Shown here: in pieces, positions 1 through 64,000 of the stretch | Position numbering within the stretch: the first letter of the stretch is position 1 | How the letters are laid out: every line of letters starts with the position of its first letter | Source: Trichothermofontia sichuanensis B231 | Lineage (GTDB): Bacteria; Cyanobacteriota; Cyanobacteriia; B231 | NCBI RefSeq assembly: GCF_026240635.1 | Contig: NZ_CP110848.1 | Location: 3,119,741-3,183,740, forward strand | Length of the DNA stretch: 64,000 bases | Reading direction: 5' to 3' | Notes under the pieces: model-generated | The model's input: only the letters and a program-made list of their open reading frames with translations | Told to the model about the DNA's origin: nothing | Database searches by the model: none | Position numbers and translations under genes: made by a program

Positions 1-1320
1 CGGCTGACAAAATACAATGTTTGCTAACCCAGCCCCATGGGGAGCCACGATCGCACTAGCTTGCTGAAAAAGATTAACTTGCTCTGTAAAAGATAGCTTT
101 TCCGGCCTAACCACTTCAAACCCAAAGCGATCGATAATTGCAATAATCTCTTCTTCGTTTAACAAACGACGATGACTAGCATGACCTCGACTAATGTAAA
201 AGCGTCTTGGATAACGGTTACTACCGGCATTAACCTTGTCAAGAAAGGCGCGTCTTAAATAATGACAAACTGACTGCGATACATAGCCCTTGTTAAAAGA
301 AAACAATGGAATCAATAATCTTTGACATTTGGCATATATTTTATTGACAAAGGATAACTTATCTAAGTTAAGATCTACAAGTTCAAAAACTTGATGCTGG
401 AAATTTTCATAATTCTTGTTAAAGATAAACCGATCAATTGCTCGCAAATCTTCTTGTTCTTGTAGTAGACCTATCTTCGGTACCACATCAAATAGCCAAT
501 GAAAGTAACTATAGGCATACCGCGTACCGCAGCAGACAATGTTACCCTCAAGCATCAGTGGTTCTGGTAAATACCGGGAAGATGCCACTAGGGCCACATT
601 TCCTGATGAAGCAGATTCAACAACGGCGTGTTCCGATGAAAAAATCACACGGGTATAAGCATCCAGCCAAAAATAACCATTATGGATAGTTATAATTTGA
701 GCGGGTTCTGATTCAAATCCATGATTAAAATCAGAAAAACTTTGATGGTTAATTAGCTCGATATGCTCTGATGGAAACCGATAGCGTTCAGATGGATATA
801 TTTGAGCAACACTAATATCATCTTGTCTTAACTCATGGGCAACCTGCCACTCCAATTTGGGATCAGCGCAATCTTCAATCACCCTTGATTCCAGTAATTT
901 CATACTGATACAACTTTGAGCCTCATTGTGCCTGCCTTTCTGTTGCAGACAGTACCCGATCGCTAAAAAACCTGGAATCCAATCAGGTTGAACACATAGT
1001 AAATGGATAGATAGGTTTAGAACTGTATCCAGATCCCCACTTTCGATCAGTGATTTAAGAAAATCTTCATAGAAACTGGTAATTTCTGGCCAATTCTGCA
1101 ATGCTTTCTGGAAATAGGGCATTGCAATCTCTGGATGATGATACTGTAACCAAAGTTCTCCTAACTCCAGATACGTTTCTGGTTGATCAGGGCATAGTTC
1201 AATCAACGATCGTGAGTAATCTGCTGCTTGTTCAAGCTGATCTTCAGCAATAGACAGAGCAACCATCAGGCGTAGTGTTTCTACTGCTTCTGGAGAAGCG
1301 TCCTGGGAAGATGAGGTCAT
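1..1320 (-). CDS. TPR plus GT61-family glycosyltransferase, 3' end beyond window
   Basis: The reading frame is open from an ATG at 1320 down to base 1, so about 440 N-terminal residues are visible and the C-terminus is missing. The first 130 or so residues are helical and TPR-like, with Leu/Tyr/Pro spacing such as PETYLELGELW. The second half resembles the GT61 (EOGT/DUF563) fold: a YSYFHWLFDVVPKIGLL block, then RRFYISRG, and near the edge IVAPHGAGLANIVF, the typical GT61 nucleotide-sugar-binding HGAGL motif. GT61 enzymes transfer sugars in surface-polysaccharide or protein glycosylation. The acceptor is unknown. The region is more AT-rich than the genes after it, which could mean transfer. 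The family call is good; the substrate is open. Confidence 0.8.
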   Translation of the reverse strand, partial: MTSSSQDASPEAVETLRLMVALSIAEDQLEQAADYSRSLIELCPDQPETYLELGELWLQYHHPEIAMPYFQKALQNWPEITSFYEDFLKSLIESGDLDTVLNLSIHLLCVQPDWIPGFLAIGYCLQQKGRHNEAQSCISMKLLESRVIEDCADPKLEWQVAHELRQDDISVAQIYPSERYRFPSEHIELINHQSFSDFNHGFESEPAQIITIHNGYFWLDAYTRVIFSSEHAVVESASSGNVALVASSRYLPEPLMLEGNIVCCGTRYAYSYFHWLFDVVPKIGLLQEQEDLRAIDRFIFNKNYENFQHQVFELVDLNLDKLSFVNKIYAKCQRLLIPLFSFNKGYVSQSVCHYLRRAFLDKVNAGSNRYPRRFYISRGHASHRRLLNEEEIIAIIDRFGFEVVRPEKLSFTEQVNLFQQASAIVAPHGAGLANIVFCQP

Positions 1321-1381
1321 TGCTGCAATGGTAAATAGGATGAGATCTTTAAGAGTTAACAGAAAACTCCGACATCATCGC

Positions 1382-2086
1382 CTAGTCCACTAGGCCCGAT
1401 CGCAGGGCGCGAACGGCGGCCTGGGTGCGATCGCTGGCACATAACTTATTGAGAATACTGCGTACATGGGTCTTGACTGTCCCCACCGTAATATAGAGTT
1501 TTTCAGCAATTTCGGCATTGCTACAGCCCGCCACAATCAGTTCCAAGACCTCCAATTCCCGCTCCGTTAATGGATCAGTCAACAGCAGGTCATCATCACC
1601 TAGGGGTAACGGGGTGCTAATCGGGCGGCGATGGGGAGCAGGGACGGGAGGACTGGTGGTGGATACCTGGGTTTGCTTCAGCACAATGCGGGCGATCGTG
1701 GGATCAATCCAGGCGTTACCCTCACGAGTCGCCTGTAGCGCCTCAACCAACTTATCCATACTGACATCCTTCATACAGTAAGAGTCGGCCCCCGCGGCAA
1801 ATGCCGCCAGTACCGATGACTCGTTGTCGTGCATCGTGAGGATCAGGACCCGGCTCTGGGGCACCCTCTGCTTAATGTCACGGGTGAGTTCGATGCCATC
1901 GCGATCGGGCAGGCCAATATCCACCACCGCCACATCGGGTTGCTGAGCCTGCACGACCGAAAGGCCCCCCGCTGCCGTCCCCGACTCCCCCACTACCGCA
2001 ATCCCCGATCGCTGTTGTAGCCCTGTTTTTAACCCGATCCGGGTTAAGTCGTGGTCCTCGATCAGCACCACCCGAATGGTTTCCAT
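1382..2086 (-). CDS. NarL/FixJ-type response regulator
   Basis: This 234-residue protein has an N-terminal receiver domain (about 4-120) and a C-terminal LuxR-type helix-turn-helix (about 170-230). The phospho-acceptor is predicted to be Asp56 in VVDIGLPDRDG, with acidic residues at IEDHD and a conserved Lys near KDVSMDKL. The recognition helix region reads NAEIAEKLYITVGTVKTH. A proline-rich linker joins the domains. It should be a DNA-binding regulator phosphorylated by a histidine kinase, but no kinase is adjacent. The ATG at 2086 lies 20 bases after the TldE stop on the same strand, so the two are probably co-transcribed. It is not clearly Ycf29/Rre1, so no symbol is given. Confidence 0.9.
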   Translation of the reverse strand: METIRVVLIEDHDLTRIGLKTGLQQRSGIAVVGESGTAAGGLSVVQAQQPDVAVVDIGLPDRDGIELTRDIKQRVPQSRVLILTMHDNESSVLAAFAAGADSYCMKDVSMDKLVEALQATREGNAWIDPTIARIVLKQTQVSTTSPPVPAPHRRPISTPLPLGDDDLLLTDPLTERELEVLELIVAGCSNAEIAEKLYITVGTVKTHVRSILNKLCASDRTQAAVRALRSGLVD

Positions 2087-2106
2087 GCCTGATGATTCCC
2101 CCCTAA

Positions 2107-3447
2107 TTATTCACCTGTAATCGCTAGTGCATCCACCCAAATGTAGGGACAAACTCCATTCGGTTTCACTTCCGCTTTGGGGGCCACATAGATAATTGAC
2201 TGGAGGAGTTGCCGGAAGTCCCCCGCCACCGTCGCTGCTTCAATACTCGTCCGTTGGCCATCCCGAATCAACCAACCATCAAAGGGCAAAGAGAACGAGC
2301 CTTCCAGAGCACTGACCCCAGCATGGAGGGCGTGTAAATCATCGATGAGAACGACATTATCCGCCGTTTCTAAGTCATAATGGGTTTCCGCCGGGACCTG
2401 AGAAAACACATGGAAAAAGTGAGGACTAACCGTCACCTTCGCCCCCATGTTGGCATTCCCAGTCGGTTGGGCATTTAACCGTTTTGCCGTCCCCGCACTG
2501 TGCAAAAAGTTGGTTAAAACTCCATTCTGGATCAACGGCACACACCGAGTTGGGGTGCCTTCCCCATCAAAGTGGCTGATCGTAATGTTATCGGGATGCA
2601 GGGCATCATCATTCACTGACAACAGTGACGAAGCGATCGTCTGTCCCAGCGATTCTGGCGTCGATAGGCTTTGCTTATCGAGGACATTCTGAGCATTAAA
2701 GAGATTAGAAAACGCCCCTAAGAGGCTCAAAAATGCTTCTGGCGAAAAGACCACTCGATATTTACCCGAAGAGATTTTTTCATAGTCAAGGTGGCTAATG
2801 GTTTTCTCGATTACTTCCTGCAAACAGTCATCGATCGGGAGGGTATCCAAACTGCGACCAAGGCGAAACCCACCCGCACTACGGGGTTTTTTCCCCGCCA
2901 TCTCCGTCTTGCTATAGAGATAGAGAGACGTATAGGCATTACGTTCCTGGCGCTGGGCACCCTCGCTATTGAAATAAAAGCGATCGATTACCTGTTGCGA
3001 CAGGCCATTATAGGGAACACTGACGATGGCCGGATGGGCTGCTAGCAGTTGTTTCTCAGCCGCCAACAGCGTGGTCACCAAGCGTTCGATCGGGACTGGC
3101 GGCACTACCGTATCAGGCCAGGGAGGAATGGGTTTGGTAGCTTCCGGACTAAAATCCGGGATATGTTCCTTCGCCCCAAATGCGCTCGCTTCCTGAGCCG
3201 TTTTGAGCGCCATTTCTAGGCCGATCGGGTCAACATCCGTGGTGCTAGTAATCCCGACCGTCCCAGCCTGATTCCAAACCCGTACCGTCACAGAAGAACG
3301 GGTGGAAGCTTCAACCTGTTTGGGTTCCCCCTGATCCACTTGGGCGCTGCTTTCATCAATCGTCGCCCCATAGACATCAAATTTAGTAATTCCTAATTGC
3401 GTGGCAATCTGCTGCGCCTGACTGGCAAGTTCTTCAACGTTTAACAT
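2107..3447 (-). CDS. TldD/PmbA family metalloprotease-like protein (TldE/PmbA type)
   Basis: The 446 residues match the usual PmbA/TldE length. N-terminal features include TSTTDVDPIGLEMALKTA. The C-terminal half has the conserved FDGEGTPTRCVPLIQNGVL block and ends with the glycine-rich barrel-like segment SALEGSFSLPFDGWLI. In other bacteria TldD and TldE form a heterodimeric protease that trims unfolded peptides and processes some ribosomal peptides; TldD carries the zinc site and TldE is the partner subunit. No TldD is in the window. It is the first gene of a likely two-gene transcript with the response regulator downstream. The start ATG at 3447 is the only good one. Confidence 0.88.
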   Translation of the reverse strand: MLNVEELASQAQQIATQLGITKFDVYGATIDESSAQVDQGEPKQVEASTRSSVTVRVWNQAGTVGITSTTDVDPIGLEMALKTAQEASAFGAKEHIPDFSPEATKPIPPWPDTVVPPVPIERLVTTLLAAEKQLLAAHPAIVSVPYNGLSQQVIDRFYFNSEGAQRQERNAYTSLYLYSKTEMAGKKPRSAGGFRLGRSLDTLPIDDCLQEVIEKTISHLDYEKISSGKYRVVFSPEAFLSLLGAFSNLFNAQNVLDKQSLSTPESLGQTIASSLLSVNDDALHPDNITISHFDGEGTPTRCVPLIQNGVLTNFLHSAGTAKRLNAQPTGNANMGAKVTVSPHFFHVFSQVPAETHYDLETADNVVLIDDLHALHAGVSALEGSFSLPFDGWLIRDGQRTSIEAATVAGDFRQLLQSIIYVAPKAEVKPNGVCPYIWVDALAITGE

Positions 3448-3541
3448 GTCGCTTATTGGGTAAGTGCGGACGCCAGCGCTTCTGGCCTGTGTCTACGAGT
3501 ATAGTTGGTAAACCTGCTCTGGGTCGCGATCGCTTACCAGT

Positions 3542-3892
3542 TTAGCGTACCCCCGTTTGCGCCTTAGCTAACCGATCAATGACAACATTGGGGCCAGAAA
3601 ATCCCTTATGGGCCGGGGTTATCAGGATGGTCAGACTGGCGATCGTTGAGGAGGATATCCAGGATGCGTCGGTTCTCAGTCTGCAAGCCACGGACTTCCT
3701 GTTCAAGCCACGGACTTCCTGTTGTAGCTCGTGGACCTGCTGCTGCATCACTCGGATCGATTGCAGAATCGCAGTCCGCTCCTGACGGTCCTCAGCCGCC
3801 AGGTTAGCTAGAGTCTGAATAGTACGACTGTTTGACTCAACTAACTGAGCCAACTGATCTAACCGTTCATCTGTCCAACGTTCCACACTCAT
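3542..3892 (-). CDS. Small coiled-coil protein with C-terminus frameshifted by a 20-bp duplication
   Basis: The N-terminal 70 residues (MSVERWTDERLDQLAQLVES and on, then AILQSIRVMQQQVHELQQEV) form a coiled coil typical of a small cyanobacterial family of unknown function. After GL at about residue 77 the frame shifts. The expected tail, QTENRRILDILLND and on to a stop at 3606-3608, is present in another frame. The cause is an exact 20-bp tandem duplication at 3684-3703 / 3704-3723. The product annotated here therefore ends in 40 unrelated residues. The ATG lies inside an 11-bp triplicated sequence. The family assignment is from memory of the N-terminal and tail motifs. Confidence 0.7.
   Translation of the reverse strand: MSVERWTDERLDQLAQLVESNSRTIQTLANLAAEDRQERTAILQSIRVMQQQVHELQQEVRGLNRKSVACRLRTDASWISSSTIASLTILITPAHKGFSGPNVVIDRLAKAQTGVR
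3684..3723. repeat. Exact 20-bp tandem duplication inside a coding region
   Basis: Copies at 3684-3703 and 3704-3723 are identical and adjacent. Twenty is not a multiple of three, so the second copy changes the frame of the coiled-coil gene. Removing one copy restores the family-like tail ending at 3606. Confidence 0.95.
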
Positions 3893-3918
3893 TTGTCACT
3901 CATTTGTCACTCATTTGT
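3886..3918. repeat. 11-bp tandem repeat, three copies, spanning a start codon
   Basis: The unit CACTCATTTGT is repeated exactly three times. On the minus strand each copy supplies an ATG-AGT start-like codon in a different frame. The copy next to the gene gives the start used at 3892. Confidence 0.93.
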
Positions 3919-4118
3919 CTCACTTGTCGATTGATTCCCCGATCGCATCCCTAATTGAAAACTGGAAGCATGAGTCGATTTCTTGTTTCAGCATAATCCA
4001 ATCCTAGCCAGATCCCGCCTTGTCACCAGTGAGGGCACCGCATGGCCAGTCAAATGCTTATACTAAAGCAGTGAGAGTACCCCCACCCAGCCTCGGACCT
4101 ATCCCGGCCCCCCCTGAT

Positions 4119-4203
4119 CCCTAAGCCTGAGTACCCTAAGCCTGAGTACTTCACCCCCGATTCCCTGTTCCCCCTCACTCCTCTTGCCTCACTCCTCTTG
4201 CCT
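4119..4203. repeat. Two further short tandem duplications upstream of larE
   Basis: A 15-bp unit is duplicated at 4119-4133 / 4134-4148 and a 14-bp unit at 4176-4189 / 4190-4203, both exact. The gap between the coiled-coil gene and larE (3919-4236) otherwise shows only pyrimidine-rich sequence and no gene. Confidence 0.93.
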
Positions 4204-4236
4204 CATTGACTCACTTCTCCTGCCCTACCGCTCACC

Positions 4237-5079
4237 ATGCTCTCCCTCGACCCTAACCTTCAGCAAAAACTTATCCACCTGAAAACCCTCTTTGCCGACA
4301 TGGAGCGGGCACTGATTGCCTACTCTGGCGGCGTTGACAGTACCCTGGTGGCCAAAATTGCTGTGGATGTATTGGGCGATCGCGCCCTGGCAGTAACCGC
4401 CGTTTCCCCTTCCCTATTGCCAGAGGATCTGGAGGAGGCACGGCTCCAGGCAGCCACGATCGGCATTCAGCATGAAGAGGTGGCCACCCACGAACTGGAT
4501 AATCCCAACTATGCCGCGAACCCGGTCAATCGTTGCTATTTCTGCAAAAGTGAATTGCACGACACGCTCCGACCGCTGGCTCTAGAACGGGGCTATCCCT
4601 ACGTGGTGGATGGCATCAATGCTGACGACCTCCAAGACTACCGCCCCGGTATCCAAGCCGCCCGTGAACGCGGTGCCCGATCGCCCCTGGCAGAAGTAGG
4701 GATCAGCAAAGCCGAAGTCCGGCAACTGTCCCAGTGGTTGGGACTCCCTTGGTGGGACAAACCCGCCCAACCCTGCCTCAGTTCCCGCTTCCCCTATGGT
4801 GAGACGATTACGATCGCCAAACTCCAACGGGTCGGTCGAGCGGAATACTACCTGCGGCAATTAGGCTATCGGACAGTCCGGGTGCGATCGCAGGCCGATA
4901 CAGCCCGGATTGAGTTGCCCCCAGAACAACTGCAAACCTTTGTTACCACCACCGATCTCCCGGCCTTGGTAGAAACCTTTCAGTCCCTCGGTTTTCTCTA
5001 CGTGACCCTGGATCTAGAAGGGTTTCGCAGTGGCAAATTGAATCAAGGGTTGGCCACAGATGCCCACCCATTGGACTAG
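4237..5079 (+). CDS. larE: ATP-dependent sacrificial sulfur transferase LarE
   Basis: The 280-residue protein has the PP-loop ATP-binding motif SGGVDST at residues 30-36 and the family block NRCYFCKSEL. A later PCLSSRFPYG carries Cys180, which sits where the sacrificial sulfur-donating cysteine of Lactobacillus LarE is found. LarE adenylates a carboxylated pyridinium intermediate and gives up its cysteine sulfur to build the nickel-pincer cofactor of lactate racemase. LarB, LarC and LarA are not in the window, so the gene is an orphan here. It converges on pyrB, with 28 bases between stops that include an 11-bp tandem duplication (5082-5103). The ATG at 4237 fits the usual family N-terminus. 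Confidence 0.9.
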   Translation: MLSLDPNLQQKLIHLKTLFADMERALIAYSGGVDSTLVAKIAVDVLGDRALAVTAVSPSLLPEDLEEARLQAATIGIQHEEVATHELDNPNYAANPVNRCYFCKSELHDTLRPLALERGYPYVVDGINADDLQDYRPGIQAARERGARSPLAEVGISKAEVRQLSQWLGLPWWDKPAQPCLSSRFPYGETITIAKLQRVGRAEYYLRQLGYRTVRVRSQADTARIELPPEQLQTFVTTTDLPALVETFQSLGFLYVTLDLEGFRSGKLNQGLATDAHPLD

Positions 5080-5107
5080 ATTCAATTCAGGCTCAATTCA
5101 GGCTATA

Positions 5108-6100
5108 TTATCCCCCCCGGCCACTCCCCATCAGGTATAACAGGGCCATCCGCACCGCTACCCCACTCGTCACCTGTTGGGGAATCAAACTCACCTGCGG
5201 GTCATCCATTAATTCCGAACTGATTTCCACTCCCCGATTCACCGGCCCCGGATGTAATACCCGTACCTGGGGTTGACAGAGGCGCAGGCGATCGTGGGTG
5301 AGGCCAAACTGCTGGTGATATTCGCGCAAACTGGGCAGCAGGTGTTGGCTCATGCGTTCCCGTTGCAGGCGCAAAGCCATGACAAAATCAGCCTTTTCTA
5401 AAGCTGGCTCCAGTTCCCAATGGAGATGAAGTGAACCCGGACGGTTTTCGCCATAGGTCGCAAAGAGCTTCGGTAACAGGGTGGGTGGCCCCGCCAGATG
5501 CACCTCAGCCCCGCTGGCTGTCAAACTCCACAGGTTCGATCGTGCGACCCGTGAATGCACAATATCCCCCACGATCGCAATTTTTTTCCCCTCAAGCAAC
5601 GCCAAACGCGGCTGTTTTGCATCCAGCAACACACAGAGGGTAAACAGATCTAGCAACGCTTGCGACGGGTGTTCATGCTGGCCATCCCCGGCATTGAGCA
5701 CTCCCACCCCCGCCTGGAGGTGATCCATCGCCGCCGCGATCGTCTGGGGTACCCCCGCTTCCCGATGACGGATGACCATCAGGTCGGTGCCCATCGCCAG
5801 ATAGGTTTTGGCTGTATCCAGAATCGTTTCCCCTTTGGTCAGGGAAGAAGTCCCTGGGGTAAAGTTGAGGGTATCGGCAGACAATCGTTTAGCCGCCAGT
5901 TCAAAGCTACTACGGGTGCGGGTCGACGGTTCAAAAAATAAATTGGTCACCACCTGTCCCTGGAGAGCCGGCACTTTTTTGGTCCGCCGGGACAGGACCT
6001 CACGGAAACTGGCCGCCGTTTGCAAAATCACATCGTATTCGGCTGGGGTAAAGTCGGCTAAGGAGAGAATATGGCGACGGGTCCAGGAGGGGGCAGTCAT
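5108..6100 (-). CDS. pyrB: Aspartate carbamoyltransferase catalytic subunit
   Basis: At 330 residues it has the usual length. It carries the carbamoyl-phosphate signature STRTRSSFE, the HPSQALLDL block, and [12 protein letters not shown] near the C-terminus, which binds aspartate and phosphate. The enzyme joins carbamoyl phosphate and aspartate to give N-carbamoylaspartate, the committed step of pyrimidine synthesis, in the cytoplasm. There is no PyrI regulatory subunit nearby, as is normal in cyanobacteria. It is monocistronic and reads away from the GerMN gene, with which it shares the 6101-6333 upstream region. Confidence 0.97.
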
Positions 6101-6333
6101 GGTCGGGGTTGCGAGAATGCAGGGGGTTGGCTCAAGCTGACGGGTACTCGGCGTTTGGGGAAATGCAACGCTAATAAAACGCTAATGTCAGGATGACGCT
6201 GGGGGCGGGTTTATGGGTTTCCCTGGTCATACGTCCCAATTTCGGGTAAACCCGCCCCTACTTTACCGGATGGGGGGAACTCTGCTCTGAAAAAGACTTC
6301 AAATAATCTATGGTATAAGGCAGGGTGTTAGCT

Positions 6334-7317
6334 ATGAATGTTAAGGTTGTCGATTGTTTAAAACTGGCGATCGTGCCCCTGGCGACGGGTGTGGCCCTAT
6401 TTGGAGTCAATTTTACGCCCGTTCGCGTCGCCTCTCGCCAGGAGAATCGCCTGATCGTGATGGCCCCTAGTCCCGATCATGAGCCGCTGTCGTCCACCCC
6501 AGTAGCAAAATCACCCCCCTCCCCCTCCTCAACTAACTCACCCCCCCTCGCTTCACCCGCGCCGACAACGGCCCCCCAGACAACTACCCAGACAGCCCCC
6601 CCCCAGGCTGCTCTCGCCCTGTCCTCCTCCACGGCCAGCCCCCCCCCAAACCAACCAGCAAGTCTGGCTTCTGGGCGCACCCAACTGGCCTCGCCTTCCT
6701 CGTCTCCACCTGTAACCCCGCGCCCTGTTGCTGACCGTTCTACCCCGACGGCCCCCTCACCAGCCCATGCCTCCCCAGTGAACCCAGCGGCCAGCCAGCC
6801 AGCTACTGCCGCGTTACCAGAGTTAGTCACCTTCGCCCCATTACCTGTTAGTACCCCCACCCTGATTGCCCAGAATTCTCAGGACTCGGTGCCATCAGAG
6901 GTCTCCCGCTCACCTATCGCTGCTCTCCCCAGCCCGTCTCAGCCCACCCCAGTCCGAACGAACAACCCCAGCACCACCCAGGTGACCGTGTTTACGATCG
7001 ACAACCAATGTAATGATTTCCGGCAAACCCAACTCACCGTCCCCACGGATAAGGCAATGGAAACGGCGATCGGTAAAGTGCTTGAAGATCGCGAAAGCGG
7101 GGATTTCAGCCTAGGGGGATACCGGATTAGCGTCAACGGTGGCGTAGCAACCGTGGATCTGCGGCCTGCCCCCCATTCCGAGCGATCGCTCCATTCCCTC
7201 ACCCATTGTGAACAGTTGGCCCTCTTTGGTGGCATCCGCCGAACCCTCCTAGGCAATACCCAATGGGGGATTCAGGATGTCCAGTTCACGATCGCGGGCG
7301 AGGAACTGTATTTCTAA
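6334..7317 (+). CDS. GerMN-domain secreted or membrane-anchored protein
   Basis: The ORF can start at a GTG (6325) or at the ATG at 6334; the ATG has a GGCAGGG-like site at suitable spacing. A hydrophobic N-terminal helix (LKLAIVPLATGVALFGVNF) serves as signal or anchor. It is followed by about 180 low-complexity residues rich in Pro, Ser, Thr and Ala. The last 110 residues (VTVFTIDNQCNDFRQ to VQFTIAGEEL) match the GerMN domain, found in spore-germination and cell-envelope lipoproteins. The function in cyanobacteria is unknown; a periplasmic role is inferred. A strong terminator follows at 7355. Confidence 0.8.
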   Translation: MNVKVVDCLKLAIVPLATGVALFGVNFTPVRVASRQENRLIVMAPSPDHEPLSSTPVAKSPPSPSSTNSPPLASPAPTTAPQTTTQTAPPQAALALSSSTASPPPNQPASLASGRTQLASPSSSPPVTPRPVADRSTPTAPSPAHASPVNPAASQPATAALPELVTFAPLPVSTPTLIAQNSQDSVPSEVSRSPIAALPSPSQPTPVRTNNPSTTQVTVFTIDNQCNDFRQTQLTVPTDKAMETAIGKVLEDRESGDFSLGGYRISVNGGVATVDLRPAPHSERSLHSLTHCEQLALFGGIRRTLLGNTQWGIQDVQFTIAGEELYF

Positions 7318-7354
7318 CACTACTAACACCAGACCACACCCAGTCATCCTACTC

Positions 7355-7383
7355 CCGAACCGCAAAACGGTTCGGATTTTTTT
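7355..7383 (+). terminator. Rho-independent terminator
   Basis: An 8-bp perfect GC-rich stem (CCGAACCG / CGGTTCGG) with loop CAAAA is followed by ATTTTTTT. It ends the GerMN transcript and insulates the hli gene. Confidence 0.9.
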
Positions 7384-7404
7384 GTTAACCGCTTGCAATG
7401 AATC

Positions 7405-7422
7405 GTTACATTAATTAATATA
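7405..7422 (+). promoter_or_regulatory. HLR1-like element (possible RpaB site) upstream of hli
   Basis: GTTACATT is followed after two bases by TTAATATA, which resembles the two imperfect repeats of HLR1, the element bound by the response regulator RpaB at high-light genes. The first half matches fully and the second about 6 of 8. A TATACA -10-like box lies at 7425-7430. This is inference from the motif and from the downstream gene. Confidence 0.5.
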
Positions 7423-7457
7423 AGTATACAAACGAAGGATGTTTCAGGAGGCAGGAT

Positions 7458-7664
7458 ATGAAGGGGCAAGTGATTGAAGAGGGGGGACGCGCTAACATTT
7501 ACGCGATCGAACCCCAGGTGTATGTGGACAGTGACAGTCAGTTTGGCTTCAGTCAACGGGCCGAAAAGCTCAACGGACGACTGGCCATGCTTGGTTTTAT
7601 TTCAGCTCTTGCTCTGGAAGTCTTCACGGGACATGGTGTGATTGGCTGGCTTACCAGCTTGTAA
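7458..7664 (+). CDS. hli: High-light-inducible protein (Hli/Scp, one-helix)
   Basis: This 68-residue protein has the chlorophyll-binding signature EKLNGRLAMLGF in one membrane helix, followed by ALALEVFTGHGVIGWL. One-helix Hli proteins bind chlorophyll and carotenoid in the thylakoid, quench excess energy and assist photosystem II assembly. AGGAGG lies just before the ATG. An HLR1-like element is placed as expected for high-light control through RpaB. The exact subtype (HliA-D) cannot be decided from the sequence alone. Confidence 0.95.
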   Translation: MKGQVIEEGGRANIYAIEPQVYVDSDSQFGFSQRAEKLNGRLAMLGFISALALEVFTGHGVIGWLTSL

Positions 7665-7743
7665 AACTTAAGAGAAGTTTATTGGGATTCCACGGAGTAT
7701 CCTTCCTGGGGTCCCACTTTAGTTTGGCAGCGAACCGCAATAA

Positions 7744-8097
7744 TCACCCGGAATAATCACATAGACGGATCAGCGTTTGAAGCCGATCGCGCAGAAGGGT
7801 ATACCGTTGCTGGCGGGTCGAAGCCTGACGGGCAGCTTTAAGAAAAGCCAGATCAGTGTTTAACAAACGCAAATACTTATGAATTTCCGGCTGAATAGCC
7901 CGCAACTGCTGCTGCTGGCTGGGGTTAAGGGTGTCTGGATTCAGAGATAATACCTGGCGCTGGAATTCGACTTGAAGGGTGGCGATTTCTGCCGTCAGCG
8001 CCGACAAGTCAGGTTCATGCTGCTCAAGGTTGGCCACGAGTGCCAAAAGTGCTTGCCGCAAGTGATCGTAGGCATTGCGGTAGGGTTGAGGTAACAT
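7744..8097 (-). CDS. patD: PatD-like heterocyst-frequency control protein
   Basis: The open frame begins at 8157, but MLPQPYRNAYDHL at 8097 matches the usual family start and gives 117 residues. The protein is all helical. The C-terminal block (EIHKYLRLLNTDLAFLKAARQ and LRDRLQTLIRLCDYSG) is as I remember for PatD, which controls heterocyst frequency in Anabaena. Relatives also occur in strains without heterocysts, so its presence does not prove differentiation. No other pattern gene is nearby. The family call is from memory of the C-terminal motif. Confidence 0.75.
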   Translation of the reverse strand: MLPQPYRNAYDHLRQALLALVANLEQHEPDLSALTAEIATLQVEFQRQVLSLNPDTLNPSQQQQLRAIQPEIHKYLRLLNTDLAFLKAARQASTRQQRYTLLRDRLQTLIRLCDYSG

Positions 8098-8157
8098 TGG
8101 AATACACAACCAAATTGTCTGGTTGGTTACAGTTGACGGCCAGTTTATCACCAGCAA

Positions 8158-8657
8158 CGCTCAAGGGTCTGAGTCATTCTTTGACCAGTGCTGGCAAACG
8201 CGGGTTTAGGGAATGTCCTGATGCCAACGCCCTAAACTTGCATACGTGCACAAGCGTGCATTCAGCATATCAGCATCAGTGTGAGTCGGGAGCGCCAGAC
8301 AGAGGGTTGATCCAGTTCTGGGACAGTTATCGAGTGTAACTCAGACCGACGAGTGTGGGATCAGCTAACCTGTCTGTTAGTTCACCTGATATCGACACAA
8401 TATCTACCCCCTTCGGCCCACGGGGCAATCGCGGGTAAGGATTGCTGGTTAAATTTGACTGAAGATCGTTTAAATTTGTTTAAACGACTTAATACCTCGT
8501 ATAAGAAATCACTGATCGTAGCACTGACTTATATCTAGTATAAAAAATTACCTAATTTTATTGGCTATCGCTGCCCTTTCCGTTACCAATCTCGGCGATA
8601 CCGGTTTTATCCTTACTCCTTATTGCTTCTGCGTCAGTTTCGCCTAGCATCTGCTCC
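8158..8657. other. Intergenic, no gene seen
   Basis: About 500 bases separate patD from rsh. The last 150 bases are AT-rich and contain several TATA-like -10 candidates (8495-8550) that probably drive rsh. No repeat, hairpin or convincing ORF was found. Confidence 0.6.
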
Positions 8658-11012
8658 ATGAACGTTACCACTGTATCTACTGATTCAACTCCGATGCCGG
8701 CTGATGCCCCGATGCCGGCTGATGCCCCGCCTCTGGACTATGAGGTGATCCCGGAGTGGTTGCGATCGTGTCTAGTCCTCAACGGTCGGGACTTACCCAG
8801 CCCAGCGATACCTGCGGACGCTAGCCGGGAAACAGGGGAAAGTAACTTGTCAGTGATAGCTCGGCCTGCGCCCCTGAGTCCAGAGGATAATCGGTTGATT
8901 TGTCAGGCGTTTGAGTTTGCCTATTGTCTCCATGCGGGCCAGCGACGGGCCTCGGGTGAACCCTACATCTGCCACCCGATCGCCGTGGCGGGTCTGCTGC
9001 GGGATTTGGGCGGGAGTGCAGCCATGATCGCTGCTGGTTTTTTACACGATGTTGTTGAGGATACAGCGGTAACGCCTGCGGAAATTGAGGAACGGTTTGG
9101 GGCAGAGGTGCGCCAGTTAGTGGAAGGGGTAACTAAACTCTCGAAGCTCAACTTTGCCAGCAAGACTGAGAGTCAGGCCGAGAATTTCCGGCGAATGTTC
9201 TTAGCAATGGCCCAGGATATCCGGGTCATCGTGGTGAAGCTAGCCGATCGTCTGCACAATATGCGAACCCTGGAGCACCTGCGGGACGATAAGCGTCGCC
9301 GTATTGCCCTGGAAACCCGGGAAATTTTTGCCCCGTTAGCCAACCGCCTGGGGATCGGGCGGTTCAAGTGGGAATTAGAAGATCTGGCGTTTAAATACCT
9401 GGAACCGGAAGCCTATCGAGAGATCCAGGGTCTAGTTGCCGAAAAACGGATCGATCGCGAATCCCGTCTGGCTAAGGCGATCGCCCTGTTAAAAGAACGC
9501 CTTAATGGGGCGGGGATCAACTATGTTGATCTGAGTGGCCGTCCTAAGCATCTTTACAGCATCTACCAAAAGATGCAGCGGCAACAAAAAAGTTTCCATG
9601 AGATTTATGACATTGCCGCCATTCGCATTATTGTTGAAACCACGGAGGAATGTTATCGTACTCTGGCGATTGTCCACGATGCATTTCGTCCGATCCCTGG
9701 TCGCTTTAAGGACTACATTGGGTTACCCAAGCCCAACCAATATCAATCATTGCATACGGCTGTGATTGGTTTGAATGGGCGGGCGATGGAAGTCCAGATT
9801 CGCACGATTGAAATGCATTACGTTGCTGAATACGGGATTGCGGCTCACTGGAAATATAAAGAGACAGGTCATTCTAATGCCCCCCTCTCAGCCAAGGAGC
9901 ATAAATTTACCTGGCTGCGGCAATTACTAGACTGGCAAAATGACTTGAAGGATGCTCAGGAATATCTGGATAATGTCAAGGACAACCTGTTCCACGAAGA
10001 TGTTTATGTCTTCACGCCGCGTGGGGATGTGATTTCCCTGGCCCGACAGGCTACGCCCGTGGATTTTGCTTATCGTATCCATACGGAGGTGGGTAACCAC
10101 TGTGCGGGCGCTAAAGTTAATGGTCGCCTTGTGCCGTTGGATACGGAGTTACGCAACGGCGATATCGTCGAAATCATCACCCAGAAGAACTCCCACCCCA
10201 GTTTGGGCTGGTTAAACTTTGTGGTTACCCCCAGTGCCCGCAACCGGATTCGCCAGTGGTATAAGCGATCGCACCGGGATGAAAATATTGCCCGTGGGCG
10301 GGAGTTACTGGAGCGGGAATTGGGTAAAAATGGCCTGGATGCCCTTCTCAAATCGGCTCCGATCCAAGCCGTCGCCGAACGCTGTAATTACCACAGCACG
10401 GAGGATCTCCTGGCAGCATTGGGGTATGGCGAAGTCACCCTGAATCTGGTGGTCAATCGCATCCGGGATGCCGTCAGTGGTGAGCGAACCAGTCAAGTCG
10501 CTGCTCCCAGCCTCCGGGATGAGCCAATCCAGGTCTCCCCTGGCCAGCGGCCTAATTTTGATACCCACTCGCCGATCGCGGGGATCGAGGGACTCATGCA
10601 CCATATTGCGGGATGTTGTAATCCGATCCCAGGTGAGCCGATCATTGGGGTTGTGACGCGAGGGCGGGGGATTTCCATCCATCGCCACGACTGCGAGAAT
10701 TTAGAGCACCTGGAGGGGGATCGCCTTATTCCCGTCAGTTGGAACGCCTGCCAAAATAGTAATGGTCGTCCCCACACCTATCCGGTGACCTTACAGATTG
10801 AAGTCATCGATCGGGTTGGGATTCTTAAGGACGTTCTGGCCCGTTTGGCTGATAATGGGATTAACGTCCGCCATGCTGAGGTAAAGACCCACCATGACCG
10901 ACCCGCAATTCTGAATCTCTGTATTGATGTTCGGGACTGTGCCCAGCTAGAACGCACCTCGATCCAGATCAAAAAGCTAAGCGACGTTTTGAATCTGCGT
11001 CGTGTTAATTAA
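8658..11012 (+). CDS. rsh: Bifunctional (p)ppGpp synthetase/hydrolase, RelA/SpoT family
   Basis: The 784 residues include an HD hydrolase domain (His130-Asp131 in HDVVEDT) and a synthetase domain with RFKDYIGLPKPNQYQSLHT at about 349. The RFKD form is that of bifunctional Rel enzymes rather than synthetase-only RelA. A TGS domain (about 450-512) and a C-terminal ACT domain (about 705-784) follow, with a Cys-rich region containing HHIAGCCNP. It makes and degrades (p)ppGpp in the stringent and darkness responses. Near the N-terminus an 18-bp in-frame tandem duplication (8693-8728) doubles the PMPADA sequence. It is usually the only long RSH in a cyanobacterium. Confidence 0.97.
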   Translation: MNVTTVSTDSTPMPADAPMPADAPPLDYEVIPEWLRSCLVLNGRDLPSPAIPADASRETGESNLSVIARPAPLSPEDNRLICQAFEFAYCLHAGQRRASGEPYICHPIAVAGLLRDLGGSAAMIAAGFLHDVVEDTAVTPAEIEERFGAEVRQLVEGVTKLSKLNFASKTESQAENFRRMFLAMAQDIRVIVVKLADRLHNMRTLEHLRDDKRRRIALETREIFAPLANRLGIGRFKWELEDLAFKYLEPEAYREIQGLVAEKRIDRESRLAKAIALLKERLNGAGINYVDLSGRPKHLYSIYQKMQRQQKSFHEIYDIAAIRIIVETTEECYRTLAIVHDAFRPIPGRFKDYIGLPKPNQYQSLHTAVIGLNGRAMEVQIRTIEMHYVAEYGIAAHWKYKETGHSNAPLSAKEHKFTWLRQLLDWQNDLKDAQEYLDNVKDNLFHEDVYVFTPRGDVISLARQATPVDFAYRIHTEVGNHCAGAKVNGRLVPLDTELRNGDIVEIITQKNSHPSLGWLNFVVTPSARNRIRQWYKRSHRDENIARGRELLERELGKNGLDALLKSAPIQAVAERCNYHSTEDLLAALGYGEVTLNLVVNRIRDAVSGERTSQVAAPSLRDEPIQVSPGQRPNFDTHSPIAGIEGLMHHIAGCCNPIPGEPIIGVVTRGRGISIHRHDCENLEHLEGDRLIPVSWNACQNSNGRPHTYPVTLQIEVIDRVGILKDVLARLADNGINVRHAEVKTHHDRPAILNLCIDVRDCAQLERTSIQIKKLSDVLNLRRVN

Positions 11013-11169
11013 CGGGATTTAAGTGGGTAGCGTTTTGGTTACAAAGCTTAAATTTTCACACAACACCCTTGTCCTTCTGATAACTTGCCTCCAGCATCCG
11101 AGAGCGACAGCCGATGGCTAACAGCCCTCGATATAACTTTGTGACTCATCGCTGCCTCACGTCTGTGCC

Positions 11170-11796
11170 GTGATCATGCTGTTTTCGGGAAAACACATCA
11201 ATGGGCCTTGCCAACGCCAACGCAACCCTGGTCGTGGTCGTTGGCTATGGACTTGTCTGGCGATAGCCTGCTGCTCAACAGCAGCTTGGGTGGGTGTTCG
11301 CCATTGTCAGCGGCTGCATGAAGTGCCCCAGGCTGTCCTTGTGTTGGGCGGAGCACCGGAACGAGAGCATTTTGCGGCTGAGTTTGCCCGCCAGCATCCT
11401 AACCTGCCGATCTGGGTGTCATCAGGAACTAATCCAGAGTACGCTGAATGGGTGTTTGCTGAGGCGGGGATTGCGGAGGAACGGCTGCATCTGGACTATC
11501 GGGCCGTTGATACCGTCACGAATTTCACTACCCTGGCGGATCAACTGCAAGCCCAGGGAGTTCGCAGTGTCTATCTGATTACCTCCGACTATCACATGCG
11601 GCGGGCCGTGGTGATTGGTGAAATTGTGCTGGGCAGCCGGGGGATTCATTTTCAACCTGTGCCGGTGCGCTCCGATCGCTCACCGGAGTCACCGGAAACC
11701 TTGAGTAAAGTGGTGCGGGATGGGGCGCGGGCTATCTTGTGGGTAGCGACGGGCAATACCGGGATCAATCTCGTCAAACGGCCCCCGTCCTATTAG
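11170..11796 (+). CDS. YdcF/ElyC-type DUF218 membrane-anchored protein
   Basis: The 208 residues start at GTG 11170 or the ATG at 11176. One N-terminal membrane helix (WLWTCLAIACCSTAAWVGV) precedes a DUF218 domain with AVLVLGGAP, a conserved Asp-Thr (DTVTNF) and TSDYHMRRA, the family core. DUF218 proteins such as SanA and ElyC act at the cell envelope, with links to peptidoglycan or lipid-carrier metabolism; the reaction is unknown. It lies 157 bases downstream of rsh on the same strand and may be read with it. Confidence 0.85.
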   Translation: MIMLFSGKHINGPCQRQRNPGRGRWLWTCLAIACCSTAAWVGVRHCQRLHEVPQAVLVLGGAPEREHFAAEFARQHPNLPIWVSSGTNPEYAEWVFAEAGIAEERLHLDYRAVDTVTNFTTLADQLQAQGVRSVYLITSDYHMRRAVVIGEIVLGSRGIHFQPVPVRSDRSPESPETLSKVVRDGARAILWVATGNTGINLVKRPPSY

Positions 11797-12105
11797 GGGT
11801 TAGGGACCAAAGGGATCAGCAGGGGTTTGGCATAGGGCAGGGGCGATCGTTTCCCTGAGAAGGGGCTGACCTATCCCTGTCACTGCCTGATAGCCGATCG
11901 CATGGGCTGATGCTACAGTGGCCAAATTTAATGCAAGATTTTGATTGGAACGGTACCCTGGATTTGGGCGTGGCACTGTATCCCATTGGCACAATGCCCA
12001 GGGGGGGAACTCTTCTCTTGTCCTGACATCAAAGCTAACTGCATCCGAGCCAACCGCATTACTACCCATCAGTCGTTGCCCTTGTTTTCCTGGGAGGAAA
12101 CCTTG

Positions 12106-12918
12106 ATGAAACCCTTACTTCGCTTTGGCCTGACCGCCCTTACGGCAGCCTTGGTTGGGACAATGAATGGGCTGCGTCCCGTCAATGCCGCCATCTTTGG
12201 GCAACAAGAAGTCGATCAGTCCAAGTTGATTGCGATCGCGGCTCCCCGTGGCAATACGGGTGCATACCAATTGCTGATTTTGGAGCAAACCTCGGCGCAA
12301 CGTCCCTGCTGGGCGGAAAGCGGGAGTAACCCGATCCGGGTTGATCCCCTACTGCTAACCTTCAATTTCACTGGCATTTGCGATCGTAAAACCGACAGTA
12401 ATGGCTTTTCCATCCGCATGGCGGGTGAGGATTTAGCCCTTAACTACAACCTGCGCGTGGTTCGCACGGATCGGGATCTCGTGCTGATTGGCTATCCTAG
12501 CCGCGATCGGAATGCTCCGATTCTTGAAATCGGTCGTGCCTATGGTGTTATCCCAGGCGAGTTTGCCAAGTTGATCCTGAATCCCAACTGGCGGTTTACC
12601 AAACGGACCTATGAGGGGAGAACTTTAGGGCATGTGTACCTGACCACGGATGCAAGCCTTGCAGACGTGGCGGCCACAACGGCTGCACCTGACGTGACTC
12701 CCCTGACGCGCACACCGGATCTGGAAACTCGGCCAGCAGTTTTACCGGAAACCCCTGTCCCCAGCGTCACCGAGGGCAAAACGGGGCCAGCAGGGACGCC
12801 GGTAACAGCGATCGAAGTCGAAACCTCGGTCGCCCCCCCGTCGAATCGAACACCTTACCGCCGACATCAGTTAGGCCAGGGGAGCCCTTGCCAACACCCA
12901 AATCGGCTCAGGAGTTAG
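12106..12918 (+). CDS. Secreted DUF3747 protein with probable C-terminal frameshift
   Basis: The ATG at 12106 is preceded by GGGAGGAAA and followed by a signal peptide (LLRFGLTALTAALVGTMNG to VNA), so the longer frame from 11941 is rejected. Residues 27 to about 185 (IFGQQEVDQSKLIAIAAP, then YGVIPGEFAKLIL) match the cyanobacterial DUF3747 domain; its function is unknown. A Pro/Thr-rich tail follows. At a run of seven C (12833-12839) the frame turns into a short basic tail. One extra C would restore a Pro-rich tail ending ELVVPTREALPTLW with a stop at 12954-12956. This is either a sequencing slip or a real slippage site. Confidence 0.8.
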   Translation: MKPLLRFGLTALTAALVGTMNGLRPVNAAIFGQQEVDQSKLIAIAAPRGNTGAYQLLILEQTSAQRPCWAESGSNPIRVDPLLLTFNFTGICDRKTDSNGFSIRMAGEDLALNYNLRVVRTDRDLVLIGYPSRDRNAPILEIGRAYGVIPGEFAKLILNPNWRFTKRTYEGRTLGHVYLTTDASLADVAATTAAPDVTPLTRTPDLETRPAVLPETPVPSVTEGKTGPAGTPVTAIEVETSVAPPSNRTPYRRHQLGQGSPCQHPNRLRS

Positions 12919-12990
12919 TGGTTCCCACGCGGGAGGCGCTACCAACCCTTTGGTAGAGATCATGGGGGCAGGGATCAGAGGTTCATCGGC

Positions 12991-13217
12991 TGGTTGACTG
13001 ACCAATCTTTTCCCCTTTCACGAGGAGAGAGAACAGAGAACAGAGAACAGAGAACAGAAAACAGAGATAGTCACTCAGTTGCCCTCACTGCTCACTGCTC
13101 TAGCCTCACGCCTAAATTCCTTCTTCTACCAGGGGCACAGGGACGTTAACCCCAAACCCCTGGCTCGCAGTCCCTCTCCCAGAGCGGGAGAGCGCTTGGG
13201 GTGAGGGTAGTCCGAAT
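12991..13217. repeat. Composite dispersed repeat, family 3, copy 1
   Basis: It begins GGTTGACTGACC and contains several AGAGAACAG units, a TCACTCAGTTGCCCTCACT stretch and a GAGAGCGCTTGGGGTGAGGG end. Near-identical sequence occurs at 50671-50868 and, reversed, at 45573-45798. Partial copies lie at 31622-31676, 49823-49878 and 61013-61080. Confidence 0.85.
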
Positions 13218-13319
13218 TCGAGGTAAAGATTGCAAAATGCAACAGTCCCTGGCAAAGGTTCGATGGGCGAAGGCGATCGCGGGTAGGCTAGGAGAAGGAC
13301 TCGACCCGGTCTGGCACCT

Positions 13320-13598
13320 ATGGACGCAGCTCACGACCCCTTCCGGAGAGCGAATGACATACTCAGGCGTGCAGCTTACCTGCGCTGGCACCGGCTGCAA
13401 GCTAAACAGCACATTCTTCGTTCCCAGGTTGGTTTTGTTGATACAAGCCCCACTCGCCCTCAGCCTTGTCAAGGGTGTGCTAACTACCACGGCGTTGCCT
13501 ATGGGATATCGCGGGCTACGCGCCAAGTATTAGTATGTGCTATCCATCCCAATGGTTGGCACACTTCAATTGCCTGCCCCGACTGGCGAAGCGATTAG
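13320..13598 (+). CDS. Small Cys-rich cyanobacterial protein of unknown function
   Basis: The 92-residue product ends with QPCQGCANYHGVAYGIS, LVCAIHPNGWH and CPDWRSD. This Cys-x2-Cys / YHG / CAIHP-G / CPDW pattern recurs in small cyanobacterial proteins and looks like a metal-binding knuckle with four cysteines. The N-terminal half is helical and basic. Nothing is known of the function. It is preferred over overlapping frames because of this motif. It stands alone between a dispersed repeat and an Rpn remnant. Confidence 0.7.
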   Translation: MDAAHDPFRRANDILRRAAYLRWHRLQAKQHILRSQVGFVDTSPTRPQPCQGCANYHGVAYGISRATRQVLVCAIHPNGWHTSIACPDWRSD

Positions 13599-13634
13599 AA
13601 ACCCTCAATGAGGTATCGAGGGTGTATCGATGGG

Positions 13635-14000
13635 CTAGGGTTGGAGTTGGGCAACTGTGGCGATCGGCAATTCCGTTACCGCCGCTACCTGTTCAACACT
13701 CATCCCCAGTTTTAACAAATTGAGGGCAACTTCCCGCTTGCCTTCGGCCTTACCTTCGGCCTTACCTTCGGCCTTACCTTCAGCACGGCCCTTGGCTTCT
13801 CCCTCGGCCAGGATCGCCTGGTACATCACTGACTCACGCATAATCTCTTGCCTCATCAGTTGTTGAATAACCGCTTGATTTAATACTAACCCCGCTAAGA
13901 TAGCGGTTGAGGCAGCGACATCACTACGCTGCTGCCGATCGCTCATGGCTTCAACTTGCTGGCCGGGGGAAATTCGGCGCATTAACGGATGCGTCTCGGC
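13635..14000 (-). pseudogene. C-terminal remnant of an Rpn-family (PD-(D/E)XK) putative transposase/nuclease
   Basis: The 115-residue ORF (ATG 13982) keeps only the C-terminal part of the family: PDRQ-like DRQQRSDVAASTAILAGLV, QEIMRESVMYQAILAEGEA, a Lys/Glu repeat and LLKLGMSVEQVAAVTELP. The nuclease core that should precede it is absent. The frame opens right after the stop of the NTF2-like gene at 14001. A 12-bp tandem repeat (about 13740-13783) encodes the repeated EGKA. Intact relatives are near 250-300 residues. It is probably a decayed fragment. Confidence 0.72.
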
Positions 14001-14435
14001 TTAGAGCGTTGCCGATCCCTCGGCGTATTCGGCCTTATCGACAATATATTTGACAAAAGCAGGCGTGCCAGCAGCCGATCGCGTTAAATGCCAGGTTTGG
14101 TAGGCATCCATGATAATGCGATCGCTCGTGGCTGCCGGGGGAATCCAGCGACTCGCCTCCCAGCGGACCACCACCTTCACCTGGGTAATATCGCCTTCCG
14201 TTCCCACAATTTCAGCCGACTTCACTTCATGAACTTCATCAAAAAAGAGACCGATCGCCCGTTCATACCAACCCTTAAATCCTTCCCAACCCTCCACCGT
14301 AAATTCCGGCACCGTCAAGACAAAATTATCCGCAATTAACGGTTTATAGGACTCTAGCGGCGCATGAACATCGAGGAGTTTATACCAATCCGCAACAAAC
14401 GTATTGATCTCATCTTGGGTAAACGGCGTACTCAT
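14001..14435 (-). CDS. NTF2/SnoaL-like protein
   Basis: The ATG at 14435 with AAGGA upstream gives 144 residues; the longer frame begins inside a repeat and is rejected. The sequence (VADWYKLLDVHAPLESYKPL, then VKVVVRWEASRW) fits the alpha+beta cone of NTF2/SnoaL-fold proteins, which bind small hydrophobic ligands or act as cyclases, isomerases or dehydratases. No catalytic dyad can be assigned. It is the last of three co-directional genes (PfpI-like, ThDP enzyme, this), with 113 bases to the ThDP gene. A joint role in one pathway is inferred from context only. Confidence 0.75.
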   Translation of the reverse strand: MSTPFTQDEINTFVADWYKLLDVHAPLESYKPLIADNFVLTVPEFTVEGWEGFKGWYERAIGLFFDEVHEVKSAEIVGTEGDITQVKVVVRWEASRWIPPAATSDRIIMDAYQTWHLTRSAAGTPAFVKYIVDKAEYAEGSATL

Positions 14436-14477
14436 GACAACATCCTTAGAACGAGTGCAAATAAAAACAACTTCATG

Positions 14478-14535
14478 CCCCTTCGTGTCCTTCGTGCCTT
14501 GGTGGTAAAACCACAAAGACACAAAGGGCACAAAG
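14478..14535. repeat. Imperfect inverted repeat of the CACAAAG / CTTCGTG type
   Basis: The left arm (14478-14506, CTTCGTGTCCTTCGTGCC core) is imperfectly complementary to the right arm (14510-14535, ACCACAAAGACACAAAGGGC core). Related sequence occurs at 16291-16363, 47163-47191 and 57197-57222. Confidence 0.75.
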
Positions 14536-14548
14536 CTGAGTCAAAAAC

Positions 14549-16255
14549 CTACAAACCCGTCTGTTGACGAATCACATCAGGCTTAAAGCTACCGGGCACA
14601 ACCACATCGATCAAAAACGGTCCCTTATGGGCCATCGCCTGGGCGATCGCCGGCCCTACCTCCGCTGGCTTCTCCACCCGCATCGCCGGCACCCCCATTG
14701 CCTGAGAAAGCTGGGCAAACTGAATATCCGGATAGGACAGATCAAAACTCAAGGGATAATCATGAGCAGCGACCTGATTTTCCTTCCAATACTGCTCAAT
14801 ATTGAGTTGCAACAGCTTATAAGAACGGTTATTACAAATCACAAACTTGACATCCACGTTATACCGCGCCGCTGTCCATAGGGCCTGGATCGTGTACATA
14901 CTCCCGCCATCGCCTGTAAAGCCAATCACCGTCTTATCCGGGTTGGCCAGCTTCGCCCCGATGGCGCCGGGAATTCCCACCCCCAACGAACCACCCCGCG
15001 TCAGGAAGTAATGCTCCGGTTGCGTCGGTGGCAGATAACGCACCAGCGCTGGCGAACTGGTCAGCGCCTCATCGAAGATAATCACATCTTCCGGCAGATG
15101 GGGCACCAACTCCTCCATAAAGCGAGAGAATTGGAGCGGCACCTGATCCCGCACAGCGCGATCGGCCTCCAGCGCCGCTGCCCGTTTACTTTCTTTTTGT
15201 TGCCGAAGCGCTTCCATCCGGGCCTGGGCCGCCTGCTGCTGTTCCGGCGTCAGGATTTGTGCCAACGCCGTTGCCAACTTCGCCAGCGTCAACTTGGGAT
15301 CACTCACCAGGCCCAAATCCACCGGATGATTCTTGGCGATTTCGTAGGCGTTCAGATCCACATGCACCACCTTCGCGCCCGGTGCGAAAACAGTCCCTAA
15401 TTCTGGGAACACCTCCGGCACGATATAGGTACCTGTTACCAGAATCGCGTCGCCCTTTTGCAAAATCGGCAAACTTTGGAAGCCGAACATGTGGCCCGTC
15501 GCGCCCTGGTAGAGCGGATGGGTATAGCTCATGTTGACTTCGCCGTTATCGCATTCCCACACCTCAGCCCCCAGCAACTCGGCCACCCGCGTCAGTTCCG
15601 CCTGGGCACCAGCGTAGGCAACCCCATCCCCAATGAAAATCATCGGCGTTTGGCCGGCGGCTAATAATTGCGCTGCTTCTTTGATGAGGGCCTCATCGGG
15701 GACGACACGGGTGGACGGGAAAGACGTGGGGACGATCGGCTCCACGGTCGGCTGATCGAGAATGTCCTGGGGCAGACAGACATAAACTGGACCCATTGGC
15801 GGAGTGGCAGCAATCTTAATCGCCCGCCGTAAGACCCGCAGGACTGAGGACGGGTCCATCACCAGGGTGGACCATTTGGTGACGGGTTCGGCAAAGGCCA
15901 CGAGATCCCCAGCCATTTGGGCATCCATCGCCATGTACTTGATCCCGGCATCGCCGCCAATAACAACCAGGGGCGCATGACCCCGTTTGGCCTGGTAGAG
16001 GGCACCAATGCCATTGCCCACGCCGGGGGTGCTGTGCAGTTGGACGATCGTCGGTTTCTTGGTGGCTCTGGCGTAGCCGTCGGCTAGCATTACAGCTACG
16101 CTTTCTTGGAGGGTGAGAATGTATTTCATCTCCGGGTAGACGGCGATCGCATCGAGGAACCCCTGCTCGACCGTGCCGGGGTTGCCAAACATATAGTGAA
16201 TGCCATCGGCGAGCAATTGCTCAATAATGGCGAAGCGACCAGTTTTTTGTGTCAT
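14549..16255 (-). CDS. ThDP-dependent decarboxylase/synthase, benzoylformate-decarboxylase-like
   Basis: The start at 16255 (AGGAAAT site upstream) gives 568 residues; the longer frame reads into a repeat. It has the three-domain ThDP fold: Glu51 in LTLQESVAVMLADGY (cofactor activation), His74 in LHSTPGVGNG, where benzoylformate decarboxylase has an active-site His, and the Mg/ThDP motif GDG (448-450) to NN (475-476). It probably decarboxylates a 2-oxo acid or joins an acyl unit to an aldehyde; the substrate is unknown. There is no FAD or regulatory subunit nearby, against acetolactate synthase. It lies between the PfpI-like and NTF2-like genes on the same strand. Confidence 0.85.
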   Translation of the reverse strand: MTQKTGRFAIIEQLLADGIHYMFGNPGTVEQGFLDAIAVYPEMKYILTLQESVAVMLADGYARATKKPTIVQLHSTPGVGNGIGALYQAKRGHAPLVVIGGDAGIKYMAMDAQMAGDLVAFAEPVTKWSTLVMDPSSVLRVLRRAIKIAATPPMGPVYVCLPQDILDQPTVEPIVPTSFPSTRVVPDEALIKEAAQLLAAGQTPMIFIGDGVAYAGAQAELTRVAELLGAEVWECDNGEVNMSYTHPLYQGATGHMFGFQSLPILQKGDAILVTGTYIVPEVFPELGTVFAPGAKVVHVDLNAYEIAKNHPVDLGLVSDPKLTLAKLATALAQILTPEQQQAAQARMEALRQQKESKRAAALEADRAVRDQVPLQFSRFMEELVPHLPEDVIIFDEALTSSPALVRYLPPTQPEHYFLTRGGSLGVGIPGAIGAKLANPDKTVIGFTGDGGSMYTIQALWTAARYNVDVKFVICNNRSYKLLQLNIEQYWKENQVAAHDYPLSFDLSYPDIQFAQLSQAMGVPAMRVEKPAEVGPAIAQAMAHKGPFLIDVVVPGSFKPDVIRQQTGL

Positions 16256-16290
16256 GGTTATTTCCTGGCGACTGCGTGGGTCGGGCAAGG

Positions 16291-16363
16291 CTCTCTGTGC
16301 TCTCTGTGTCTCTGTGGTGGGATCAACCACTAAGACACAACGGGCACAAAGGAACACAAAGAG
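16291..16363. repeat. Second CACAAAG-type inverted repeat
   Basis: Left arm 16291-16320 (CTCTGTG units ending GTGGTGG) and right arm 16327-16363 (CCACTAAGACACAACGGGC, then GGAACACAAAG) can pair imperfectly. It fills the gap between the PfpI-like and ThDP genes and resembles 14478-14535. Confidence 0.7.
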
Positions 16364-16365
16364 GA

Positions 16366-17190
16366 TTACCAGCCGTAGCGGGTGAGGCCCTTTTCCATGA
16401 CTTCGACCATTTTTTGGCCGGTGAGGTAGGAGTCGGGGGTGGAGCGTCCGGTGATGAAGGGGTAATCGACAATGACTGAGGTTTCTTTGCCGAAGTTACC
16501 GATGTAGGCACCGTCGGGGCCAGTGGCATCCCGCAGGATGAATTCCAGGGGATAGGGGGGGGGTCCCATGTTGAAGTCGGTGCCCAGGAAGCCGGTGCCG
16601 TCGTGGTAGTCGTATTCGATGCAGTGGCCGGTGACGTGTTTGCCCCAAATAATGCTCTTGCGGTTTTCAATTTCCCGCGCAAAAGCCAGACAGGCAACGC
16701 CGTAGCATTCGGCCCCGATCGGCTTATCCAGCTTCAAGAAGCCCAAGATTAGATCATGCACCCGCTGGTTATTGGCCAGATCAACGATCGGGCCACTGCC
16801 GCCGACAATCAGCATGGCGTCATACTGTTTCAGGTCTTCGTAAACCTTATCCAGCTTCTTGTAATACTCCTCCATCTCACGGATGAAGCGGGGGGAACTC
16901 CAATAGGGCCGTTCCGGTAGCCATTCGGACAGGTTGATCGGAAAGTTGAGGCGATCAGAAGCATCGAGTTCGCGCACCTTGCGGGCCACTTCTTCCGTGG
17001 TCACCGATCGTCCCAGGGGCGGATCGATATAACTGGCATCCATGCTGGGGGGTAGGGCATGGGGCCGCTTGCCCTTAGGGGTCGCAAAATCGACCTTGTA
17101 ACCGGCGGCATCAAATGTTTCGAGTGGACCCAGTAATTCCTCTCCCCAGTAGCCCCATTCTGACAAGATAATCAGAACCTTCTTGGACAT
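16366..17190 (-). CDS. DJ-1/PfpI superfamily protein (Hsp31/glyoxalase-like)
   Basis: The 274 residues show the class-I glutamine-amidotransferase-like fold: EELLGPLETFDAAGY near the N-terminus (conserved Glu) and YDAMLIVGGSGPIVDL. The nucleophile elbow is GAECYGVACLAF with Cys162. The elbow is unusual, since most DJ-1 relatives read A-C-H-G. Members act as glyoxalases, deglycases, isonitrile hydratases or chaperones. It is first of the three-gene minus-strand set with the ThDP enzyme and NTF2-like protein. A 285-base upstream gap (17191-17475) likely holds the promoter. An enzyme acting on a reactive carbonyl is the simplest inference. Confidence 0.82.
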   Translation of the reverse strand: MSKKVLIILSEWGYWGEELLGPLETFDAAGYKVDFATPKGKRPHALPPSMDASYIDPPLGRSVTTEEVARKVRELDASDRLNFPINLSEWLPERPYWSSPRFIREMEEYYKKLDKVYEDLKQYDAMLIVGGSGPIVDLANNQRVHDLILGFLKLDKPIGAECYGVACLAFAREIENRKSIIWGKHVTGHCIEYDYHDGTGFLGTDFNMGPPPYPLEFILRDATGPDGAYIGNFGKETSVIVDYPFITGRSTPDSYLTGQKMVEVMEKGLTRYGW

Positions 17191-17475
17191 TCTTGGTACT
17201 CCTTAATTCGGTGGCATTCAACCGGAATTGATCAGACAGAAATTTAAGATCTTCTTAACGTTGCAGGCGGGGGTCCTGAGTAGGGCCCGCATGAACTTTT
17301 GTAAGGTCTATCCAGCCTGACTAGCGGTACTTAATGGCCAGATTCTCTAGAAGTCTCAGTTTCTTTTCTGATCTTCATAAAAAACGGCAAAATTCCTGAA
17401 ACATTTCGATTGTATTTCCGTGAAATTGCTGTCATGCTAGTGGCTGTCTTTAGGAGGAGACATACTCTGATCGGG

Positions 17476-18933
17476 TTACTTAACAAGGCGATCGTTGGGC
17501 AACCCCCAGGGTCCAAATTGCCGGGTACCAGCGGCAACGGGGACAATCGGTTCAGGCGAGGGGGTGACTGGGCGACCCAGCTTACCATCCAGGAGGGTTT
17601 CCAAGGCTGGCAGTAAGCGGTTGACTTGACGGGCGCGGATCAATACATCCCACATAGGTTCCAGTTTTTTCCAGGCTCCGGCGTAGAGGAGATGCCGAAG
17701 GCGATCGCGCCATTGCTCCTTGACCCAAGCCCCCTGGACAATATGGGACCACCGATAAAACTGCTCATAGGCCCGCCAATACCCCGCTTCCAGGACTTCG
17801 GGACGCATCTTCAGCGGTTGAAACACGGTATGGCGCGTATCGTAGAGATCCCAATTGGTATGTAAAAGGCGCTGCTGGGCCTGGATGCGATCGTAGAGGG
17901 CGGTCCCTGGATAGGGGGTCAAAATATGAAACGTGGCGGTTTCAATACCCTGTTGGACGGCCCACTCAACCGTGCGATCGAAGACATCGGGATCATCGTC
18001 ATCCATGCCAAAGACAAAACTGCCGTTAATCATGACCCCACGATCGTGCAGGCAGCGAATGGCTGCCGTGTAATCGCGATTGAGATTGTGGTATTTATGC
18101 TGTTGCCGGAGGTTCGTTGGATTCAGGGTTTCAAACCCAACAAAGAGGCTGCGCAGACCCGCATCCACCGCTTTTTCCAAGATCCCCGGTTGCAGGATCG
18201 ATTGAATCGTCGCCGCCGCCTGCCAAACCCGTCCCATCCCCCGCATTCCCTCGAACAAGGCCGCTGCAAATTGGGGATGGCCAAACAAATGATCGTCGAG
18301 AAAGTACAAATGGCGTCCCGGTAGGCGCTCTATTTCCGCCAGGGCATCGTCCACGGGTTGGGTGTAAAATGACTTGCCACCCTGGTAGAAGGCGTCTTTA
18401 TAACAAAAATCGCAGGCATGGGGGCACCCCCGCGATACCACGATCGAATTGGGAATCAGGTACAGGTGTCGCTTAATCAAATCCCGACGGATGGGCGGCA
18501 CCCCCACCAAACTGCGAATTTTTGATTGGTACATCGGGGCTGGCTGTCCGGCCCGAAAATCCCGTAAAAACTGGGGCCAGGTATCCTCACCAGGGCCGAG
18601 AAAAATCGTATCGGCATGGGCCTGGGCTTCCGTGGGCAACGCCGTCACATGGAGACCGCCCAGGCAGACATAGGCTCCCCGTTGCCGGTAGTGATCGGCC
18701 AATTCATAGGCATGGTAAGCCGAGGTGATATAAACCTGAATCACCACCAGGTCAGGTTCATCGTCCAGGTTCAACCTCTCCACGTGTTCGTCCTGGAGAT
18801 CAATCTCATCCGTGGGGTCGAAAAAACTGGCGATCGTGGCCAACCCCAGGGGCGGGAATAGGGAATACTTAATCGGTCGCCAGAAGGGGCTGAGCGCTTC
18901 CGTCAAAGCGGGCAAAATCATTTTGACCTTCAT
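17476..18933 (-). CDS. B12-binding-domain radical SAM protein
   Basis: Start ATG 18933 (MKVKMILPAL, with GGGAGCAT before it) gives 485 residues. Residues 1-130 form a cobalamin-binding-like domain (PPLGLATIASFF, VVIQVYITSAYHAYELAD, CLGGLHVT). The radical SAM cluster motif is Cys170-x3-Cys174-x2-Cys177 in SRGCPHACDFC. A strand-rich core (HLYFLDDHLFG, GSFVFGMDDDDP, TFHILTPYPGT) and a C-terminal helical domain follow. Members methylate or rearrange unactivated carbons in cofactor, lipid or pigment pathways. The substrate is not deducible; the neighbours are not functionally related. It is divergent from the helicase-like gene. Confidence 0.88.
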   Translation of the reverse strand: MKVKMILPALTEALSPFWRPIKYSLFPPLGLATIASFFDPTDEIDLQDEHVERLNLDDEPDLVVIQVYITSAYHAYELADHYRQRGAYVCLGGLHVTALPTEAQAHADTIFLGPGEDTWPQFLRDFRAGQPAPMYQSKIRSLVGVPPIRRDLIKRHLYLIPNSIVVSRGCPHACDFCYKDAFYQGGKSFYTQPVDDALAEIERLPGRHLYFLDDHLFGHPQFAAALFEGMRGMGRVWQAAATIQSILQPGILEKAVDAGLRSLFVGFETLNPTNLRQQHKYHNLNRDYTAAIRCLHDRGVMINGSFVFGMDDDDPDVFDRTVEWAVQQGIETATFHILTPYPGTALYDRIQAQQRLLHTNWDLYDTRHTVFQPLKMRPEVLEAGYWRAYEQFYRWSHIVQGAWVKEQWRDRLRHLLYAGAWKKLEPMWDVLIRARQVNRLLPALETLLDGKLGRPVTPSPEPIVPVAAGTRQFGPWGLPNDRLVK

Positions 18934-19156
18934 GGCTATGCTCCCGATGCCTTTCTCCCCAGTGTAGGGGAGAACCCCCAATCGCCCATGAGCAGATCTA
19001 CACCCTCCGCGATCGCCCACTGATCCCCGATCGCCACCAATCGCACCGTGTCCGTCGGAGTAATTCGGCTAGAGTTAAGAAGGAAGTTGTTCGGCAATCC
19101 CGTTGCCGCCAACTGACTCCTGTGGTCTCGCCGTGGTCATCCGGCCACCCCTGTCT

Positions 19157-20764
19157 GTGATTGAAGCCGATGTTCACCAGCAACTCCATGCGTTCCTGCG
19201 GGCGCAGGGAGATACCCAATGGCCCCACCATCTGACGGTGGCCCGGCTGGTGGCGCGGGCATTACGGCTGGGCAGTCATGCGCTCCTCCAGGCAGGCGCA
19301 CCCGCTGGCGATCATGGCCACTACCGCATTAGCTATCTGGCCTCAGCCTTGATCTGGCCCGGTCCCGTCATCCTGGTCGCCCCGCTGGAAACCCAACAGC
19401 GCTTGCTGCACGTGGAAATTCCCCGCCTCCAAGCCTGGTTGGGATTATCTAAAGCCATTTGGCAGGGCGATCGCTGGCCGCAAACTCAGGTTGACGGGTT
19501 ACTCCTCACCACCCCCGCTGCCTGGTTAACCGATCGCCTATTTGAGACCGACGCCTTTCCCCCCCAGATCCCGACCATTATCGATGGCATTGACGATCTC
19601 GAAACCTGGACTCGGCAACAGTTACAGGTCGATCTAGAGCCTGCCGATTGGCGATCGCTAGCCTTGGCGCAACCCGCTGCCCGCGATCGCATCCGGGATA
19701 CCCAAGTGCAATTGACCCATCTCCTGTTTCAGCATCCCCCCAACCCCTACGGATGTTACCTGCTGGAGGGGGAAGAACAGGTCTTGTTAGAAGATCTCTT
19801 CTGGGACCTGCACCAGATGGGGAGTTACAACCCCAGCCAACTGCTCACCCTTGATCCCAGCCAAAATCCACCGCTGCCCGTGCTGCCCGATCGGGTCCAG
19901 GTCTCGACTAGCCTGCCGCCCTCCTGGCAGCGCTTTTGGCACCAAATCCAACAACCCCATACCCTGACCTGGGTAACCCTCCACCGTGAGCAGGGGCAAT
20001 TTTCCCTCCACTGCGCCCCCATCCAGATTGCCCCCGCCCTCGCCCCCATCTGGTCGCAACAACCCGTGATTTTGATTAGCGGCGCGATCGACCAGCAACC
20101 GGAGACCGGCACCTATGGCCAGCGCCTCGGTCTACCGGAGATGACCACCGTCAAATTTTCCCCCGATCGCCAGCGCGAACAAATTTATCTCTATTTGCCA
20201 GAGGGCCTACCTACGCCCAACACCCGCGAATTCCAACCCGCCCTGCTCCACGAGCTACGCAAACTCCTGACCCTCCAGGCCACCACCCAGGGGATCAGCG
20301 TCCTCCTCATTGGCGATCTACCCCTCAAGGCCCAGATCGGCTCCCAACTTGCCGCTGAATTTGGCTCCCGCGTCCAGGTAGAACGAACCTGCCTAGAGAG
20401 CAACGGCATCCTGGTCACCGGCTGGGAATTCTGGCGGCAGCAGCAACGGGTTTTCCCCGCCCCCCACCTAATGGCGATCGCCACCCTGCCGATCCCCTCG
20501 CTTGAACATCCCCTGGTCGCCGCCCAGGTAGCCGACTATAAGCGTCAAAAACAAGACTGGTTCCGCCTATATCTCCTGCCCACCGCCTTGGCCGACCTGC
20601 AACGGGCCATCACCCCCCTGCGCGAATCCCAGGGGATCGTCGCCCTGCTCGACAGCCGCGTCGTGCGGCGCACCTATGGCCAGCAGGTGTTAGCCGCCCT
20701 CAGTCCCTTTGCCCGCCTGAATTACCTAGATCCCGACCTATTTTTGGCCAACGGCGGACCCTAA
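19157..20764 (+). CDS. DinG-like helicase-family protein with degenerate ATPase motifs
   Basis: The GTG at 19157 (VIEADVHQQLHAFLRAQG) fits homologous starts better than the upstream TTG at 19103; it gives 535 residues. The protein aligns by pattern with cyanobacterial proteins labelled ATP-dependent DNA helicase: SALIWPGPVILVAP where motif Ia lies, IIDGIDDLETW in place of a DEAH box, and a C-terminal IVALLDSRVVRRTYGQQVLAAL like the DinG/helicase_C_2 end. I see no Walker A (GxGKT/S), so ATPase activity is doubtful. It may be a structural derivative. It is divergently transcribed from the radical SAM gene. Confidence 0.65.
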   Translation: MIEADVHQQLHAFLRAQGDTQWPHHLTVARLVARALRLGSHALLQAGAPAGDHGHYRISYLASALIWPGPVILVAPLETQQRLLHVEIPRLQAWLGLSKAIWQGDRWPQTQVDGLLLTTPAAWLTDRLFETDAFPPQIPTIIDGIDDLETWTRQQLQVDLEPADWRSLALAQPAARDRIRDTQVQLTHLLFQHPPNPYGCYLLEGEEQVLLEDLFWDLHQMGSYNPSQLLTLDPSQNPPLPVLPDRVQVSTSLPPSWQRFWHQIQQPHTLTWVTLHREQGQFSLHCAPIQIAPALAPIWSQQPVILISGAIDQQPETGTYGQRLGLPEMTTVKFSPDRQREQIYLYLPEGLPTPNTREFQPALLHELRKLLTLQATTQGISVLLIGDLPLKAQIGSQLAAEFGSRVQVERTCLESNGILVTGWEFWRQQQRVFPAPHLMAIATLPIPSLEHPLVAAQVADYKRQKQDWFRLYLLPTALADLQRAITPLRESQGIVALLDSRVVRRTYGQQVLAALSPFARLNYLDPDLFLANGGP

Positions 20765-20921
20765 CAGTTCCAGAACTGAGAGGTCGACAGAGCCGTTGCG
20801 GCGGCTGGGGAGGCGCTGTGCCAGCCCCAGGGACTGGCGGCTGCCACCTGACACCTTCGGGTATTCAAAGCGGTATCCTTAAATAAAATTAATCACAGGA
20901 TCACACACCGAGAAAAAATAT

Positions 20922-21134
20922 ATGGGTGAAGCCAAACGCCGCAAACAAGCCCTGGGTGAAAAGTACGGCACCGAGGCCAACATCCTTCCCTGGCTACCGA
21001 TCAAGAAAAGCCAGGCAGAGCAATTTATGAAATGGACTACCCAGGGCAGTTGGATTGGGATTGGCCTGCTGGTGGTGATCTGGGTAACGGTTCGCTTCAT
21101 TGGCCCCGCCTTGGGTTGGTGGGAACTCAACTAG
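20922..21134 (+). CDS. DUF2839 family small membrane protein
   Basis: The 70 residues begin MGEAKRRKQALGEKYG, the family signature, and end with a single membrane helix (WIGIGLLVVIWVTVRFIGP). DUF2839 is cyanobacterial and plastid-lineage specific, with unknown function and a probable thylakoid or plasma-membrane location. The basic N-terminus should stay in the cytoplasm. No clear ribosome-binding site is visible. Confidence 0.92.
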   Translation: MGEAKRRKQALGEKYGTEANILPWLPIKKSQAEQFMKWTTQGSWIGIGLLVVIWVTVRFIGPALGWWELN

Positions 21135-21721
21135 CCCCTCCTCCCTAGCAATCACGAGTGGGAGTTCAAGACTAGTCAGGCAAGCGAAGCAGTTCTAGCA
21201 GGGCCTGCCGTTGCAGTTTTACTGTGCGTAGGCGTCTAGCTGCCCCCTGAAGCCATCCTTGTTGGCCTTTTCAATCGCTTCTGACTGAGATAATAGCCCC
21301 CTGCGGGCCACTGCCTGACTCCTGCGATCGCCAGCAGCGCTATCCCTTTTCGGTACTCAATGGTTTTTCTTATAGATTAGATAACTTATTTAAATAAACT
21401 GACAAGATCAGCATCACCAGAAGTTGGGCAAGCTAGATTGAGTGCATAGGCGTGTGGTGTCAAGGCGCGCAATCTTCTCCAGAGCCATGCCAGAGCCATC
21501 TTGCAATTGTGGCTTTAGACACTGCCAGCAGACAGGAGATTCGTTAGGCTGGATGAAGCTATCAGGCAGAAAAGCCGTAGCATGCTCGGCTTTCAGGAGG
21601 CGCAAACTGGTCTGTAATTGGCATCGTGAGACCTCGTAAGCGTATTCATACGGCTGATGAGAAAAATCTTAAAAAACTATAAAAAAGATTAAAATTGAGT
21701 GTGGTGATTGGAGGTTATGGT
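21135..21721. other. Intergenic, no gene seen
   Basis: About 590 bases. The last 60 are A-rich with TATAAAA-like sequence, probably the DUF1815 promoter. GGAGG at 21710 is the ribosome-binding site for the GTG at 21722. Short ORFs on both strands here lack any recognisable motif. Confidence 0.6.
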
Positions 21722-22060
21722 GTGTTTCTTCGACTTGCAGAGCAGCACCGTCGGTTTGTTCAAGACTTAGTGATGAGCCTCCAGGCCCTAGCAACGGTTC
21801 TGGAACGCCAGGGATATGTGGCCTCGTGCTATACCTGCGGTGGACAACTGAGCAGTGCATCGTTCATGGTCAGCCTGGGAGATAGTCATCTGATTCGGTT
21901 CATTGTGTCCGACTATGGCATTACCTGGACGGAAATGCGCGACGATCGCGAATTAATGAAGCTGGAGGGGGCAGAAGCCATCAGCCAGTTACAAGAACTC
22001 GCCAATGTGGTCAAATTCCACATCCAGCCCGCTGAGTATCAACTGGCGATCACCCACTGA
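21722..22060 (+). CDS. DUF1815 family protein
   Basis: The GTG at 21722 has GGAGG at the right spacing and yields the typical family start, VFLRLAEQHRRFVQDLVMSL; the TTG at 21695 is rejected. The 112 residues include the conserved YVASCYTCGG and FIVSDYGITWTEMRDD. DUF1815 is a cyanobacterial family of unknown function with a CYTCGG motif that may bind metal or form a disulfide. It is a stand-alone gene. Confidence 0.9.
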   Translation: MFLRLAEQHRRFVQDLVMSLQALATVLERQGYVASCYTCGGQLSSASFMVSLGDSHLIRFIVSDYGITWTEMRDDRELMKLEGAEAISQLQELANVVKFHIQPAEYQLAITH

Positions 22061-22113
22061 AGGGGGAAAACTGGTATGGGCTGAAAGGCTAGGGTTGGTT
22101 CGGGGAGCCCCCT

Positions 22114-22812
22114 TTAGCCGTTGCCATAGACAGGAACCGCAGCCCCCCGCAGATCCCGCGCCGCCTCGGATGCCAGGAAGCAGATCGTTTCGGCCAGGGA
22201 TTCTGGCTTGACCCACTGGTCAGCATTGGCCGATCCCATTGCTTCCCGATTGGCAGGGGTATCGATCGTGCCGGGTAGCACCACATTAGCCGTAATATCC
22301 ATCCCCTTCGTTTCCTGGGCGATCGCCTGGGTTAACGCCACAACTCCTGCTTTGGCCGCACTGTAGGCTGCTTGCTGGGCACCCGGTTGCACCGCCCCCC
22401 GCGAACTAATGGTAACAATGCGCCCATAGCCCTGTTGTCGCATTCGCCGCAGACAATGCTTGCAGGTTAGGAAGGTGGTCGTAAGGTTAATTGTAAAACT
22501 CTGCTGCCAGTCGTCTAGGCTAAGTTCATGTACGGGTTGCATGGAAAAGCCCCCAACCAGGTGAATGAGGACATCCACGCGCTCCATCCCATCCACCAGA
22601 GTAGCGATGCCAGCTTCGTCCGTTAAATCTAATTCGACAAAGTGCACCCGCGATCGCGCTGCTGGGGACAAAATCCCTTTTAAGCGTTCTACTTCATAGT
22701 GTTGGCGATAGGGGATGGTCACCGAGGCTGCCCCCTGACGCAGAACAGCGGGCGTGACGCCCATGCCGAGACCACCGGCTCCCCCTGTCAGTAAAACGTG
22801 TCGATTATTCAT
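22114..22812 (-). CDS. Short-chain dehydrogenase/reductase (FabG-like)
   Basis: Start ATG 22812 (MNNRHVLLTGGAGGLG) gives 232 residues. The Rossmann cofactor motif TGGAGGLGMG, the active-site Ser in TISSRG and Tyr-x3-Lys in YSAAK are all present, with LPGTIDTPAN near the C-terminus. It should be an NAD(P)H-dependent reductase of a ketone or 3-oxoacyl substrate. A Tyr-Arg (PYRQHYEVERL) follows the second strand, weakly favouring NADPH. The substrate is unknown. It is divergent from eno, with 263 bases between starts. Confidence 0.9.
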   Translation of the reverse strand: MNNRHVLLTGGAGGLGMGVTPAVLRQGAASVTIPYRQHYEVERLKGILSPAARSRVHFVELDLTDEAGIATLVDGMERVDVLIHLVGGFSMQPVHELSLDDWQQSFTINLTTTFLTCKHCLRRMRQQGYGRIVTISSRGAVQPGAQQAAYSAAKAGVVALTQAIAQETKGMDITANVVLPGTIDTPANREAMGSANADQWVKPESLAETICFLASEAARDLRGAAVPVYGNG

Positions 22813-23063
22813 GCTTAGGGTGTTTGGCGTTTGCATATAGCAACAACTGTTACTCTCTGCTACTCTACGGCATGGCTTTAACCACAATTCTTAAAAATAT
22901 GTAAGCCCTGCGTTGAAGCCTCCATCAACACTAGACTGAGTGGCTCCTAAACCAGATCCCAAAAAAATCTTGGTGAAGCGGCGACTGACTGGACAGGAAC
23001 AGCGTAGGGTGTTAGAAAACGGAGCGCTGATCACCCGGCTGATGGTGTTCCTGAGCACCCTAA

Positions 23064-24365
<1,302 letters not shown>

Positions 24366-24707
24366 GGCTAAATCGATCGACTTAATTAAACTGAAGAGCC
24401 TGCGATTGCCCTCACCCCCAGCCCCTCTCTCAGAACGGGCGAGGGGAGCAAGATTGGTCTTTCCCATCCCAGCTTGGGACAAGGGGTTAGGGGATGAGGG
24501 GCTTTGGTTTAATAACACCCGCCGACTGACTGCTGACTCGCCAGTTTACAGGGATATTCAACAGGTATATTCACACGGTTAATCCTGATCAGGGTGGACG
24601 AGTCTCGTCACAGCCATTAAATTAGGTCAAGTTTAAGGGGACAGCCCCGTGCTTGTCTCCCTTTAGGGGTGCCGAACCCACGGTGTGAGAAGTAAACGAG
24701 GTGAAGC
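24366..24707. other. Intergenic with a G/C-rich repeat stretch
   Basis: 24400-24500 holds a CTCACCCCCAGCCCCTCTC ... AGGGGATGAGGGG arrangement that can fold back on itself and resembles the cores of the other dispersed repeats in the window. The last 100 bases are the ftsX upstream region. No gene was seen. Confidence 0.55.
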
Positions 24708-25622
24708 GTGCTAGAAGCCCTGACCCGACTGGATTACCTGTTGCGCGAAACTTGGCTGGGGTTGCGGCGGGGCGGCTGGATGAATTGGGCTGCGATCAGT
24801 ACGGTGACAATTCTGTTGTTCCTATTTGGCAGCGGTCTACAAACCTCCTGGCATTTGGAGCGACTGGTCAACCAATTTGGGAACCAACTGGAGGTATCGG
24901 TGTTCCTGAAACCGGGGGCCTTAGCAGATGAAATTGTCCCGATCGTCCGGGAGATGCCCGAAGTGGCCAATTTGGAGATTGTCTCGAAGGAGCAAGCCTG
25001 GGAAACTCTGATTAGGGAACTGGGCCTGTCTGATATTCGCGGCGCAACGGCACAACTGAGCGGGAATCCCCTGGTCGACGAACTCAAGGTCTTAGCTCGT
25101 AATCCTGATACGGTTCCGGCTTTGGTCGATCGCCTCCAGAACCTCCCTGGCGTTGAAGCGGTGCAATACCTACCCGAAGTGCTTCAGCGTCTGCGGGAAC
25201 TGAATCAGGGCTTAAATTGGGTGAGTTTGACCATCACGACATTGCTGACGGGTAGTGCGATCGCGGTGATTATGACGACGATTCGGCTGATTGTCCTGGC
25301 CCGCGATCGCGAGATTGAAATTATGCAACTGGTGGGGGCGACCCGCGCCTGGATTTACTTGCCCTTTCTATTCCAGGGGATTGCCTTTGGGGTGGCGGGA
25401 GCCATGATTGCCTGGGTATTGTTGGGTACGTTCCAGCAAACCCTGGGGAATTTACTGGCAGGACAACCTGACTTTATTCGCTTTCTCTTCAGTCAGGGGT
25501 CAGGCCGGGGGAGTCTACACGCCCTGCCCGATTTTGTGCTGTTGCCGCTGATTTTGATCAGCTTTGGCAGTGTCATCGGCCTGACGGGCAGCTTTTTTGC
25601 TGTTCAGCGATCGGTGCGTTGA
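24708..25622 (+). CDS. ftsX: Cell-division permease FtsX
   Basis: The 304 residues start at GTG 24708. The first membrane helix is near residues 27-48 (AISTVTILLFLFGSGLQ), followed by an extracytoplasmic domain (VSVFLKPGALADEIVPIV, KEQAWETLIREL) and three C-terminal helices, the FtsX topology. FtsX pairs with the FtsE ATPase to control peptidoglycan hydrolases at the septum. ftsX comes before ftsE, 25 bases apart on the same strand, the reverse of the order in most bacteria. Confidence 0.95.
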   Translation: MLEALTRLDYLLRETWLGLRRGGWMNWAAISTVTILLFLFGSGLQTSWHLERLVNQFGNQLEVSVFLKPGALADEIVPIVREMPEVANLEIVSKEQAWETLIRELGLSDIRGATAQLSGNPLVDELKVLARNPDTVPALVDRLQNLPGVEAVQYLPEVLQRLRELNQGLNWVSLTITTLLTGSAIAVIMTTIRLIVLARDREIEIMQLVGATRAWIYLPFLFQGIAFGVAGAMIAWVLLGTFQQTLGNLLAGQPDFIRFLFSQGSGRGSLHALPDFVLLPLILISFGSVIGLTGSFFAVQRSVR

Positions 25623-25647
25623 TCGGTTTCGTTAATTGAGTTCGTTA

Positions 25648-26499
25648 ATGTTGAATACCCACGACCCCATGAGACCTGCACCTGTGAAATCCCCTCCCGT
25701 CTCTGCATCCACGCCGTCATTAACCGCGTCCTCAGTAGCCCCCTCCCCTGCTATTGCGCCGAATCCTGTGCCCCCCGATCCGGTGGCCTCAAATCCAGAC
25801 ACACCGCCAACACCGGCAGCGACCACGCCCCCTGCGCCGATTATTCAACTCAAGGGCGTCACCAAGGTATATAGCAATGGCAGCTATGGTCTGAATCAGG
25901 TCAATCTGGCGGTCAAACGGGGGAGTTTCCTCTTTATTACCGGTCCCTCTGGGTCGGGCAAAACCACTTTTCTCAAGCTCCTCTACGGTGCAGAACAGCC
26001 CACCCACGGCGATGTCATTATCGATGGGATTCACCTGAACCAGTTACGGGGCGATCGCTTGGCCCGGTTTCGGCGGCGCTTGGGGATCGTATTCCAGGAC
26101 TATAAGCTAATTCCCCGACGCACGGTTGCCGAGAATGTGGCATTTGCGCTCTGGGCACAGGGCTTTTCCCGCCAGGAGATCGATCGCCGGTTAGGGCCAA
26201 CCCTGCGGATGGTGGGGTTAGCCAACAAAGCCGATTGTTTCCCGGAGCAGTTGTCCGGCGGCGAGCAGCAACGGGTAAGCCTAGCACGGGCGATCGTCGG
26301 CACACCGCCTTTACTACTAGCCGATGAACCCACGGGCAATCTGGACCCCGATAATTCCCTCCAAGTCCTCAAAATTCTGCGCAAGCTCAATTCCTTTGGC
26401 ATCACGATTCTCGTGACCACCCATGATGAACAATTAGTGCGCCTATCCAACTGTCCAGTGATTCAGATCCATCGGGGGCGCTTATCCCACTTACGTTAA
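25648..26499 (+). CDS. ftsE: Cell-division ATP-binding protein FtsE with Pro-rich N-terminal extension
   Basis: The ATG at 25648 is chosen over a TTG at 25636. The ABC ATPase core begins near residue 62 (IIQLKGVTKVYSNG) with Walker A GPSGSGKT, signature LSGGEQQRVSLARAI and Walker B LLLADEPTGNLD. It hydrolyses ATP to drive FtsX. Some 60 extra N-terminal residues rich in Pro, Ala, Ser and Thr precede the core. The standard FtsE has no such tail, and its role is unknown. An internal start is possible but none with a good ribosome site is obvious. Confidence 0.93.
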   Translation: MLNTHDPMRPAPVKSPPVSASTPSLTASSVAPSPAIAPNPVPPDPVASNPDTPPTPAATTPPAPIIQLKGVTKVYSNGSYGLNQVNLAVKRGSFLFITGPSGSGKTTFLKLLYGAEQPTHGDVIIDGIHLNQLRGDRLARFRRRLGIVFQDYKLIPRRTVAENVAFALWAQGFSRQEIDRRLGPTLRMVGLANKADCFPEQLSGGEQQRVSLARAIVGTPPLLLADEPTGNLDPDNSLQVLKILRKLNSFGITILVTTHDEQLVRLSNCPVIQIHRGRLSHLR

Positions 26500-26525
26500 A
26501 CGCCAGTCAGCAATGGGCAAGCAAT

Positions 26526-27170
26526 ATGAAAAGGATGTTACAGGCTATCCTAATCCTCTCCATTTTATTCGGTGGTACTTTGGCCCAAGGGGAAGAACTA
26601 CCACGATTTGAAGATTATGAAGTTTCATCATATCGTGGAGCCATTCACCCTCCTAAATGGATTCGCGGTTCTTCTGGGATTTTGGGGTAAGCAGTATCAG
26701 CAGCTACAAATAAACGATCGCAAATGCTGAGTTTATGGTGGGGGCGCTACGCGCCCCCACCATAAACTCAGAAGAGCCGGATTCGCCATGTTGGTGACAA
26801 CGAGTGGAGAGATAATTTTGGCAAACTGGTTGCACCACCTGAAATCAACTTTGCTGGGAGGTATTTTATGGCTCTGCATAGTTGCGGAACGGGCTGTAGC
26901 TATTACACGCTGACTGACTTATCATCAGGACGTGATCTGGATGTGCTGAACGAGTTTTCTTCTAGTGATATGCGTCGGCAGACAAGCGACGAACCTGAGT
27001 TTATAGAATCTAGACAACTGTTTAGCCAACCGAACAGCAAAATGCTGGTCGTACAATATCATGTCACCTTAAGGGAAGGGGGTACAGAATGTCGTGAACG
27101 TACCTTTATCTTTGAAGATAGAAGGCTCAAGCCAATAAACCGTACCCATCAGGGGTGTAGAGAGTTTTAG
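26526..27170 (+). pseudogene. Secreted protein gene split by a hairpin element
   Basis: The 5' part (26526-26690) encodes a signal peptide (MKRMLQAILILSILFGGTLA) and PRFEDYEVSSYRGAIHPPKW, then stops. After about 85 bases of hairpin element the same kind of protein resumes in a matching frame: RIRHVGDNEWRDNFGK, PEINFAGRYFMALHSCGTGC, and a C-terminus with two cysteines. The two halves together resemble a known family of small secreted proteins with a G-P-N-F-A-G-H-Y and GCGT-C motif. The gene is therefore interrupted and probably inactive; the family function is unknown. The final stop is at 27168-27170. Confidence 0.8.
26727..26771. repeat. 45-nt perfect hairpin element
   Basis: A 21-bp perfect stem (CTGAGTTTATGGTGGGGGCGC) with loop TAC is followed by AAGAGCCGG. 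A related hairpin with two mismatches is at 48906-48950. Its flanks, together with this core, interrupt the secreted-protein gene. Confidence 0.92.
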
Positions 27171-27196
27171 TTGACAGTTGTCAACGCCAACGTAGA

Positions 27197-28018
27197 TCAA
27201 CCCAAGGTATCTGGGTCGATTCCCAATTCCCGTAGTTGAGCCGCTAGGCGATCGGCGCGTTGGCGTTCCTGTTCGGCCCGTTGGCGTTCCTGTTCAGCGC
27301 GTTGGCGTTCCTGCTCGGCCCGTTGGCGTTCCTGCTCGGCCCGCTCTTCCCCTGTCAGCAGTAAATTCCCCGCTTCATCCCACCAGCGTAGCCACGGTAA
27401 CGCCATGCCCTCGTAGACCCCCTGCCAAATCCCTAGCTCAACCCGCATCGGTGGAATCGGGTAATGACCCCGATCGTTGGCTGGCACCCGTTGATAGTGC
27501 CCCGCCACTAACTCATAAAGTTCCACACTGGCCTTGGTCACTTCATAAATGCCGTAGTAGGGAATCCGAATCGCCTGCTCATACACCCAAAACTTACCCG
27601 GCTTGCGATCGCTATCGATAATTGCCGAAGGGGGCGTAGTATCCCGTTCCTCACTGCCATCCCCCGATACAAATTCCAGGGCAATCAGCGGCGCAACATA
27701 TTCCTGCCAAAGCACATAGGAGCGGCGGAACTGACCGTTAAGCATCGGGGGAACGTTCGGCACGTAAAACCAATCGGGGCACTCAGCCCCCTTTTGGGGA
27801 GGATCGGTTAGGCGCCAATAGATGCCGCAATCCTGGCCAATGCAAAACTGCTGGTCGGGATGAATTTCATTGAGGACCGGCAGGATGGAACTGGTGAGGA
27901 TAATGCTTTGGGGATGTTCCTGAAAATTTTTCACAAAGGTCCCGTCCGAGTCCGGCAGTTGCGTGTGATCGGGCAGGGCTAACGTTCGCTCAGGGGTCTT
28001 AATCACGGAAATTGTCAC
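27197..28018 (-). CDS. Uma2 family endonuclease-like protein
   Basis: The open frame starts at 28060, but a GTG at 28018 (VTISVIKT, then LALPDHTQLPDSDG) fits the family start. About 200 residues match the PD-(D/E)xK-fold Uma2/DUF820 family, abundant in cyanobacteria: PDWFYVP, APLIALEFVSGDGSEERD, and FWVYEQAIRIPYYGIYEV. The C-terminus is a repeat of ERQRAEQ units forming a coiled coil and ends RELGIDPDTLG. The nuclease role is inferred from fold alone. Tandem ACGATCAAA repeats lie just upstream (28040-28085). Confidence 0.85.
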   Translation of the reverse strand: MTISVIKTPERTLALPDHTQLPDSDGTFVKNFQEHPQSIILTSSILPVLNEIHPDQQFCIGQDCGIYWRLTDPPQKGAECPDWFYVPNVPPMLNGQFRRSYVLWQEYVAPLIALEFVSGDGSEERDTTPPSAIIDSDRKPGKFWVYEQAIRIPYYGIYEVTKASVELYELVAGHYQRVPANDRGHYPIPPMRVELGIWQGVYEGMALPWLRWWDEAGNLLLTGEERAEQERQRAEQERQRAEQERQRAEQERQRADRLAAQLRELGIDPDTLG

Positions 28019-28322
28019 GATCGCCCACCAAATATCAACAACCAAATAACGATCAAACAACGATCAAATAACGATCAAATAACGATTCAAGCGTGGCGGT
28101 TACCTCAGACCATTGCTTTGATTCTAGCCCAGGGAACTGTCTCTCACCGGGTTGAGGGGGTAGGGGGTACGGGTGCGATACCCAAGGCGCAGGACTGGCG
28201 AAGACACCCTCAAGGACTGTAGTGGGAGAGGGACCGGGGAAATACTACCTCCACCAGTCCCTCATTTGAGCGCATTACGCTCCGGAATCTTGCAATTGAT
28301 AGCGATCAGCCTAGCGATCGCC

Positions 28323-29351
<1,029 letters not shown>

Positions 29352-29611
29352 TTACTACTGCACATTCCTGCAAGTTCTACATCCTACCACTGGAAATACC
29401 CACACTCCCCATGTGGTTGGATTTGACGCTTCCCCAGCCAGCCATTACCCTGTGGGAGGGTTGCATTACCCTAGCCAGTCTCTGGTTAAAAAACAGTAGC
29501 GATTGGGGGGTAGTGTTAGTGGGTGTCCTAATCCGGTCAGAGCGACTGGGTACGCCAATTGGTTGAGTTGTCACCGTTTACCCTGCGACAATGGTGTGAT
29601 GAAGGGAGTGA

Positions 29612-31531
29612 ATGCTTAGCGTTGCAACCTATCCTGCTCAGACGGTTGATCCTCTCACAGAGTGTTGCGAAGCGATCGCGGCCCTACTCTGTCAAATTGA
29701 AATACGTCTTGATCAAGATTTAAGACAAGCCATCCCGGTTGCCCAATTACAGCAGCAGTATTGCCAAACCTATGGGATTAGTGGGCGGCAATTTCAGGCG
29801 TTGTATACCACCCTGCAACAAAAATACGATCGGGCACGGCACCAGCACCAACGCGCTCATCAACACCTCAAACAGCAAATTCAGGCATTAGAACGATCCA
29901 TTGCCCAACAGCAATCCCGTTTGCCTGCCCCGCAGCGAGGGCAGCCGCGCCTGTCCTTTGCCCAGCGGGCCTTAGTCCATCAACTCTATCAACAACGCCG
30001 CCAACTTCGCGAACTAAAACATACCTTGCAAACCCCGCCACCTTTAACGTTGGGGGTTCCCCAAGCCTTACCGATCGTCTTGGAGGCGTCCTATCAGCCA
30101 CCTGCTTTTGCCGCTAACCCGACAGCCCCAATAGCCCACCTACGCCAATGGTTGGTCTACCTCCATGTTCCCAGCTTTTTACACTCCCGGTTTGGTCCCT
30201 ATTTAGCCGTTTCCGACCTCCAGTTTCCCCAAGGGGAACGGGCTGTGTTAGCCCAACTGCGATGCCGACAACCCTTGGAATTTCGCTGTGTTTATCAAGC
30301 ACACCGTTGGCAGGTCCTTTGCCTGGTGCCGACTGTCGGAGGGAGCACTGCCCAATGGGTGGCCCCTTCCTCAACTGCCCAGCGATGGCAGCGCTTAAGT
30401 GGCATCTTATTAAATCTACTGGTCTTAGCGATCGGGGTACGGATAGGTCTGGCCTTTACAGGGATACCCTTGCAGTTGTTGTCGCTTGGCTCTTCCCTGG
30501 CCAGCGAACGCTTAGATCCCGAAGGGATAGCTCAACAGCGTTGGGAACGTGCCCAGGAGCTGGCGGCTCAGGCCGCTGCGATCGCGGCGAGTGGGGATCG
30601 ATCGCCAGAAACCTTAAAAATCGTCCATCGCCTGCGTCAACAAGCGGTAGAAGCCCTACAAAAAATTCCGGCGAAAACGACGGTTGAACCACTAGCCGCT
30701 GCTGCCCTCCCCCCCTATCAGCAAGCCCTGGCCACAGCGAAACAAGAACTTGATGTAGCCCAATCCGCCTTTTTGCAACAAATTGCCCAAAGCCTGGCAG
30801 CTCCGGAGCAGGTGATGATTTCAGTGTGCCATCTAGCAGGGGAGTGTCGGCATTTCCAGGGCGATCGGCCCCCGGCCAGTCCAGCCAGTTTAATTAAGCT
30901 ACCTGTCGCCATCGCTCTGATGCATAAAGTTAAAACCGAACGCATCAATCTGAAAACGGTTGTTGAGGTATCGGATGGTAACTATACCGAAGAAGGATCA
31001 GCGATTCGGGTCGATCGCAAATACACCTTGGAGCAACTGCTCAAGGTCATGATTGATCATAGCAGTAATATTGCCACTAACCAGCTAATCGATTATCTAG
31101 GTCGTGATTACATTAATCAGGTACTTCGTCATCAGGGTTATCGCGTTACCCAGGTTCACTCAAAACTCGTTGGCCAAAAGACCTATCCCAGTAATACTGG
31201 GAAACAACCCAACCGCATTACAGCTAATGAACTCACCCACATGATGTGCCAGATTTATAACCGTAAATATCCTGGTTCTGATCTGTTGATCAAAGCTTTG
31301 CAAGATCAGCACGATCGTGTCCTTGGTTATGCAGCTCTCCAGGGGTCAGGGGCGATCTGGATGGGGGAAAAAACTGGCCAGAATTCACGGATGCTGGGCA
31401 CCACGTTGGCCATGAAAATCAAGGGAGAAATTTATGTAATGACCTTGATGTTAAATGCCAGTAGCGATGAAGTGGCGATTCGTCGGGGAGTACGGGCCGT
31501 GGCCGATCATTTAATCAATGAAGGATTGTAG
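29612..31531 (+). CDS. Membrane-anchored class A beta-lactamase-like serine hydrolase
   Basis: The 639 residues fall into three parts. Residues 1-260 are helical and partly coiled coil, with many Gln and Arg. A membrane helix lies at about 263-292 (LNLLVLAIGVRIGLAF). From about 400 there is a serine beta-lactamase/PBP fold: Ser426-x-x-Lys429 in PASLIKLP, Ser-Ser-Asn at 484-486, and Lys587-Thr-Gly. The catalytic part probably faces the periplasm. True resistance is doubtful. A cell-wall or housekeeping hydrolase is more likely, and the omega-loop glutamate of class A cannot be assigned. The N-terminal part should be cytoplasmic. Confidence 0.82.
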   Translation: MLSVATYPAQTVDPLTECCEAIAALLCQIEIRLDQDLRQAIPVAQLQQQYCQTYGISGRQFQALYTTLQQKYDRARHQHQRAHQHLKQQIQALERSIAQQQSRLPAPQRGQPRLSFAQRALVHQLYQQRRQLRELKHTLQTPPPLTLGVPQALPIVLEASYQPPAFAANPTAPIAHLRQWLVYLHVPSFLHSRFGPYLAVSDLQFPQGERAVLAQLRCRQPLEFRCVYQAHRWQVLCLVPTVGGSTAQWVAPSSTAQRWQRLSGILLNLLVLAIGVRIGLAFTGIPLQLLSLGSSLASERLDPEGIAQQRWERAQELAAQAAAIAASGDRSPETLKIVHRLRQQAVEALQKIPAKTTVEPLAAAALPPYQQALATAKQELDVAQSAFLQQIAQSLAAPEQVMISVCHLAGECRHFQGDRPPASPASLIKLPVAIALMHKVKTERINLKTVVEVSDGNYTEEGSAIRVDRKYTLEQLLKVMIDHSSNIATNQLIDYLGRDYINQVLRHQGYRVTQVHSKLVGQKTYPSNTGKQPNRITANELTHMMCQIYNRKYPGSDLLIKALQDQHDRVLGYAALQGSGAIWMGEKTGQNSRMLGTTLAMKIKGEIYVMTLMLNASSDEVAIRRGVRAVADHLINEGL

Positions 31532-31621
31532 GGGGTAAGCACAGCTAATGGGGGGTGAGTCGCACGGCGTTGACCTCAACTGACCCCATCGCTGAAGCAG
31601 CGATGGGTTTCTACCAAGGTA

Positions 31622-31803
31622 TCTGGACCGTAGGAGTGAGGATAGAGGAGTGAGAAGTGAGGGCAACTGAGTGACTACAGCCTGTACCTTAATCATAAAG
31701 TACAGGTTTACCTGGGTAGGATGGGCACGGCCCACAGGTGTGGCCCTCACCCTCAATCCCTCGCCCAGAGCTGGAGAGGGATTGAGGGTGGAGGGTCGCC
31801 AGC
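31622..31803. repeat. Composite repeat: partial family 3 joined to family 2
   Basis: 31622-31676 matches the middle of family 3 (GGAGTGAGGATAGAGGAGTG). 31675-31803 is family 2: CTGTACCTTAATCATAAAGT, TGTGGCCCTCACCC, and CCAGAGCTGGAGAGGGATTG. The reverse copy of family 2 is at 44811-44965. The remainder of 31532-32120 shows no gene. Confidence 0.8.
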
Positions 31804-32120
31804 CTTACACCCATGCCTCCGGGGCAACTCAACCCTGGATTGATCGACCTAGATGTGTTAATTGTTACGTGGGAAATTGCGCGTCCCCCCTAAAAACTGA
31901 GCGGACCTGGAACTTCCAGTCCGTAAAATAGTTCAAAGCAGGTGAACCCTTTATCGTCTAAGCCTGATTTAACGCTACCATGACACATGCCGCTTATCGT
32001 AGCTCCCTGCATCCGGAGGCGGATTGTCCTTCGCCTCATCCCGGTCAGTGGATTGACACGGGATGTTCCCACAGCGTCTGCGCGGGAACATCCGCCAGGC
32101 TCTGGTGCTCTCGCTGGCGG

Positions 32121-32588
32121 ATGCCCCTCGCCCGTGGGCTAATGTTGGCGACCCTCACCACCCTGGGAGTCCTATCGGGAATTGCCGCTGATTGGTCGAA
32201 CCGAACCCCGCGACTCCTGTTTGAGACTGCGGCCCAGGCCCAGTCCTATAGTGATGCCGATGTGGCTAACTATGCCCGCGCGTTTCTGGCGATCGAACCC
32301 CTGCGTCAGCAGGCGATTCGGGAGATTGGCTCCAGTGCCACAGGGATTGTTTGCTCCGACAGCAATAGCTTCGACGCCTTGCCGCGCGAACACCGGGTGG
32401 TGGCCATCAATTACTGTAATAAGTCGAGTGAGGTTGTAACCACGTTCTTCGGTTCTGATCCGAGTGGCCGTCAGCGGTTTAACGAGATCTACCGGCGCAC
32501 CCGTGGTAATCCACCCGCCGATCCAGACCTGTATCAACGGGTTTTGCGTAAGATCTGCGAATTTGACCCTGGGAAGTGCAATCGTTAA
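32121..32588 (+). CDS. Secreted DUF4168-like protein
   Basis: A longer frame from 31980 exists, but the ATG at 32121 starts a convincing signal peptide (MPLARGLMLATLTTLGVLSG, cleavage near AQA). The mature part, YSDADVANYARAFLAIEPLRQ, matches the DUF4168 helix found in small secreted cyanobacterial proteins. Two C-terminal cysteines (KICEFDPGKC) may form a disulfide. The function is unknown. The 155-residue form is preferred. Confidence 0.72.
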   Translation: MPLARGLMLATLTTLGVLSGIAADWSNRTPRLLFETAAQAQSYSDADVANYARAFLAIEPLRQQAIREIGSSATGIVCSDSNSFDALPREHRVVAINYCNKSSEVVTTFFGSDPSGRQRFNEIYRRTRGNPPADPDLYQRVLRKICEFDPGKCNR

Positions 32589-32812
32589 GCCGGCAGTGGG
32601 GTACAGGCAATCGGTGATTCGGGATGTAAAAAAGTCGGACCGAAGCCTGTAGTACCTACGCCGGAGACGGCACATGGCCAACAGCCTAAGCCTGATGACC
32701 GTATTCCCAGGCTCATTCTAGTGCGCTGATGTGGTGCGCTGATGTAACCCTAGCCTGATGGCCTGACTCTGATGGCTGTATCCCGCCTCATCCCCTCCTG
32801 ATGACCTAACCG

Positions 32813-33337
32813 ATGCTGGTTCTCACCCACCATTTACCAGCGGGGGGGCACTTGCCCAGCGTACCCCAACAGCCCCTAATCCTCGCCCTCACAGCGGAGG
32901 AGCGCACCCGCAGCCGCCACCGCTTTACCACGGAGGACGGCACGATCGTGTATCTGCGGCTGCCTAGGGGAACGGTTTTGCAACATGGGGATTGGCTCTG
33001 GCCTGAAGCGATGACCCCAGAATTGATGACGATGGGTGAGGATACGCCAGCCGTTCAGTATGTTCAGGTGAGGGCCAAGCCAGAGCCGGTCCTGACCGTG
33101 ACCGCCAGTACCCCCCTCGCCCTGCTACAGGCGGCCTACCATTTAGGCAATCGCCATGTCCCCCTTGAAATCACCCCCGACTATCTGCGGCTGGCCCCGG
33201 ATCCGGTTTTGCAGACGATGCTGGTTCAACTGGGGGTCAGTGTCCTATCAGAAGTGGCGCCCTTTACCCCCATCTTGGGCGCTTATCATCACAGCCATCA
33301 CCGCCCTGCCCAGCATCACGACCCAGCTACCCCTTGA
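32813..33337 (+). CDS. ureE: Urease accessory protein UreE
   Basis: The 174 residues include [20 protein letters not shown], the UreE N-terminal domain, and [23 protein letters not shown], the metal-binding domain with His in the GNRH block. The C-terminus is His-rich ([13 protein letters not shown]), as in nickel-chaperone UreE. It delivers Ni to urease. No ureA-D, F or G gene is in the window. It lies 95 bases upstream of menA on the same strand. A 15-bp exact tandem duplication begins within its last codons (33332-33361). Confidence 0.93.
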
Positions 33338-33432
33338 AGCAGCCAGCCTTGAAGCAGCCAGCTTCGAGTCGGGGACGCCTCCCTTGGTAGACTGTGGAAA
33401 TAATTAATTGTTTGTCTCGGTGATTTCCTGGA

Positions 33433-34452
33433 ATGACTACCCCGTTCGCGCAGCGTTTCCGCCGGAGAATCGTTCCTGATTCCCCTGTGCGATCGCCCCA
33501 AGCCGATCGCCTCACAACGCCAGAGGCCTCTCGCCGCCAACTATGGCTGGCGGCCATTAAGCCCCCTATGTATAGTGTGGCTGTTGTGCCGATTATGGTG
33601 GGTACGGCGATCGCCTTTTGGCAATCTCAGCAGTTCCAGATGGGCATCTTTATCACCTGTTTGCTTGCCGCCATTTTCATTGTGGCTTGGCTCAACCTCA
33701 GTAATGATGTCTTTGACTCGGAAACGGGCATTGATGTCAACAAAGCCCACTCGGTTGTGAACTTAACGGGCAATAAGTCCCTGGTATTTGGGGTGGCCAA
33801 TGGATGTCTGGTCGCGGGTTTTTTAGGCCTAGGGACGGTGGTGTGGCAACAACAGGATTGGACAATCCTGACCCTGATTGCGATCGCCTGTGCCCTTGGC
33901 TATAGCTACCAGGGGCCGCCGTTTCGACTGGGGTACCAGGGATGGGGTGAGTGGATTTGTCTGATCACCTTTGGCCCCTTAGCGGTTTCCGCTGCCTACT
34001 ACAGTCAGACCCAAACTTGGCCATCCCAACTGGGGCAGTGGCTCCCCCTGCTGACGGCCTCTCTCTTTGTTGGCATCGTGACCAGTTTGATTCTATTTTG
34101 CTCCCATTTTCACCAGGTTGAGGATGATCTGGCTGCCGGTAAGCGATCGCCAGTGGCACGGCTGGGAACCCAGCGATCGGCCCAGTTGTTACCCTGGATT
34201 TGCGGCCTGAGCTATGGTCTGATCGGTTTAGCCGTCGTGGCTCAGCTTCTCCCTGGGTGGACCCTACTCACTGGCCTCAGTGTGCCGATCGCCCGCCACC
34301 TGTGTCAACACGTGGGTCAATATCACGATCAACCCGAACAGGTTAAAGACTGCAAATTTATTGCGGTTAGCCTCCATTTCTGGAGTGGGGTCTGTCTGAG
34401 CCTTGGCTTAATCCTCCCCCATCTGCCCCCCCTATTGCAGCGGGTTGGCTAG
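33433..34452 (+). CDS. menA: 2-carboxy-1,4-naphthoquinone phytyltransferase (MenA)
   Basis: The 339-residue polytopic protein contains the prenyl-diphosphate motif NDVFDSETGIDVNKAH, characteristic of MenA, and a second Asp-rich segment at QVEDDLAAGKRSP. Eight or so membrane helices are visible. It attaches the phytyl chain to 1,4-dihydroxy-2-naphthoate, a late step of phylloquinone synthesis; phylloquinone is the A1 cofactor of photosystem I. The first 30 residues are Arg-rich and probably cytoplasmic. Confidence 0.95.
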   Translation: MTTPFAQRFRRRIVPDSPVRSPQADRLTTPEASRRQLWLAAIKPPMYSVAVVPIMVGTAIAFWQSQQFQMGIFITCLLAAIFIVAWLNLSNDVFDSETGIDVNKAHSVVNLTGNKSLVFGVANGCLVAGFLGLGTVVWQQQDWTILTLIAIACALGYSYQGPPFRLGYQGWGEWICLITFGPLAVSAAYYSQTQTWPSQLGQWLPLLTASLFVGIVTSLILFCSHFHQVEDDLAAGKRSPVARLGTQRSAQLLPWICGLSYGLIGLAVVAQLLPGWTLLTGLSVPIARHLCQHVGQYHDQPEQVKDCKFIAVSLHFWSGVCLSLGLILPHLPPLLQRVG

Positions 34453-34508
34453 GGGGCTTGTCTGCTCCCTCAACGCGTAGAATCAAGCGTCGTTTACTGG
34501 AGCGTCGC

Positions 34509-35222
34509 TTACTGGCCGATCGTCGCCAATAGCCAGAATAACCCATCGACCAAAATCGTACCCAGAACGGCACCACTAAAGACGCGCCAAGGCAACTGAC
34601 GCTGGCAAAGGGCCATCAACCCAATCACTGCTAGTGTGCTCCCTAAGAGGGCTGCCCAACTATACCCCCAGGGGGTTTGGACTTTTGTAACAGCTTGTTG
34701 CAAAACTGAGAAGGCAAGGTTGGGTTCCACCTGCATCAATCGCCGCCAATCCGGAAGCAAATCGACGAGATAAAAGTACATATCTGTCATCGCTGTTCCC
34801 AGAAGGGAGCCGCTGTAGAAAAAACTGCCCATCATTAAACGCTGGCGCAACAGGCACACCAGAACCAGTGGCAGTGCGATCGCTTCGAGGGGCAAATGCC
34901 ACACCGGCTCCCAGCGTAACCACCCCCAGTAGAGGGAACCGGCCAACCACGTCCAGCTAAACCCCCACAGAAGATCCCCCCAGTGATGGGTCGCCGGACG
35001 AGCCAGCAACCACCGACTGAGCCACCACCACAAACCCGTCACCCCTAAACTTAGCCACGGCCAACCCCGCACAAGGGGAGCCTGGACAAAGACAGGCACG
35101 GACACTAAAAAAATGGCAGCCATAAAGGCCAGCAACGCGGGGCTAGCCAACGTGGGTAGGGTTCGCTCCCCCACCTGCTGAATCCGCAGGGCAACAGCCT
35201 GGGCAAGGGGTCTTGAAATCAA
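34509..35222 (-). CDS. DUF3120 family membrane protein
   Basis: The 237 residues start at TTG 35222; the start is uncertain and an internal ATG is possible. Six or seven membrane helices are visible. FLVSVPVFVQAPLVRGWPWLSL and MMGSFFYSGSLLGTAMTDMYFYLV match the cyanobacterial DUF3120 family. Its function is unknown. It converges with menA, with 56 bases between stops. A short Trp-rich segment (LWWWLSRWLLARP) is typical of the family. Confidence 0.85.
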   Translation of the reverse strand: MISRPLAQAVALRIQQVGERTLPTLASPALLAFMAAIFLVSVPVFVQAPLVRGWPWLSLGVTGLWWWLSRWLLARPATHHWGDLLWGFSWTWLAGSLYWGWLRWEPVWHLPLEAIALPLVLVCLLRQRLMMGSFFYSGSLLGTAMTDMYFYLVDLLPDWRRLMQVEPNLAFSVLQQAVTKVQTPWGYSWAALLGSTLAVIGLMALCQRQLPWRVFSGAVLGTILVDGLFWLLATIGQ

Positions 35223-35326
35223 AGGAATGTTAAGGCTTTTAATTTACGTTTCTAAACATATCACACTGATATGCCCCAGGGGGGGATTTACCGCTGCTCG
35301 TGATAGTTTTGAATAGTTTTGATTGA

Positions 35327-35434
35327 TATAGTCATTGCAATTTAGGCTAAAACAACATCCTCACCCCCAGCTCCTCTCCCGCTCTGGGAGAGGGGAGTGA
35401 AAAACTGTATCGTTCTTATTGAGATTGACCATAG
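35327..35434 (+). mobile_element. MITE-like repeat, copy A (108 bp)
   Basis: It begins TATAGTCATTGCAATTTAGG, has a CTCTCCCGCTCTGGGAGAGG palindrome in the middle and ends with ATTGACCATA. Both ends carry a TATRGTCA inverted repeat of about 8 bp. It is non-coding, with no transposase. Confidence 0.8.
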
Positions 35435-35468
35435 TTTTAACGGATTGACTTCGATTTACTTATTCGAT

Positions 35469-36464
35469 TTACTTATATTCAATTAAGGTGGCTGGACGGC
35501 GGAGGAGGTGTTTACCCAGCCAGAACTGAAGTTGGCCCTGAAATTCGGGAAATTTGCCGATCGTGCAAGCAAGGGCATAGAGGACAGATGCCGAGACGCT
35601 AAAGCCCCGTTGCCGGGTTTGGTAATAGGTTTTGAGGGTGGACAGGGGATAGCTCACCAGCAACAGTAAACTCCACCCTTGGGTTAGGAACATTCCCCCA
35701 AAGCTCAGCAGTGGAACCACACAGCCCCAAAACCAGATCCGCTGACTGGGTTTGACGTTATAGCGTTCTGGGGTATCTCCATGCAGGGCCGCTCCTTCCG
35801 CAAAGGCATGGCCCGATCGCACCATGCGTTTCCACCATTGGCGAAAGTGGGTCATTTGGGCATCGTGGCGGGTCATCTCTGCATCCAAACGCCAGATTTG
35901 CCAACCCTGCTGCCGTAGGCGGAAGCAGAGTTCTGGCTCTTCACCCGCAATCATATTGGGATTGAAGCCGCCCACTTGTTGCAGGGCTACAACTCGCATC
36001 ATGGCATCGCCCCCACAGGCGGTCGTTTCCCCAATGGGGGTGTCCCACTCAATATCACACAGGCGATTGTAGGGCGATCGCTCTGGGAATTGTTCCCGAC
36101 GACGCCCACAAACGACGGCTCGCTTGGGGTGTTGGCTCAGCTCGGCATAGGCCCGTTCCAACCAACCGGGCACGAGTTCGCAATCCCCGTCAACAAACTG
36201 CACAAACTCAAGCTGGGGGTTGAGAGCCAATAACTCAGCCAATCCGGCATTGCGAGCACGGGCAGCGGTAAAGGGGGTTGACAAGTCCAGCTCGACAACC
36301 GCTACCCCCAGCCCACGGGCCAAGGCCACACTGTTATCCGTGGACCCAGAATCAACATAGACAATCGTGGCCACGCGATCGACGGCAGACTGTAGACACC
36401 GGCGGAGGCGTTCCCCCTCATTGCGTCCGATCGCGACTAGACCAACGGTTTGTAACGGGTGCAT
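35469..36464 (-). CDS. Family 2 glycosyltransferase
   Basis: The 331 residues begin with a GT-A fold: LVAIGRNEGERLRRCLQS, YVDSGSTDNSVA, and FVDGDCEL with a DxD-like Asp-Gly-Asp. A second GT2 landmark is AGEEPELCFRLRQQGW (the ED/QxxRW-like region). The C-terminal 100 residues carry two membrane helices (WFWGCVVPLLSFGGMFL). It probably transfers a sugar from a nucleotide donor to a lipid- or polysaccharide-linked acceptor at the membrane. It is separated by 52 bases from the HDAC-family gene on the same strand. Confidence 0.9.
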   Translation of the reverse strand: MHPLQTVGLVAIGRNEGERLRRCLQSAVDRVATIVYVDSGSTDNSVALARGLGVAVVELDLSTPFTAARARNAGLAELLALNPQLEFVQFVDGDCELVPGWLERAYAELSQHPKRAVVCGRRREQFPERSPYNRLCDIEWDTPIGETTACGGDAMMRVVALQQVGGFNPNMIAGEEPELCFRLRQQGWQIWRLDAEMTRHDAQMTHFRQWWKRMVRSGHAFAEGAALHGDTPERYNVKPSQRIWFWGCVVPLLSFGGMFLTQGWSLLLLVSYPLSTLKTYYQTRQRGFSVSASVLYALACTIGKFPEFQGQLQFWLGKHLLRRPATLIEYK

Positions 36465-36516
36465 AGGTAGGGCAAACGCCTGATCTTAGGCGTGGAGAAG
36501 CCACTATCAAGTTAAT

Positions 36517-37440
36517 CTATGCGGCTAGGGGTAAGCAAGCGGCGATCGTAGCCAATACGGAGGCCGTGAGGGCATCCAAATCATAGCCGCCTTCCAGCCC
36601 AAACAGGAGGCGACGGGTAATTTGCAAGGCCCGACGGGTCAGCCCCCCAAAATCCTCAGGACGCAGCGACAGGCTTGCCAGCGGGTCGTCGTGGTTGGCG
36701 TCGTAACCCGCACTCACCAGCACAAGATCCGGTTGAAAAGCCTGGAGAAAAGGGATGGCCCGCTGTTCAAAGGGCGGCAGATAGTCCGCGATCGTACTTC
36801 CTGGCGGGAGGGGGATATTCAAGACATTTTGGTAATACCCCTGTTCCGTCGCTCTACCTGTCCCTGGATAGCAAGGAAACTGATGCAGGGAGCAGTAGGC
36901 AATTTGGGGATGAGCCTCAACGATCGCCTGGGTGCCATTGCCATGATGCACATCCCAATCGAGAATCGCCACCCGGTTCACATCTGGTTGTTGCAGGGCG
37001 TAGTAGGCGGCGATCGCGGCATTGGCTAATAAACAAAATCCCATCCCTCGATCCCAAAGGGCATGGTGACCGGGAGGACGCACAAGGGCAAAGGCTGGCT
37101 CACCCGTCCTCAGGACCCTGTCGACGCCATCCAGCCAGGCACTCACGGCCAGTTGGGCGATGGCATAGCTGCGGGGAGAGACGACGGTATCACTGTCTAG
37201 CAACCCCCCGCCGCTGGCAGCCAACTGGTGCAATTGGTCTAGGTAGGAACGGGTATGGATTTCCTCGATAATCCTGAGGTCGCGATCGCTGATCGGCGTG
37301 GGTGATTGCCACTGGATCTGCTCTGCCCAAGGGGCGGCCCGTAGGCCAGCCACAATTGCCACCAGACGATCAGGCGATTCGGGATGCAGTCGTCCCGTTT
37401 GGTGCTCAAGAAAAGCGTCTGAGTAGATGACTGGAAACAT
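36517..37440 (-). CDS. Histone-deacetylase-family Zn hydrolase (AcuC/APAH-like)
   Basis: The 307 residues contain RPPGHHALWDRGMGFCL (tandem His), ILDWDVHHGNGTQ (zinc Asp/His) and SAGYDANHDDPLA (second zinc Asp), all class-I/II HDAC-type ligands. Bacterial members deacetylate acetylpolyamines or acetyl-lysine of enzymes such as acetyl-CoA synthetase. The substrate is unknown. An ATG at 37440 begins FPVIYSDAFLEHQTG, typical of the family. A terminator for the upstream M23 gene lies in the gap. Confidence 0.93.
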   Translation of the reverse strand: MFPVIYSDAFLEHQTGRLHPESPDRLVAIVAGLRAAPWAEQIQWQSPTPISDRDLRIIEEIHTRSYLDQLHQLAASGGGLLDSDTVVSPRSYAIAQLAVSAWLDGVDRVLRTGEPAFALVRPPGHHALWDRGMGFCLLANAAIAAYYALQQPDVNRVAILDWDVHHGNGTQAIVEAHPQIAYCSLHQFPCYPGTGRATEQGYYQNVLNIPLPPGSTIADYLPPFEQRAIPFLQAFQPDLVLVSAGYDANHDDPLASLSLRPEDFGGLTRRALQITRRLLFGLEGGYDLDALTASVLATIAACLPLAA

Positions 37441-37486
37441 AGCCTGATCGCAAGTATTGCCTGATCATCGCACGGATCATCGCACG

Positions 37487-37510
37487 AAAAAAGGGAGCTA
37501 ATTAGCTCCC
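37487..37510 (-). terminator. Rho-independent terminator for the LysM/M23 gene
   Basis: On the minus strand an 18-nt perfect palindrome (GGGAGCTAATTAGCTCCC) is followed by TTTTTT. It lies 72 bases past the M23 stop. A 12-bp tandem duplication (37463-37486) sits just beyond it. Confidence 0.85.
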
Positions 37511-37581
37511 TAACTCAATTTGTAGCGAATTAGACTAGCGGAGAAGCAAGAGCAACAAAAATGGCAACCTTGCGAGAGCCA

Positions 37582-40227
37582 TTAGCGACTCGGCAGGAAT
37601 GCAATCGGGTTTACGGCACCCCGACCTGCCGGGTGGATCTCAAAATGTAGGTGTGGCCCGGTACTAAAGCCCGTACTGCCCATCTCAGCAATTTGCTGAC
37701 CTTGCTCAACCTGCTGACCTGGACGTACCAAGATGCGGTTGTTATGGGCATAAAGGGTCAGACTACCATCCGGGTGCTGAATTTCCACCAGATTACCATA
37801 ACCTCCGGAATTCCAACCCGCTGTGACAACCACACCACTGGCTGCCGCCACAATGGGAGTTCCAATCGGAGCCGCCACATCAATCCCTTTGTGCATCCGA
37901 CCCCAGCGCCATCCAAAGCCAGAGGTTAGTACGCCACGGGCAGGCCAAATATACCCCGTAAACACAGGCGCCGCATCCGGCAAATAGGAATCGGGATTGG
38001 ATAAGGCTGGCAGATCCGGCGAGACTGTTCGTCCCAGGGACTGCTGAATAATCGGATCGTAGACTTCAGAAGTTAAGGGTGCTGCCGCCAACAACTGCTC
38101 ACTGGGAACCGGAGCCGCTTTCGGTGCCTCAACCCGGGCCGTTTGCCCCGCTTGCCAACGACGGTAGATCCCCGTGTTGTAGTTTTCCAAACCCTGTAAA
38201 TCAGGATTAACCCGTGCTGCCGTCCGCGGCGAGCGCGCCGGGATGCTGGGCGCAACCGCGGGTCTTGAACTGCTATTGGGTGCGATCATGGCTGTCCTAG
38301 ACGCCTCTGGAACGATCGGTGCCGTCGCAGCCGTGGTCTGAGTCGGTGTCCAATTGGCATACCGCGAGCGCAGTTGCATAACCTCAGCCTTCAGACGTTC
38401 CACATAGGGACTGTACTGTCGCTGTAACTCGAAATCAGGGGTTGACTCCACCGCCGGTGCCTGTGGCTGACGTGTGCCGATCGGCGCAAACGCCACCGTC
38501 GCTTCCTGGGGAGTTTCTGGAATAGGAGTTCCAGTAATCACAGGCAACCCCGAATTCCGAGGCCCCATCGGGGTCGCTGGCACCGTTGAGGTCGGTGCTG
38601 TGACCGCTCGACTCATCGGCGTTGGGAAAACCGTTGCATTAGAGGACGGGGTGGCAACGGTGGTCTCCTGAGTATCGACTGGAATCCCCGTCACAACGGG
38701 AATCTGCCCAGACACACCGTACCCACGACCACTACCCTGGGGAATCCGCAAAACCTGGTTAACTTCAATGAGGTTCGGATCACGAATTTGGTTAACCGCC
38801 ACCAGCAAGTCTCGCGAAACGCCGTAGTTGCGGGCAATCGCATCCAGGGTATCCCCCGGATTGACCCGGTACAGACTGCTCGCCTGGGAGTCGCCAGCCG
38901 CGATCGCTGACTCTGAGCTAAGCGAGGCACTCAAGGGGCTAGGTAGCGTCACCTCCGTCCGGGCCTCTGCCCCCTCCGGTCGCAGACCAACAACCGCTAC
39001 CACATCCCCTCCCTGGGCAACTGTCTGCGGAATCCGGAGCGTTTGCCCCGCCCACAACACATTTGGATCTTGCAAACGATTGAGGGCAATCAATTCTGAC
39101 TGGGAAGCGCCATAGCGGTTGGCAATATCATTGAGGGTATCCCCGGCCTGCACTTGGTAGGAAATCGTTTGCAGACTGGGAATGGCGGCAATTTGTAGCG
39201 GCTTATCTTGAGCCGCACCCGTTCTCAAGAGGGAAGGCACGGTCGGGACAACCGCCGCCGTGGCTTCCTCCGCCATCCCAGGGCTACTAACTTTGCCTTC
39301 CAACGCGCTGGGGGTGGGGAAGTGCTGACTTGACGTAGAGGTAATTTCTTCCTGAGGACGCTGCGCAAGCAATGTTGTTGGCTGGGTGGCAGTTTCAGCG
39401 GTTGCGACCTCAGGGGGAGTCGCCGTTGGTAGCGTTGCCAGACTTTGCTTAAGAGATTGCCGCTTTTCTTTCAAGCGGTTAAGGGCCACCTCTTGCTTAG
39501 CCTTGAGTAAATCATTGACGTTGCCAGGAACCGCCACAACGCCTTCGCCAGTTTCCGGATTAACCTCGGCTAATTGTTGGGTAGCCACCTGATAGGTCTC
39601 AGAGACCGTTTCCAGGGTTTCTCCCGTTTGCAACTCATGCACAATCCCATTGACGGTGGGGATGCGCAGGATCTGACCCACCCGCAGCACCGTGCCAGGG
39701 GACAGATGATTAGAAGCCGCGATCGCAGCCGCATCAATGCGATACAGGCGAGCAATATCCCACAGGGTTTGTCCCTCTTGGACAACATGCTCTAGGACCC
39801 CAGGCTTGGCCTCTGCCTCCGAAGAGGATGTCGCGATCGGGGCTTCCGTCGTCTCAACCTCGGAGACAGCAACAGACAAGTCCGCCGCCGTTGGGGTAGT
39901 GGGTACAGCCGCTTCGCTAGCATTGGCCGAGTTGGGTTCTACCGCTAGCGCCTGTCCCCGTTGGGCATGGAGCAGCAAGTCCGAAACGCCAACAGAAAGG
40001 GCCAATCCAATCATCGCAGCGGAGGTATGAACGCGGCGACTGCGGCCAAGGTCGGGAAGTGCCTGCTTGAGCTGCTCAAGGGCCGAAACTTCCCCTTTTG
40101 AGTTTACGTCGGGGAGCACAGCCACACGGTTATCTGTGCTTGCCTGAACGACTCGACCTGCCGTTTCGCTGGGCATGACGGCATGGGAGCACAATGGCTT
40201 AACCCCTTCTGGAAATCCTCGTGTCAA
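37582..40227 (-). CDS. LysM-repeat M23 metallopeptidase
   Basis: The start is a TTG at 40227 backed by a perfect GGAGG seven bases upstream. The 881 residues have a helical membrane segment near 70-85, then about four LysM domains (HVVQEGQTLWDIARLY, HELQTGETLETVSETY, YQVQAGDTLNDIANRY, YRVNPGDTLDAIARNY), a Pro-rich linker and a C-terminal M23 domain (HKGIDVAAPIGTPI, HLHFEIHP). LysM binds peptidoglycan and M23 cuts cross-bridges, so this should be an envelope hydrolase or a NlpD/EnvC-type activator. All zinc ligands appear present. Confidence 0.92.
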   Translation of the reverse strand: MTRGFPEGVKPLCSHAVMPSETAGRVVQASTDNRVAVLPDVNSKGEVSALEQLKQALPDLGRSRRVHTSAAMIGLALSVGVSDLLLHAQRGQALAVEPNSANASEAAVPTTPTAADLSVAVSEVETTEAPIATSSSEAEAKPGVLEHVVQEGQTLWDIARLYRIDAAAIAASNHLSPGTVLRVGQILRIPTVNGIVHELQTGETLETVSETYQVATQQLAEVNPETGEGVVAVPGNVNDLLKAKQEVALNRLKEKRQSLKQSLATLPTATPPEVATAETATQPTTLLAQRPQEEITSTSSQHFPTPSALEGKVSSPGMAEEATAAVVPTVPSLLRTGAAQDKPLQIAAIPSLQTISYQVQAGDTLNDIANRYGASQSELIALNRLQDPNVLWAGQTLRIPQTVAQGGDVVAVVGLRPEGAEARTEVTLPSPLSASLSSESAIAAGDSQASSLYRVNPGDTLDAIARNYGVSRDLLVAVNQIRDPNLIEVNQVLRIPQGSGRGYGVSGQIPVVTGIPVDTQETTVATPSSNATVFPTPMSRAVTAPTSTVPATPMGPRNSGLPVITGTPIPETPQEATVAFAPIGTRQPQAPAVESTPDFELQRQYSPYVERLKAEVMQLRSRYANWTPTQTTAATAPIVPEASRTAMIAPNSSSRPAVAPSIPARSPRTAARVNPDLQGLENYNTGIYRRWQAGQTARVEAPKAAPVPSEQLLAAAPLTSEVYDPIIQQSLGRTVSPDLPALSNPDSYLPDAAPVFTGYIWPARGVLTSGFGWRWGRMHKGIDVAAPIGTPIVAAASGVVVTAGWNSGGYGNLVEIQHPDGSLTLYAHNNRILVRPGQQVEQGQQIAEMGSTGFSTGPHLHFEIHPAGRGAVNPIAFLPSR

Positions 40228-40969
40228 GGAACGACCTCCTAAACGACCAGCATGAACTGTCTTGAGTACTTCAGACTAGCTTCGGGTACTTCGGGCAGTT
40301 GCACAGTAATGACAACGATCACAACCACTTAGCGATCAATGTCATTGACGGTAATTACACTCACGAAAGCTTACCCTGCTTTTCTGATTTAGACAAGATT
40401 ATGGAACTTATCAAAATCTAATTGGACTGTTTAATCACAGCCGTATTGCCTGAGAAATCACTGTTCTCTGCTGATTTCCACAGCTTGAAAGCGGGCAGAT
40501 CACCCTTGTCAAGGCGAACTCTAAGGCAAGTTGGGCAAAATTGCATCCGTATTAATCCTTGCTGACATCTCCCAAGCATTGACATCACTAGGAGGCAATC
40601 TCTGCAAAGGGTACTCCGGACGATCGCCCGCAAGTGGTTGCTATAGCTAGGATGTAGCGTCACCCGTGCCAAAACTATTCACCCGCGATCCAGAGCGTCC
40701 GGACAGAAACCGGGCAAGTAATGATAAAAATCTATCGGTACTGAATTTCCCGGCTGGGGCTGTGGGTATAGGAATCTCTTATTGGAGAAGGTTCTTTTTG
40801 GTAGCCAAGTAAGCGGTATTTCTATCGCTAACCTGGGTGACTGACGATGAGCGCAAGTCATCATTTACGCATGACCGTGCCTTAATTGCGGTAGTGGGAG
40901 CAGCCCCTCGGCGCAGCCGCTAGAATATGGCTCCTAACCCTGATTAAAAACAGAGCCAATCGCTCGTGA
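40228..40969. other. Intergenic, no gene supported
   Basis: About 740 bases. Two minus-strand frames (40418-40672, 84 codons; 40679-40864, 61 codons) contain no motif I recognise. The first has CPTCLRVRLDKGDLPAFKLW, but no support. The 40228-40290 part contains the GGAGG site used by the M23 TTG start. Confidence 0.5.
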
Positions 40970-41431
40970 CTAACCCAAGTAACCCAATTGCCGACGAGCT
41001 TCAAAAAGACCTAAGGCAGCACTAACCGAAAGGTTAAGGCTGCGAACTTGCGATTGCGCCATGGGGATATACACGGTTGCCTGACAGGCTGCCAGCACTT
41101 CCGGGGGCAGTCCCTTAGTTTCACTGCCAAAGAGCAGCCAGTCGTCCGCCGCAAAGCGGAAATGAATATAGTTGTGTGCGCCCTTAGTGGCAAAACCAAT
41201 CCAGCGTCCTCCCCGCTGAGCGTGCCAGGCTTGAAACGCAGCCAGCGTCTCGTGGTAGTGGACCTCTACATAGGGCCAATAGTCTAAACCAGCTCGCTTC
41301 AAGGTGCGATCGCTGATCTCAAAGCCCAGAGGACCAACTAGGTGCAAAGCGGTCCCTGTTGCAGCGCAGGTGCGGGCAATATTACCCGTATTCGGGGGAA
41401 TTTGGGGATAAATTAGAGCAACCTGGGGCAT
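40970..41431 (-). CDS. trmL: tRNA (cytidine(34)-2'-O)-methyltransferase TrmL
   Basis: ATG 41431 (MPQVALIYPQIPPNTGNIAR) is the family start, giving 153 residues. The SpoU/SPOUT knot motifs are present: PNTGNIARTCAATGT, LLFGSETKGLP and NLSVSAALGLFEARRQ. TrmL 2'-O-methylates the wobble base of tRNA-Leu isoacceptors using S-adenosylmethionine. The length fits the minimal single-domain SPOUT enzyme. It is a stand-alone gene. Confidence 0.93.
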   Translation of the reverse strand: MPQVALIYPQIPPNTGNIARTCAATGTALHLVGPLGFEISDRTLKRAGLDYWPYVEVHYHETLAAFQAWHAQRGGRWIGFATKGAHNYIHFRFAADDWLLFGSETKGLPPEVLAACQATVYIPMAQSQVRSLNLSVSAALGLFEARRQLGYLG

Positions 41432-41440
41432 GACGGCCAA

Positions 41441-41733
41441 TTTTTAGCAAGATAGCTATTCTAACGGCACAATTCGCTGCCGAGGATGTTTGGCACAGGA
41501 GCAGTAGCCCCCCTCCTTGTCAAGGGTTTGGGTCCACTACTGATTTTTTTTTTTTATTATTGCCATGGCAGCAAGAATAATTAAATATTTTAAACTTTAA
41601 CGCGATCGCTCTCTAGACATGCTAAAGCTGGCCGCAGGTGCCCATCGCTGATGGCCCTATGAGCGGGGTGATCAATCCAGACGTAGTATAAATAGAGCTT
41701 TTATCCCACTTATAATTTTATAAACTATAGTTT
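41441..41733. other. AT-rich intergenic segment
   Basis: It holds a 13-T run near 41546 and TTAAATATTTTAAACTTTAA-like sequence, more AT-rich than its surroundings. With the MITE at 41734-41839 and Ala/Arg-codon-like but stop-broken sequence up to 42099 (tandem ACTCGCCTTTAT units near 42040-42075), it makes up the gap before the next M23 gene. Confidence 0.55.
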
Positions 41734-41839
41734 TATAGTCAATCCAAATAAGAACGATAGAGTTTCCCCAGCCCCTCTCCTGCTCTAGGAAAGGGGCTGG
41801 GGTGAGTGGGCTGTTTCAGCCTAAATTGCAATGGCTATA
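41734..41839 (-). mobile_element. MITE-like repeat, copy C (106 bp)
   Basis: This is the reverse orientation of copy A: TATAGTCAATCCAAATAAGA at the left, CAGCCTAAATTGCAATGGC at the right. The middle palindrome is partly eroded. Confidence 0.8.
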
Positions 41840-42099
41840 TATGGGCGCCGGCTACCGGTCGGCATCAAGATCCAAACCTCAAGGGGGTACTGAGTAACTT
41901 AAGCTGTCCTTGTCAACGGATGCTCCACCCGCTACGGTCGTGGCCCTCGCTCCTGCTACACCAACGGCAGCACCCCTTCCTGTCGCCGTGCGTGCTGCCG
42001 CACGAGCTTTGCATTCTGCTTCGTCTTTAATTGCCTCGCCTTTATTTTAACTCGCCTTTATAACTCGCCTTTATTTTAAAGAGACAGCGATCGCTGGCT

Positions 42100-43023
42100 T
42101 CAAGATGCAGCGCGGGCTTGTTGGGCATACATCGCCCGTAGTACCAAAGCCGGATCCACCCACTGGCCCAAATACTTTAGCCCCCAATGGAGATGCGGCC
42201 CCGTCGTGCGTCCTGTCATCCCCACGCGGCCAATCCGTGCCCCCGCTGGGACCATCTGCCCCTCATAAATCTGGATGCCTCCTTCCTGATCCAGCAGCGA
42301 TCGCCCGCGGTTGTCCGTCGTCACATAGCCCTGCATGTGGCAATAAATATGTTCCCAGGGACCCGACCCAACTACGATTGAAGTTCCACAATTGGTATCA
42401 TCCGAGACTTCCACCACCTTGCCGGACCACCAATTGCGGATATAGCTCCCCTCTGGAGCTGCCATATCCAGTCCGTAATGAAACTCCTGCGTTAGGGACC
42501 CATCGGGTGATAACCGATAGCCAAACGGTGACGTATACATCTGGAAATTCTCCACCGGGAAGGAGGCTCCCTGCCACCGCGAAACTGCTGCCATCTGCTG
42601 TCCACCGTGGCTTTTTAGTTGCTTCGTACCGCCTGCCGTTGCCGCTGTCTGTGCCAGAGGTTTTGCGCTCATCTTCCCCTCTGAAGGCACTGCGGTTGGC
42701 AGTTTCGCCGGCAGCGGTGGCCCCATCACCTCACCCTGGGTTATCGTGCCCTCAATGAAGAGCGATCGCTGCCATTGCTCAAAATTTGCTACCTGCGCTG
42801 GTGCGGGACCACTGGCTATGGCGATCGGTTCTTGGGCACTGGCCCCCCACTCCTGCTTAGTCAGGAGTGAACCTACAAAACAGGCTAAAATGACCAGAGT
42901 AGTAATCAGACTAAACCGGATGAATCGGGTTAACCCTTTGGCTGTCAATCGGGGCAACCAGGATGTTGCCAGACAATGGGGCGATCGCGAACCAATAGAT
43001 AGCTGAGGATGAAACTTTTTCAC
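42100..43023 (-). CDS. M23 family metallopeptidase (secreted)
   Basis: The GTG at 43023 (VKKFHPQLS) with AAGGA before it is preferred over the ATG at 43044. The product is about 307 residues. A membrane anchor or signal (RFSLITTLVILACFVGSLL) is followed by a spacer and a C-terminal M23 domain: YGLDMAAPEGSYI, EHIYCHMQGYV and GPHLHWGL. The zinc ligands (His-x3-Asp and His-x-His) are complete. It probably cleaves peptidoglycan cross-links in the periplasm. It has no LysM, unlike the other M23 gene here. It is downstream of the methyltransferase gene on the same strand. Confidence 0.9.
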   Translation of the reverse strand: MKKFHPQLSIGSRSPHCLATSWLPRLTAKGLTRFIRFSLITTLVILACFVGSLLTKQEWGASAQEPIAIASGPAPAQVANFEQWQRSLFIEGTITQGEVMGPPLPAKLPTAVPSEGKMSAKPLAQTAATAGGTKQLKSHGGQQMAAVSRWQGASFPVENFQMYTSPFGYRLSPDGSLTQEFHYGLDMAAPEGSYIRNWWSGKVVEVSDDTNCGTSIVVGSGPWEHIYCHMQGYVTTDNRGRSLLDQEGGIQIYEGQMVPAGARIGRVGMTGRTTGPHLHWGLKYLGQWVDPALVLRAMYAQQARAAS

Positions 43024-43135
43024 GTTCTGTCCTTCTCTTCTCACAGATACCGTGGGTGTGAGGATAGGGATAAATACTCGATGGCAACCCTATAAAAAAA
43101 TCTTACCCTAGCTCCTTAGCCCGTCAAGCAATTGC

Positions 43136-43804
43136 TTAGGACTCATTCACAATCGGGCGATAGGCTTGCAGCACTTGCAAGGTGCCGCCTAAATACAACC
43201 GCGGCTGAATTGGGGGTATTCCTACCCCCTGGGGATCGCTCACAAACCCTGCATCTGCCAGTAGTTGACTCAGATCGGCTTTCAACAGGGTCCACGCCGT
43301 TGCCGTCTCAAACAGGGCAAAAAATAAGGCCAGCCCAGGGAAGAACAACGGATTCAGCGGACGATGAAAATCTACTAAGGTGAAGCAACCTCCCGGTCTC
43401 AGTACCCGGTAGACCTCCGACAAAATTAGCTGCAATTGGCGGGGCTGCATCTCATGCAGGGCCATACTGGTATGCACCAGATCGAATTGTCCATCTGCAA
43501 AGGGCATCTGTTCCGCCATTGCCTGCACATAGGTAGCTGTTGGCACTAAACGGCGGGCACGGTCTAGCGATCGGGGTGAGGCATCTAGCCCCGTCACTTG
43601 GCGCGATCGGGTGACTAAATACTGCGTGGCCTGTCCACTGCCACAACACAGGTCAAGGATAGAGGTATCCGGCGCGATCGCCAGTCCGTCGAGCGCCAAC
43701 TGCCGAAATCGGGATTCGCCCCCCACACTGAGGGCCATCACCCAGGAAATCGCATCATACAGCCCTGGATAGCGGTAACTAAGATCGCGCAAAAGGGTTG
43801 CCAT
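43136..43804 (-). CDS. Class I SAM-dependent methyltransferase
   Basis: The 222 residues show the class-I motifs: ILDLCCGSGQATQYL (motif I), GLDASPRSLDRAR, FDLVHTSMALHEM and LRPGGCFTLVDFH. The layout resembles UbiE/menaquinone-type methyltransferases. The substrate is unknown; a quinone or small aromatic is possible. Start ATG 43804. It diverges from rdgB, with 155 bases between them. Confidence 0.88.
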   Translation of the reverse strand: MATLLRDLSYRYPGLYDAISWVMALSVGGESRFRQLALDGLAIAPDTSILDLCCGSGQATQYLVTRSRQVTGLDASPRSLDRARRLVPTATYVQAMAEQMPFADGQFDLVHTSMALHEMQPRQLQLILSEVYRVLRPGGCFTLVDFHRPLNPLFFPGLALFFALFETATAWTLLKADLSQLLADAGFVSDPQGVGIPPIQPRLYLGGTLQVLQAYRPIVNES

Positions 43805-43959
43805 ATCCGTTCATCATGGGCAATAGGTGCCCTGTTGGCCTGTACACCTGCCCCCACCCCAAGATACCGTAATGGCAGTCCGTTTGCGCCAGGGAGGCAA
43901 GCCCCTCCCAACGGGGCGTTATCCTGTTGGGAACACGATGATCCTGCCCACTTATAACG

Positions 43960-44562
43960 ATGCCCATTCTTGTCGTCGCCACGAGTAATCCTGGCAAATT
44001 GAAGGAACTAGAGGCTCACCTCAGCACCTGGGACTGGCAATTGCAGTTAAAACCGGCAGCCCTAGCGGTGGAAGAAACGGGGGATAGCTTCGCTGCCAAT
44101 GCCTGCCTCAAGGCCGCCACCGTGGCCCAAGCCACCGGCCAGTGGGCGATTGCTGATGACTCCGGTCTGGTTGTTAACGCCCTCAATGGCGCACCAGGCA
44201 TCTACTCGGCCCGCTACGGGGCTACGGATACGGAACGGATTGAACGCCTCTTAAGGGAATTGGGGGACGCGACTGATCGCAGCGCTCAATTTGTCTGTGC
44301 GATTGCCCTAGCCCGTCCCGATGGGATGATTGCCATCCAGACCGAAGGGGTTTGTACCGGGGAAATTCTGCGATCGCCCCGTGGGACTGGGGGGTTTGGC
44401 TATGATCCAATTTTCTATGTCCCTGAGCAAGGATTAACCTTTGCCGAAATGCCCCCTGAACTGAAGCGATCGCTCAGCCACCGGGGGCGAGCACTGACCG
44501 CCCTTGCCCAGGCATTGTCCCAAGTCTCCCGCAGCCAAAACCAGCTTGATTGGCCTGAATAA
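43960..44562 (+). CDS. rdgB: XTP/dITP diphosphatase (RdgB/HAM1)
   Basis: The 200 residues contain VATSNPGKLKELEAHL, AIADDSGLVVNALNGAPGI, and GFGYDPIFYVPE, the signatures of the nucleoside-triphosphate pyrophosphatase family. It removes ITP, XTP and dITP from the nucleotide pool, protecting DNA. The ATG at 43960 is well placed. It is a stand-alone gene. Confidence 0.96.
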   Translation: MPILVVATSNPGKLKELEAHLSTWDWQLQLKPAALAVEETGDSFAANACLKAATVAQATGQWAIADDSGLVVNALNGAPGIYSARYGATDTERIERLLRELGDATDRSAQFVCAIALARPDGMIAIQTEGVCTGEILRSPRGTGGFGYDPIFYVPEQGLTFAEMPPELKRSLSHRGRALTALAQALSQVSRSQNQLDWPE

Positions 44563-44634
44563 ACGCTATCCAGGGGTAATCCCCGGCTGCGACGATCGGG
44601 TTTGACGATCGGGTTTGATGACTGTTGCGCAAGA

Positions 44635-44740
44635 TATAGCCATTGCAATTTAGGCTGAAACAGCCCCCTCACCTCCAGCCCCTCTCCCGCTCTGGGAGAG
44701 GGGAGTGAAAACTGTATCGTTCTTATTTGGATTGACCATA
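44635..44740 (+). mobile_element. MITE-like repeat, copy B (106 bp)
   Basis: It starts TATAGCCATTGCAATTTAGG, contains the CCCGCTCTGGGAGAGGGG palindrome, and ends TATTTGGATTGACCATA. It is near-identical to copy A. Confidence 0.85.
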
Positions 44741-44810
44741 CAGCCTTTACCTAATTGACTCAGCACACAGTTGAGGTTTGGATCTCGATCCGACCGGTAG
44801 CCCTCATCCC

Positions 44811-44965
44811 CCACCCCCTTCTCCCAAGTGGGGAGAAGCCAACCCTCACCCTAAATCACTCTCCAGCTCTGGGAGGGGGACTTAGGGAGAGAGTCACACC
44901 CGCGGGCTGCCCCCAGCCTACCCCGATAAAACTGTACTTTATGATTGAGGTAAAGGCTGTATGGT
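44811..44965. repeat. Dispersed repeat family 2, reverse copy
   Basis: It contains AGTCACACCCGCGGGCTGCC and ends with AAACTGTACTTTATGATTGA. Its reverse complement aligns with 31675-31803. It abuts MITE copy B and the 3' end of the YqgF gene. Confidence 0.75.
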
Positions 44966-44970
44966 TGTTT

Positions 44971-45408
44971 TCAACCCGATCGCTGGTTCAAATAGCGCTC
45001 AAGCAGCAAAATAGCCACAATGTCATCGATCGGGCGAGGAATCGAGCGCAGAGCTTGGGGTAGTAAACGGGCCAGTCCCTGCGGAGGATACATCTGCCAG
45101 TAGCGATCGCGGGCTTCCAGTGTGCTAAAACGCTCATCCACCGGCACGATCAACAGAGACGGCGAGAAAGCCTGGGTCAATTGCGCTTGCCAAGTTCGGG
45201 TACTGGTCTGATCCCCAATCACGATCTGGGTAAAGGGATATTGCAGGTGTAGACGCTGGACCGTTGCGATCGCCTCACTGGCTGCAACCACCTGGTGATA
45301 GAGCACTTGGCGATCAGAGGTCATCACCGCAAGGCCACACTTATCTCGACCGGGATCAAAGCCCAGCAAATAGGTTAGCGAATCGGCCAGATCACCAGGG
45401 GCAGGCAT
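44971..45408 (-). CDS. YqgF/RuvX-family nuclease
   Basis: The 145 residues carry LLGFDPGRDKCGLAVM (first catalytic Asp), VDERFSTLEARDRYW (Glu) and DDIVAILLLERYL (Asp), the RNase H-fold resolvase pattern. The family is placed either in 16S rRNA 5' maturation or Holliday-junction resolution. Cyanobacteria often have two paralogues, and I cannot tell which this is. ATG at 45408. It is a stand-alone gene. Confidence 0.87.
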   Translation of the reverse strand: MPAPGDLADSLTYLLGFDPGRDKCGLAVMTSDRQVLYHQVVAASEAIATVQRLHLQYPFTQIVIGDQTSTRTWQAQLTQAFSPSLLIVPVDERFSTLEARDRYWQMYPPQGLARLLPQALRSIPRPIDDIVAILLLERYLNQRSG

Positions 45409-45572
45409 GAGTTCTTAACCCAATTACAGCGCAAGGCAATGCCAAAGGGGACGAAGGATAGCTATCCTGGCTGTCCCCATCTGGCTCCACTGTTAGCAAG
45501 GCTAGCCAGATAGGATACATCCCAGTTTTGCCAGTTTCCCCCTATCCTCCAACCCCCTGATTGATTGACAAA

Positions 45573-45798
45573 CTGACAATTTGCAGCACCCTCACCCTAA
45601 CCTCTCTCCCAGACTAGGCGAGGTGCTCATCGAGCTAGGGTTTTGGGTTAAAGTCCCTTCGCCCCTAGTGGGAGCAGGTATTTAGGAGTGAGGATAGAGC
45701 AGTGAGAAGCGAGGGCAACTGAGCGACTATCTCTGTTCTCTGTTCTTTCTCCTCTGTCCTCTCTCCTCGTGAAAGGGGAAAAGATCTTTCAGGTAACC
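45573..45798. repeat. Composite dispersed repeat, family 3, reverse copy
   Basis: Reverse complement of the 12991-13217 / 50671-50868 repeat, with GTGAAAAGG-type end (CTCGTGAAAGGGGAAAAGAT) and GGAGTGAGGATAGAGCAGTG. It fills most of the 45409-45943 gap, where no gene is seen. Confidence 0.8.
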
Positions 45799-45943
45799 AG
45801 TACCAGCCCCTTCCCCCGACTGGGCAGAAGGGGAGTTAGCTGAATGGTTTCGCTAGTTGGTAGCACAGCTTTTTGCCGGCAATGAGTAAGGTTGCGACTC
45901 CCAACATCACGAAACGTCACCAAACGGTATCTAGTTGGCAGCC

Positions 45944-46897
<954 letters not shown>

Positions 46898-47162
46898 CTA
46901 ATTCGTTTCACAAACGGCTACTCCTTACTAAGGATCGCATACCCCTGAACCGATCGCACTGCTTTCCCAAATTTTCGAACCGCAACGCCAATGATCCCCC
47001 CCACGATAACTGTTTAACTATCGTTGATATTGATTTAACCGCACTGCTGCTGACTGAGGGGGGACGACAAGGGAGAGATGCTCGCGTATTGGGTCGGGTG
47101 TCGTCAGAAAACCTGAGCGGGAGGCACGTCCTCAGGGTACTGAGGTTGTCGGAGTCAACCCA

Positions 47163-47191
47163 ACCACAGAGACACGGAGAGCACAGAGAAC
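47163..47191. repeat. CACAGAG-type short repeat upstream of the Amt-PP2C pseudogene
   Basis: ACCACAGAGACACGGAGAGC and AACAT follow one another. The sequence is related to the CACAAAG-type repeats at 14478 and 16291. The other part of 46892-47243 is the shared upstream region of por, with no gene seen. Confidence 0.6.
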
Positions 47192-47243
47192 ATCATAATG
47201 CCGCAGATGTTTGACTAGGGTAAACGCCTAGCTTGCGCCGATA

Positions 47244-48686
47244 ATGCTATTACAGCTACTTCTACCAACTCCTTACATAAAAAATACGATGCTACTAATG
47301 TTACTAAATTCTTCGGTACCAAAGTCTGAGACTTTAGAGATTATTGATATGCTCTGGTTGCTTGTCTGTGCAGGTTTAGTCTTTTTGATGCAACCTGGTT
47401 TTATGTGTTTGGAGTCGGGTCTGACTCGCTCTAAAAATAATATTAATGTTGCGATTAAAAATTTGTCGGATTTTGGGATTTCAGTTCTCTTATTCTGGGG
47501 GATCGGCTATGGCCTTATGTTTGGTCAGTCGATCGCAGGTTGGTTTGGCGTTGATCATTTTTTCCTGGATGCTTCGGCTCAGCCGGAACTCGTTGCTTTC
47601 TTTGTTTTTCAAGCTATGTTTTGCGGTACGGCAACGACGATCGTGTCTGGGGCAGTTGCTGAACGGCTCAAATTTGAAGCCTATGTTTTTATTGCGATTC
47701 TGGTTTCAGCCCTGATTTATCCCCTCTTTGGGGGGTGGGCCTGGAATGGGTTTAATCTGGGACAGATTTCGGGTTGGCTCGGTCAGGCTGGATTTGTAGA
47801 CTTTGCCGGGGCGACGGTGGTGCATGGATCCTGGGTCAGTCTAGATGTGCTGGAAGAACGGGTACGGGAACGCACCCGCGAACTAGCCGAGGCCAATGCG
47901 GAAATCCTCAAGCTCAACGAGCAACTTCAGGGGGAAAACCTCCGCATGAGTGCAGAACTCGATATCACCCGCAAGCTGCAAAAGATGTTTTTACCGACTG
48001 AAGAGGAGTTGCAAACAATGTCCGGGTTAGATATTTCCGGCTTTATGGAACCAGCAACCGAAGTGGGGGGGGATTATTATGACGTTTTGCAGCAGGGCGA
48101 TCGCATTAAAATCGGCATTGGGGATGTTACGGGGCACGGGCTAGAAAGTGGGGTTTTGATGATTATGGCTCATACAGCGGTCCGAACGCTATTGGCCAAT
48201 AACGAAACCGATCCAGCGAAGTTTTTGAATACCCTTAATCAGATGGTATTTGAAAATGTGTAGCGCATGAAGTCATATAAAAATATGACACTGGCGATTC
48301 TAGATTATGCAGCCGGTGTTTTGCGTATGAGCGGCCAGCATGAAGCGTTAATTGTGGTGAGGAGTAACGGTGAGGTTGAGGAAGTCGATACCTTTGATCT
48401 AAGTTTTCCGCTGGGGCTAGAACCCGATATTTCCCATTTTGTGAATGAGACTAAAGTTGAACTCCAAACAGGGGATGTCGCCGTTCTTTACACCGATGGC
48501 ATTACCGAAGCGATGGATGCTCAAAACCAACAGTATGGCCTGGAACGCCTGTGTCAATGTATCAAGCGTAGCCGCCACCTGAGTAGTCGAGAGATTCGGC
48601 AAGCGGTGATCGACGACGTGCGTCACTTTATTGGGAACCAAAGCCTGTACGACGATCTGACATTATTGGTGATGAAGCAAAAATAG
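47244..48686 (+). pseudogene. Truncated ammonium-transporter domain fused to PP2C/SpoIIE phosphatase, with internal stop
   Basis: Residues 1-200 are the first half of an Amt channel (FMCLESGLTRSKN, WAWNGFNLGQ, then the signature DFAGATVVHGSWVSL). Right after this, the frame passes in phase into DVLEERVRERTRELAEANA, a coiled-coil linker, and a SpoIIE/PP2C phosphatase domain (GGDYYDVLQQGD, GDVTGHGLESGV). The second half of Amt is missing. A TAG at 48261-48263 interrupts the phosphatase. The same frame continues as RMKSYKNMTLAILDY, LYTDGITEAMD and DDLTLLVM. The family pattern suggests a Gln codon became TAG. Amt-signalling fusions are known; this one looks disabled unless read through. Confidence 0.8.
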
Positions 48687-48905
48687 GCACCTGCTTCAGT
48701 CCAAGGAACGATCGATTTGGACAGGAGAGTCGCACGGCTAGTTCCTCTGCTACAAGTCAGAAAACCTTGTGATCGTGGGTCTGAGTATCTACTCAGATAG
48801 GGGCACCTCTGCTACCATGATTTAGCTTGATAACGTCGTCCGATCGGCTCTTCTGAGTTTATGGAGTAAACCGTATAGGTAACTGCGCATCAAAGAGCCG
48901 AAGTG

Positions 48906-48950
48906 CTGGGTTTATGATGGGGGCGCGTAGTGCCCCCACCATAAACCCAG
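48906..48950. repeat. Second copy of the 45-nt hairpin element
   Basis: CTGGGTTTATGATGGGGGC pairs with GCCCCCACCATAAACCCAG with one mismatch plus a weak centre. GAGAGCC follows, as AAGAGCC follows the 26727 copy. A half-copy (GGCTCTTCTGAGTTTATGG) lies upstream at 48848-48866. Confidence 0.85.
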
Positions 48951-49058
48951 GAGAGCCATGCAATCTTGATGAGATCACCCTAGACGATATCTTTAGCAGC
49001 GCCTACCTTAGGGTTGCGTTGTGAAGCTTCTGTATGTCTAGCAGAGGTGACTGTAACA

Positions 49059-49798
49059 ATGGGTTTAAAATCACCAGATTTCCCTAAAGACTTTCAGATT
49101 TCTCTAAAGACTTTCAACCGAATGGTGGGTATGAACACCAGCAGAATGCTACTCGTGATACTAAGCCGGTAACTTCAATTCAACCCCCGCAACTCTTTGG
49201 CCTTTCCCCAGAGCAGGGACGCTGGTTACTGATCCCTCTCGCTATGTTGGTGCTCCTGTGTTTGGGGACGGTTTATACCTGGAGTATTTTTAGAACCCCC
49301 CTGGAAGTGGAGCTTAACCTGACGGCAACCTAGAGTCTCTTACCCTATACCGTGGCTCTGCTGTGTTATGCGATTACGGTGCCCATTGCCGGTTTTTATA
49401 TCATGCGCCTTGGTCCTCAATGGATGACGGCGCTGGGGGGGCTAGTTGTGGGGATAGGGTATATCCTCGCGAGTCATTTGATGGTGAATGCCCAAGCGGG
49501 CCAGGTCATGACCTATTGGGTGGCATTTTCGCTGTTCTGGTTTTGTTTGGGCAGGTGGCTAGCCCTAGCTCCAACAGCCACGTTACACCTGCTTAATCCC
49601 GATGACTATGCCCAGAATTACGGCATTGTCTTTACGGCCTATGGGATGGGGGCGCTGTTAGGGACGCTGGTGGCGGGTCAAATTCGGGATTGGTTTGGCA
49701 GCTATATCTACGCCTTTTATCCAATGGCCGGCTTAGCGATCGTGGGCATTATCCTGGCCACTTTCTTCCTGAAGCGGGAGGTCAATCCTGGTCAGTAG
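49059..49798 (+). pseudogene. OFA-type MFS transporter remnant (duplication frameshift, stop and internal deletion)
   Basis: The ATG at 49059 starts KSPDF. A 20-bp tandem duplication at 49075-49094 / 49095-49114 shifts the frame. The correct frame then gives GGYEHQQNATRD, LFGLSPEQGRWLLIPLAM, LGTVYTWSIF and a TAG at 49331-49333 where family members have Glu before SLLPYTVALL. After GGLVVGIGYILAS the sequence jumps to HLMVNAQAGQVMTYWVAF and RWLALAPTATLHLLNP, the C-terminal end of OFA carriers, so the middle is deleted. About 240 of the expected 430 residues remain. The ancestral gene would move a small organic anion such as formate or oxalate. Confidence 0.8.
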
Positions 49799-49950
49799 GT
49801 GGGTGTCATTAAACCCAAACTCCCTGGTTGACTGACCAATAGGAGAGGGTGAGGGCAGTTTGAGTTTTATCCGTCAATGCGCCAAAAACCCTCATCCCAT
49901 CCGGTTCAGAGGCGACGATCGCTACACGCTCGTTAAAGTGTGCGTCCGCC

Positions 49951-50595
49951 TTAATGCTCAAAAACATTGCTGTATTGCAGCAAATCCAGAGTCACGATCG
50001 TAGGCAAACAGGCAAAACACTGCTCCGCCAACGCTAGGCGCTCCTCCCGCGCCAGCATCATCATCAAATGCTCACGGGCCTGAACTAAATAGCGCACATC
50101 ATTGGCGGCATAGCGCAACTGCGCTTCCGAGAGATTCGCGGCATTCCCCCAGTCTGAACTTTGGGAACTCTTATCCAGTTCCACGCCCGTAATGTCCTGT
50201 ACCAGATCCTTGAGACCATGGCGGGGAGCATAGGTGCGGGCCAACTTACTGGCTAACTTTGTGCAAAACACCGGATTGACCCAAATATCCAGGTGATAGC
50301 GCAACATCGCTAGATCAAAACGAGCAAAGTGGAAAATTTTAGGAATACTGGGATCTTCGAGAAGCTGTTTTAGATGAGGGGCAGCCGTCTGTCCCCGTTC
50401 AATCCGCAGGACCGTGACCCGATCGCTCGGATCACATAGTTGTACCAAACACAGCCGATCGCGCTGGGGCAGCAGGCCCATCGTTTCCGTATCAACAGCG
50501 ATCGTCTCTGCCTGGAGATACTGGTTGAGTGTCTCTAGGGGCAAATCGTGGTCACAAATCTGAAACTGCTGCGGGATTGGGTCCATATACACCAT
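49951..50595 (-). CDS. Ribonuclease D-type 3'-5' exonuclease
   Basis: The 214 residues show the DEDDy exonuclease motifs: AVDTETMGLLPQ (Asp, Glu), IFHFARFDLAMLRYHL (Asp) and YAANDVRYL (Tyr, Asp). It is shorter than E. coli RNase D, lacking the HRDC domains, as is common in cyanobacteria. It trims 3' ends of RNA. ATG at 50595 or 50586. Stand-alone gene. Confidence 0.9.
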   Translation of the reverse strand: MVYMDPIPQQFQICDHDLPLETLNQYLQAETIAVDTETMGLLPQRDRLCLVQLCDPSDRVTVLRIERGQTAAPHLKQLLEDPSIPKIFHFARFDLAMLRYHLDIWVNPVFCTKLASKLARTYAPRHGLKDLVQDITGVELDKSSQSSDWGNAANLSEAQLRYAANDVRYLVQAREHLMMMLAREERLALAEQCFACLPTIVTLDLLQYSNVFEH

Positions 50596-50670
50596 CGTAG
50601 GGAAGGGTATGAGAGGAGGGTATGAGAGGATTAAAGCAATACCTGCTAGAAGGGAGCTGGACTAGGGGCT

Positions 50671-50868
50671 GGTTAACTGACCCATCTTTTCCCCTTTCAC
50701 GAGGAGAGAGGACAGAGAACAGAGGACAGAGATAGTCGCTCAGTTGCCCTCGCTTCTCACTGCTCTATCCTCACTCCTAAATGCCTTCTCCCACCAGGGG
50801 CGAAGGGACTTTAACCCTCGCCCGCTCTGGGAGAGGGGTTGGGGTGAGGGCAGTCCGAGTTTTGTCAG
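50671..50868. repeat. Composite dispersed repeat, family 3, copy 3
   Basis: It starts GGTTAACTGACCCATCTTTT and includes AGAGAACAGAGGACAG and GGTGAGGGCAGTCCGAG. It matches 12991-13217. The rest of 50596-51375 has no gene; a 16-bp exact tandem duplication lies at 51273-51304 before the porin. Confidence 0.85.
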
Positions 50869-51375
50869 TCAGTCAGGGACTAGGGGACAGTGTCAGGGTG
50901 ATCGTACCACCGAGGTCTGTTGAGTGTGATCGCGCATAGGGGTCCCGTTGCCCCCCAACAGTGATCGCCAATCGGTTGATCAACTCATTGTACGAATCTG
51001 GCAAAATCCGGTATTGTACTATAAACATTTGAGCCGATGCGAGAAGAGACTGGTAACAGTCTGAATGGTGTTCAGTACGCATCTGGCAACGATCGCAGGT
51101 GCAGTCATCTTTCCAATAGTGTCACTTTGATATTGATTATTTTGGATTATTTTGCGATTGATCCTGCCTGCCTATGCGGTTCGTTGTTCTGATAAGAGGT
51201 ATTCAGGATAGGCCAACAACGAGCATAGGAGTTAGTGATTCACAACTGGTAACCACCGGTAAACCGATCGCGCTTAATACTGATGTACCTTAATACTGAT
51301 GTACCTAGCGATCGAACATCTGGGGGTAGGTCTTAGATAACGGGTCCCTTGGCAATGGTGCAAGTGTGGTGTGCT

Positions 51376-53199
51376 ATGAGTAACTCAAGAAGCTTTCCCT
51401 GGTTAAAGCAGCGTGGTAACAACTGGTTCGGGGTGAGGCGGGTGGGGTCCCTATCGCTGGCCAGCGGCCTGTTCGCGATCGCGGCTCCCGTGGCTACCGT
51501 TGCACTGGTGCCCGATACATCTGCAAGCGATCGGGTCTCCCCCTCCCTGTCTGCCCTAACGGCTGCTCGGGCCCAAGTAGTCTCCCCGGCTTTAGTGCCA
51601 CCGGTTTTAGGGACAGCGTTACTGCCTAAACCAACAATCCCGAAGACAGCGGCCAATCCGGGCACAAAACAGCTCACTCAGCGCCGCAGTCGTGCCCAGC
51701 GCACCTCGGTTACCCAACTGTCGGATGTGCAACCAACGGATTGGGCCTTCCAAGCCCTGCAATCGCTGGTGGAACGCTACGGGGTGATTGCGGGCTATCC
51801 CGATGGCACGTTCCGAGGTAACCGGGCCATGACCCGGTATGAGTTTGCTGCTGGCTTGAATGCTGCCCTCGATCGCGTGAGTGAGTTAATTGCCGAGGGG
51901 TTGGCCGATAAGGTTACCAAGGAAGATCTGGAAGCGCTACAACGGTTACAGGCGGAGTTTGCGACGGAACTAGCGACGCTGCGCGGACGGGTGGATGCCC
52001 TCGAAGGGCGGGTGGGCCTGCTGGAGATGTTGCAGTTTTCCACCACCACCAAGCTATCGGGGCAAGCCATCTTTGCCCTCAATGCTGGGTTCCAGGAGGG
52101 GGATTCGGTCATCGACGCCCAGAACTTTGACAAAATTGATGGCCGTGACCCCAATGCCACCTTCTTTAGCCGGGTGCGGTTGAACCTGAATACAACCTTT
52201 ACGGGTAAGGACTTGCTGTTGACCCAGTTACAGGCGGTGACCAGTACGGGAACGCCACGATCGAGCAATTCGCCTGGTTTAGGCTATGACGCTGCTGACT
52301 TCCTCGGCGATCGTTCCAGTAGCCTGTTCTATTCCCAGGGGATTCCAGGGGCCAACAATACCTTCCAACTGAATCGCCTGCGCTACACGTTCCCGATCAA
52401 TGCCGATCTGCAAGTGGCGATCTTCCCTCGCGCCTTCCCCACCGATTTTATTGACTACAACACCTTTGCCAACCGCCAGGGGGACAATGCCGATAACTTC
52501 TCGACGGAGGCGCTAACCAATAACATTCTGCTGTTTGCCCTGGATAATCCAGCAGCCGGGGCGGCGGTGACCTGGAATCCGAACGGGGGACGCTTTACCT
52601 TCCGGGCGGTCTATACGGCCCAGGACCCGGCGGTGCCCAATCCCACGGGCCTAGGGGGTGCACCGATTCCGATCACGGTGACCGATATCTACGGCAATCC
52701 CGATCGCAATAAACGGGGCGGGTTGTTTGGTGACCCCAACATTGGCTTTCTGGAGGCGGAATACAACTGGGGCAAGGGACGGGCGATCCGCTTGCAGTAT
52801 GCCGGGGGGTCCCAGGGAGGCAGTCGTTTCGCGGCGATCGGGGCCAATCTGGAATATGCCTTTACCCCCAAGGTGGGTTTCTTCGGACGCTTTGGCTACT
52901 CGCCCAACTTCCTGCCGATTCCCTTTGAGGGGATTGCCCCCACCTACTGGGCCGCAGGCTTAGCCTTCCCGGATTTGTTTAAGGAAGGCAACCAGGGCGG
53001 GATCGCGATCGCCCAGCCGTTGATCTTCCAGCATCCCGATATTGACCATACCCAGACCAACTACGAGGTCTACTACAACTACCGGGTGAGTGATCAGATT
53101 CGCATTACGCCCTTGCTCCAGGTGATTACCCATCCCCTCAGCCAGTCTGAGAATGGCACGGTGGTCACGGGCACCCTGCGAACCGTGTTCTCTTTCTAG
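51376..53199 (+). CDS. SLH-domain OprB-type outer-membrane porin (first of a pair)
   Basis: ATG 51376 (MSNSRSFPWLKQR) is preferred over 51349. A signal peptide (residues 27-48) is followed by one SLH domain (LSDVQPTDWAFQALQSLVER, then FRGNRAMTRYEFAAGLNAAL), a coiled coil (LEALQRLQAEFATELATLRG) and a beta-barrel ending in F (TGTLRTVFSF). This is the standard major porin of cyanobacteria, passing small ions and solutes, with SLH binding the cell wall. Some members are called iron-uptake porins. 607 residues. The barrel's terminal Phe suits BAM-mediated insertion. Confidence 0.92.
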   Translation: MSNSRSFPWLKQRGNNWFGVRRVGSLSLASGLFAIAAPVATVALVPDTSASDRVSPSLSALTAARAQVVSPALVPPVLGTALLPKPTIPKTAANPGTKQLTQRRSRAQRTSVTQLSDVQPTDWAFQALQSLVERYGVIAGYPDGTFRGNRAMTRYEFAAGLNAALDRVSELIAEGLADKVTKEDLEALQRLQAEFATELATLRGRVDALEGRVGLLEMLQFSTTTKLSGQAIFALNAGFQEGDSVIDAQNFDKIDGRDPNATFFSRVRLNLNTTFTGKDLLLTQLQAVTSTGTPRSSNSPGLGYDAADFLGDRSSSLFYSQGIPGANNTFQLNRLRYTFPINADLQVAIFPRAFPTDFIDYNTFANRQGDNADNFSTEALTNNILLFALDNPAAGAAVTWNPNGGRFTFRAVYTAQDPAVPNPTGLGGAPIPITVTDIYGNPDRNKRGGLFGDPNIGFLEAEYNWGKGRAIRLQYAGGSQGGSRFAAIGANLEYAFTPKVGFFGRFGYSPNFLPIPFEGIAPTYWAAGLAFPDLFKEGNQGGIAIAQPLIFQHPDIDHTQTNYEVYYNYRVSDQIRITPLLQVITHPLSQSENGTVVTGTLRTVFSF

Positions 53200-53304
53200 G
53201 GATGACCGGCAATCGTTTCGCGATCGCCCCGTGTCTCCCCCCGCAGCAGTGTTCCGCTTATCCACACCAGCCGTAGAGCCAGCCATCAGTGAGGGGTAGG
53301 GAAA

Positions 53305-55644
53305 TTGAAGGTGTTTCGTCTTTTCGCTAATCGTTTACCAACCACGCTGGGGCTGAACGCCACCAGTTGGGTAGCAGTCTTAGCGGTTACAACTGTAGCC
53401 ACGGCCAATGAGGTTCCGGTTCCGTCAGTCAGCAGTTCGCAGACTGAGGGGGCACCTACTCCGGTAATGGGTGAAGCCCTTGGAACAGAAGCTGTCCCCG
53501 GCAACGCCCCAGAGGCCGTAGGTAACCGGGAACCCATCCCCGCGGCATCTACGGTCATCTCCCCGGATGAATCAGCCGAGTTACTGCCTGCCCCTGAGGT
53601 GACCCCAAATGCGAGCGATCGCGCCGTGTCTGCGCCGGAGCCTCGTCTGGTCACCGCCCCGGCGGCTTTAGCACCAGTTAGCTTTCCCACAATTTTGCCC
53701 AGCATCCGGAGTCCCCGACTGCGCACAACCGAGATGCTCGATCGCGTCGATCGCTACCTCAGCGGCGACAGCGAGAATGCCCTGCTTAACCAGGTGGATC
53801 AGTATGCGCAAGGAGCACCCCGTTTGGAAACTACCAGTGGTAACGCCCTGCTGGATCGGGTGGAGGAATATATCAATGAGACGGCGGTCATCGGCACCAA
53901 TCCGCAATTGTTCCAGATCGAAGCCTATGCCAATGAGGGCTACCTTGAGCCGCCCCTGACGTTCCAGGCCACTTCCCTGAACTTTCTGGAGGCTCATCCA
54001 ACTGTGGAGTGGGCCTTTGGCGAACCGATCGCGCTCCAGACAGACACCACTTCCCTGGCCCAGGTGACCTCGGTGGCCCAACTGTCGGATGTGGCCCCAA
54101 CGGAGTGGGCGTTCCAGGCCCTCCAATCCCTCATAGAGCGCTATGGAGTGATTGCGGGCTATCCCAATGGGACCTATCGTGGTCATCGTTTTCTGACTCG
54201 CTATGAATTTGCGGCGGGCCTCAACGCGGCAATGGATCGGATCAATGAACTGGTGGCCCAGGGCAGTGTCGATCTCGTTAACAAGGCAGATCTCGAAACC
54301 CTCCAGCGCCTCCAGGAGGAATATCAGACCGAACTGGACGCGATCGCGGCTAAGGTGGATGGCCTCGAAGGCCGCACGATGGCGCTGCTGACCGATCGCT
54401 TCTCCACCACCGCCAAGCTCTTTGGTCTGGCTTTCTTCAACGTGACTGGCCTAGCAGGAGCCGAGGGGGTACTGCGGGAAACGGGCCAGCGGGTATTACC
54501 GGGCGTCAAATCGCCGCCAGTGGTCCAGGAAATCGAACGCAACCCGAATGTGACCTCGGCGGGGTTGGTGTGGCTGAACCTGGGGGCTTCGTTCACAGGT
54601 AAGGATTTGCTGATCACCCAACTGGCGGCTGGGCAAGGGGTTTCACCGGCTAATGACATTACCTCCCTCACCTCAACGGTGAACAATACGGGAATCCCTT
54701 TTACCGATGCGGGTGCCTTCCTGGGTCCCAACGCCAAGGTGGTGTTGCGGGAGATGGTTTATGAGTTCCCAATGGGGGCGGCACGGTTGGCGATCGGGCC
54801 ACGGATCAACTGGTTTCGCTTTTTTGATGAAAACCGCTTTACGTTCTTCCTCAATGGCACAACCACCTTAAACCAGATTGCCAATCCCCTGACCAACGAT
54901 GTCCGGCGGGGAGCGGGCGCGATCGTGCGTTTACCGCTGGGTAATCAGGTGCGTCTGGGCTTGGGTTACCTGGCGGAAAGTAACGAATTCGTCGATTTTA
55001 ATTCTGCGTCAGTCCCCACCGAAGGACTTTTTGGCGGCACCAATAGCCTGACGGCAGAATTGGCCTTTAACCCCAGCCCCAACTTTAGCCTCAAGTTCCT
55101 CTACAACCGCCTCAACCAGCAGGCCCGTCAGGTCACCATCAACAGTGTCCCGATCGACACCAACAAGTACATTAGCGGCGTGCCGATCAATGGGATTGCC
55201 GATGATGGTGCCGGTGGGTCCTTACGCAATGCCCAATCTGATATTTTCCAGGTCAACACGGAGTGGCTAGTGACCCCACGCTTTGGCCTGTTTGGTCGCT
55301 ACGGGATTGCCCAGACCCATTTGAATGCCGTCGACGACGATCGGGATGGTTCAATTACGACCCAGAGCTTCCAGGTGGGCATGGCCTTCCCGGATTTATT
55401 CAAGCAGGGAGCCGTGGGGACCTTAGCCTTGATGATGCCGTTTAACTATACCCGTGGTCGCCAATACCTGGTCTCAGGTGGCGGCGATGGCGGCACCCAG
55501 TACGAACTGGAAGGAACCTATTTCTGGCCAGTGACCCCTAACATCGCAATTATTCCCAATTTCCAGGTGATTTTTAATATCAATAATTTTGAAACCAATC
55601 CAACCATTTTTATCGGTAATCTACGGACCCAATTTAGTTTTTAG
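53305..55644 (+). CDS. SLH-domain OprB-type outer-membrane porin (second of a pair, long N-terminal region)
   Basis: The start is TTG 53305 (or GTG 53311) with GGGGTAGGG upstream. It has 779 residues. The signal segment is near 15-30, then an extended region of about 220 residues absent from the first porin. Within it, two related Asp-Arg-Val-Asp/Glu-Tyr units (LDRVDRYLSG, LDRVEEYINE) repeat. An SLH domain (LSDVAPTEWAFQALQSLIER) and coiled coil follow, then a barrel ending LRTQFSF. Its spacing to the first porin is 105 bases and they are probably one transcript. Duplication and divergence is inferred. Confidence 0.88.
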   Translation: MKVFRLFANRLPTTLGLNATSWVAVLAVTTVATANEVPVPSVSSSQTEGAPTPVMGEALGTEAVPGNAPEAVGNREPIPAASTVISPDESAELLPAPEVTPNASDRAVSAPEPRLVTAPAALAPVSFPTILPSIRSPRLRTTEMLDRVDRYLSGDSENALLNQVDQYAQGAPRLETTSGNALLDRVEEYINETAVIGTNPQLFQIEAYANEGYLEPPLTFQATSLNFLEAHPTVEWAFGEPIALQTDTTSLAQVTSVAQLSDVAPTEWAFQALQSLIERYGVIAGYPNGTYRGHRFLTRYEFAAGLNAAMDRINELVAQGSVDLVNKADLETLQRLQEEYQTELDAIAAKVDGLEGRTMALLTDRFSTTAKLFGLAFFNVTGLAGAEGVLRETGQRVLPGVKSPPVVQEIERNPNVTSAGLVWLNLGASFTGKDLLITQLAAGQGVSPANDITSLTSTVNNTGIPFTDAGAFLGPNAKVVLREMVYEFPMGAARLAIGPRINWFRFFDENRFTFFLNGTTTLNQIANPLTNDVRRGAGAIVRLPLGNQVRLGLGYLAESNEFVDFNSASVPTEGLFGGTNSLTAELAFNPSPNFSLKFLYNRLNQQARQVTINSVPIDTNKYISGVPINGIADDGAGGSLRNAQSDIFQVNTEWLVTPRFGLFGRYGIAQTHLNAVDDDRDGSITTQSFQVGMAFPDLFKQGAVGTLALMMPFNYTRGRQYLVSGGGDGGTQYELEGTYFWPVTPNIAIIPNFQVIFNINNFETNPTIFIGNLRTQFSF

Positions 55645-55672
55645 TCACGTTTCTAGTCACTCAGATAGCCCC

Positions 55673-55699
55673 AATGTGATCGCATTGTGCGATCACATT
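55673..55699 (+). terminator. Perfect hairpin after the porin pair (possible terminator)
   Basis: AATGTGATCGCA and TGCGATCACATT form a 12-bp perfect stem with a TTG loop, 29 bases past the stop. No T run follows, so it may not be an intrinsic terminator. Confidence 0.5.
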
Positions 55700-55726
55700 T
55701 ATGGACCCATCCGGCAAACGATAGGT

Positions 55727-55835
55727 TATGGTCAATCTAAATAAAAACGATACAATTTTTGACTCCCCTCTCCCGCTCTGGGAGAGGGGTGGGGGGGTGA
55801 GGGTGCTGTTTCAGCCTAAATTACAAGGACTATAG
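55727..55835 (-). mobile_element. MITE-like repeat, copy D (109 bp)
   Basis: It starts TATGGTCAATCTAAATAAAA and ends CAGCCTAAATTACAAGGAC-TATA, with the central CCTCTCCCGCTCTGGGAGAG palindrome. It is in the reverse orientation relative to copies A and B. The other 320 bases up to 56159 show no gene. Confidence 0.83.
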
Positions 55836-56159
55836 AAATAGTGAATTGTTAAGAATTATCAAAAACGATCAGATTTTCGGGAGTCTGCGGAATTCATTAC
55901 GGTTCATTAGTTTAGGTGCTGAGCAATGCACACAAGGTTATCAAGGTTATGTACTGAAGGCTTCTATGCCAAGGATCATCTTAGCGGTAGTATTATCAGA
56001 AGAGCCGGAATTCTAATGCTAGCGTGGGAATAACGCCACCGATTTAGAAACTGCTTGAGCTACACCGTTAGCATCCTTGGAGAGTTTGGGTTAGCCGCTT
56101 AGCCACATGATGACACTGTACTAATTTTCTTGTTAATTAATCTTTACTGAGGAGAAATC

Positions 56160-56582
56160 ATGTCTAGCAACGTTGAAGTTGTTGAAAAGATGTACCACTG
56201 CTTTAAGTCCGGTGATATGGAGACCCTTAAAGCAGAGGTATTTGCGGAAGATTTGCAGTGGCATTTGCCCGGTCATCATCCCCTGGCCGGTACCAAAAAG
56301 GGTGTAGCCGAAGTTCTAGCTTTTTTTGGGCGTCTGCGTGCTTTGGGGTTGCAAGTGACACCTGTGGGGATAGGTGAACTGAACTCTGGGGGTGTGGTAG
56401 AAGTGTATACAGCCACTGGTGAGGTGAATGGGGCAAAGTTGAATGCTTTTAATTGCAATTACTATACGGTGCGGGATGGCCGGATTGTCGAGGTGCAGGT
56501 GCTCATGGCGGATCAACATGGCTATGATGCCTTTTTCTGGCAAGCCTATCAGTTGAAACCGATTCCCGATCGCCTGGTCTAG
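56160..56582 (+). CDS. SnoaL/NTF2-like protein 1 of the array
   Basis: The 140 residues (EVVEKMYHCFKSGDMETLKA, then WHLPGHHPLAGTKKGVAEVL, and YYTVRDGRIVEVQVL) show the SnoaL-like ligand-binding cone. The His-Pro-Leu-Ala-Gly segment and a conserved Asp (LMADQHGYDAFFW) are family-typical. Such domains bind small lipophilic or aromatic molecules as cyclases or isomerases. TGAGGAGAAA is a good ribosome site. It begins the array with 157 bases to the next gene. Confidence 0.82.
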   Translation: MSSNVEVVEKMYHCFKSGDMETLKAEVFAEDLQWHLPGHHPLAGTKKGVAEVLAFFGRLRALGLQVTPVGIGELNSGGVVEVYTATGEVNGAKLNAFNCNYYTVRDGRIVEVQVLMADQHGYDAFFWQAYQLKPIPDRLV

Positions 56583-56739
56583 CCGCTAGTGATGGTAACG
56601 CAGCGGTACAGTGATATGGTCACTTAACCTATCTGGACGATCAGGCGATCGCATCTGCCCCAGTACTGCCCCTGGATGGATCCTACTGACCTGATATTTG
56701 CTCATTCTGTTTGCTCATTCTGAGAAAAGGAAAATTACT

Positions 56740-57168
56740 ATGACTCCGGTTGAAGAGCGAAATGTGGCCTGTTTCAATCGTTTCGTTGAGGAAGGGTTGA
56801 ATCAAAAGAAAATTGGCAGCATGGTTGAAGAGATTGTGGCCCATAACCTAATTATGGAAGCGCCAGGGGTGCCCATGATGGATGGCCGCCTCAATGGGAT
56901 GGAAATTTTTCGCTTCTTTACAACAGCCTTTATTGAGGCGTTTCCAGATGTGAAGTGTGCGTTGGCCCACTGTATTGCTGAAGGGGATGTGGTGGCGGTA
57001 GATATCCTCTATGAGGGCACGCACGCAAAGGAATTTGCAGGTGTACCGGCAACGAATAAATATATCAAGGGGGGGGAACTTTGGTTTATGAAGTTTGCCA
57101 ATGGCAAGATCCGGCATCTGCGGATTTGTGAGTATGGGACGCCGCTGCGTAATATGTTGTTGGAGTAG
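56740..57168 (+). CDS. SnoaL-type ester cyclase-like protein 2 of the array
   Basis: The ATG at 56740, preceded by AAAAGGAAA, gives 142 residues; the upstream frame from 56698 spans a 13-bp tandem duplication (56697-56722). The sequence MTPVEERNVACFNRFVEE, EAFPDVKCALAHCIAEGDVV and YEGTHAKEFAGVPATNKYI matches the SnoaL/ester-cyclase family. FAGVPATNK resembles the FAGFAPTNK of the next gene, so these two are close paralogues. Confidence 0.87.
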   Translation: MTPVEERNVACFNRFVEEGLNQKKIGSMVEEIVAHNLIMEAPGVPMMDGRLNGMEIFRFFTTAFIEAFPDVKCALAHCIAEGDVVAVDILYEGTHAKEFAGVPATNKYIKGGELWFMKFANGKIRHLRICEYGTPLRNMLLE

Positions 57169-57301
57169 GGCTTTGCAAGCGGGGAATGACGTAGGAACCA
57201 CCAAAACACTAAGGACACGAAGTAGGACGGAGTATTATTCTGGGATTTCTACGATTTAATTAAGTGGATGACGCTGATGTTTACGATTATGGGAGTAGGT
57301 C

Positions 57302-57718
57302 ATGACGCCGGAAGTGTGTAAGTCGGTATTGGCAACGCTGTTTGATGAGGTGCTGACCCAAGATAAGCAGGAGATGATTGATGTTCTCTATGATGAAAGC
57401 TATGAGTTTATTGTGCCGAAGCTGGCGGGGATGACTAGTAATGTGGTCCAGGGTCGGGAGAATTTTAAGAAACGGGTGACGGCGTTCCGGCAGGCGTTTC
57501 CAGATGTGATTTATGCGATCGATGATTTTGTCTCAAATGGCGAGATTGTGGCAACCAGTTTTACCTTCACTGGTACCCATACGGGTGAGTTTGCTGGTTT
57601 TGCACCGACTAACAAGAAGGTCTCTGTAACTGGCATCCACTTTGCCCAACTCAAGGACGGCAAAATCGTCAAAACCTGGGCTGGCTTTACCAATATTGCA
57701 GAAGTCCTAGCTTCCTAA
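57302..57718 (+). CDS. SnoaL-type ester cyclase-like protein 3 of the array
   Basis: The 138 residues (VLATLFDEVLTQDKQEMIDV, RQAFPDVIYAIDDFVSNGEI, GTHTGEFAGFAPTNKKVSVT) are a SnoaL-type domain. ATG at 57302 after GGGAGTAGG. The GTHTGEFAG motif recurs here and in gene 4. A CACTAAGGACAC short repeat (57197-57222) lies between genes 2 and 3. The substrate is unknown. Confidence 0.87.
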   Translation: MTPEVCKSVLATLFDEVLTQDKQEMIDVLYDESYEFIVPKLAGMTSNVVQGRENFKKRVTAFRQAFPDVIYAIDDFVSNGEIVATSFTFTGTHTGEFAGFAPTNKKVSVTGIHFAQLKDGKIVKTWAGFTNIAEVLAS

Positions 57719-57888
57719 GCGCTATACCGCTTGTGGGGTAGGCATCCTGTCTATCTACTTGAGTTACCGGCTAGCGACCCATTGCATCATTTGAAATCAC
57801 AACTCAAGCTGGGAGGTTTTAACTGATTAGAGGTCTATTCGACTCGATCCAATCGCTGTTTAACTCGCCCTTTACCCGACTCCTCACC

Positions 57889-58767
57889 ATGTCTGTTGTA
57901 GAAGAAAACAAAGCCTTGGCTCGTCGGTACTATGCTGAACTCATGAGTACTGGGGATCTGTCCTTTGTAGACAACTACTTTGCTCCAGAGTTTGAGTTCA
58001 CTAACCCGACCCATACTGAACCCTATCGCGGGCAGGAATTCAAAGATCTGGTCACGATGCTGCGGGGGGCTTTCCCCGATCTCAAGTTTACGGTCGAACA
58101 CATGGTCGCCGAGGGTGACACCGTTGTTGGCCACTGGACCGCCCGCGGCACCCATTCTGGCGGCCCCCTCAAAACCCTGCGCGGTGACTTACCGGCTAAG
58201 GGCTATCAGTTCGCGATCGATGGGGTGTCTTGGCTGCGGATCGTCAATGGCAAGTTTGTTGAAGCCCGGATTAACGAAGAAACCCTGGGACTTCTGCGCC
58301 AGATCGGGGCACTGCCGACGCCGGAACCCCTGCCCCAACCGACTACCCCCGAACAGAATGCAGTTTTGGTCGATCGCTACTTCAACGAAGTTTTGAATGG
58401 CCGCAATCTGTCTATCCTGGCGGAAATTACCACCGAACAAGTCACTCACCGAATTCCGACTCTCTCCAAAGATTTGAAGGGGCGGGAAGCCACGGAGGCC
58501 CTGATTCGTGAAGTCCATGCCGCCTTCCCAGACTTGCAGTTTGAGGTCGAACGTCAGGTCGCAGAAGGCAATAAGGTCGCTAGTCGTTGGTATATGAGCG
58601 GTACCCATACAGGTGCGCCGTTCCTCGGTGTACCAGCATCGGGAAACCCTGTAAAGGATCAAGGGGTCGATTTGTTTATCTTTTCGCCAGAAGGCAAAAT
58701 TGCGGAAATTTGGACCAATGAGGACAGTCTGGGCTTACTGCGCCAATTGGGAGCCTTTGGTTCCTAA
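57889..58767 (+). CDS. Fused double SnoaL protein 4 of the array
   Basis: The 292 residues contain two SnoaL domains in tandem: 1-145 (MSVVEENKALARRYYAELM, then AFPDLKFTVEHMVAEGDTVV, GTHSGGPLKTL) and 155-292 (VDRYFNEVLNGRNLSILAEI, HAAFPDLQFEVERQVAEGNK, GTHTGAPFLGVPASG). Each half keeps the AFPDL and GTH motifs. Both end with the related LGLLRQIGA / LGLLRQLGA sequence, so the gene arose by internal duplication. It may form a single pseudo-dimer, where the other proteins form dimers. Confidence 0.88.
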   Translation: MSVVEENKALARRYYAELMSTGDLSFVDNYFAPEFEFTNPTHTEPYRGQEFKDLVTMLRGAFPDLKFTVEHMVAEGDTVVGHWTARGTHSGGPLKTLRGDLPAKGYQFAIDGVSWLRIVNGKFVEARINEETLGLLRQIGALPTPEPLPQPTTPEQNAVLVDRYFNEVLNGRNLSILAEITTEQVTHRIPTLSKDLKGREATEALIREVHAAFPDLQFEVERQVAEGNKVASRWYMSGTHTGAPFLGVPASGNPVKDQGVDLFIFSPEGKIAEIWTNEDSLGLLRQLGAFGS

Positions 58768-59167
58768 TCCCTGCCGTCGCCAACGCATTGGTGCTGCTGA
58801 TGTTTAATCCCCAACAGGTTCAATCAAAGACAGTACCACTCAACAAAGCCAATGGATCGGGTCGGGTCCTCAAGGTCAACTAACTCAACTAACCCAGGAG
58901 AGCGCGATCGTTAACCCTCACCCCCGGCCCCTCTCCTGGCCCCCTTGGCCCCCCAAACGGAGGTAGAACCAGAGGCCTGAGATTGATTGCCCTTCTCTAG
59001 GCTTCTCCCGGCTGGCGAGAACTGAAGTCAGAAATTCTGACAGTTTCCCCTTCTCCCGGATTGGGGGAAGGGGCTAGGGGATGAGGGGGCTAGCGTCATG
59101 ACACCCACCGACTATTCACCCCCAATCACTAGGTACACATCACTAGGTACAAAACCAGGTACAAATA
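58768..59167. other. Intergenic before the flavoenzyme
   Basis: About 400 bases. 58916-59090 contains C-rich and G-rich halves (CTCACCCCCGGCCCCTCTCC ... GGGGCTAGGGGATGAGGGGG) that could pair, like other repeat cores in the window. Short tandem-like ATCACTAGGTACA units (59126-59165) precede the start. No gene was seen. Confidence 0.55.
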
Positions 59168-60751
59168 ATGTCCTCCTACGACGCTATTCTCATCGGCAGC
59201 GGCCCCAATGCCCTAGTCAATGCGGCTTACCTGACCCAAGCGGGTTGGAGTGTGCTGATCCTGGAGCGTAACCCCCGTCCGGGCGGCGGTATGCAAACCG
59301 GCGAACTCACCCTCCCCGGCTTCACCCATGACCTCTATGCTGGGTACCTGATCCTCTTCGCCCTCTCCCAGGCTAACCGGGACTTTGGGGCGGAACTGCA
59401 AAAGCGGGGTCTCAATATGGTAGGGACCCAATACCCTGCTGGTGTGTCCATGCCAGGGGGGAAAACCGCGGTGATTGCCACCGATATGGCGGCGAATATC
59501 GCCGAAGCTGAGCGACTGGCTCCGGGGGATGGGGCGGGTTGGCAGCAGATGATCCAGACTATTGGACAACACGCAGAATCGGTCTTTGCGCTGCTGAACA
59601 TGGATCTGAGTTCACCCGCAGCTCAGGCGCTCCAGCGACAACTCATGGTCACCCCCGATGGCGCACCGACCCCCTTTGCCCAGGACTTTCTCCTATCCGC
59701 TCGGGATGTGCTGGAGTCGCTCTATACCTCGGAAACTTGGCGCGGGATCTTGGCCCCCTGGGTGTTGCACAGTGGCCACGGACCGGAGGATGCCAACAGT
59801 GGTTTCTGGACCCATGTGTTTGCCCTGGGGTTGCAGTCGGCGGGGCAGTTTGTCGCGGTGGGTGGCACCGAGATGTTGGCGAAGGCATTGGTGCAACTGA
59901 TCGAGGATCAGGGGGGCACGGTCAAAACGGGAGCCAGTGTCAGCCGGATTCTGGTGGAGAATGGACGGGCGATCGGGGTTCAGACCGAAGCTGGTGAAAC
60001 CTACCGTGCCAACCGGGTCGTCCTGGCCACCACAACTCCAGAACAACTGTACTTAAATCTACTGAGCGAGGACGATGCCCCGGCTGCGGTGCGTCAGCAG
60101 GCCCAGAAATACCGCTACGGGCACAGCGTGTTCTTTGTCCACCTCGCCCTGGACGAACCCCTGCATTGGGTTGATGAGCGGCTGGACCAGGTGATTTATA
60201 CCCACATCACCAATGGATTAGACGGAGTATCGCGTAACTATAACGAAACCATGCGCCGTCTGCTGCCTGCCGATCCGGTGATTGGCGTGGGACTGCCCAG
60301 TATTCTTGACCCCTCCCGTGCACCGGCGGGGAAAGCTGTAGCTGTCTTGCAGGTACTGGATGTGCCTTTCCGGTTTAAGGGGGATGCTGCGGGTGAAATT
60401 GATGTTGGTGAAGGGGTTTGGCATGAGGATGTGAAAAATCGCTTTGCCGATCGCGTGATCGACATTGCCAGTCAGCATATTCCCAACCTGAAATCAGCGA
60501 TACTGGCCCGCGCGATCGTCACGCCACCGGATTTAGTGCGTTACAACCGCAATTGGCAAAACGGCGATCCCTACAGCGGGTCTCATGATATTGCCCAGAG
60601 CTATTGGCTGCGGCCCTTCTCGGCAGCCTCTAGCTATCGGACAGTGATTCCTAATTTGTACCTAATCGGTGCGGCCACTTTCCCTGGCTTGGGGTTAGGT
60701 GGGGCCTCTGGCTATATTGTTGCTCAACAATTGTTGAAAGCAGGTATCTAA
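59168..60751 (+). CDS. CrtI/PYROXD2-like FAD-dependent oxidoreductase
   Basis: The 527 residues begin with the FAD dinucleotide motif ILIGSGPNALVNAAYLTQAG and LERNPRPGGGMQTGELTLPG. They end with YLIGAATFPGLGLGGASGYI, the FAD-binding C-terminal motif of phytoene-desaturase/CrtO-type enzymes. Members desaturate or ketolate carotenoids or oxidise long lipophilic substrates. The overall pattern is nearer to PYROXD2-like proteins than to CrtI proper. It follows the SnoaL array on the same strand, 400 bases away. Acting on the same lipophilic compound as the SnoaL proteins is inference. Confidence 0.85.
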   Translation: MSSYDAILIGSGPNALVNAAYLTQAGWSVLILERNPRPGGGMQTGELTLPGFTHDLYAGYLILFALSQANRDFGAELQKRGLNMVGTQYPAGVSMPGGKTAVIATDMAANIAEAERLAPGDGAGWQQMIQTIGQHAESVFALLNMDLSSPAAQALQRQLMVTPDGAPTPFAQDFLLSARDVLESLYTSETWRGILAPWVLHSGHGPEDANSGFWTHVFALGLQSAGQFVAVGGTEMLAKALVQLIEDQGGTVKTGASVSRILVENGRAIGVQTEAGETYRANRVVLATTTPEQLYLNLLSEDDAPAAVRQQAQKYRYGHSVFFVHLALDEPLHWVDERLDQVIYTHITNGLDGVSRNYNETMRRLLPADPVIGVGLPSILDPSRAPAGKAVAVLQVLDVPFRFKGDAAGEIDVGEGVWHEDVKNRFADRVIDIASQHIPNLKSAILARAIVTPPDLVRYNRNWQNGDPYSGSHDIAQSYWLRPFSAASSYRTVIPNLYLIGAATFPGLGLGGASGYIVAQQLLKAGI

Positions 60752-60767
60752 TGGCTCTCCTGAGTTG

Positions 60768-60998
60768 ATGGCGGGGATGCTACGCGACAAGATTCGGCTG
60801 CGCAAATGAGCCGTGATTGAATCCGTCGATGACCAGTTGAAGAACATCTGTCAGATTGGGCATTCCCGGCATCGCCGTGTGTACAACTTCCTGGTCAACC
60901 TGCTGGCGGGCTTGGTGGCCTATACCTATCAGCCGCGCAAACCCAGCTTGGACCTCGACGACCAAGGCTTACCCGCTCTGCCTCCCGCTATCTTTTAA
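60768..60998 (+). pseudogene. C-terminal scrap of an IS982-family transposase
   Basis: The frame MLRDKIRLRK[24 protein letters not shown], then [21 protein letters not shown], matches the C-terminus of IS982-type transposases. A TGA at 60807-60809 replaces the expected Arg codon, and the DDE core is missing. The 60-codon ORF at 60813 is the remaining open part and not a real gene. Confidence 0.8.
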
Positions 60999-61140
60999 AC
61001 CCGTCGAACTCACGTAGGGTTGAAGTCCCTTCGCTCCTGGTGGGAAAAGCGATTTAGGGATGAGGGGAAAATCAGGTAACCAGGGTCAGAGACATGGGAG
61101 GATAGTATCGATCGCTATTCATTAAGTCCTACCTCACGTC

Positions 61141-64000
61141 ATGGCCCAAGAAGCTTCTCCTGCCCTGTCTAACCCCAGCCACATTGAGATCCTGGTTCAG
61201 GGACGTCGGTATTGGGTGGAAAAGTGGCTGGTCCTGCCAGAAGAGCAGTTGCGGGAAGCCTATGAAAGCGAGTTTCGTCAGCAGTTTTTGGCACTCCGAT
61301 CGACGGACCTACGGTATTTACCCCTGAATGCAGCGGATGAACGCCTTGTCCAGCAGTTAGAGCAACGCCTGCAGGAGACGCGATCGCTCCAGATTCTCCT
61401 GGCCTTAACCCCCTATCGCTTCGCTTACCAGTCTCCGGTTGATATCCTGCGGGGATTTCCCATCCCTGGCTGGTTATTAACCGATCTCCTGGACTATTTG
61501 CTAGAGCCGATCGCCTTCTTTGCGGACGTGAGCGGAGCCGATCGCTATGTTGCCTTCATGCAGGCTTTAATGCGCGGGTTGTTAGCTCAAGTTGCCAAAA
61601 ACCCTGAATCTGCCGTTTGGCAGGATGCGACCCAACGCTTTGTGCAACAGGCCCACTTCCTCCCTTGCTGTATCAGTAATCTTAATCTAAAAGCCCTTTA
61701 TCAATTGCGATCGCAACTCCTGGAAATTGCCCTCAAAGCCGAAGGGGTCGATCTGGACTATCGTTTTCCCGATCGTCCCCAACGGGATTGGCTCAAGCTG
61801 GGTATTCTGACGAGCTACCTATTACCTTCCCTGGAAACTATCACCACGCTACCCATTTTTGAATATATCAACCACAGCCAGTTTTATGTGACGATCTATA
61901 GTTTCGCTAGTGATGACAATGATATTGAGAAATACTGCCGCACCCGCTGCGATCGCTTTGTGGTATTACCAGGGGAGATCGGACAGGCGGCTGAACGGAT
62001 CCGCCAGGATAACCTGGATATTTTATGGATTAGCACCAACGTAACCCATACCGCCAGTCCAGCTACGCGGTTATCTCACTATCGCTTGGCCCGTCTCCAG
62101 GTTGCTTCCGGCAATGTACCGGTTAGCACTGGGATGCGTCACGTTGACTACTATCTGATGGGTAGCTACGATGCTGCCCCGAACAGTTCTGAGCATCACA
62201 GTGAAACCCTGGCTTTTTTGCCGGAGACAACGACCAGTTGTTATAATACCGAGGTTTTTGGTCAGCAATTAGCGACGGAGTATCCCACACGGCAGGATTG
62301 GGGCGTATCAGACCAGACAGTCGTGTTTATATCGGGGGCAGCCCTCTATACGCTGACGCCGGAAGTTCTGCATACTTGGGCGGCGTTGCTCGATCGGGTG
62401 CCCGATTCCATCCTGGTGATCTATGTCTTTAGCTTGAATTTGAGTGAGAACTATCCGAAAGCAGGCTTTTTAAGCCTGGCCCAGGCTATTTTGCGTCAGC
62501 ATCAAGTTGAAACCCACCGGCTGGTGTTGATTGATAACGATACGGTCCTTAATCCCGAAAATGTGAAGGCGTATCTCCGGCTAGCGGATATTTACCTCGA
62601 AGCGTTCCCGATGACTACGCCTTTGGCGCTCCTGGATGCGCTGGCGGTTGGGGTGCCGGTGGTCACCCTGGTTGGGGAAACCCTCCGGGAAAACCGGACG
62701 GCAGGTCTCTTGCGGGCGTTGCAGTTGGATGACTGGGTTAGCCCAACGCTGGGAGCGTATTTCGATCGCGCCCTCGCCCTGGCCACCGATGCCGACTTGC
62801 GGTATCGGCAACACCGCCAACTCCGGGACAAGCTGGCCACTTGGCCCTGTTTCCTCGATCGGGTAGACTTTGCCCAAAAGGCGAGCCAGTGTTTGCAGTG
62901 CCTATTCCAGGATTGGTTGGCGCAGCAGCCCCCCCCGACCCCGATCGCGACGACCACGCCATCCCTGGGGTTTGGGACAACGCCGACCAAAGCCTCGACG
63001 CCGACATCGCGTCAATCCAGCAGTCGGGCTGCCCATTTATCCTGGGTAGTGGCCGCGGCTGATCCGCAGTTACAACCCCTGCTCAAGCCGATTAAAGCCG
63101 CCTTGAAGGCGGGCGACTATCGCCAAGTGATGACCCATTGTGAAACGGCGATCGCCGCTGCTGCTACCTCCAGCGAACGCCAGCAACGTCTGCAGACCGT
63201 CGTCACCCTCCTCCATGAAGCTGCCGAGCAACAGCAAAAGCAGCAGGCATGGTCCCAAGCAGTTAACCTGCGACGCCAGATTCTGCACTTTGCCCCCCAG
63301 GATGGTTTGAATCAACTACGCCTGATTGAATGTCTACTCCGTGAGAAAACCTTTTCCGGCCCAGTTATTGATGAATTGGGCATCATCGAAACCCTGACGC
63401 CAGAGATTATCCAGACCTATAACCCCAATCACCTGATGGGATTGCTCAATTACGTCTGGGGGGCTGATGCCGGCCACGAGGCAGTTCTGGCGTTTACCAC
63501 CGCTTGCCTGCGCTGTGTGCCCAATCCGCAAACCTATGCGGCTGTCTTTGGTCAGTTAACTGTCAAGCTGCAAAACACGCTGGGTCGCCCCGATATGGCG
63601 ATCGCGCTGGCGGAACGGTATTTAGAAATTGTGCCAGCCCAACCCGACCTCCTGCGGGCGTTGGTTACCTACTACATTGGCTGTCAGCAATTCCGGCGCG
63701 GTGTTAGCTTAGCACGGCAGTACTACCGGTTAGCCAGTACCCCACCCGAAAAGCTCTTTGCTAACTACAATCTCTTACAAGGGTTATTAGCAATGGGAGG
63801 ATACTGGGAAGAAGCCTATAACCTGATCCAACGCCAGAAAACACTCCTGGCACAAGTGTTACAACTGCCGCCGACTGAGGTTGAAAAGAGCGATCCGGGT
63901 TTGGGCACCTTGACTAATTCGCTGTTTTTCTTCCCTTACTTTGACGATACACCAGCTGAGAATTTGCGTCTTCGCCATCAGGCTATGCAACTGTTGCAGG
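61141..64000 (+). CDS. SPINDLY-type O-GlcNAc-transferase-like protein, 5' part of gene
   Basis: It is open from the ATG at 61141 to the right edge (953 codons). Residues 150-560 have the GT41 catalytic pattern (RLSHYRLARLQVAS, VSTGMRHVDYYLMG, YLRLADIYLEAFPMTTPLAL, GVPVVTLVGETLRENRTAGL). A Pro/Thr-rich linker (about 600-640) leads to helical TPR-like repeats. Then, near the edge, LTNSLFFFPYFDDTPAENLR resembles the start of a second SPINDLY unit. GT41 enzymes put GlcNAc or other sugars on Ser/Thr of proteins. Two catalytic units in one chain are therefore likely. The 3' end is missing. Confidence 0.82.
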   Translation, partial: MAQEASPALSNPSHIEILVQGRRYWVEKWLVLPEEQLREAYESEFRQQFLALRSTDLRYLPLNAADERLVQQLEQRLQETRSLQILLALTPYRFAYQSPVDILRGFPIPGWLLTDLLDYLLEPIAFFADVSGADRYVAFMQALMRGLLAQVAKNPESAVWQDATQRFVQQAHFLPCCISNLNLKALYQLRSQLLEIALKAEGVDLDYRFPDRPQRDWLKLGILTSYLLPSLETITTLPIFEYINHSQFYVTIYSFASDDNDIEKYCRTRCDRFVVLPGEIGQAAERIRQDNLDILWISTNVTHTASPATRLSHYRLARLQVASGNVPVSTGMRHVDYYLMGSYDAAPNSSEHHSETLAFLPETTTSCYNTEVFGQQLATEYPTRQDWGVSDQTVVFISGAALYTLTPEVLHTWAALLDRVPDSILVIYVFSLNLSENYPKAGFLSLAQAILRQHQVETHRLVLIDNDTVLNPENVKAYLRLADIYLEAFPMTTPLALLDALAVGVPVVTLVGETLRENRTAGLLRALQLDDWVSPTLGAYFDRALALATDADLRYRQHRQLRDKLATWPCFLDRVDFAQKASQCLQCLFQDWLAQQPPPTPIATTTPSLGFGTTPTKASTPTSRQSSSRAAHLSWVVAAADPQLQPLLKPIKAALKAGDYRQVMTHCETAIAAAATSSERQQRLQTVVTLLHEAAEQQQKQQAWSQAVNLRRQILHFAPQDGLNQLRLIECLLREKTFSGPVIDELGIIETLTPEIIQTYNPNHLMGLLNYVWGADAGHEAVLAFTTACLRCVPNPQTYAAVFGQLTVKLQNTLGRPDMAIALAERYLEIVPAQPDLLRALVTYYIGCQQFRRGVSLARQYYRLASTPPEKLFANYNLLQGLLAMGGYWEEAYNLIQRQKTLLAQVLQLPPTEVEKSDPGLGTLTNSLFFFPYFDDTPAENLRLRHQAMQLLQ

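What the first reader, a model, noticed from the sequence alone, without database searches (positions are those of the whole stretch)
56160..60751. Array of five SnoaL/NTF2 domains in four genes followed by a CrtI/PYROXD2-like flavoenzyme
Four same-strand genes (56160, 56740, 57302, 57889) encode five SnoaL-type domains, with a flavoenzyme after them. SnoaL proteins usually occur singly. Repeated motifs (AFPDL, GTHTGEFAG, FAG-PTNK) show local amplification. SnoaL-fold proteins bind lipophilic ligands; the NTF2-like C-terminal domain of the orange carotenoid protein is a distant example, and CrtI relatives act on carotenoids. A lipophilic or carotenoid-derived metabolite pathway or sensor set is possible but unproven.
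Basis: partly seen in the sequence, partly recalled or inferred. Interest (0 to 1): 0.68.

Follow-up and report, generated by a model that had tools for sequence, protein, structure and literature searches.

The report
Displaced block of conserved SnoaL cluster
The five small SnoaL-type domains and the flavin enzyme next to them are one piece of a large gene cluster of unknown product, shared by cyanobacteria and several unrelated bacterial groups, and they are probably not a carotenoid pathway.

Summary
In detail: four same-strand genes encode five SnoaL-family domains, followed by a CrtI-superfamily flavoenzyme (FLV). They are not a recent local amplification. The domains are 13-36% identical to each other, and each has its own orthologues elsewhere.

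The array is a colinear, displaced segment of a roughly 20-gene locus. In Leptolyngbyaceae CSU_1_3 the order is ThDP enzyme, two OprB porins, F05, S1, S2, (contig break), S3, S4, FLV, alpha/beta-hydrolase, GMC oxidoreductase, further NTF2-like genes, QOR, DJ-1, VOC, AGE, STAS, GlgX. The host has the same parts in three blocks, two of them in this window. In 37 named loci carrying S4 (Bacteroidota, cyanobacteria including Prochlorococcus, Chloroflexota, Proteobacteria), 33 hold ThDP, GMC or large DJ-1 genes beside it.

FLV is accessory. It follows the SnoaL block in all three genomes found (host, CSU_1_3, Pleurocapsales LEGE 06147) but is absent from 35 of 37 loci. It scores 215 bits against CrtO's cut-off of 1000; true CrtOs exceed 1000. 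No carotenoid gene was recognised at the locus.

Best reading: a multi-step carbonyl/redox pathway, probably linked to sugar or glycogen metabolism through icfG-type regulators. The substrate is unknown. I found no description of the locus in the open-access papers searched.

The parts
51349..53199 (+). OprB-family porin with SLH domain (OprB_a)
   Evidence: Pfam OprB 1.4e-20 and SLH; 60% identical to the first of two OprB genes at the same place in the CSU_1_3 locus
53305..55644 (+). OprB-family porin with SLH domain (OprB_b)
   Evidence: Pfam OprB 1.6e-23 and SLH; 56% identical to the second OprB gene of the CSU_1_3 locus
56160..56582 (+). S1: single SnoaL_2 domain protein
   Evidence: Pfam SnoaL_2 46.6 bits; orthologue in CSU_1_3 (segments 77-83% identical), frame-shifted there, in the same position
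56740..57168 (+). S2: single SnoaL domain protein
   Evidence: Pfam SnoaL 73 bits; 75% identical orthologue directly after S1 in CSU_1_3
57302..57718 (+). S3: single SnoaL domain protein; Thr where most single SnoaL domains of these loci have Asp
   Evidence: Pfam SnoaL 87.7 bits; 81% identical orthologue before S4 in CSU_1_3; Thr also in both orthologues
57889..58767 (+). S4: fused tandem SnoaL protein (S4a about 57889-58320, S4b about 58321-58764)
   Evidence: Two Pfam SnoaL stretches; AlphaFold2 mean pLDDT 91.8 with two NTF2 folds; orthologous double proteins in four phyla
59168..60751 (+). FLV: FAD enzyme of the CrtI superfamily, not CrtO by the curated cut-off
   Evidence: crtI_fam 147 bits, CrtO model 215 of 1000 bits; 72% and 68% orthologues directly after SnoaL genes in CSU_1_3 and LEGE 06147; fold nearest gamma-carotene desaturase 4rep and CrtI 4dgk
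14001..14441 (-). F05: NTF2/SnoaL_2-like protein, a displaced part of the same locus
   Evidence: Weak SnoaL_2 (0.00033); family present in 27 of 37 S4 loci
14549..16357 (-). ThDP-dependent enzyme (benzoylformate decarboxylase / acetolactate synthase superfamily), a displaced part of the same locus; the true start is probably downstream of the first GTG
   Evidence: TPP_enzyme N, M and C domains; GDG...NN motif present; family in 27 of 37 S4 loci
16366..17190 (-). Large DJ-1/PfpI (ThiJ_like) protein, a displaced part of the same locus
   Evidence: Pfam ThiJ_like 3.1e-22; family in 29 of 37 S4 loci

Best explanation
Shown: the SnoaL array plus flavoenzyme is a colinear, displaced segment of a conserved locus. 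That locus encodes a ThDP C-C bond enzyme, a GMC oxidoreductase, two DJ-1/PfpI proteins, a VOC/glyoxalase-like protein, several NTF2/SnoaL-fold proteins, OprB porins in cyanobacteria, and the AGE-STAS-GlgX-anti-sigma kinase-PP2C module known from the icfG cluster. In the host the locus is split over three chromosomal places. Inferred: it makes or detoxifies a small carbonyl compound in several steps, probably derived from sugar or glycogen. The GMC and ThDP enzymes do oxidation and C-C bond making or breaking, and the DJ-1 and VOC proteins handle reactive aldehydes or hydroxyketones. Each SnoaL-fold protein catalyses one cyclisation, isomerisation, hydration or dehydration, or holds one intermediate. 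In S4 relatives the first domain usually keeps the SnoaL acid and the second usually has Asn, as in a catalytic plus partner pair, although the host pair (Glu, Asp) departs from this. FLV is an extra FAD dehydrogenase or oxidase added in a few cyanobacteria, with an alpha/beta-hydrolase, to process an additional hydrophobic or unsaturated intermediate.
For: Synteny: CSU_1_3 has ThDP-OprB-OprB-F05-S1-S2 at the end of one contig and S3-S4-FLV-ABH-GMC-F06-SnoaL-QOR-DJ1-VOC-TMEM175-AGE-STAS-GlgX at the start of another. The host has OprB-OprB-S1-S2-S3-S4-FLV here, F05/ThDP/DJ-1 at 14001-17190, and GMC-F06-SnoaL-DJ1-VOC-AGE-STAS-GlgX-HATPase-SpoIIE phosphatase at C1:2378000-2389112. Of 37 named S4 loci, ThDP is in 27, GMC in 30, DJ1L in 29, AGE in 27, VOC in 24, small DJ-1 in 23, and at least one of ThDP, GMC or DJ1L in 33. 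Among cyanobacterial genomes S4 occurs in 9 of 388 and the ThDP orthologue in 19 of 376, with 6 shared, hypergeometric p about 5.5e-7 (phylogeny not corrected). Tree: S4a, S4b and S2/S3 group with genes of other genomes, mostly by position. SnoaL acid column: D in 36 of 37 first domains, N in 34 of 37 second domains, D in 71 of 76 singles. The icfG operon of Synechocystis carries AGE (Slr1855), STAS (Slr1856), GlgX, IcfG and Slr1861 and acts in carbon regulation (PMC8670252, PMC12329169).
Against: No substrate, product, expression or mutant datum exists for this locus. The sugar/glycogen link rests on neighbours (GlgX, AGE, OprB) and on published work about a related Synechocystis operon that I did not compare gene by gene. 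GlgX is within the fetched flank in only 15 of 37 loci. In the host the pieces are apart, so co-regulation is not shown. The 400-bp gap before FLV may separate transcription units. FLV is absent from most such loci, so a role in the core pathway is unlikely. The host S4 pair does not show the usual D/N pattern.
Confidence: 0.58

Rival explanations
1. Carotenoid or lipophilic metabolite pathway or sensor set: FLV desaturates or ketolates a carotenoid-derived compound and the SnoaL proteins bind the products, as the OCP C-terminal domain binds carotenoid.
For: FLV is in the CrtI superfamily; the best fold matches are gamma-carotene desaturase 4rep and CrtI 4dgk. FLV is always beside the SnoaL block (3 of 3 genomes).
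Against: FLV fails the CrtO cut-off by a wide margin. No other carotenoid gene was recognised in any of the annotated loci. SnoaL domains match polyketide-cyclase-type proteins, not OCP-type NTF2. 35 of 37 S4 loci lack FLV.
Confidence: 0.1
2. Secondary-metabolite (natural product) cluster in the strict sense: SnoaL proteins act as cyclases or epoxide hydrolases on an elaborate scaffold, like the tandem Lsd19 or SnoaL and SnoaL2.
For: Sequence and fold matches to IdmH, SnoaL2, AclR, TsrD and to the two-domain epoxide hydrolase Lsd19. An NmrA-type SDR and an ABM domain are present in some loci. A C39-ABC/HlyD exporter lies at the ThDP end in L025, L027 and L139.
Against: No PKS, NRPS or terpene synthase was seen in the annotated loci. 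The locus is widely conserved and tied to GlgX/AGE/STAS, and occurs in streamlined Prochlorococcus, which is unusual for a specialised metabolite.
Confidence: 0.2
3. Chance neighbours: a local tandem amplification of SnoaL genes with an unrelated flavoenzyme downstream.
For: Gaps of 133-400 bp between genes; the wider host locus is broken up.
Against: Same order of seven genes in CSU_1_3 and FLV after SnoaL genes in LEGE 06147; domains are old paralogues with separate orthologues.
Confidence: 0.04

Closest known systems
[quoted passage not shown] PCC 6803 (slr1852-slr1862; PMC8670252, PMC12329169)
   Same: Published members are AGE (Slr1855), STAS anti-sigma antagonist (Slr1856), GlgX, IcfG phosphatase and Slr1861 anti-sigma kinase. 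The host block C has AGE, STAS, GlgX, HATPase and SpoIIE-type phosphatase genes side by side.
   Different: The passages read do not mention a SnoaL array, ThDP enzyme, GMC oxidoreductase, OprB porins or FLV in that operon. The window block itself holds none of the icfG genes.
SnoaL-family polyketide cyclases and hydroxylases (SnoaL, SnoaL2, AclR, IdmH, TsrD)
   Same: Same fold and family; HMM and Foldseek matches with about 24-29% identity; an acid at the presumed catalytic position in most single domains.
   Different: No polyketide synthase seen at the locus; several paralogues together; S3 has Thr and most second domains of S4 relatives have Asn at that position.
Lsd19-type fused double SnoaL-fold epoxide hydrolases
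   Same: Two SnoaL/NTF2 folds in one chain (Foldseek ranks 2 and 3).
   Different: 18% identity over the pair; the relative domain arrangement differs (rmsd over both domains about 12 A); no polyether cluster.
CrtO beta-carotene ketolase / CrtI phytoene desaturase family
   Same: FAD superfamily and fold.
   Different: 215 bits against a 1000-bit CrtO cut-off; below the crtI_fam cut-off (147 against 238 bits); about 30% identity to true cyanobacterial CrtOs.

Membership tests
SnoaL family (PF07366/PF12680) | Score above the Pfam gathering cut-off | tested here: met
   S1-S4 all above cut-off for at least one of the two models
SnoaL family (PF07366/PF12680) | Alpha+beta barrel (NTF2) fold | tested here: met
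   AlphaFold2 of S4, mean pLDDT 91.8; Foldseek to SnoaL-type structures, target-normalised TM up to 0.90
SnoaL-type polyketide cyclase (functional) | Catalytic Asp (SnoaL Asp121, residue number from memory) | tested here: inconclusive
   Column mapped through IdmH and 3f9s alignments; host S4b D, S4a E, S3 T, S2 and S1 uncertain
SnoaL-type polyketide cyclase (functional) | Polyketide synthase partner genes | tested here: not met
   None recognised among the genes of the annotated loci
CrtO beta-carotene ketolase | NF045689 equivalog cut-off of 1000 bits | tested here: not met
   215, 237 and 226 bits for FLV and its two orthologues; true CrtOs 1012 and 1118
CrtI superfamily FAD enzymes | TIGR02734 full-length match and CrtI-like fold | tested here: inconclusive
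   Full-length match, but 147 bits is under the 238-bit cut-off; fold matches 4rep and 4dgk
OCP C-terminal-domain-like carotenoid binder | Match to the NTF2 (PF02136) family or to OCP structures | tested here: not met
   No PF02136 match at E 0.01; no OCP among the 50 best fold matches
OCP C-terminal-domain-like carotenoid binder | Binds a carotenoid | not testable with these tools
   Needs purified protein
icfG-type locus | AGE, STAS, GlgX, anti-sigma kinase and PP2C adjacent | tested here: met
   Met by host block C at C1:2378000-2389112, not by the window block itself

The most novel reading that the evidence does not exclude
An undescribed pathway of about 20 genes, shared by Cyanobacteria, Bacteroidota, Chloroflexota and Proteobacteria and controlled by an icfG-type partner-switching module. 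It uses a set of non-redundant SnoaL-fold enzymes, including a fused pair in which the second domain has usually lost the acid, to carry a sugar-derived carbonyl compound through successive steps. Some cyanobacteria extend it with a CrtI-superfamily flavoenzyme of new specificity.
Probability: 0.4. Interest if true: 0.78.

Novelty: new variant of a known kind. Interest (0 to 1): 0.58.

Why it matters
The array is a handle on a large, widely shared locus whose parts are usually annotated one by one as 'SnoaL-like', 'DJ-1/PfpI' or 'GMC oxidoreductase'. If the parts act together, this is a conserved pathway of unknown product, probably tied to an operon (icfG) already known to regulate carbon use in cyanobacteria. 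Its function could be tested in a culturable Dyadobacter or Hymenobacter strain with the locus in one piece. It also warns against reading a CrtI-like neighbour as evidence for carotenoid chemistry.

Tried and rejected
Recent local amplification: rejected by domain identities and the tree. FLV as CrtO: rejected by curated cut-offs. OCP-like carotenoid binding by the SnoaL domains: no sequence or fold support. Composite transposon around the block, suggested by a 50-nt inverted repeat at 50769 and 61016: rejected because the repeat is a dispersed family with 55 hits in the genome. Promoter and terminator scans: no more hits than in shuffled sequence, so uninformative. Literature: no paper found that describes the locus, but only open-access papers could be searched.
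Full report
Check of the observation. S1-S3 are single SnoaL-family domains and S4 is a fused pair, all above Pfam's cut-offs. AlphaFold2 gives two confident NTF2/SnoaL folds for S4 (mean pLDDT 91.8, low only at the linker 145-150). FLV is a full-length CrtI-superfamily FAD protein. The host genome is one 4.44-Mb contig and holds ten SnoaL_2 matches in all. Five are in this array, two in another cluster at C1:2386.5-2387.4 kb, and one weak match (F05) is elsewhere in this window.

Not a local amplification. The five domains are 13-36% identical pairwise. In a tree of 150 domains, S4a groups with the first domains of other double proteins from cyanobacteria, Bacteroidota and Chloroflexota (38 rows, 100/97). 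S4b groups with second domains (26 rows, 80/87), and S2 and S3 group with S3 of CSU_1_3 and two single genes of Pleurocapsales LEGE 06147 (100/98) (few columns, and the long branch makes the place of S2 unsure). S1, S2 and S3 have orthologues at about 80%, 75% and 81% in CSU_1_3. The motifs AFPDL and GTHTGEF are family signatures, seen also in unrelated solved structures.

The wider locus. Neighbourhoods of S4 relatives share a set of genes: large DJ-1/PfpI, ThDP enzyme, GMC oxidoreductase, two further NTF2-like families (F05, F06), small DJ-1/PfpI, VOC, an AGE-domain protein, STAS and GlgX (identified). In 37 named loci: GMC 30, DJ1L 29, ThDP 27, F05 27, AGE 27, F06 25, VOC 24, small DJ-1 23, GlgX 15, STAS 13; 33 have ThDP, GMC or DJ1L (several loci are truncated by contig ends, and many are closely related Dyadobacter). 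Among sampled cyanobacteria the locus is patchy: S4 in 9 of 388, ThDP in 19 of 376, GMC in 9 of 376 genomes. Six of the nine S4 genomes also have ThDP at the strict threshold (hypergeometric p about 5.5e-7, uncorrected for phylogeny).

The host's version. Leptolyngbyaceae CSU_1_3 carries the locus on two contigs: ThDP (frame-shifted in the MAG)-OprB-OprB-F05-S1 (frame-shifted in the MAG)-S2 at a contig end, then S3-S4-FLV-ABH-GMC-F06-SnoaL-QOR-DJ1-VOC-TMEM175-AGE-STAS-GlgX from the start of another. That the two contigs adjoin is inferred. The window block OprB-OprB-S1-S2-S3-S4-FLV has the same order apart from F05, with one-to-one OprB orthologues (60% and 56%). The missing parts are at window 14001-17190 (F05, ThDP, DJ1L) and at C1:2378000-2389112 (GMC, F06, SnoaL, DJ1, VOC, AGE, STAS, GlgX, HATPase, SpoIIE phosphatase). 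The alpha/beta-hydrolase orthologue lies alone at C1:2598674 (51%). Where it would follow FLV, the window shows a transposase-like remnant with a stop (from the sequence; family read by eye; one search shows another frame with stops).

The flavoenzyme. Close orthologues were found only in CSU_1_3 (72%) and LEGE 06147 (68%), both directly downstream of SnoaL genes and both followed by the alpha/beta-hydrolase. In a survey of 388 genomes of the class, the next matches are 33-34% identical and not near SnoaL genes (L117, L118). Its score against the CrtO equivalog is 215 bits with a cut-off of 1000; true CrtOs in the same phylum score 1012 and 1118. It is therefore a distinct CrtI-superfamily enzyme, accessory to the locus.

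Mechanism (inferred). The ThDP enzyme keeps GDG...NN and a QES motif consistent with the catalytic Glu, and the GMC protein keeps the HPAGTCKMG and NTH motifs (motif roles from general knowledge). In the SnoaL domains the column aligned to the Asp of IdmH-type proteins is D in 36 of 37 first domains, N in 34 of 37 second domains and D in 71 of 76 singles; S3 and its orthologues have T. This fits a set of non-redundant enzymes with one partner domain. The host S4 (E, D) departs from the D/N rule. GMC, ThDP, DJ-1 and VOC together point to carbonyl chemistry. GlgX, AGE and OprB, with the icfG link (PMC8670252, PMC12329169), point to sugars. I did not test any substrate. The salt-stress paper reports the Synechocystis operon slr1852-1862 as salt-repressed, and the New Phytologist paper ties icfG to a carbon-signalling cascade; the passages read in neither describe SnoaL genes in it.

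Verdict. The carotenoid reading is unlikely. Function unknown in detail; novelty lies in the locus, not in any single family.

Noticed in passing
window 14001-17190 (-): F05 NTF2-like, ThDP enzyme and large DJ-1/PfpI genes: another block of the same conserved locus, 34 kb away in the same window.
   Followed up: yes
G000:C1:2378000-2389112 (L032): GMC, F06, SnoaL, DJ-1, VOC, AGE, STAS, GlgX, anti-sigma kinase-like HATPase and PAS-SpoIIE phosphatase genes in one run: an icfG-type cluster joined to the SnoaL-locus genes.
   Followed up: yes
window 17476-19020 (-) and L032:11798-13375 (-): B12-binding radical-SAM-like genes (read by eye) lie just upstream of two of the three host blocks; possible coincidence.
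   Followed up: no
L139:1-8733; L025:14633-19001; L027:1230-6012: A C39-peptidase ABC exporter, HlyD protein and CRP-like protein (read by eye) lie at the ThDP end of the locus in three genomes of one family. In L139 two small peptides with a GG-type leader (DELDDVAGG, DELDTVAGG) lie between them and ThDP.
   Followed up: no
L105-L108, L116: A sister form of the locus in other cyanobacteria: DJ-1, ThDP, an NTF2-like protein, EthD-like repeat protein, a second GMC type, ankyrin-SnoaL fusion, VOC, DJ-1, GlgX, AGE (partly read by eye).
   Followed up: partly
window 60770-61010 (+): Transposase C-terminus remnant with a stop codon directly after FLV, where CSU_1_3 and LEGE 06147 have an alpha/beta-hydrolase.
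   Followed up: partly
window 50769-50844, 55766-55795, 61016-61065: GC-rich dispersed repeat family with 55 hits in the genome lies on both sides of this block; similar GC-rich sequence also fills the gap before FLV (about 58915-59090).
   Followed up: partly
L071-L073, L075 (Prochlorococcus single cells): Reduced forms of the locus (double SnoaL, single SnoaL, GMC, GlgX, AGE; DJ-1 and ThDP in three of the four) occur in some streamlined Prochlorococcus.
   Followed up: partly
L052: A contig binned as Alphaproteobacteria is nearly identical to Runella sp. CRIBMP across the cluster, probably a mis-binned Bacteroidota contig.
   Followed up: no
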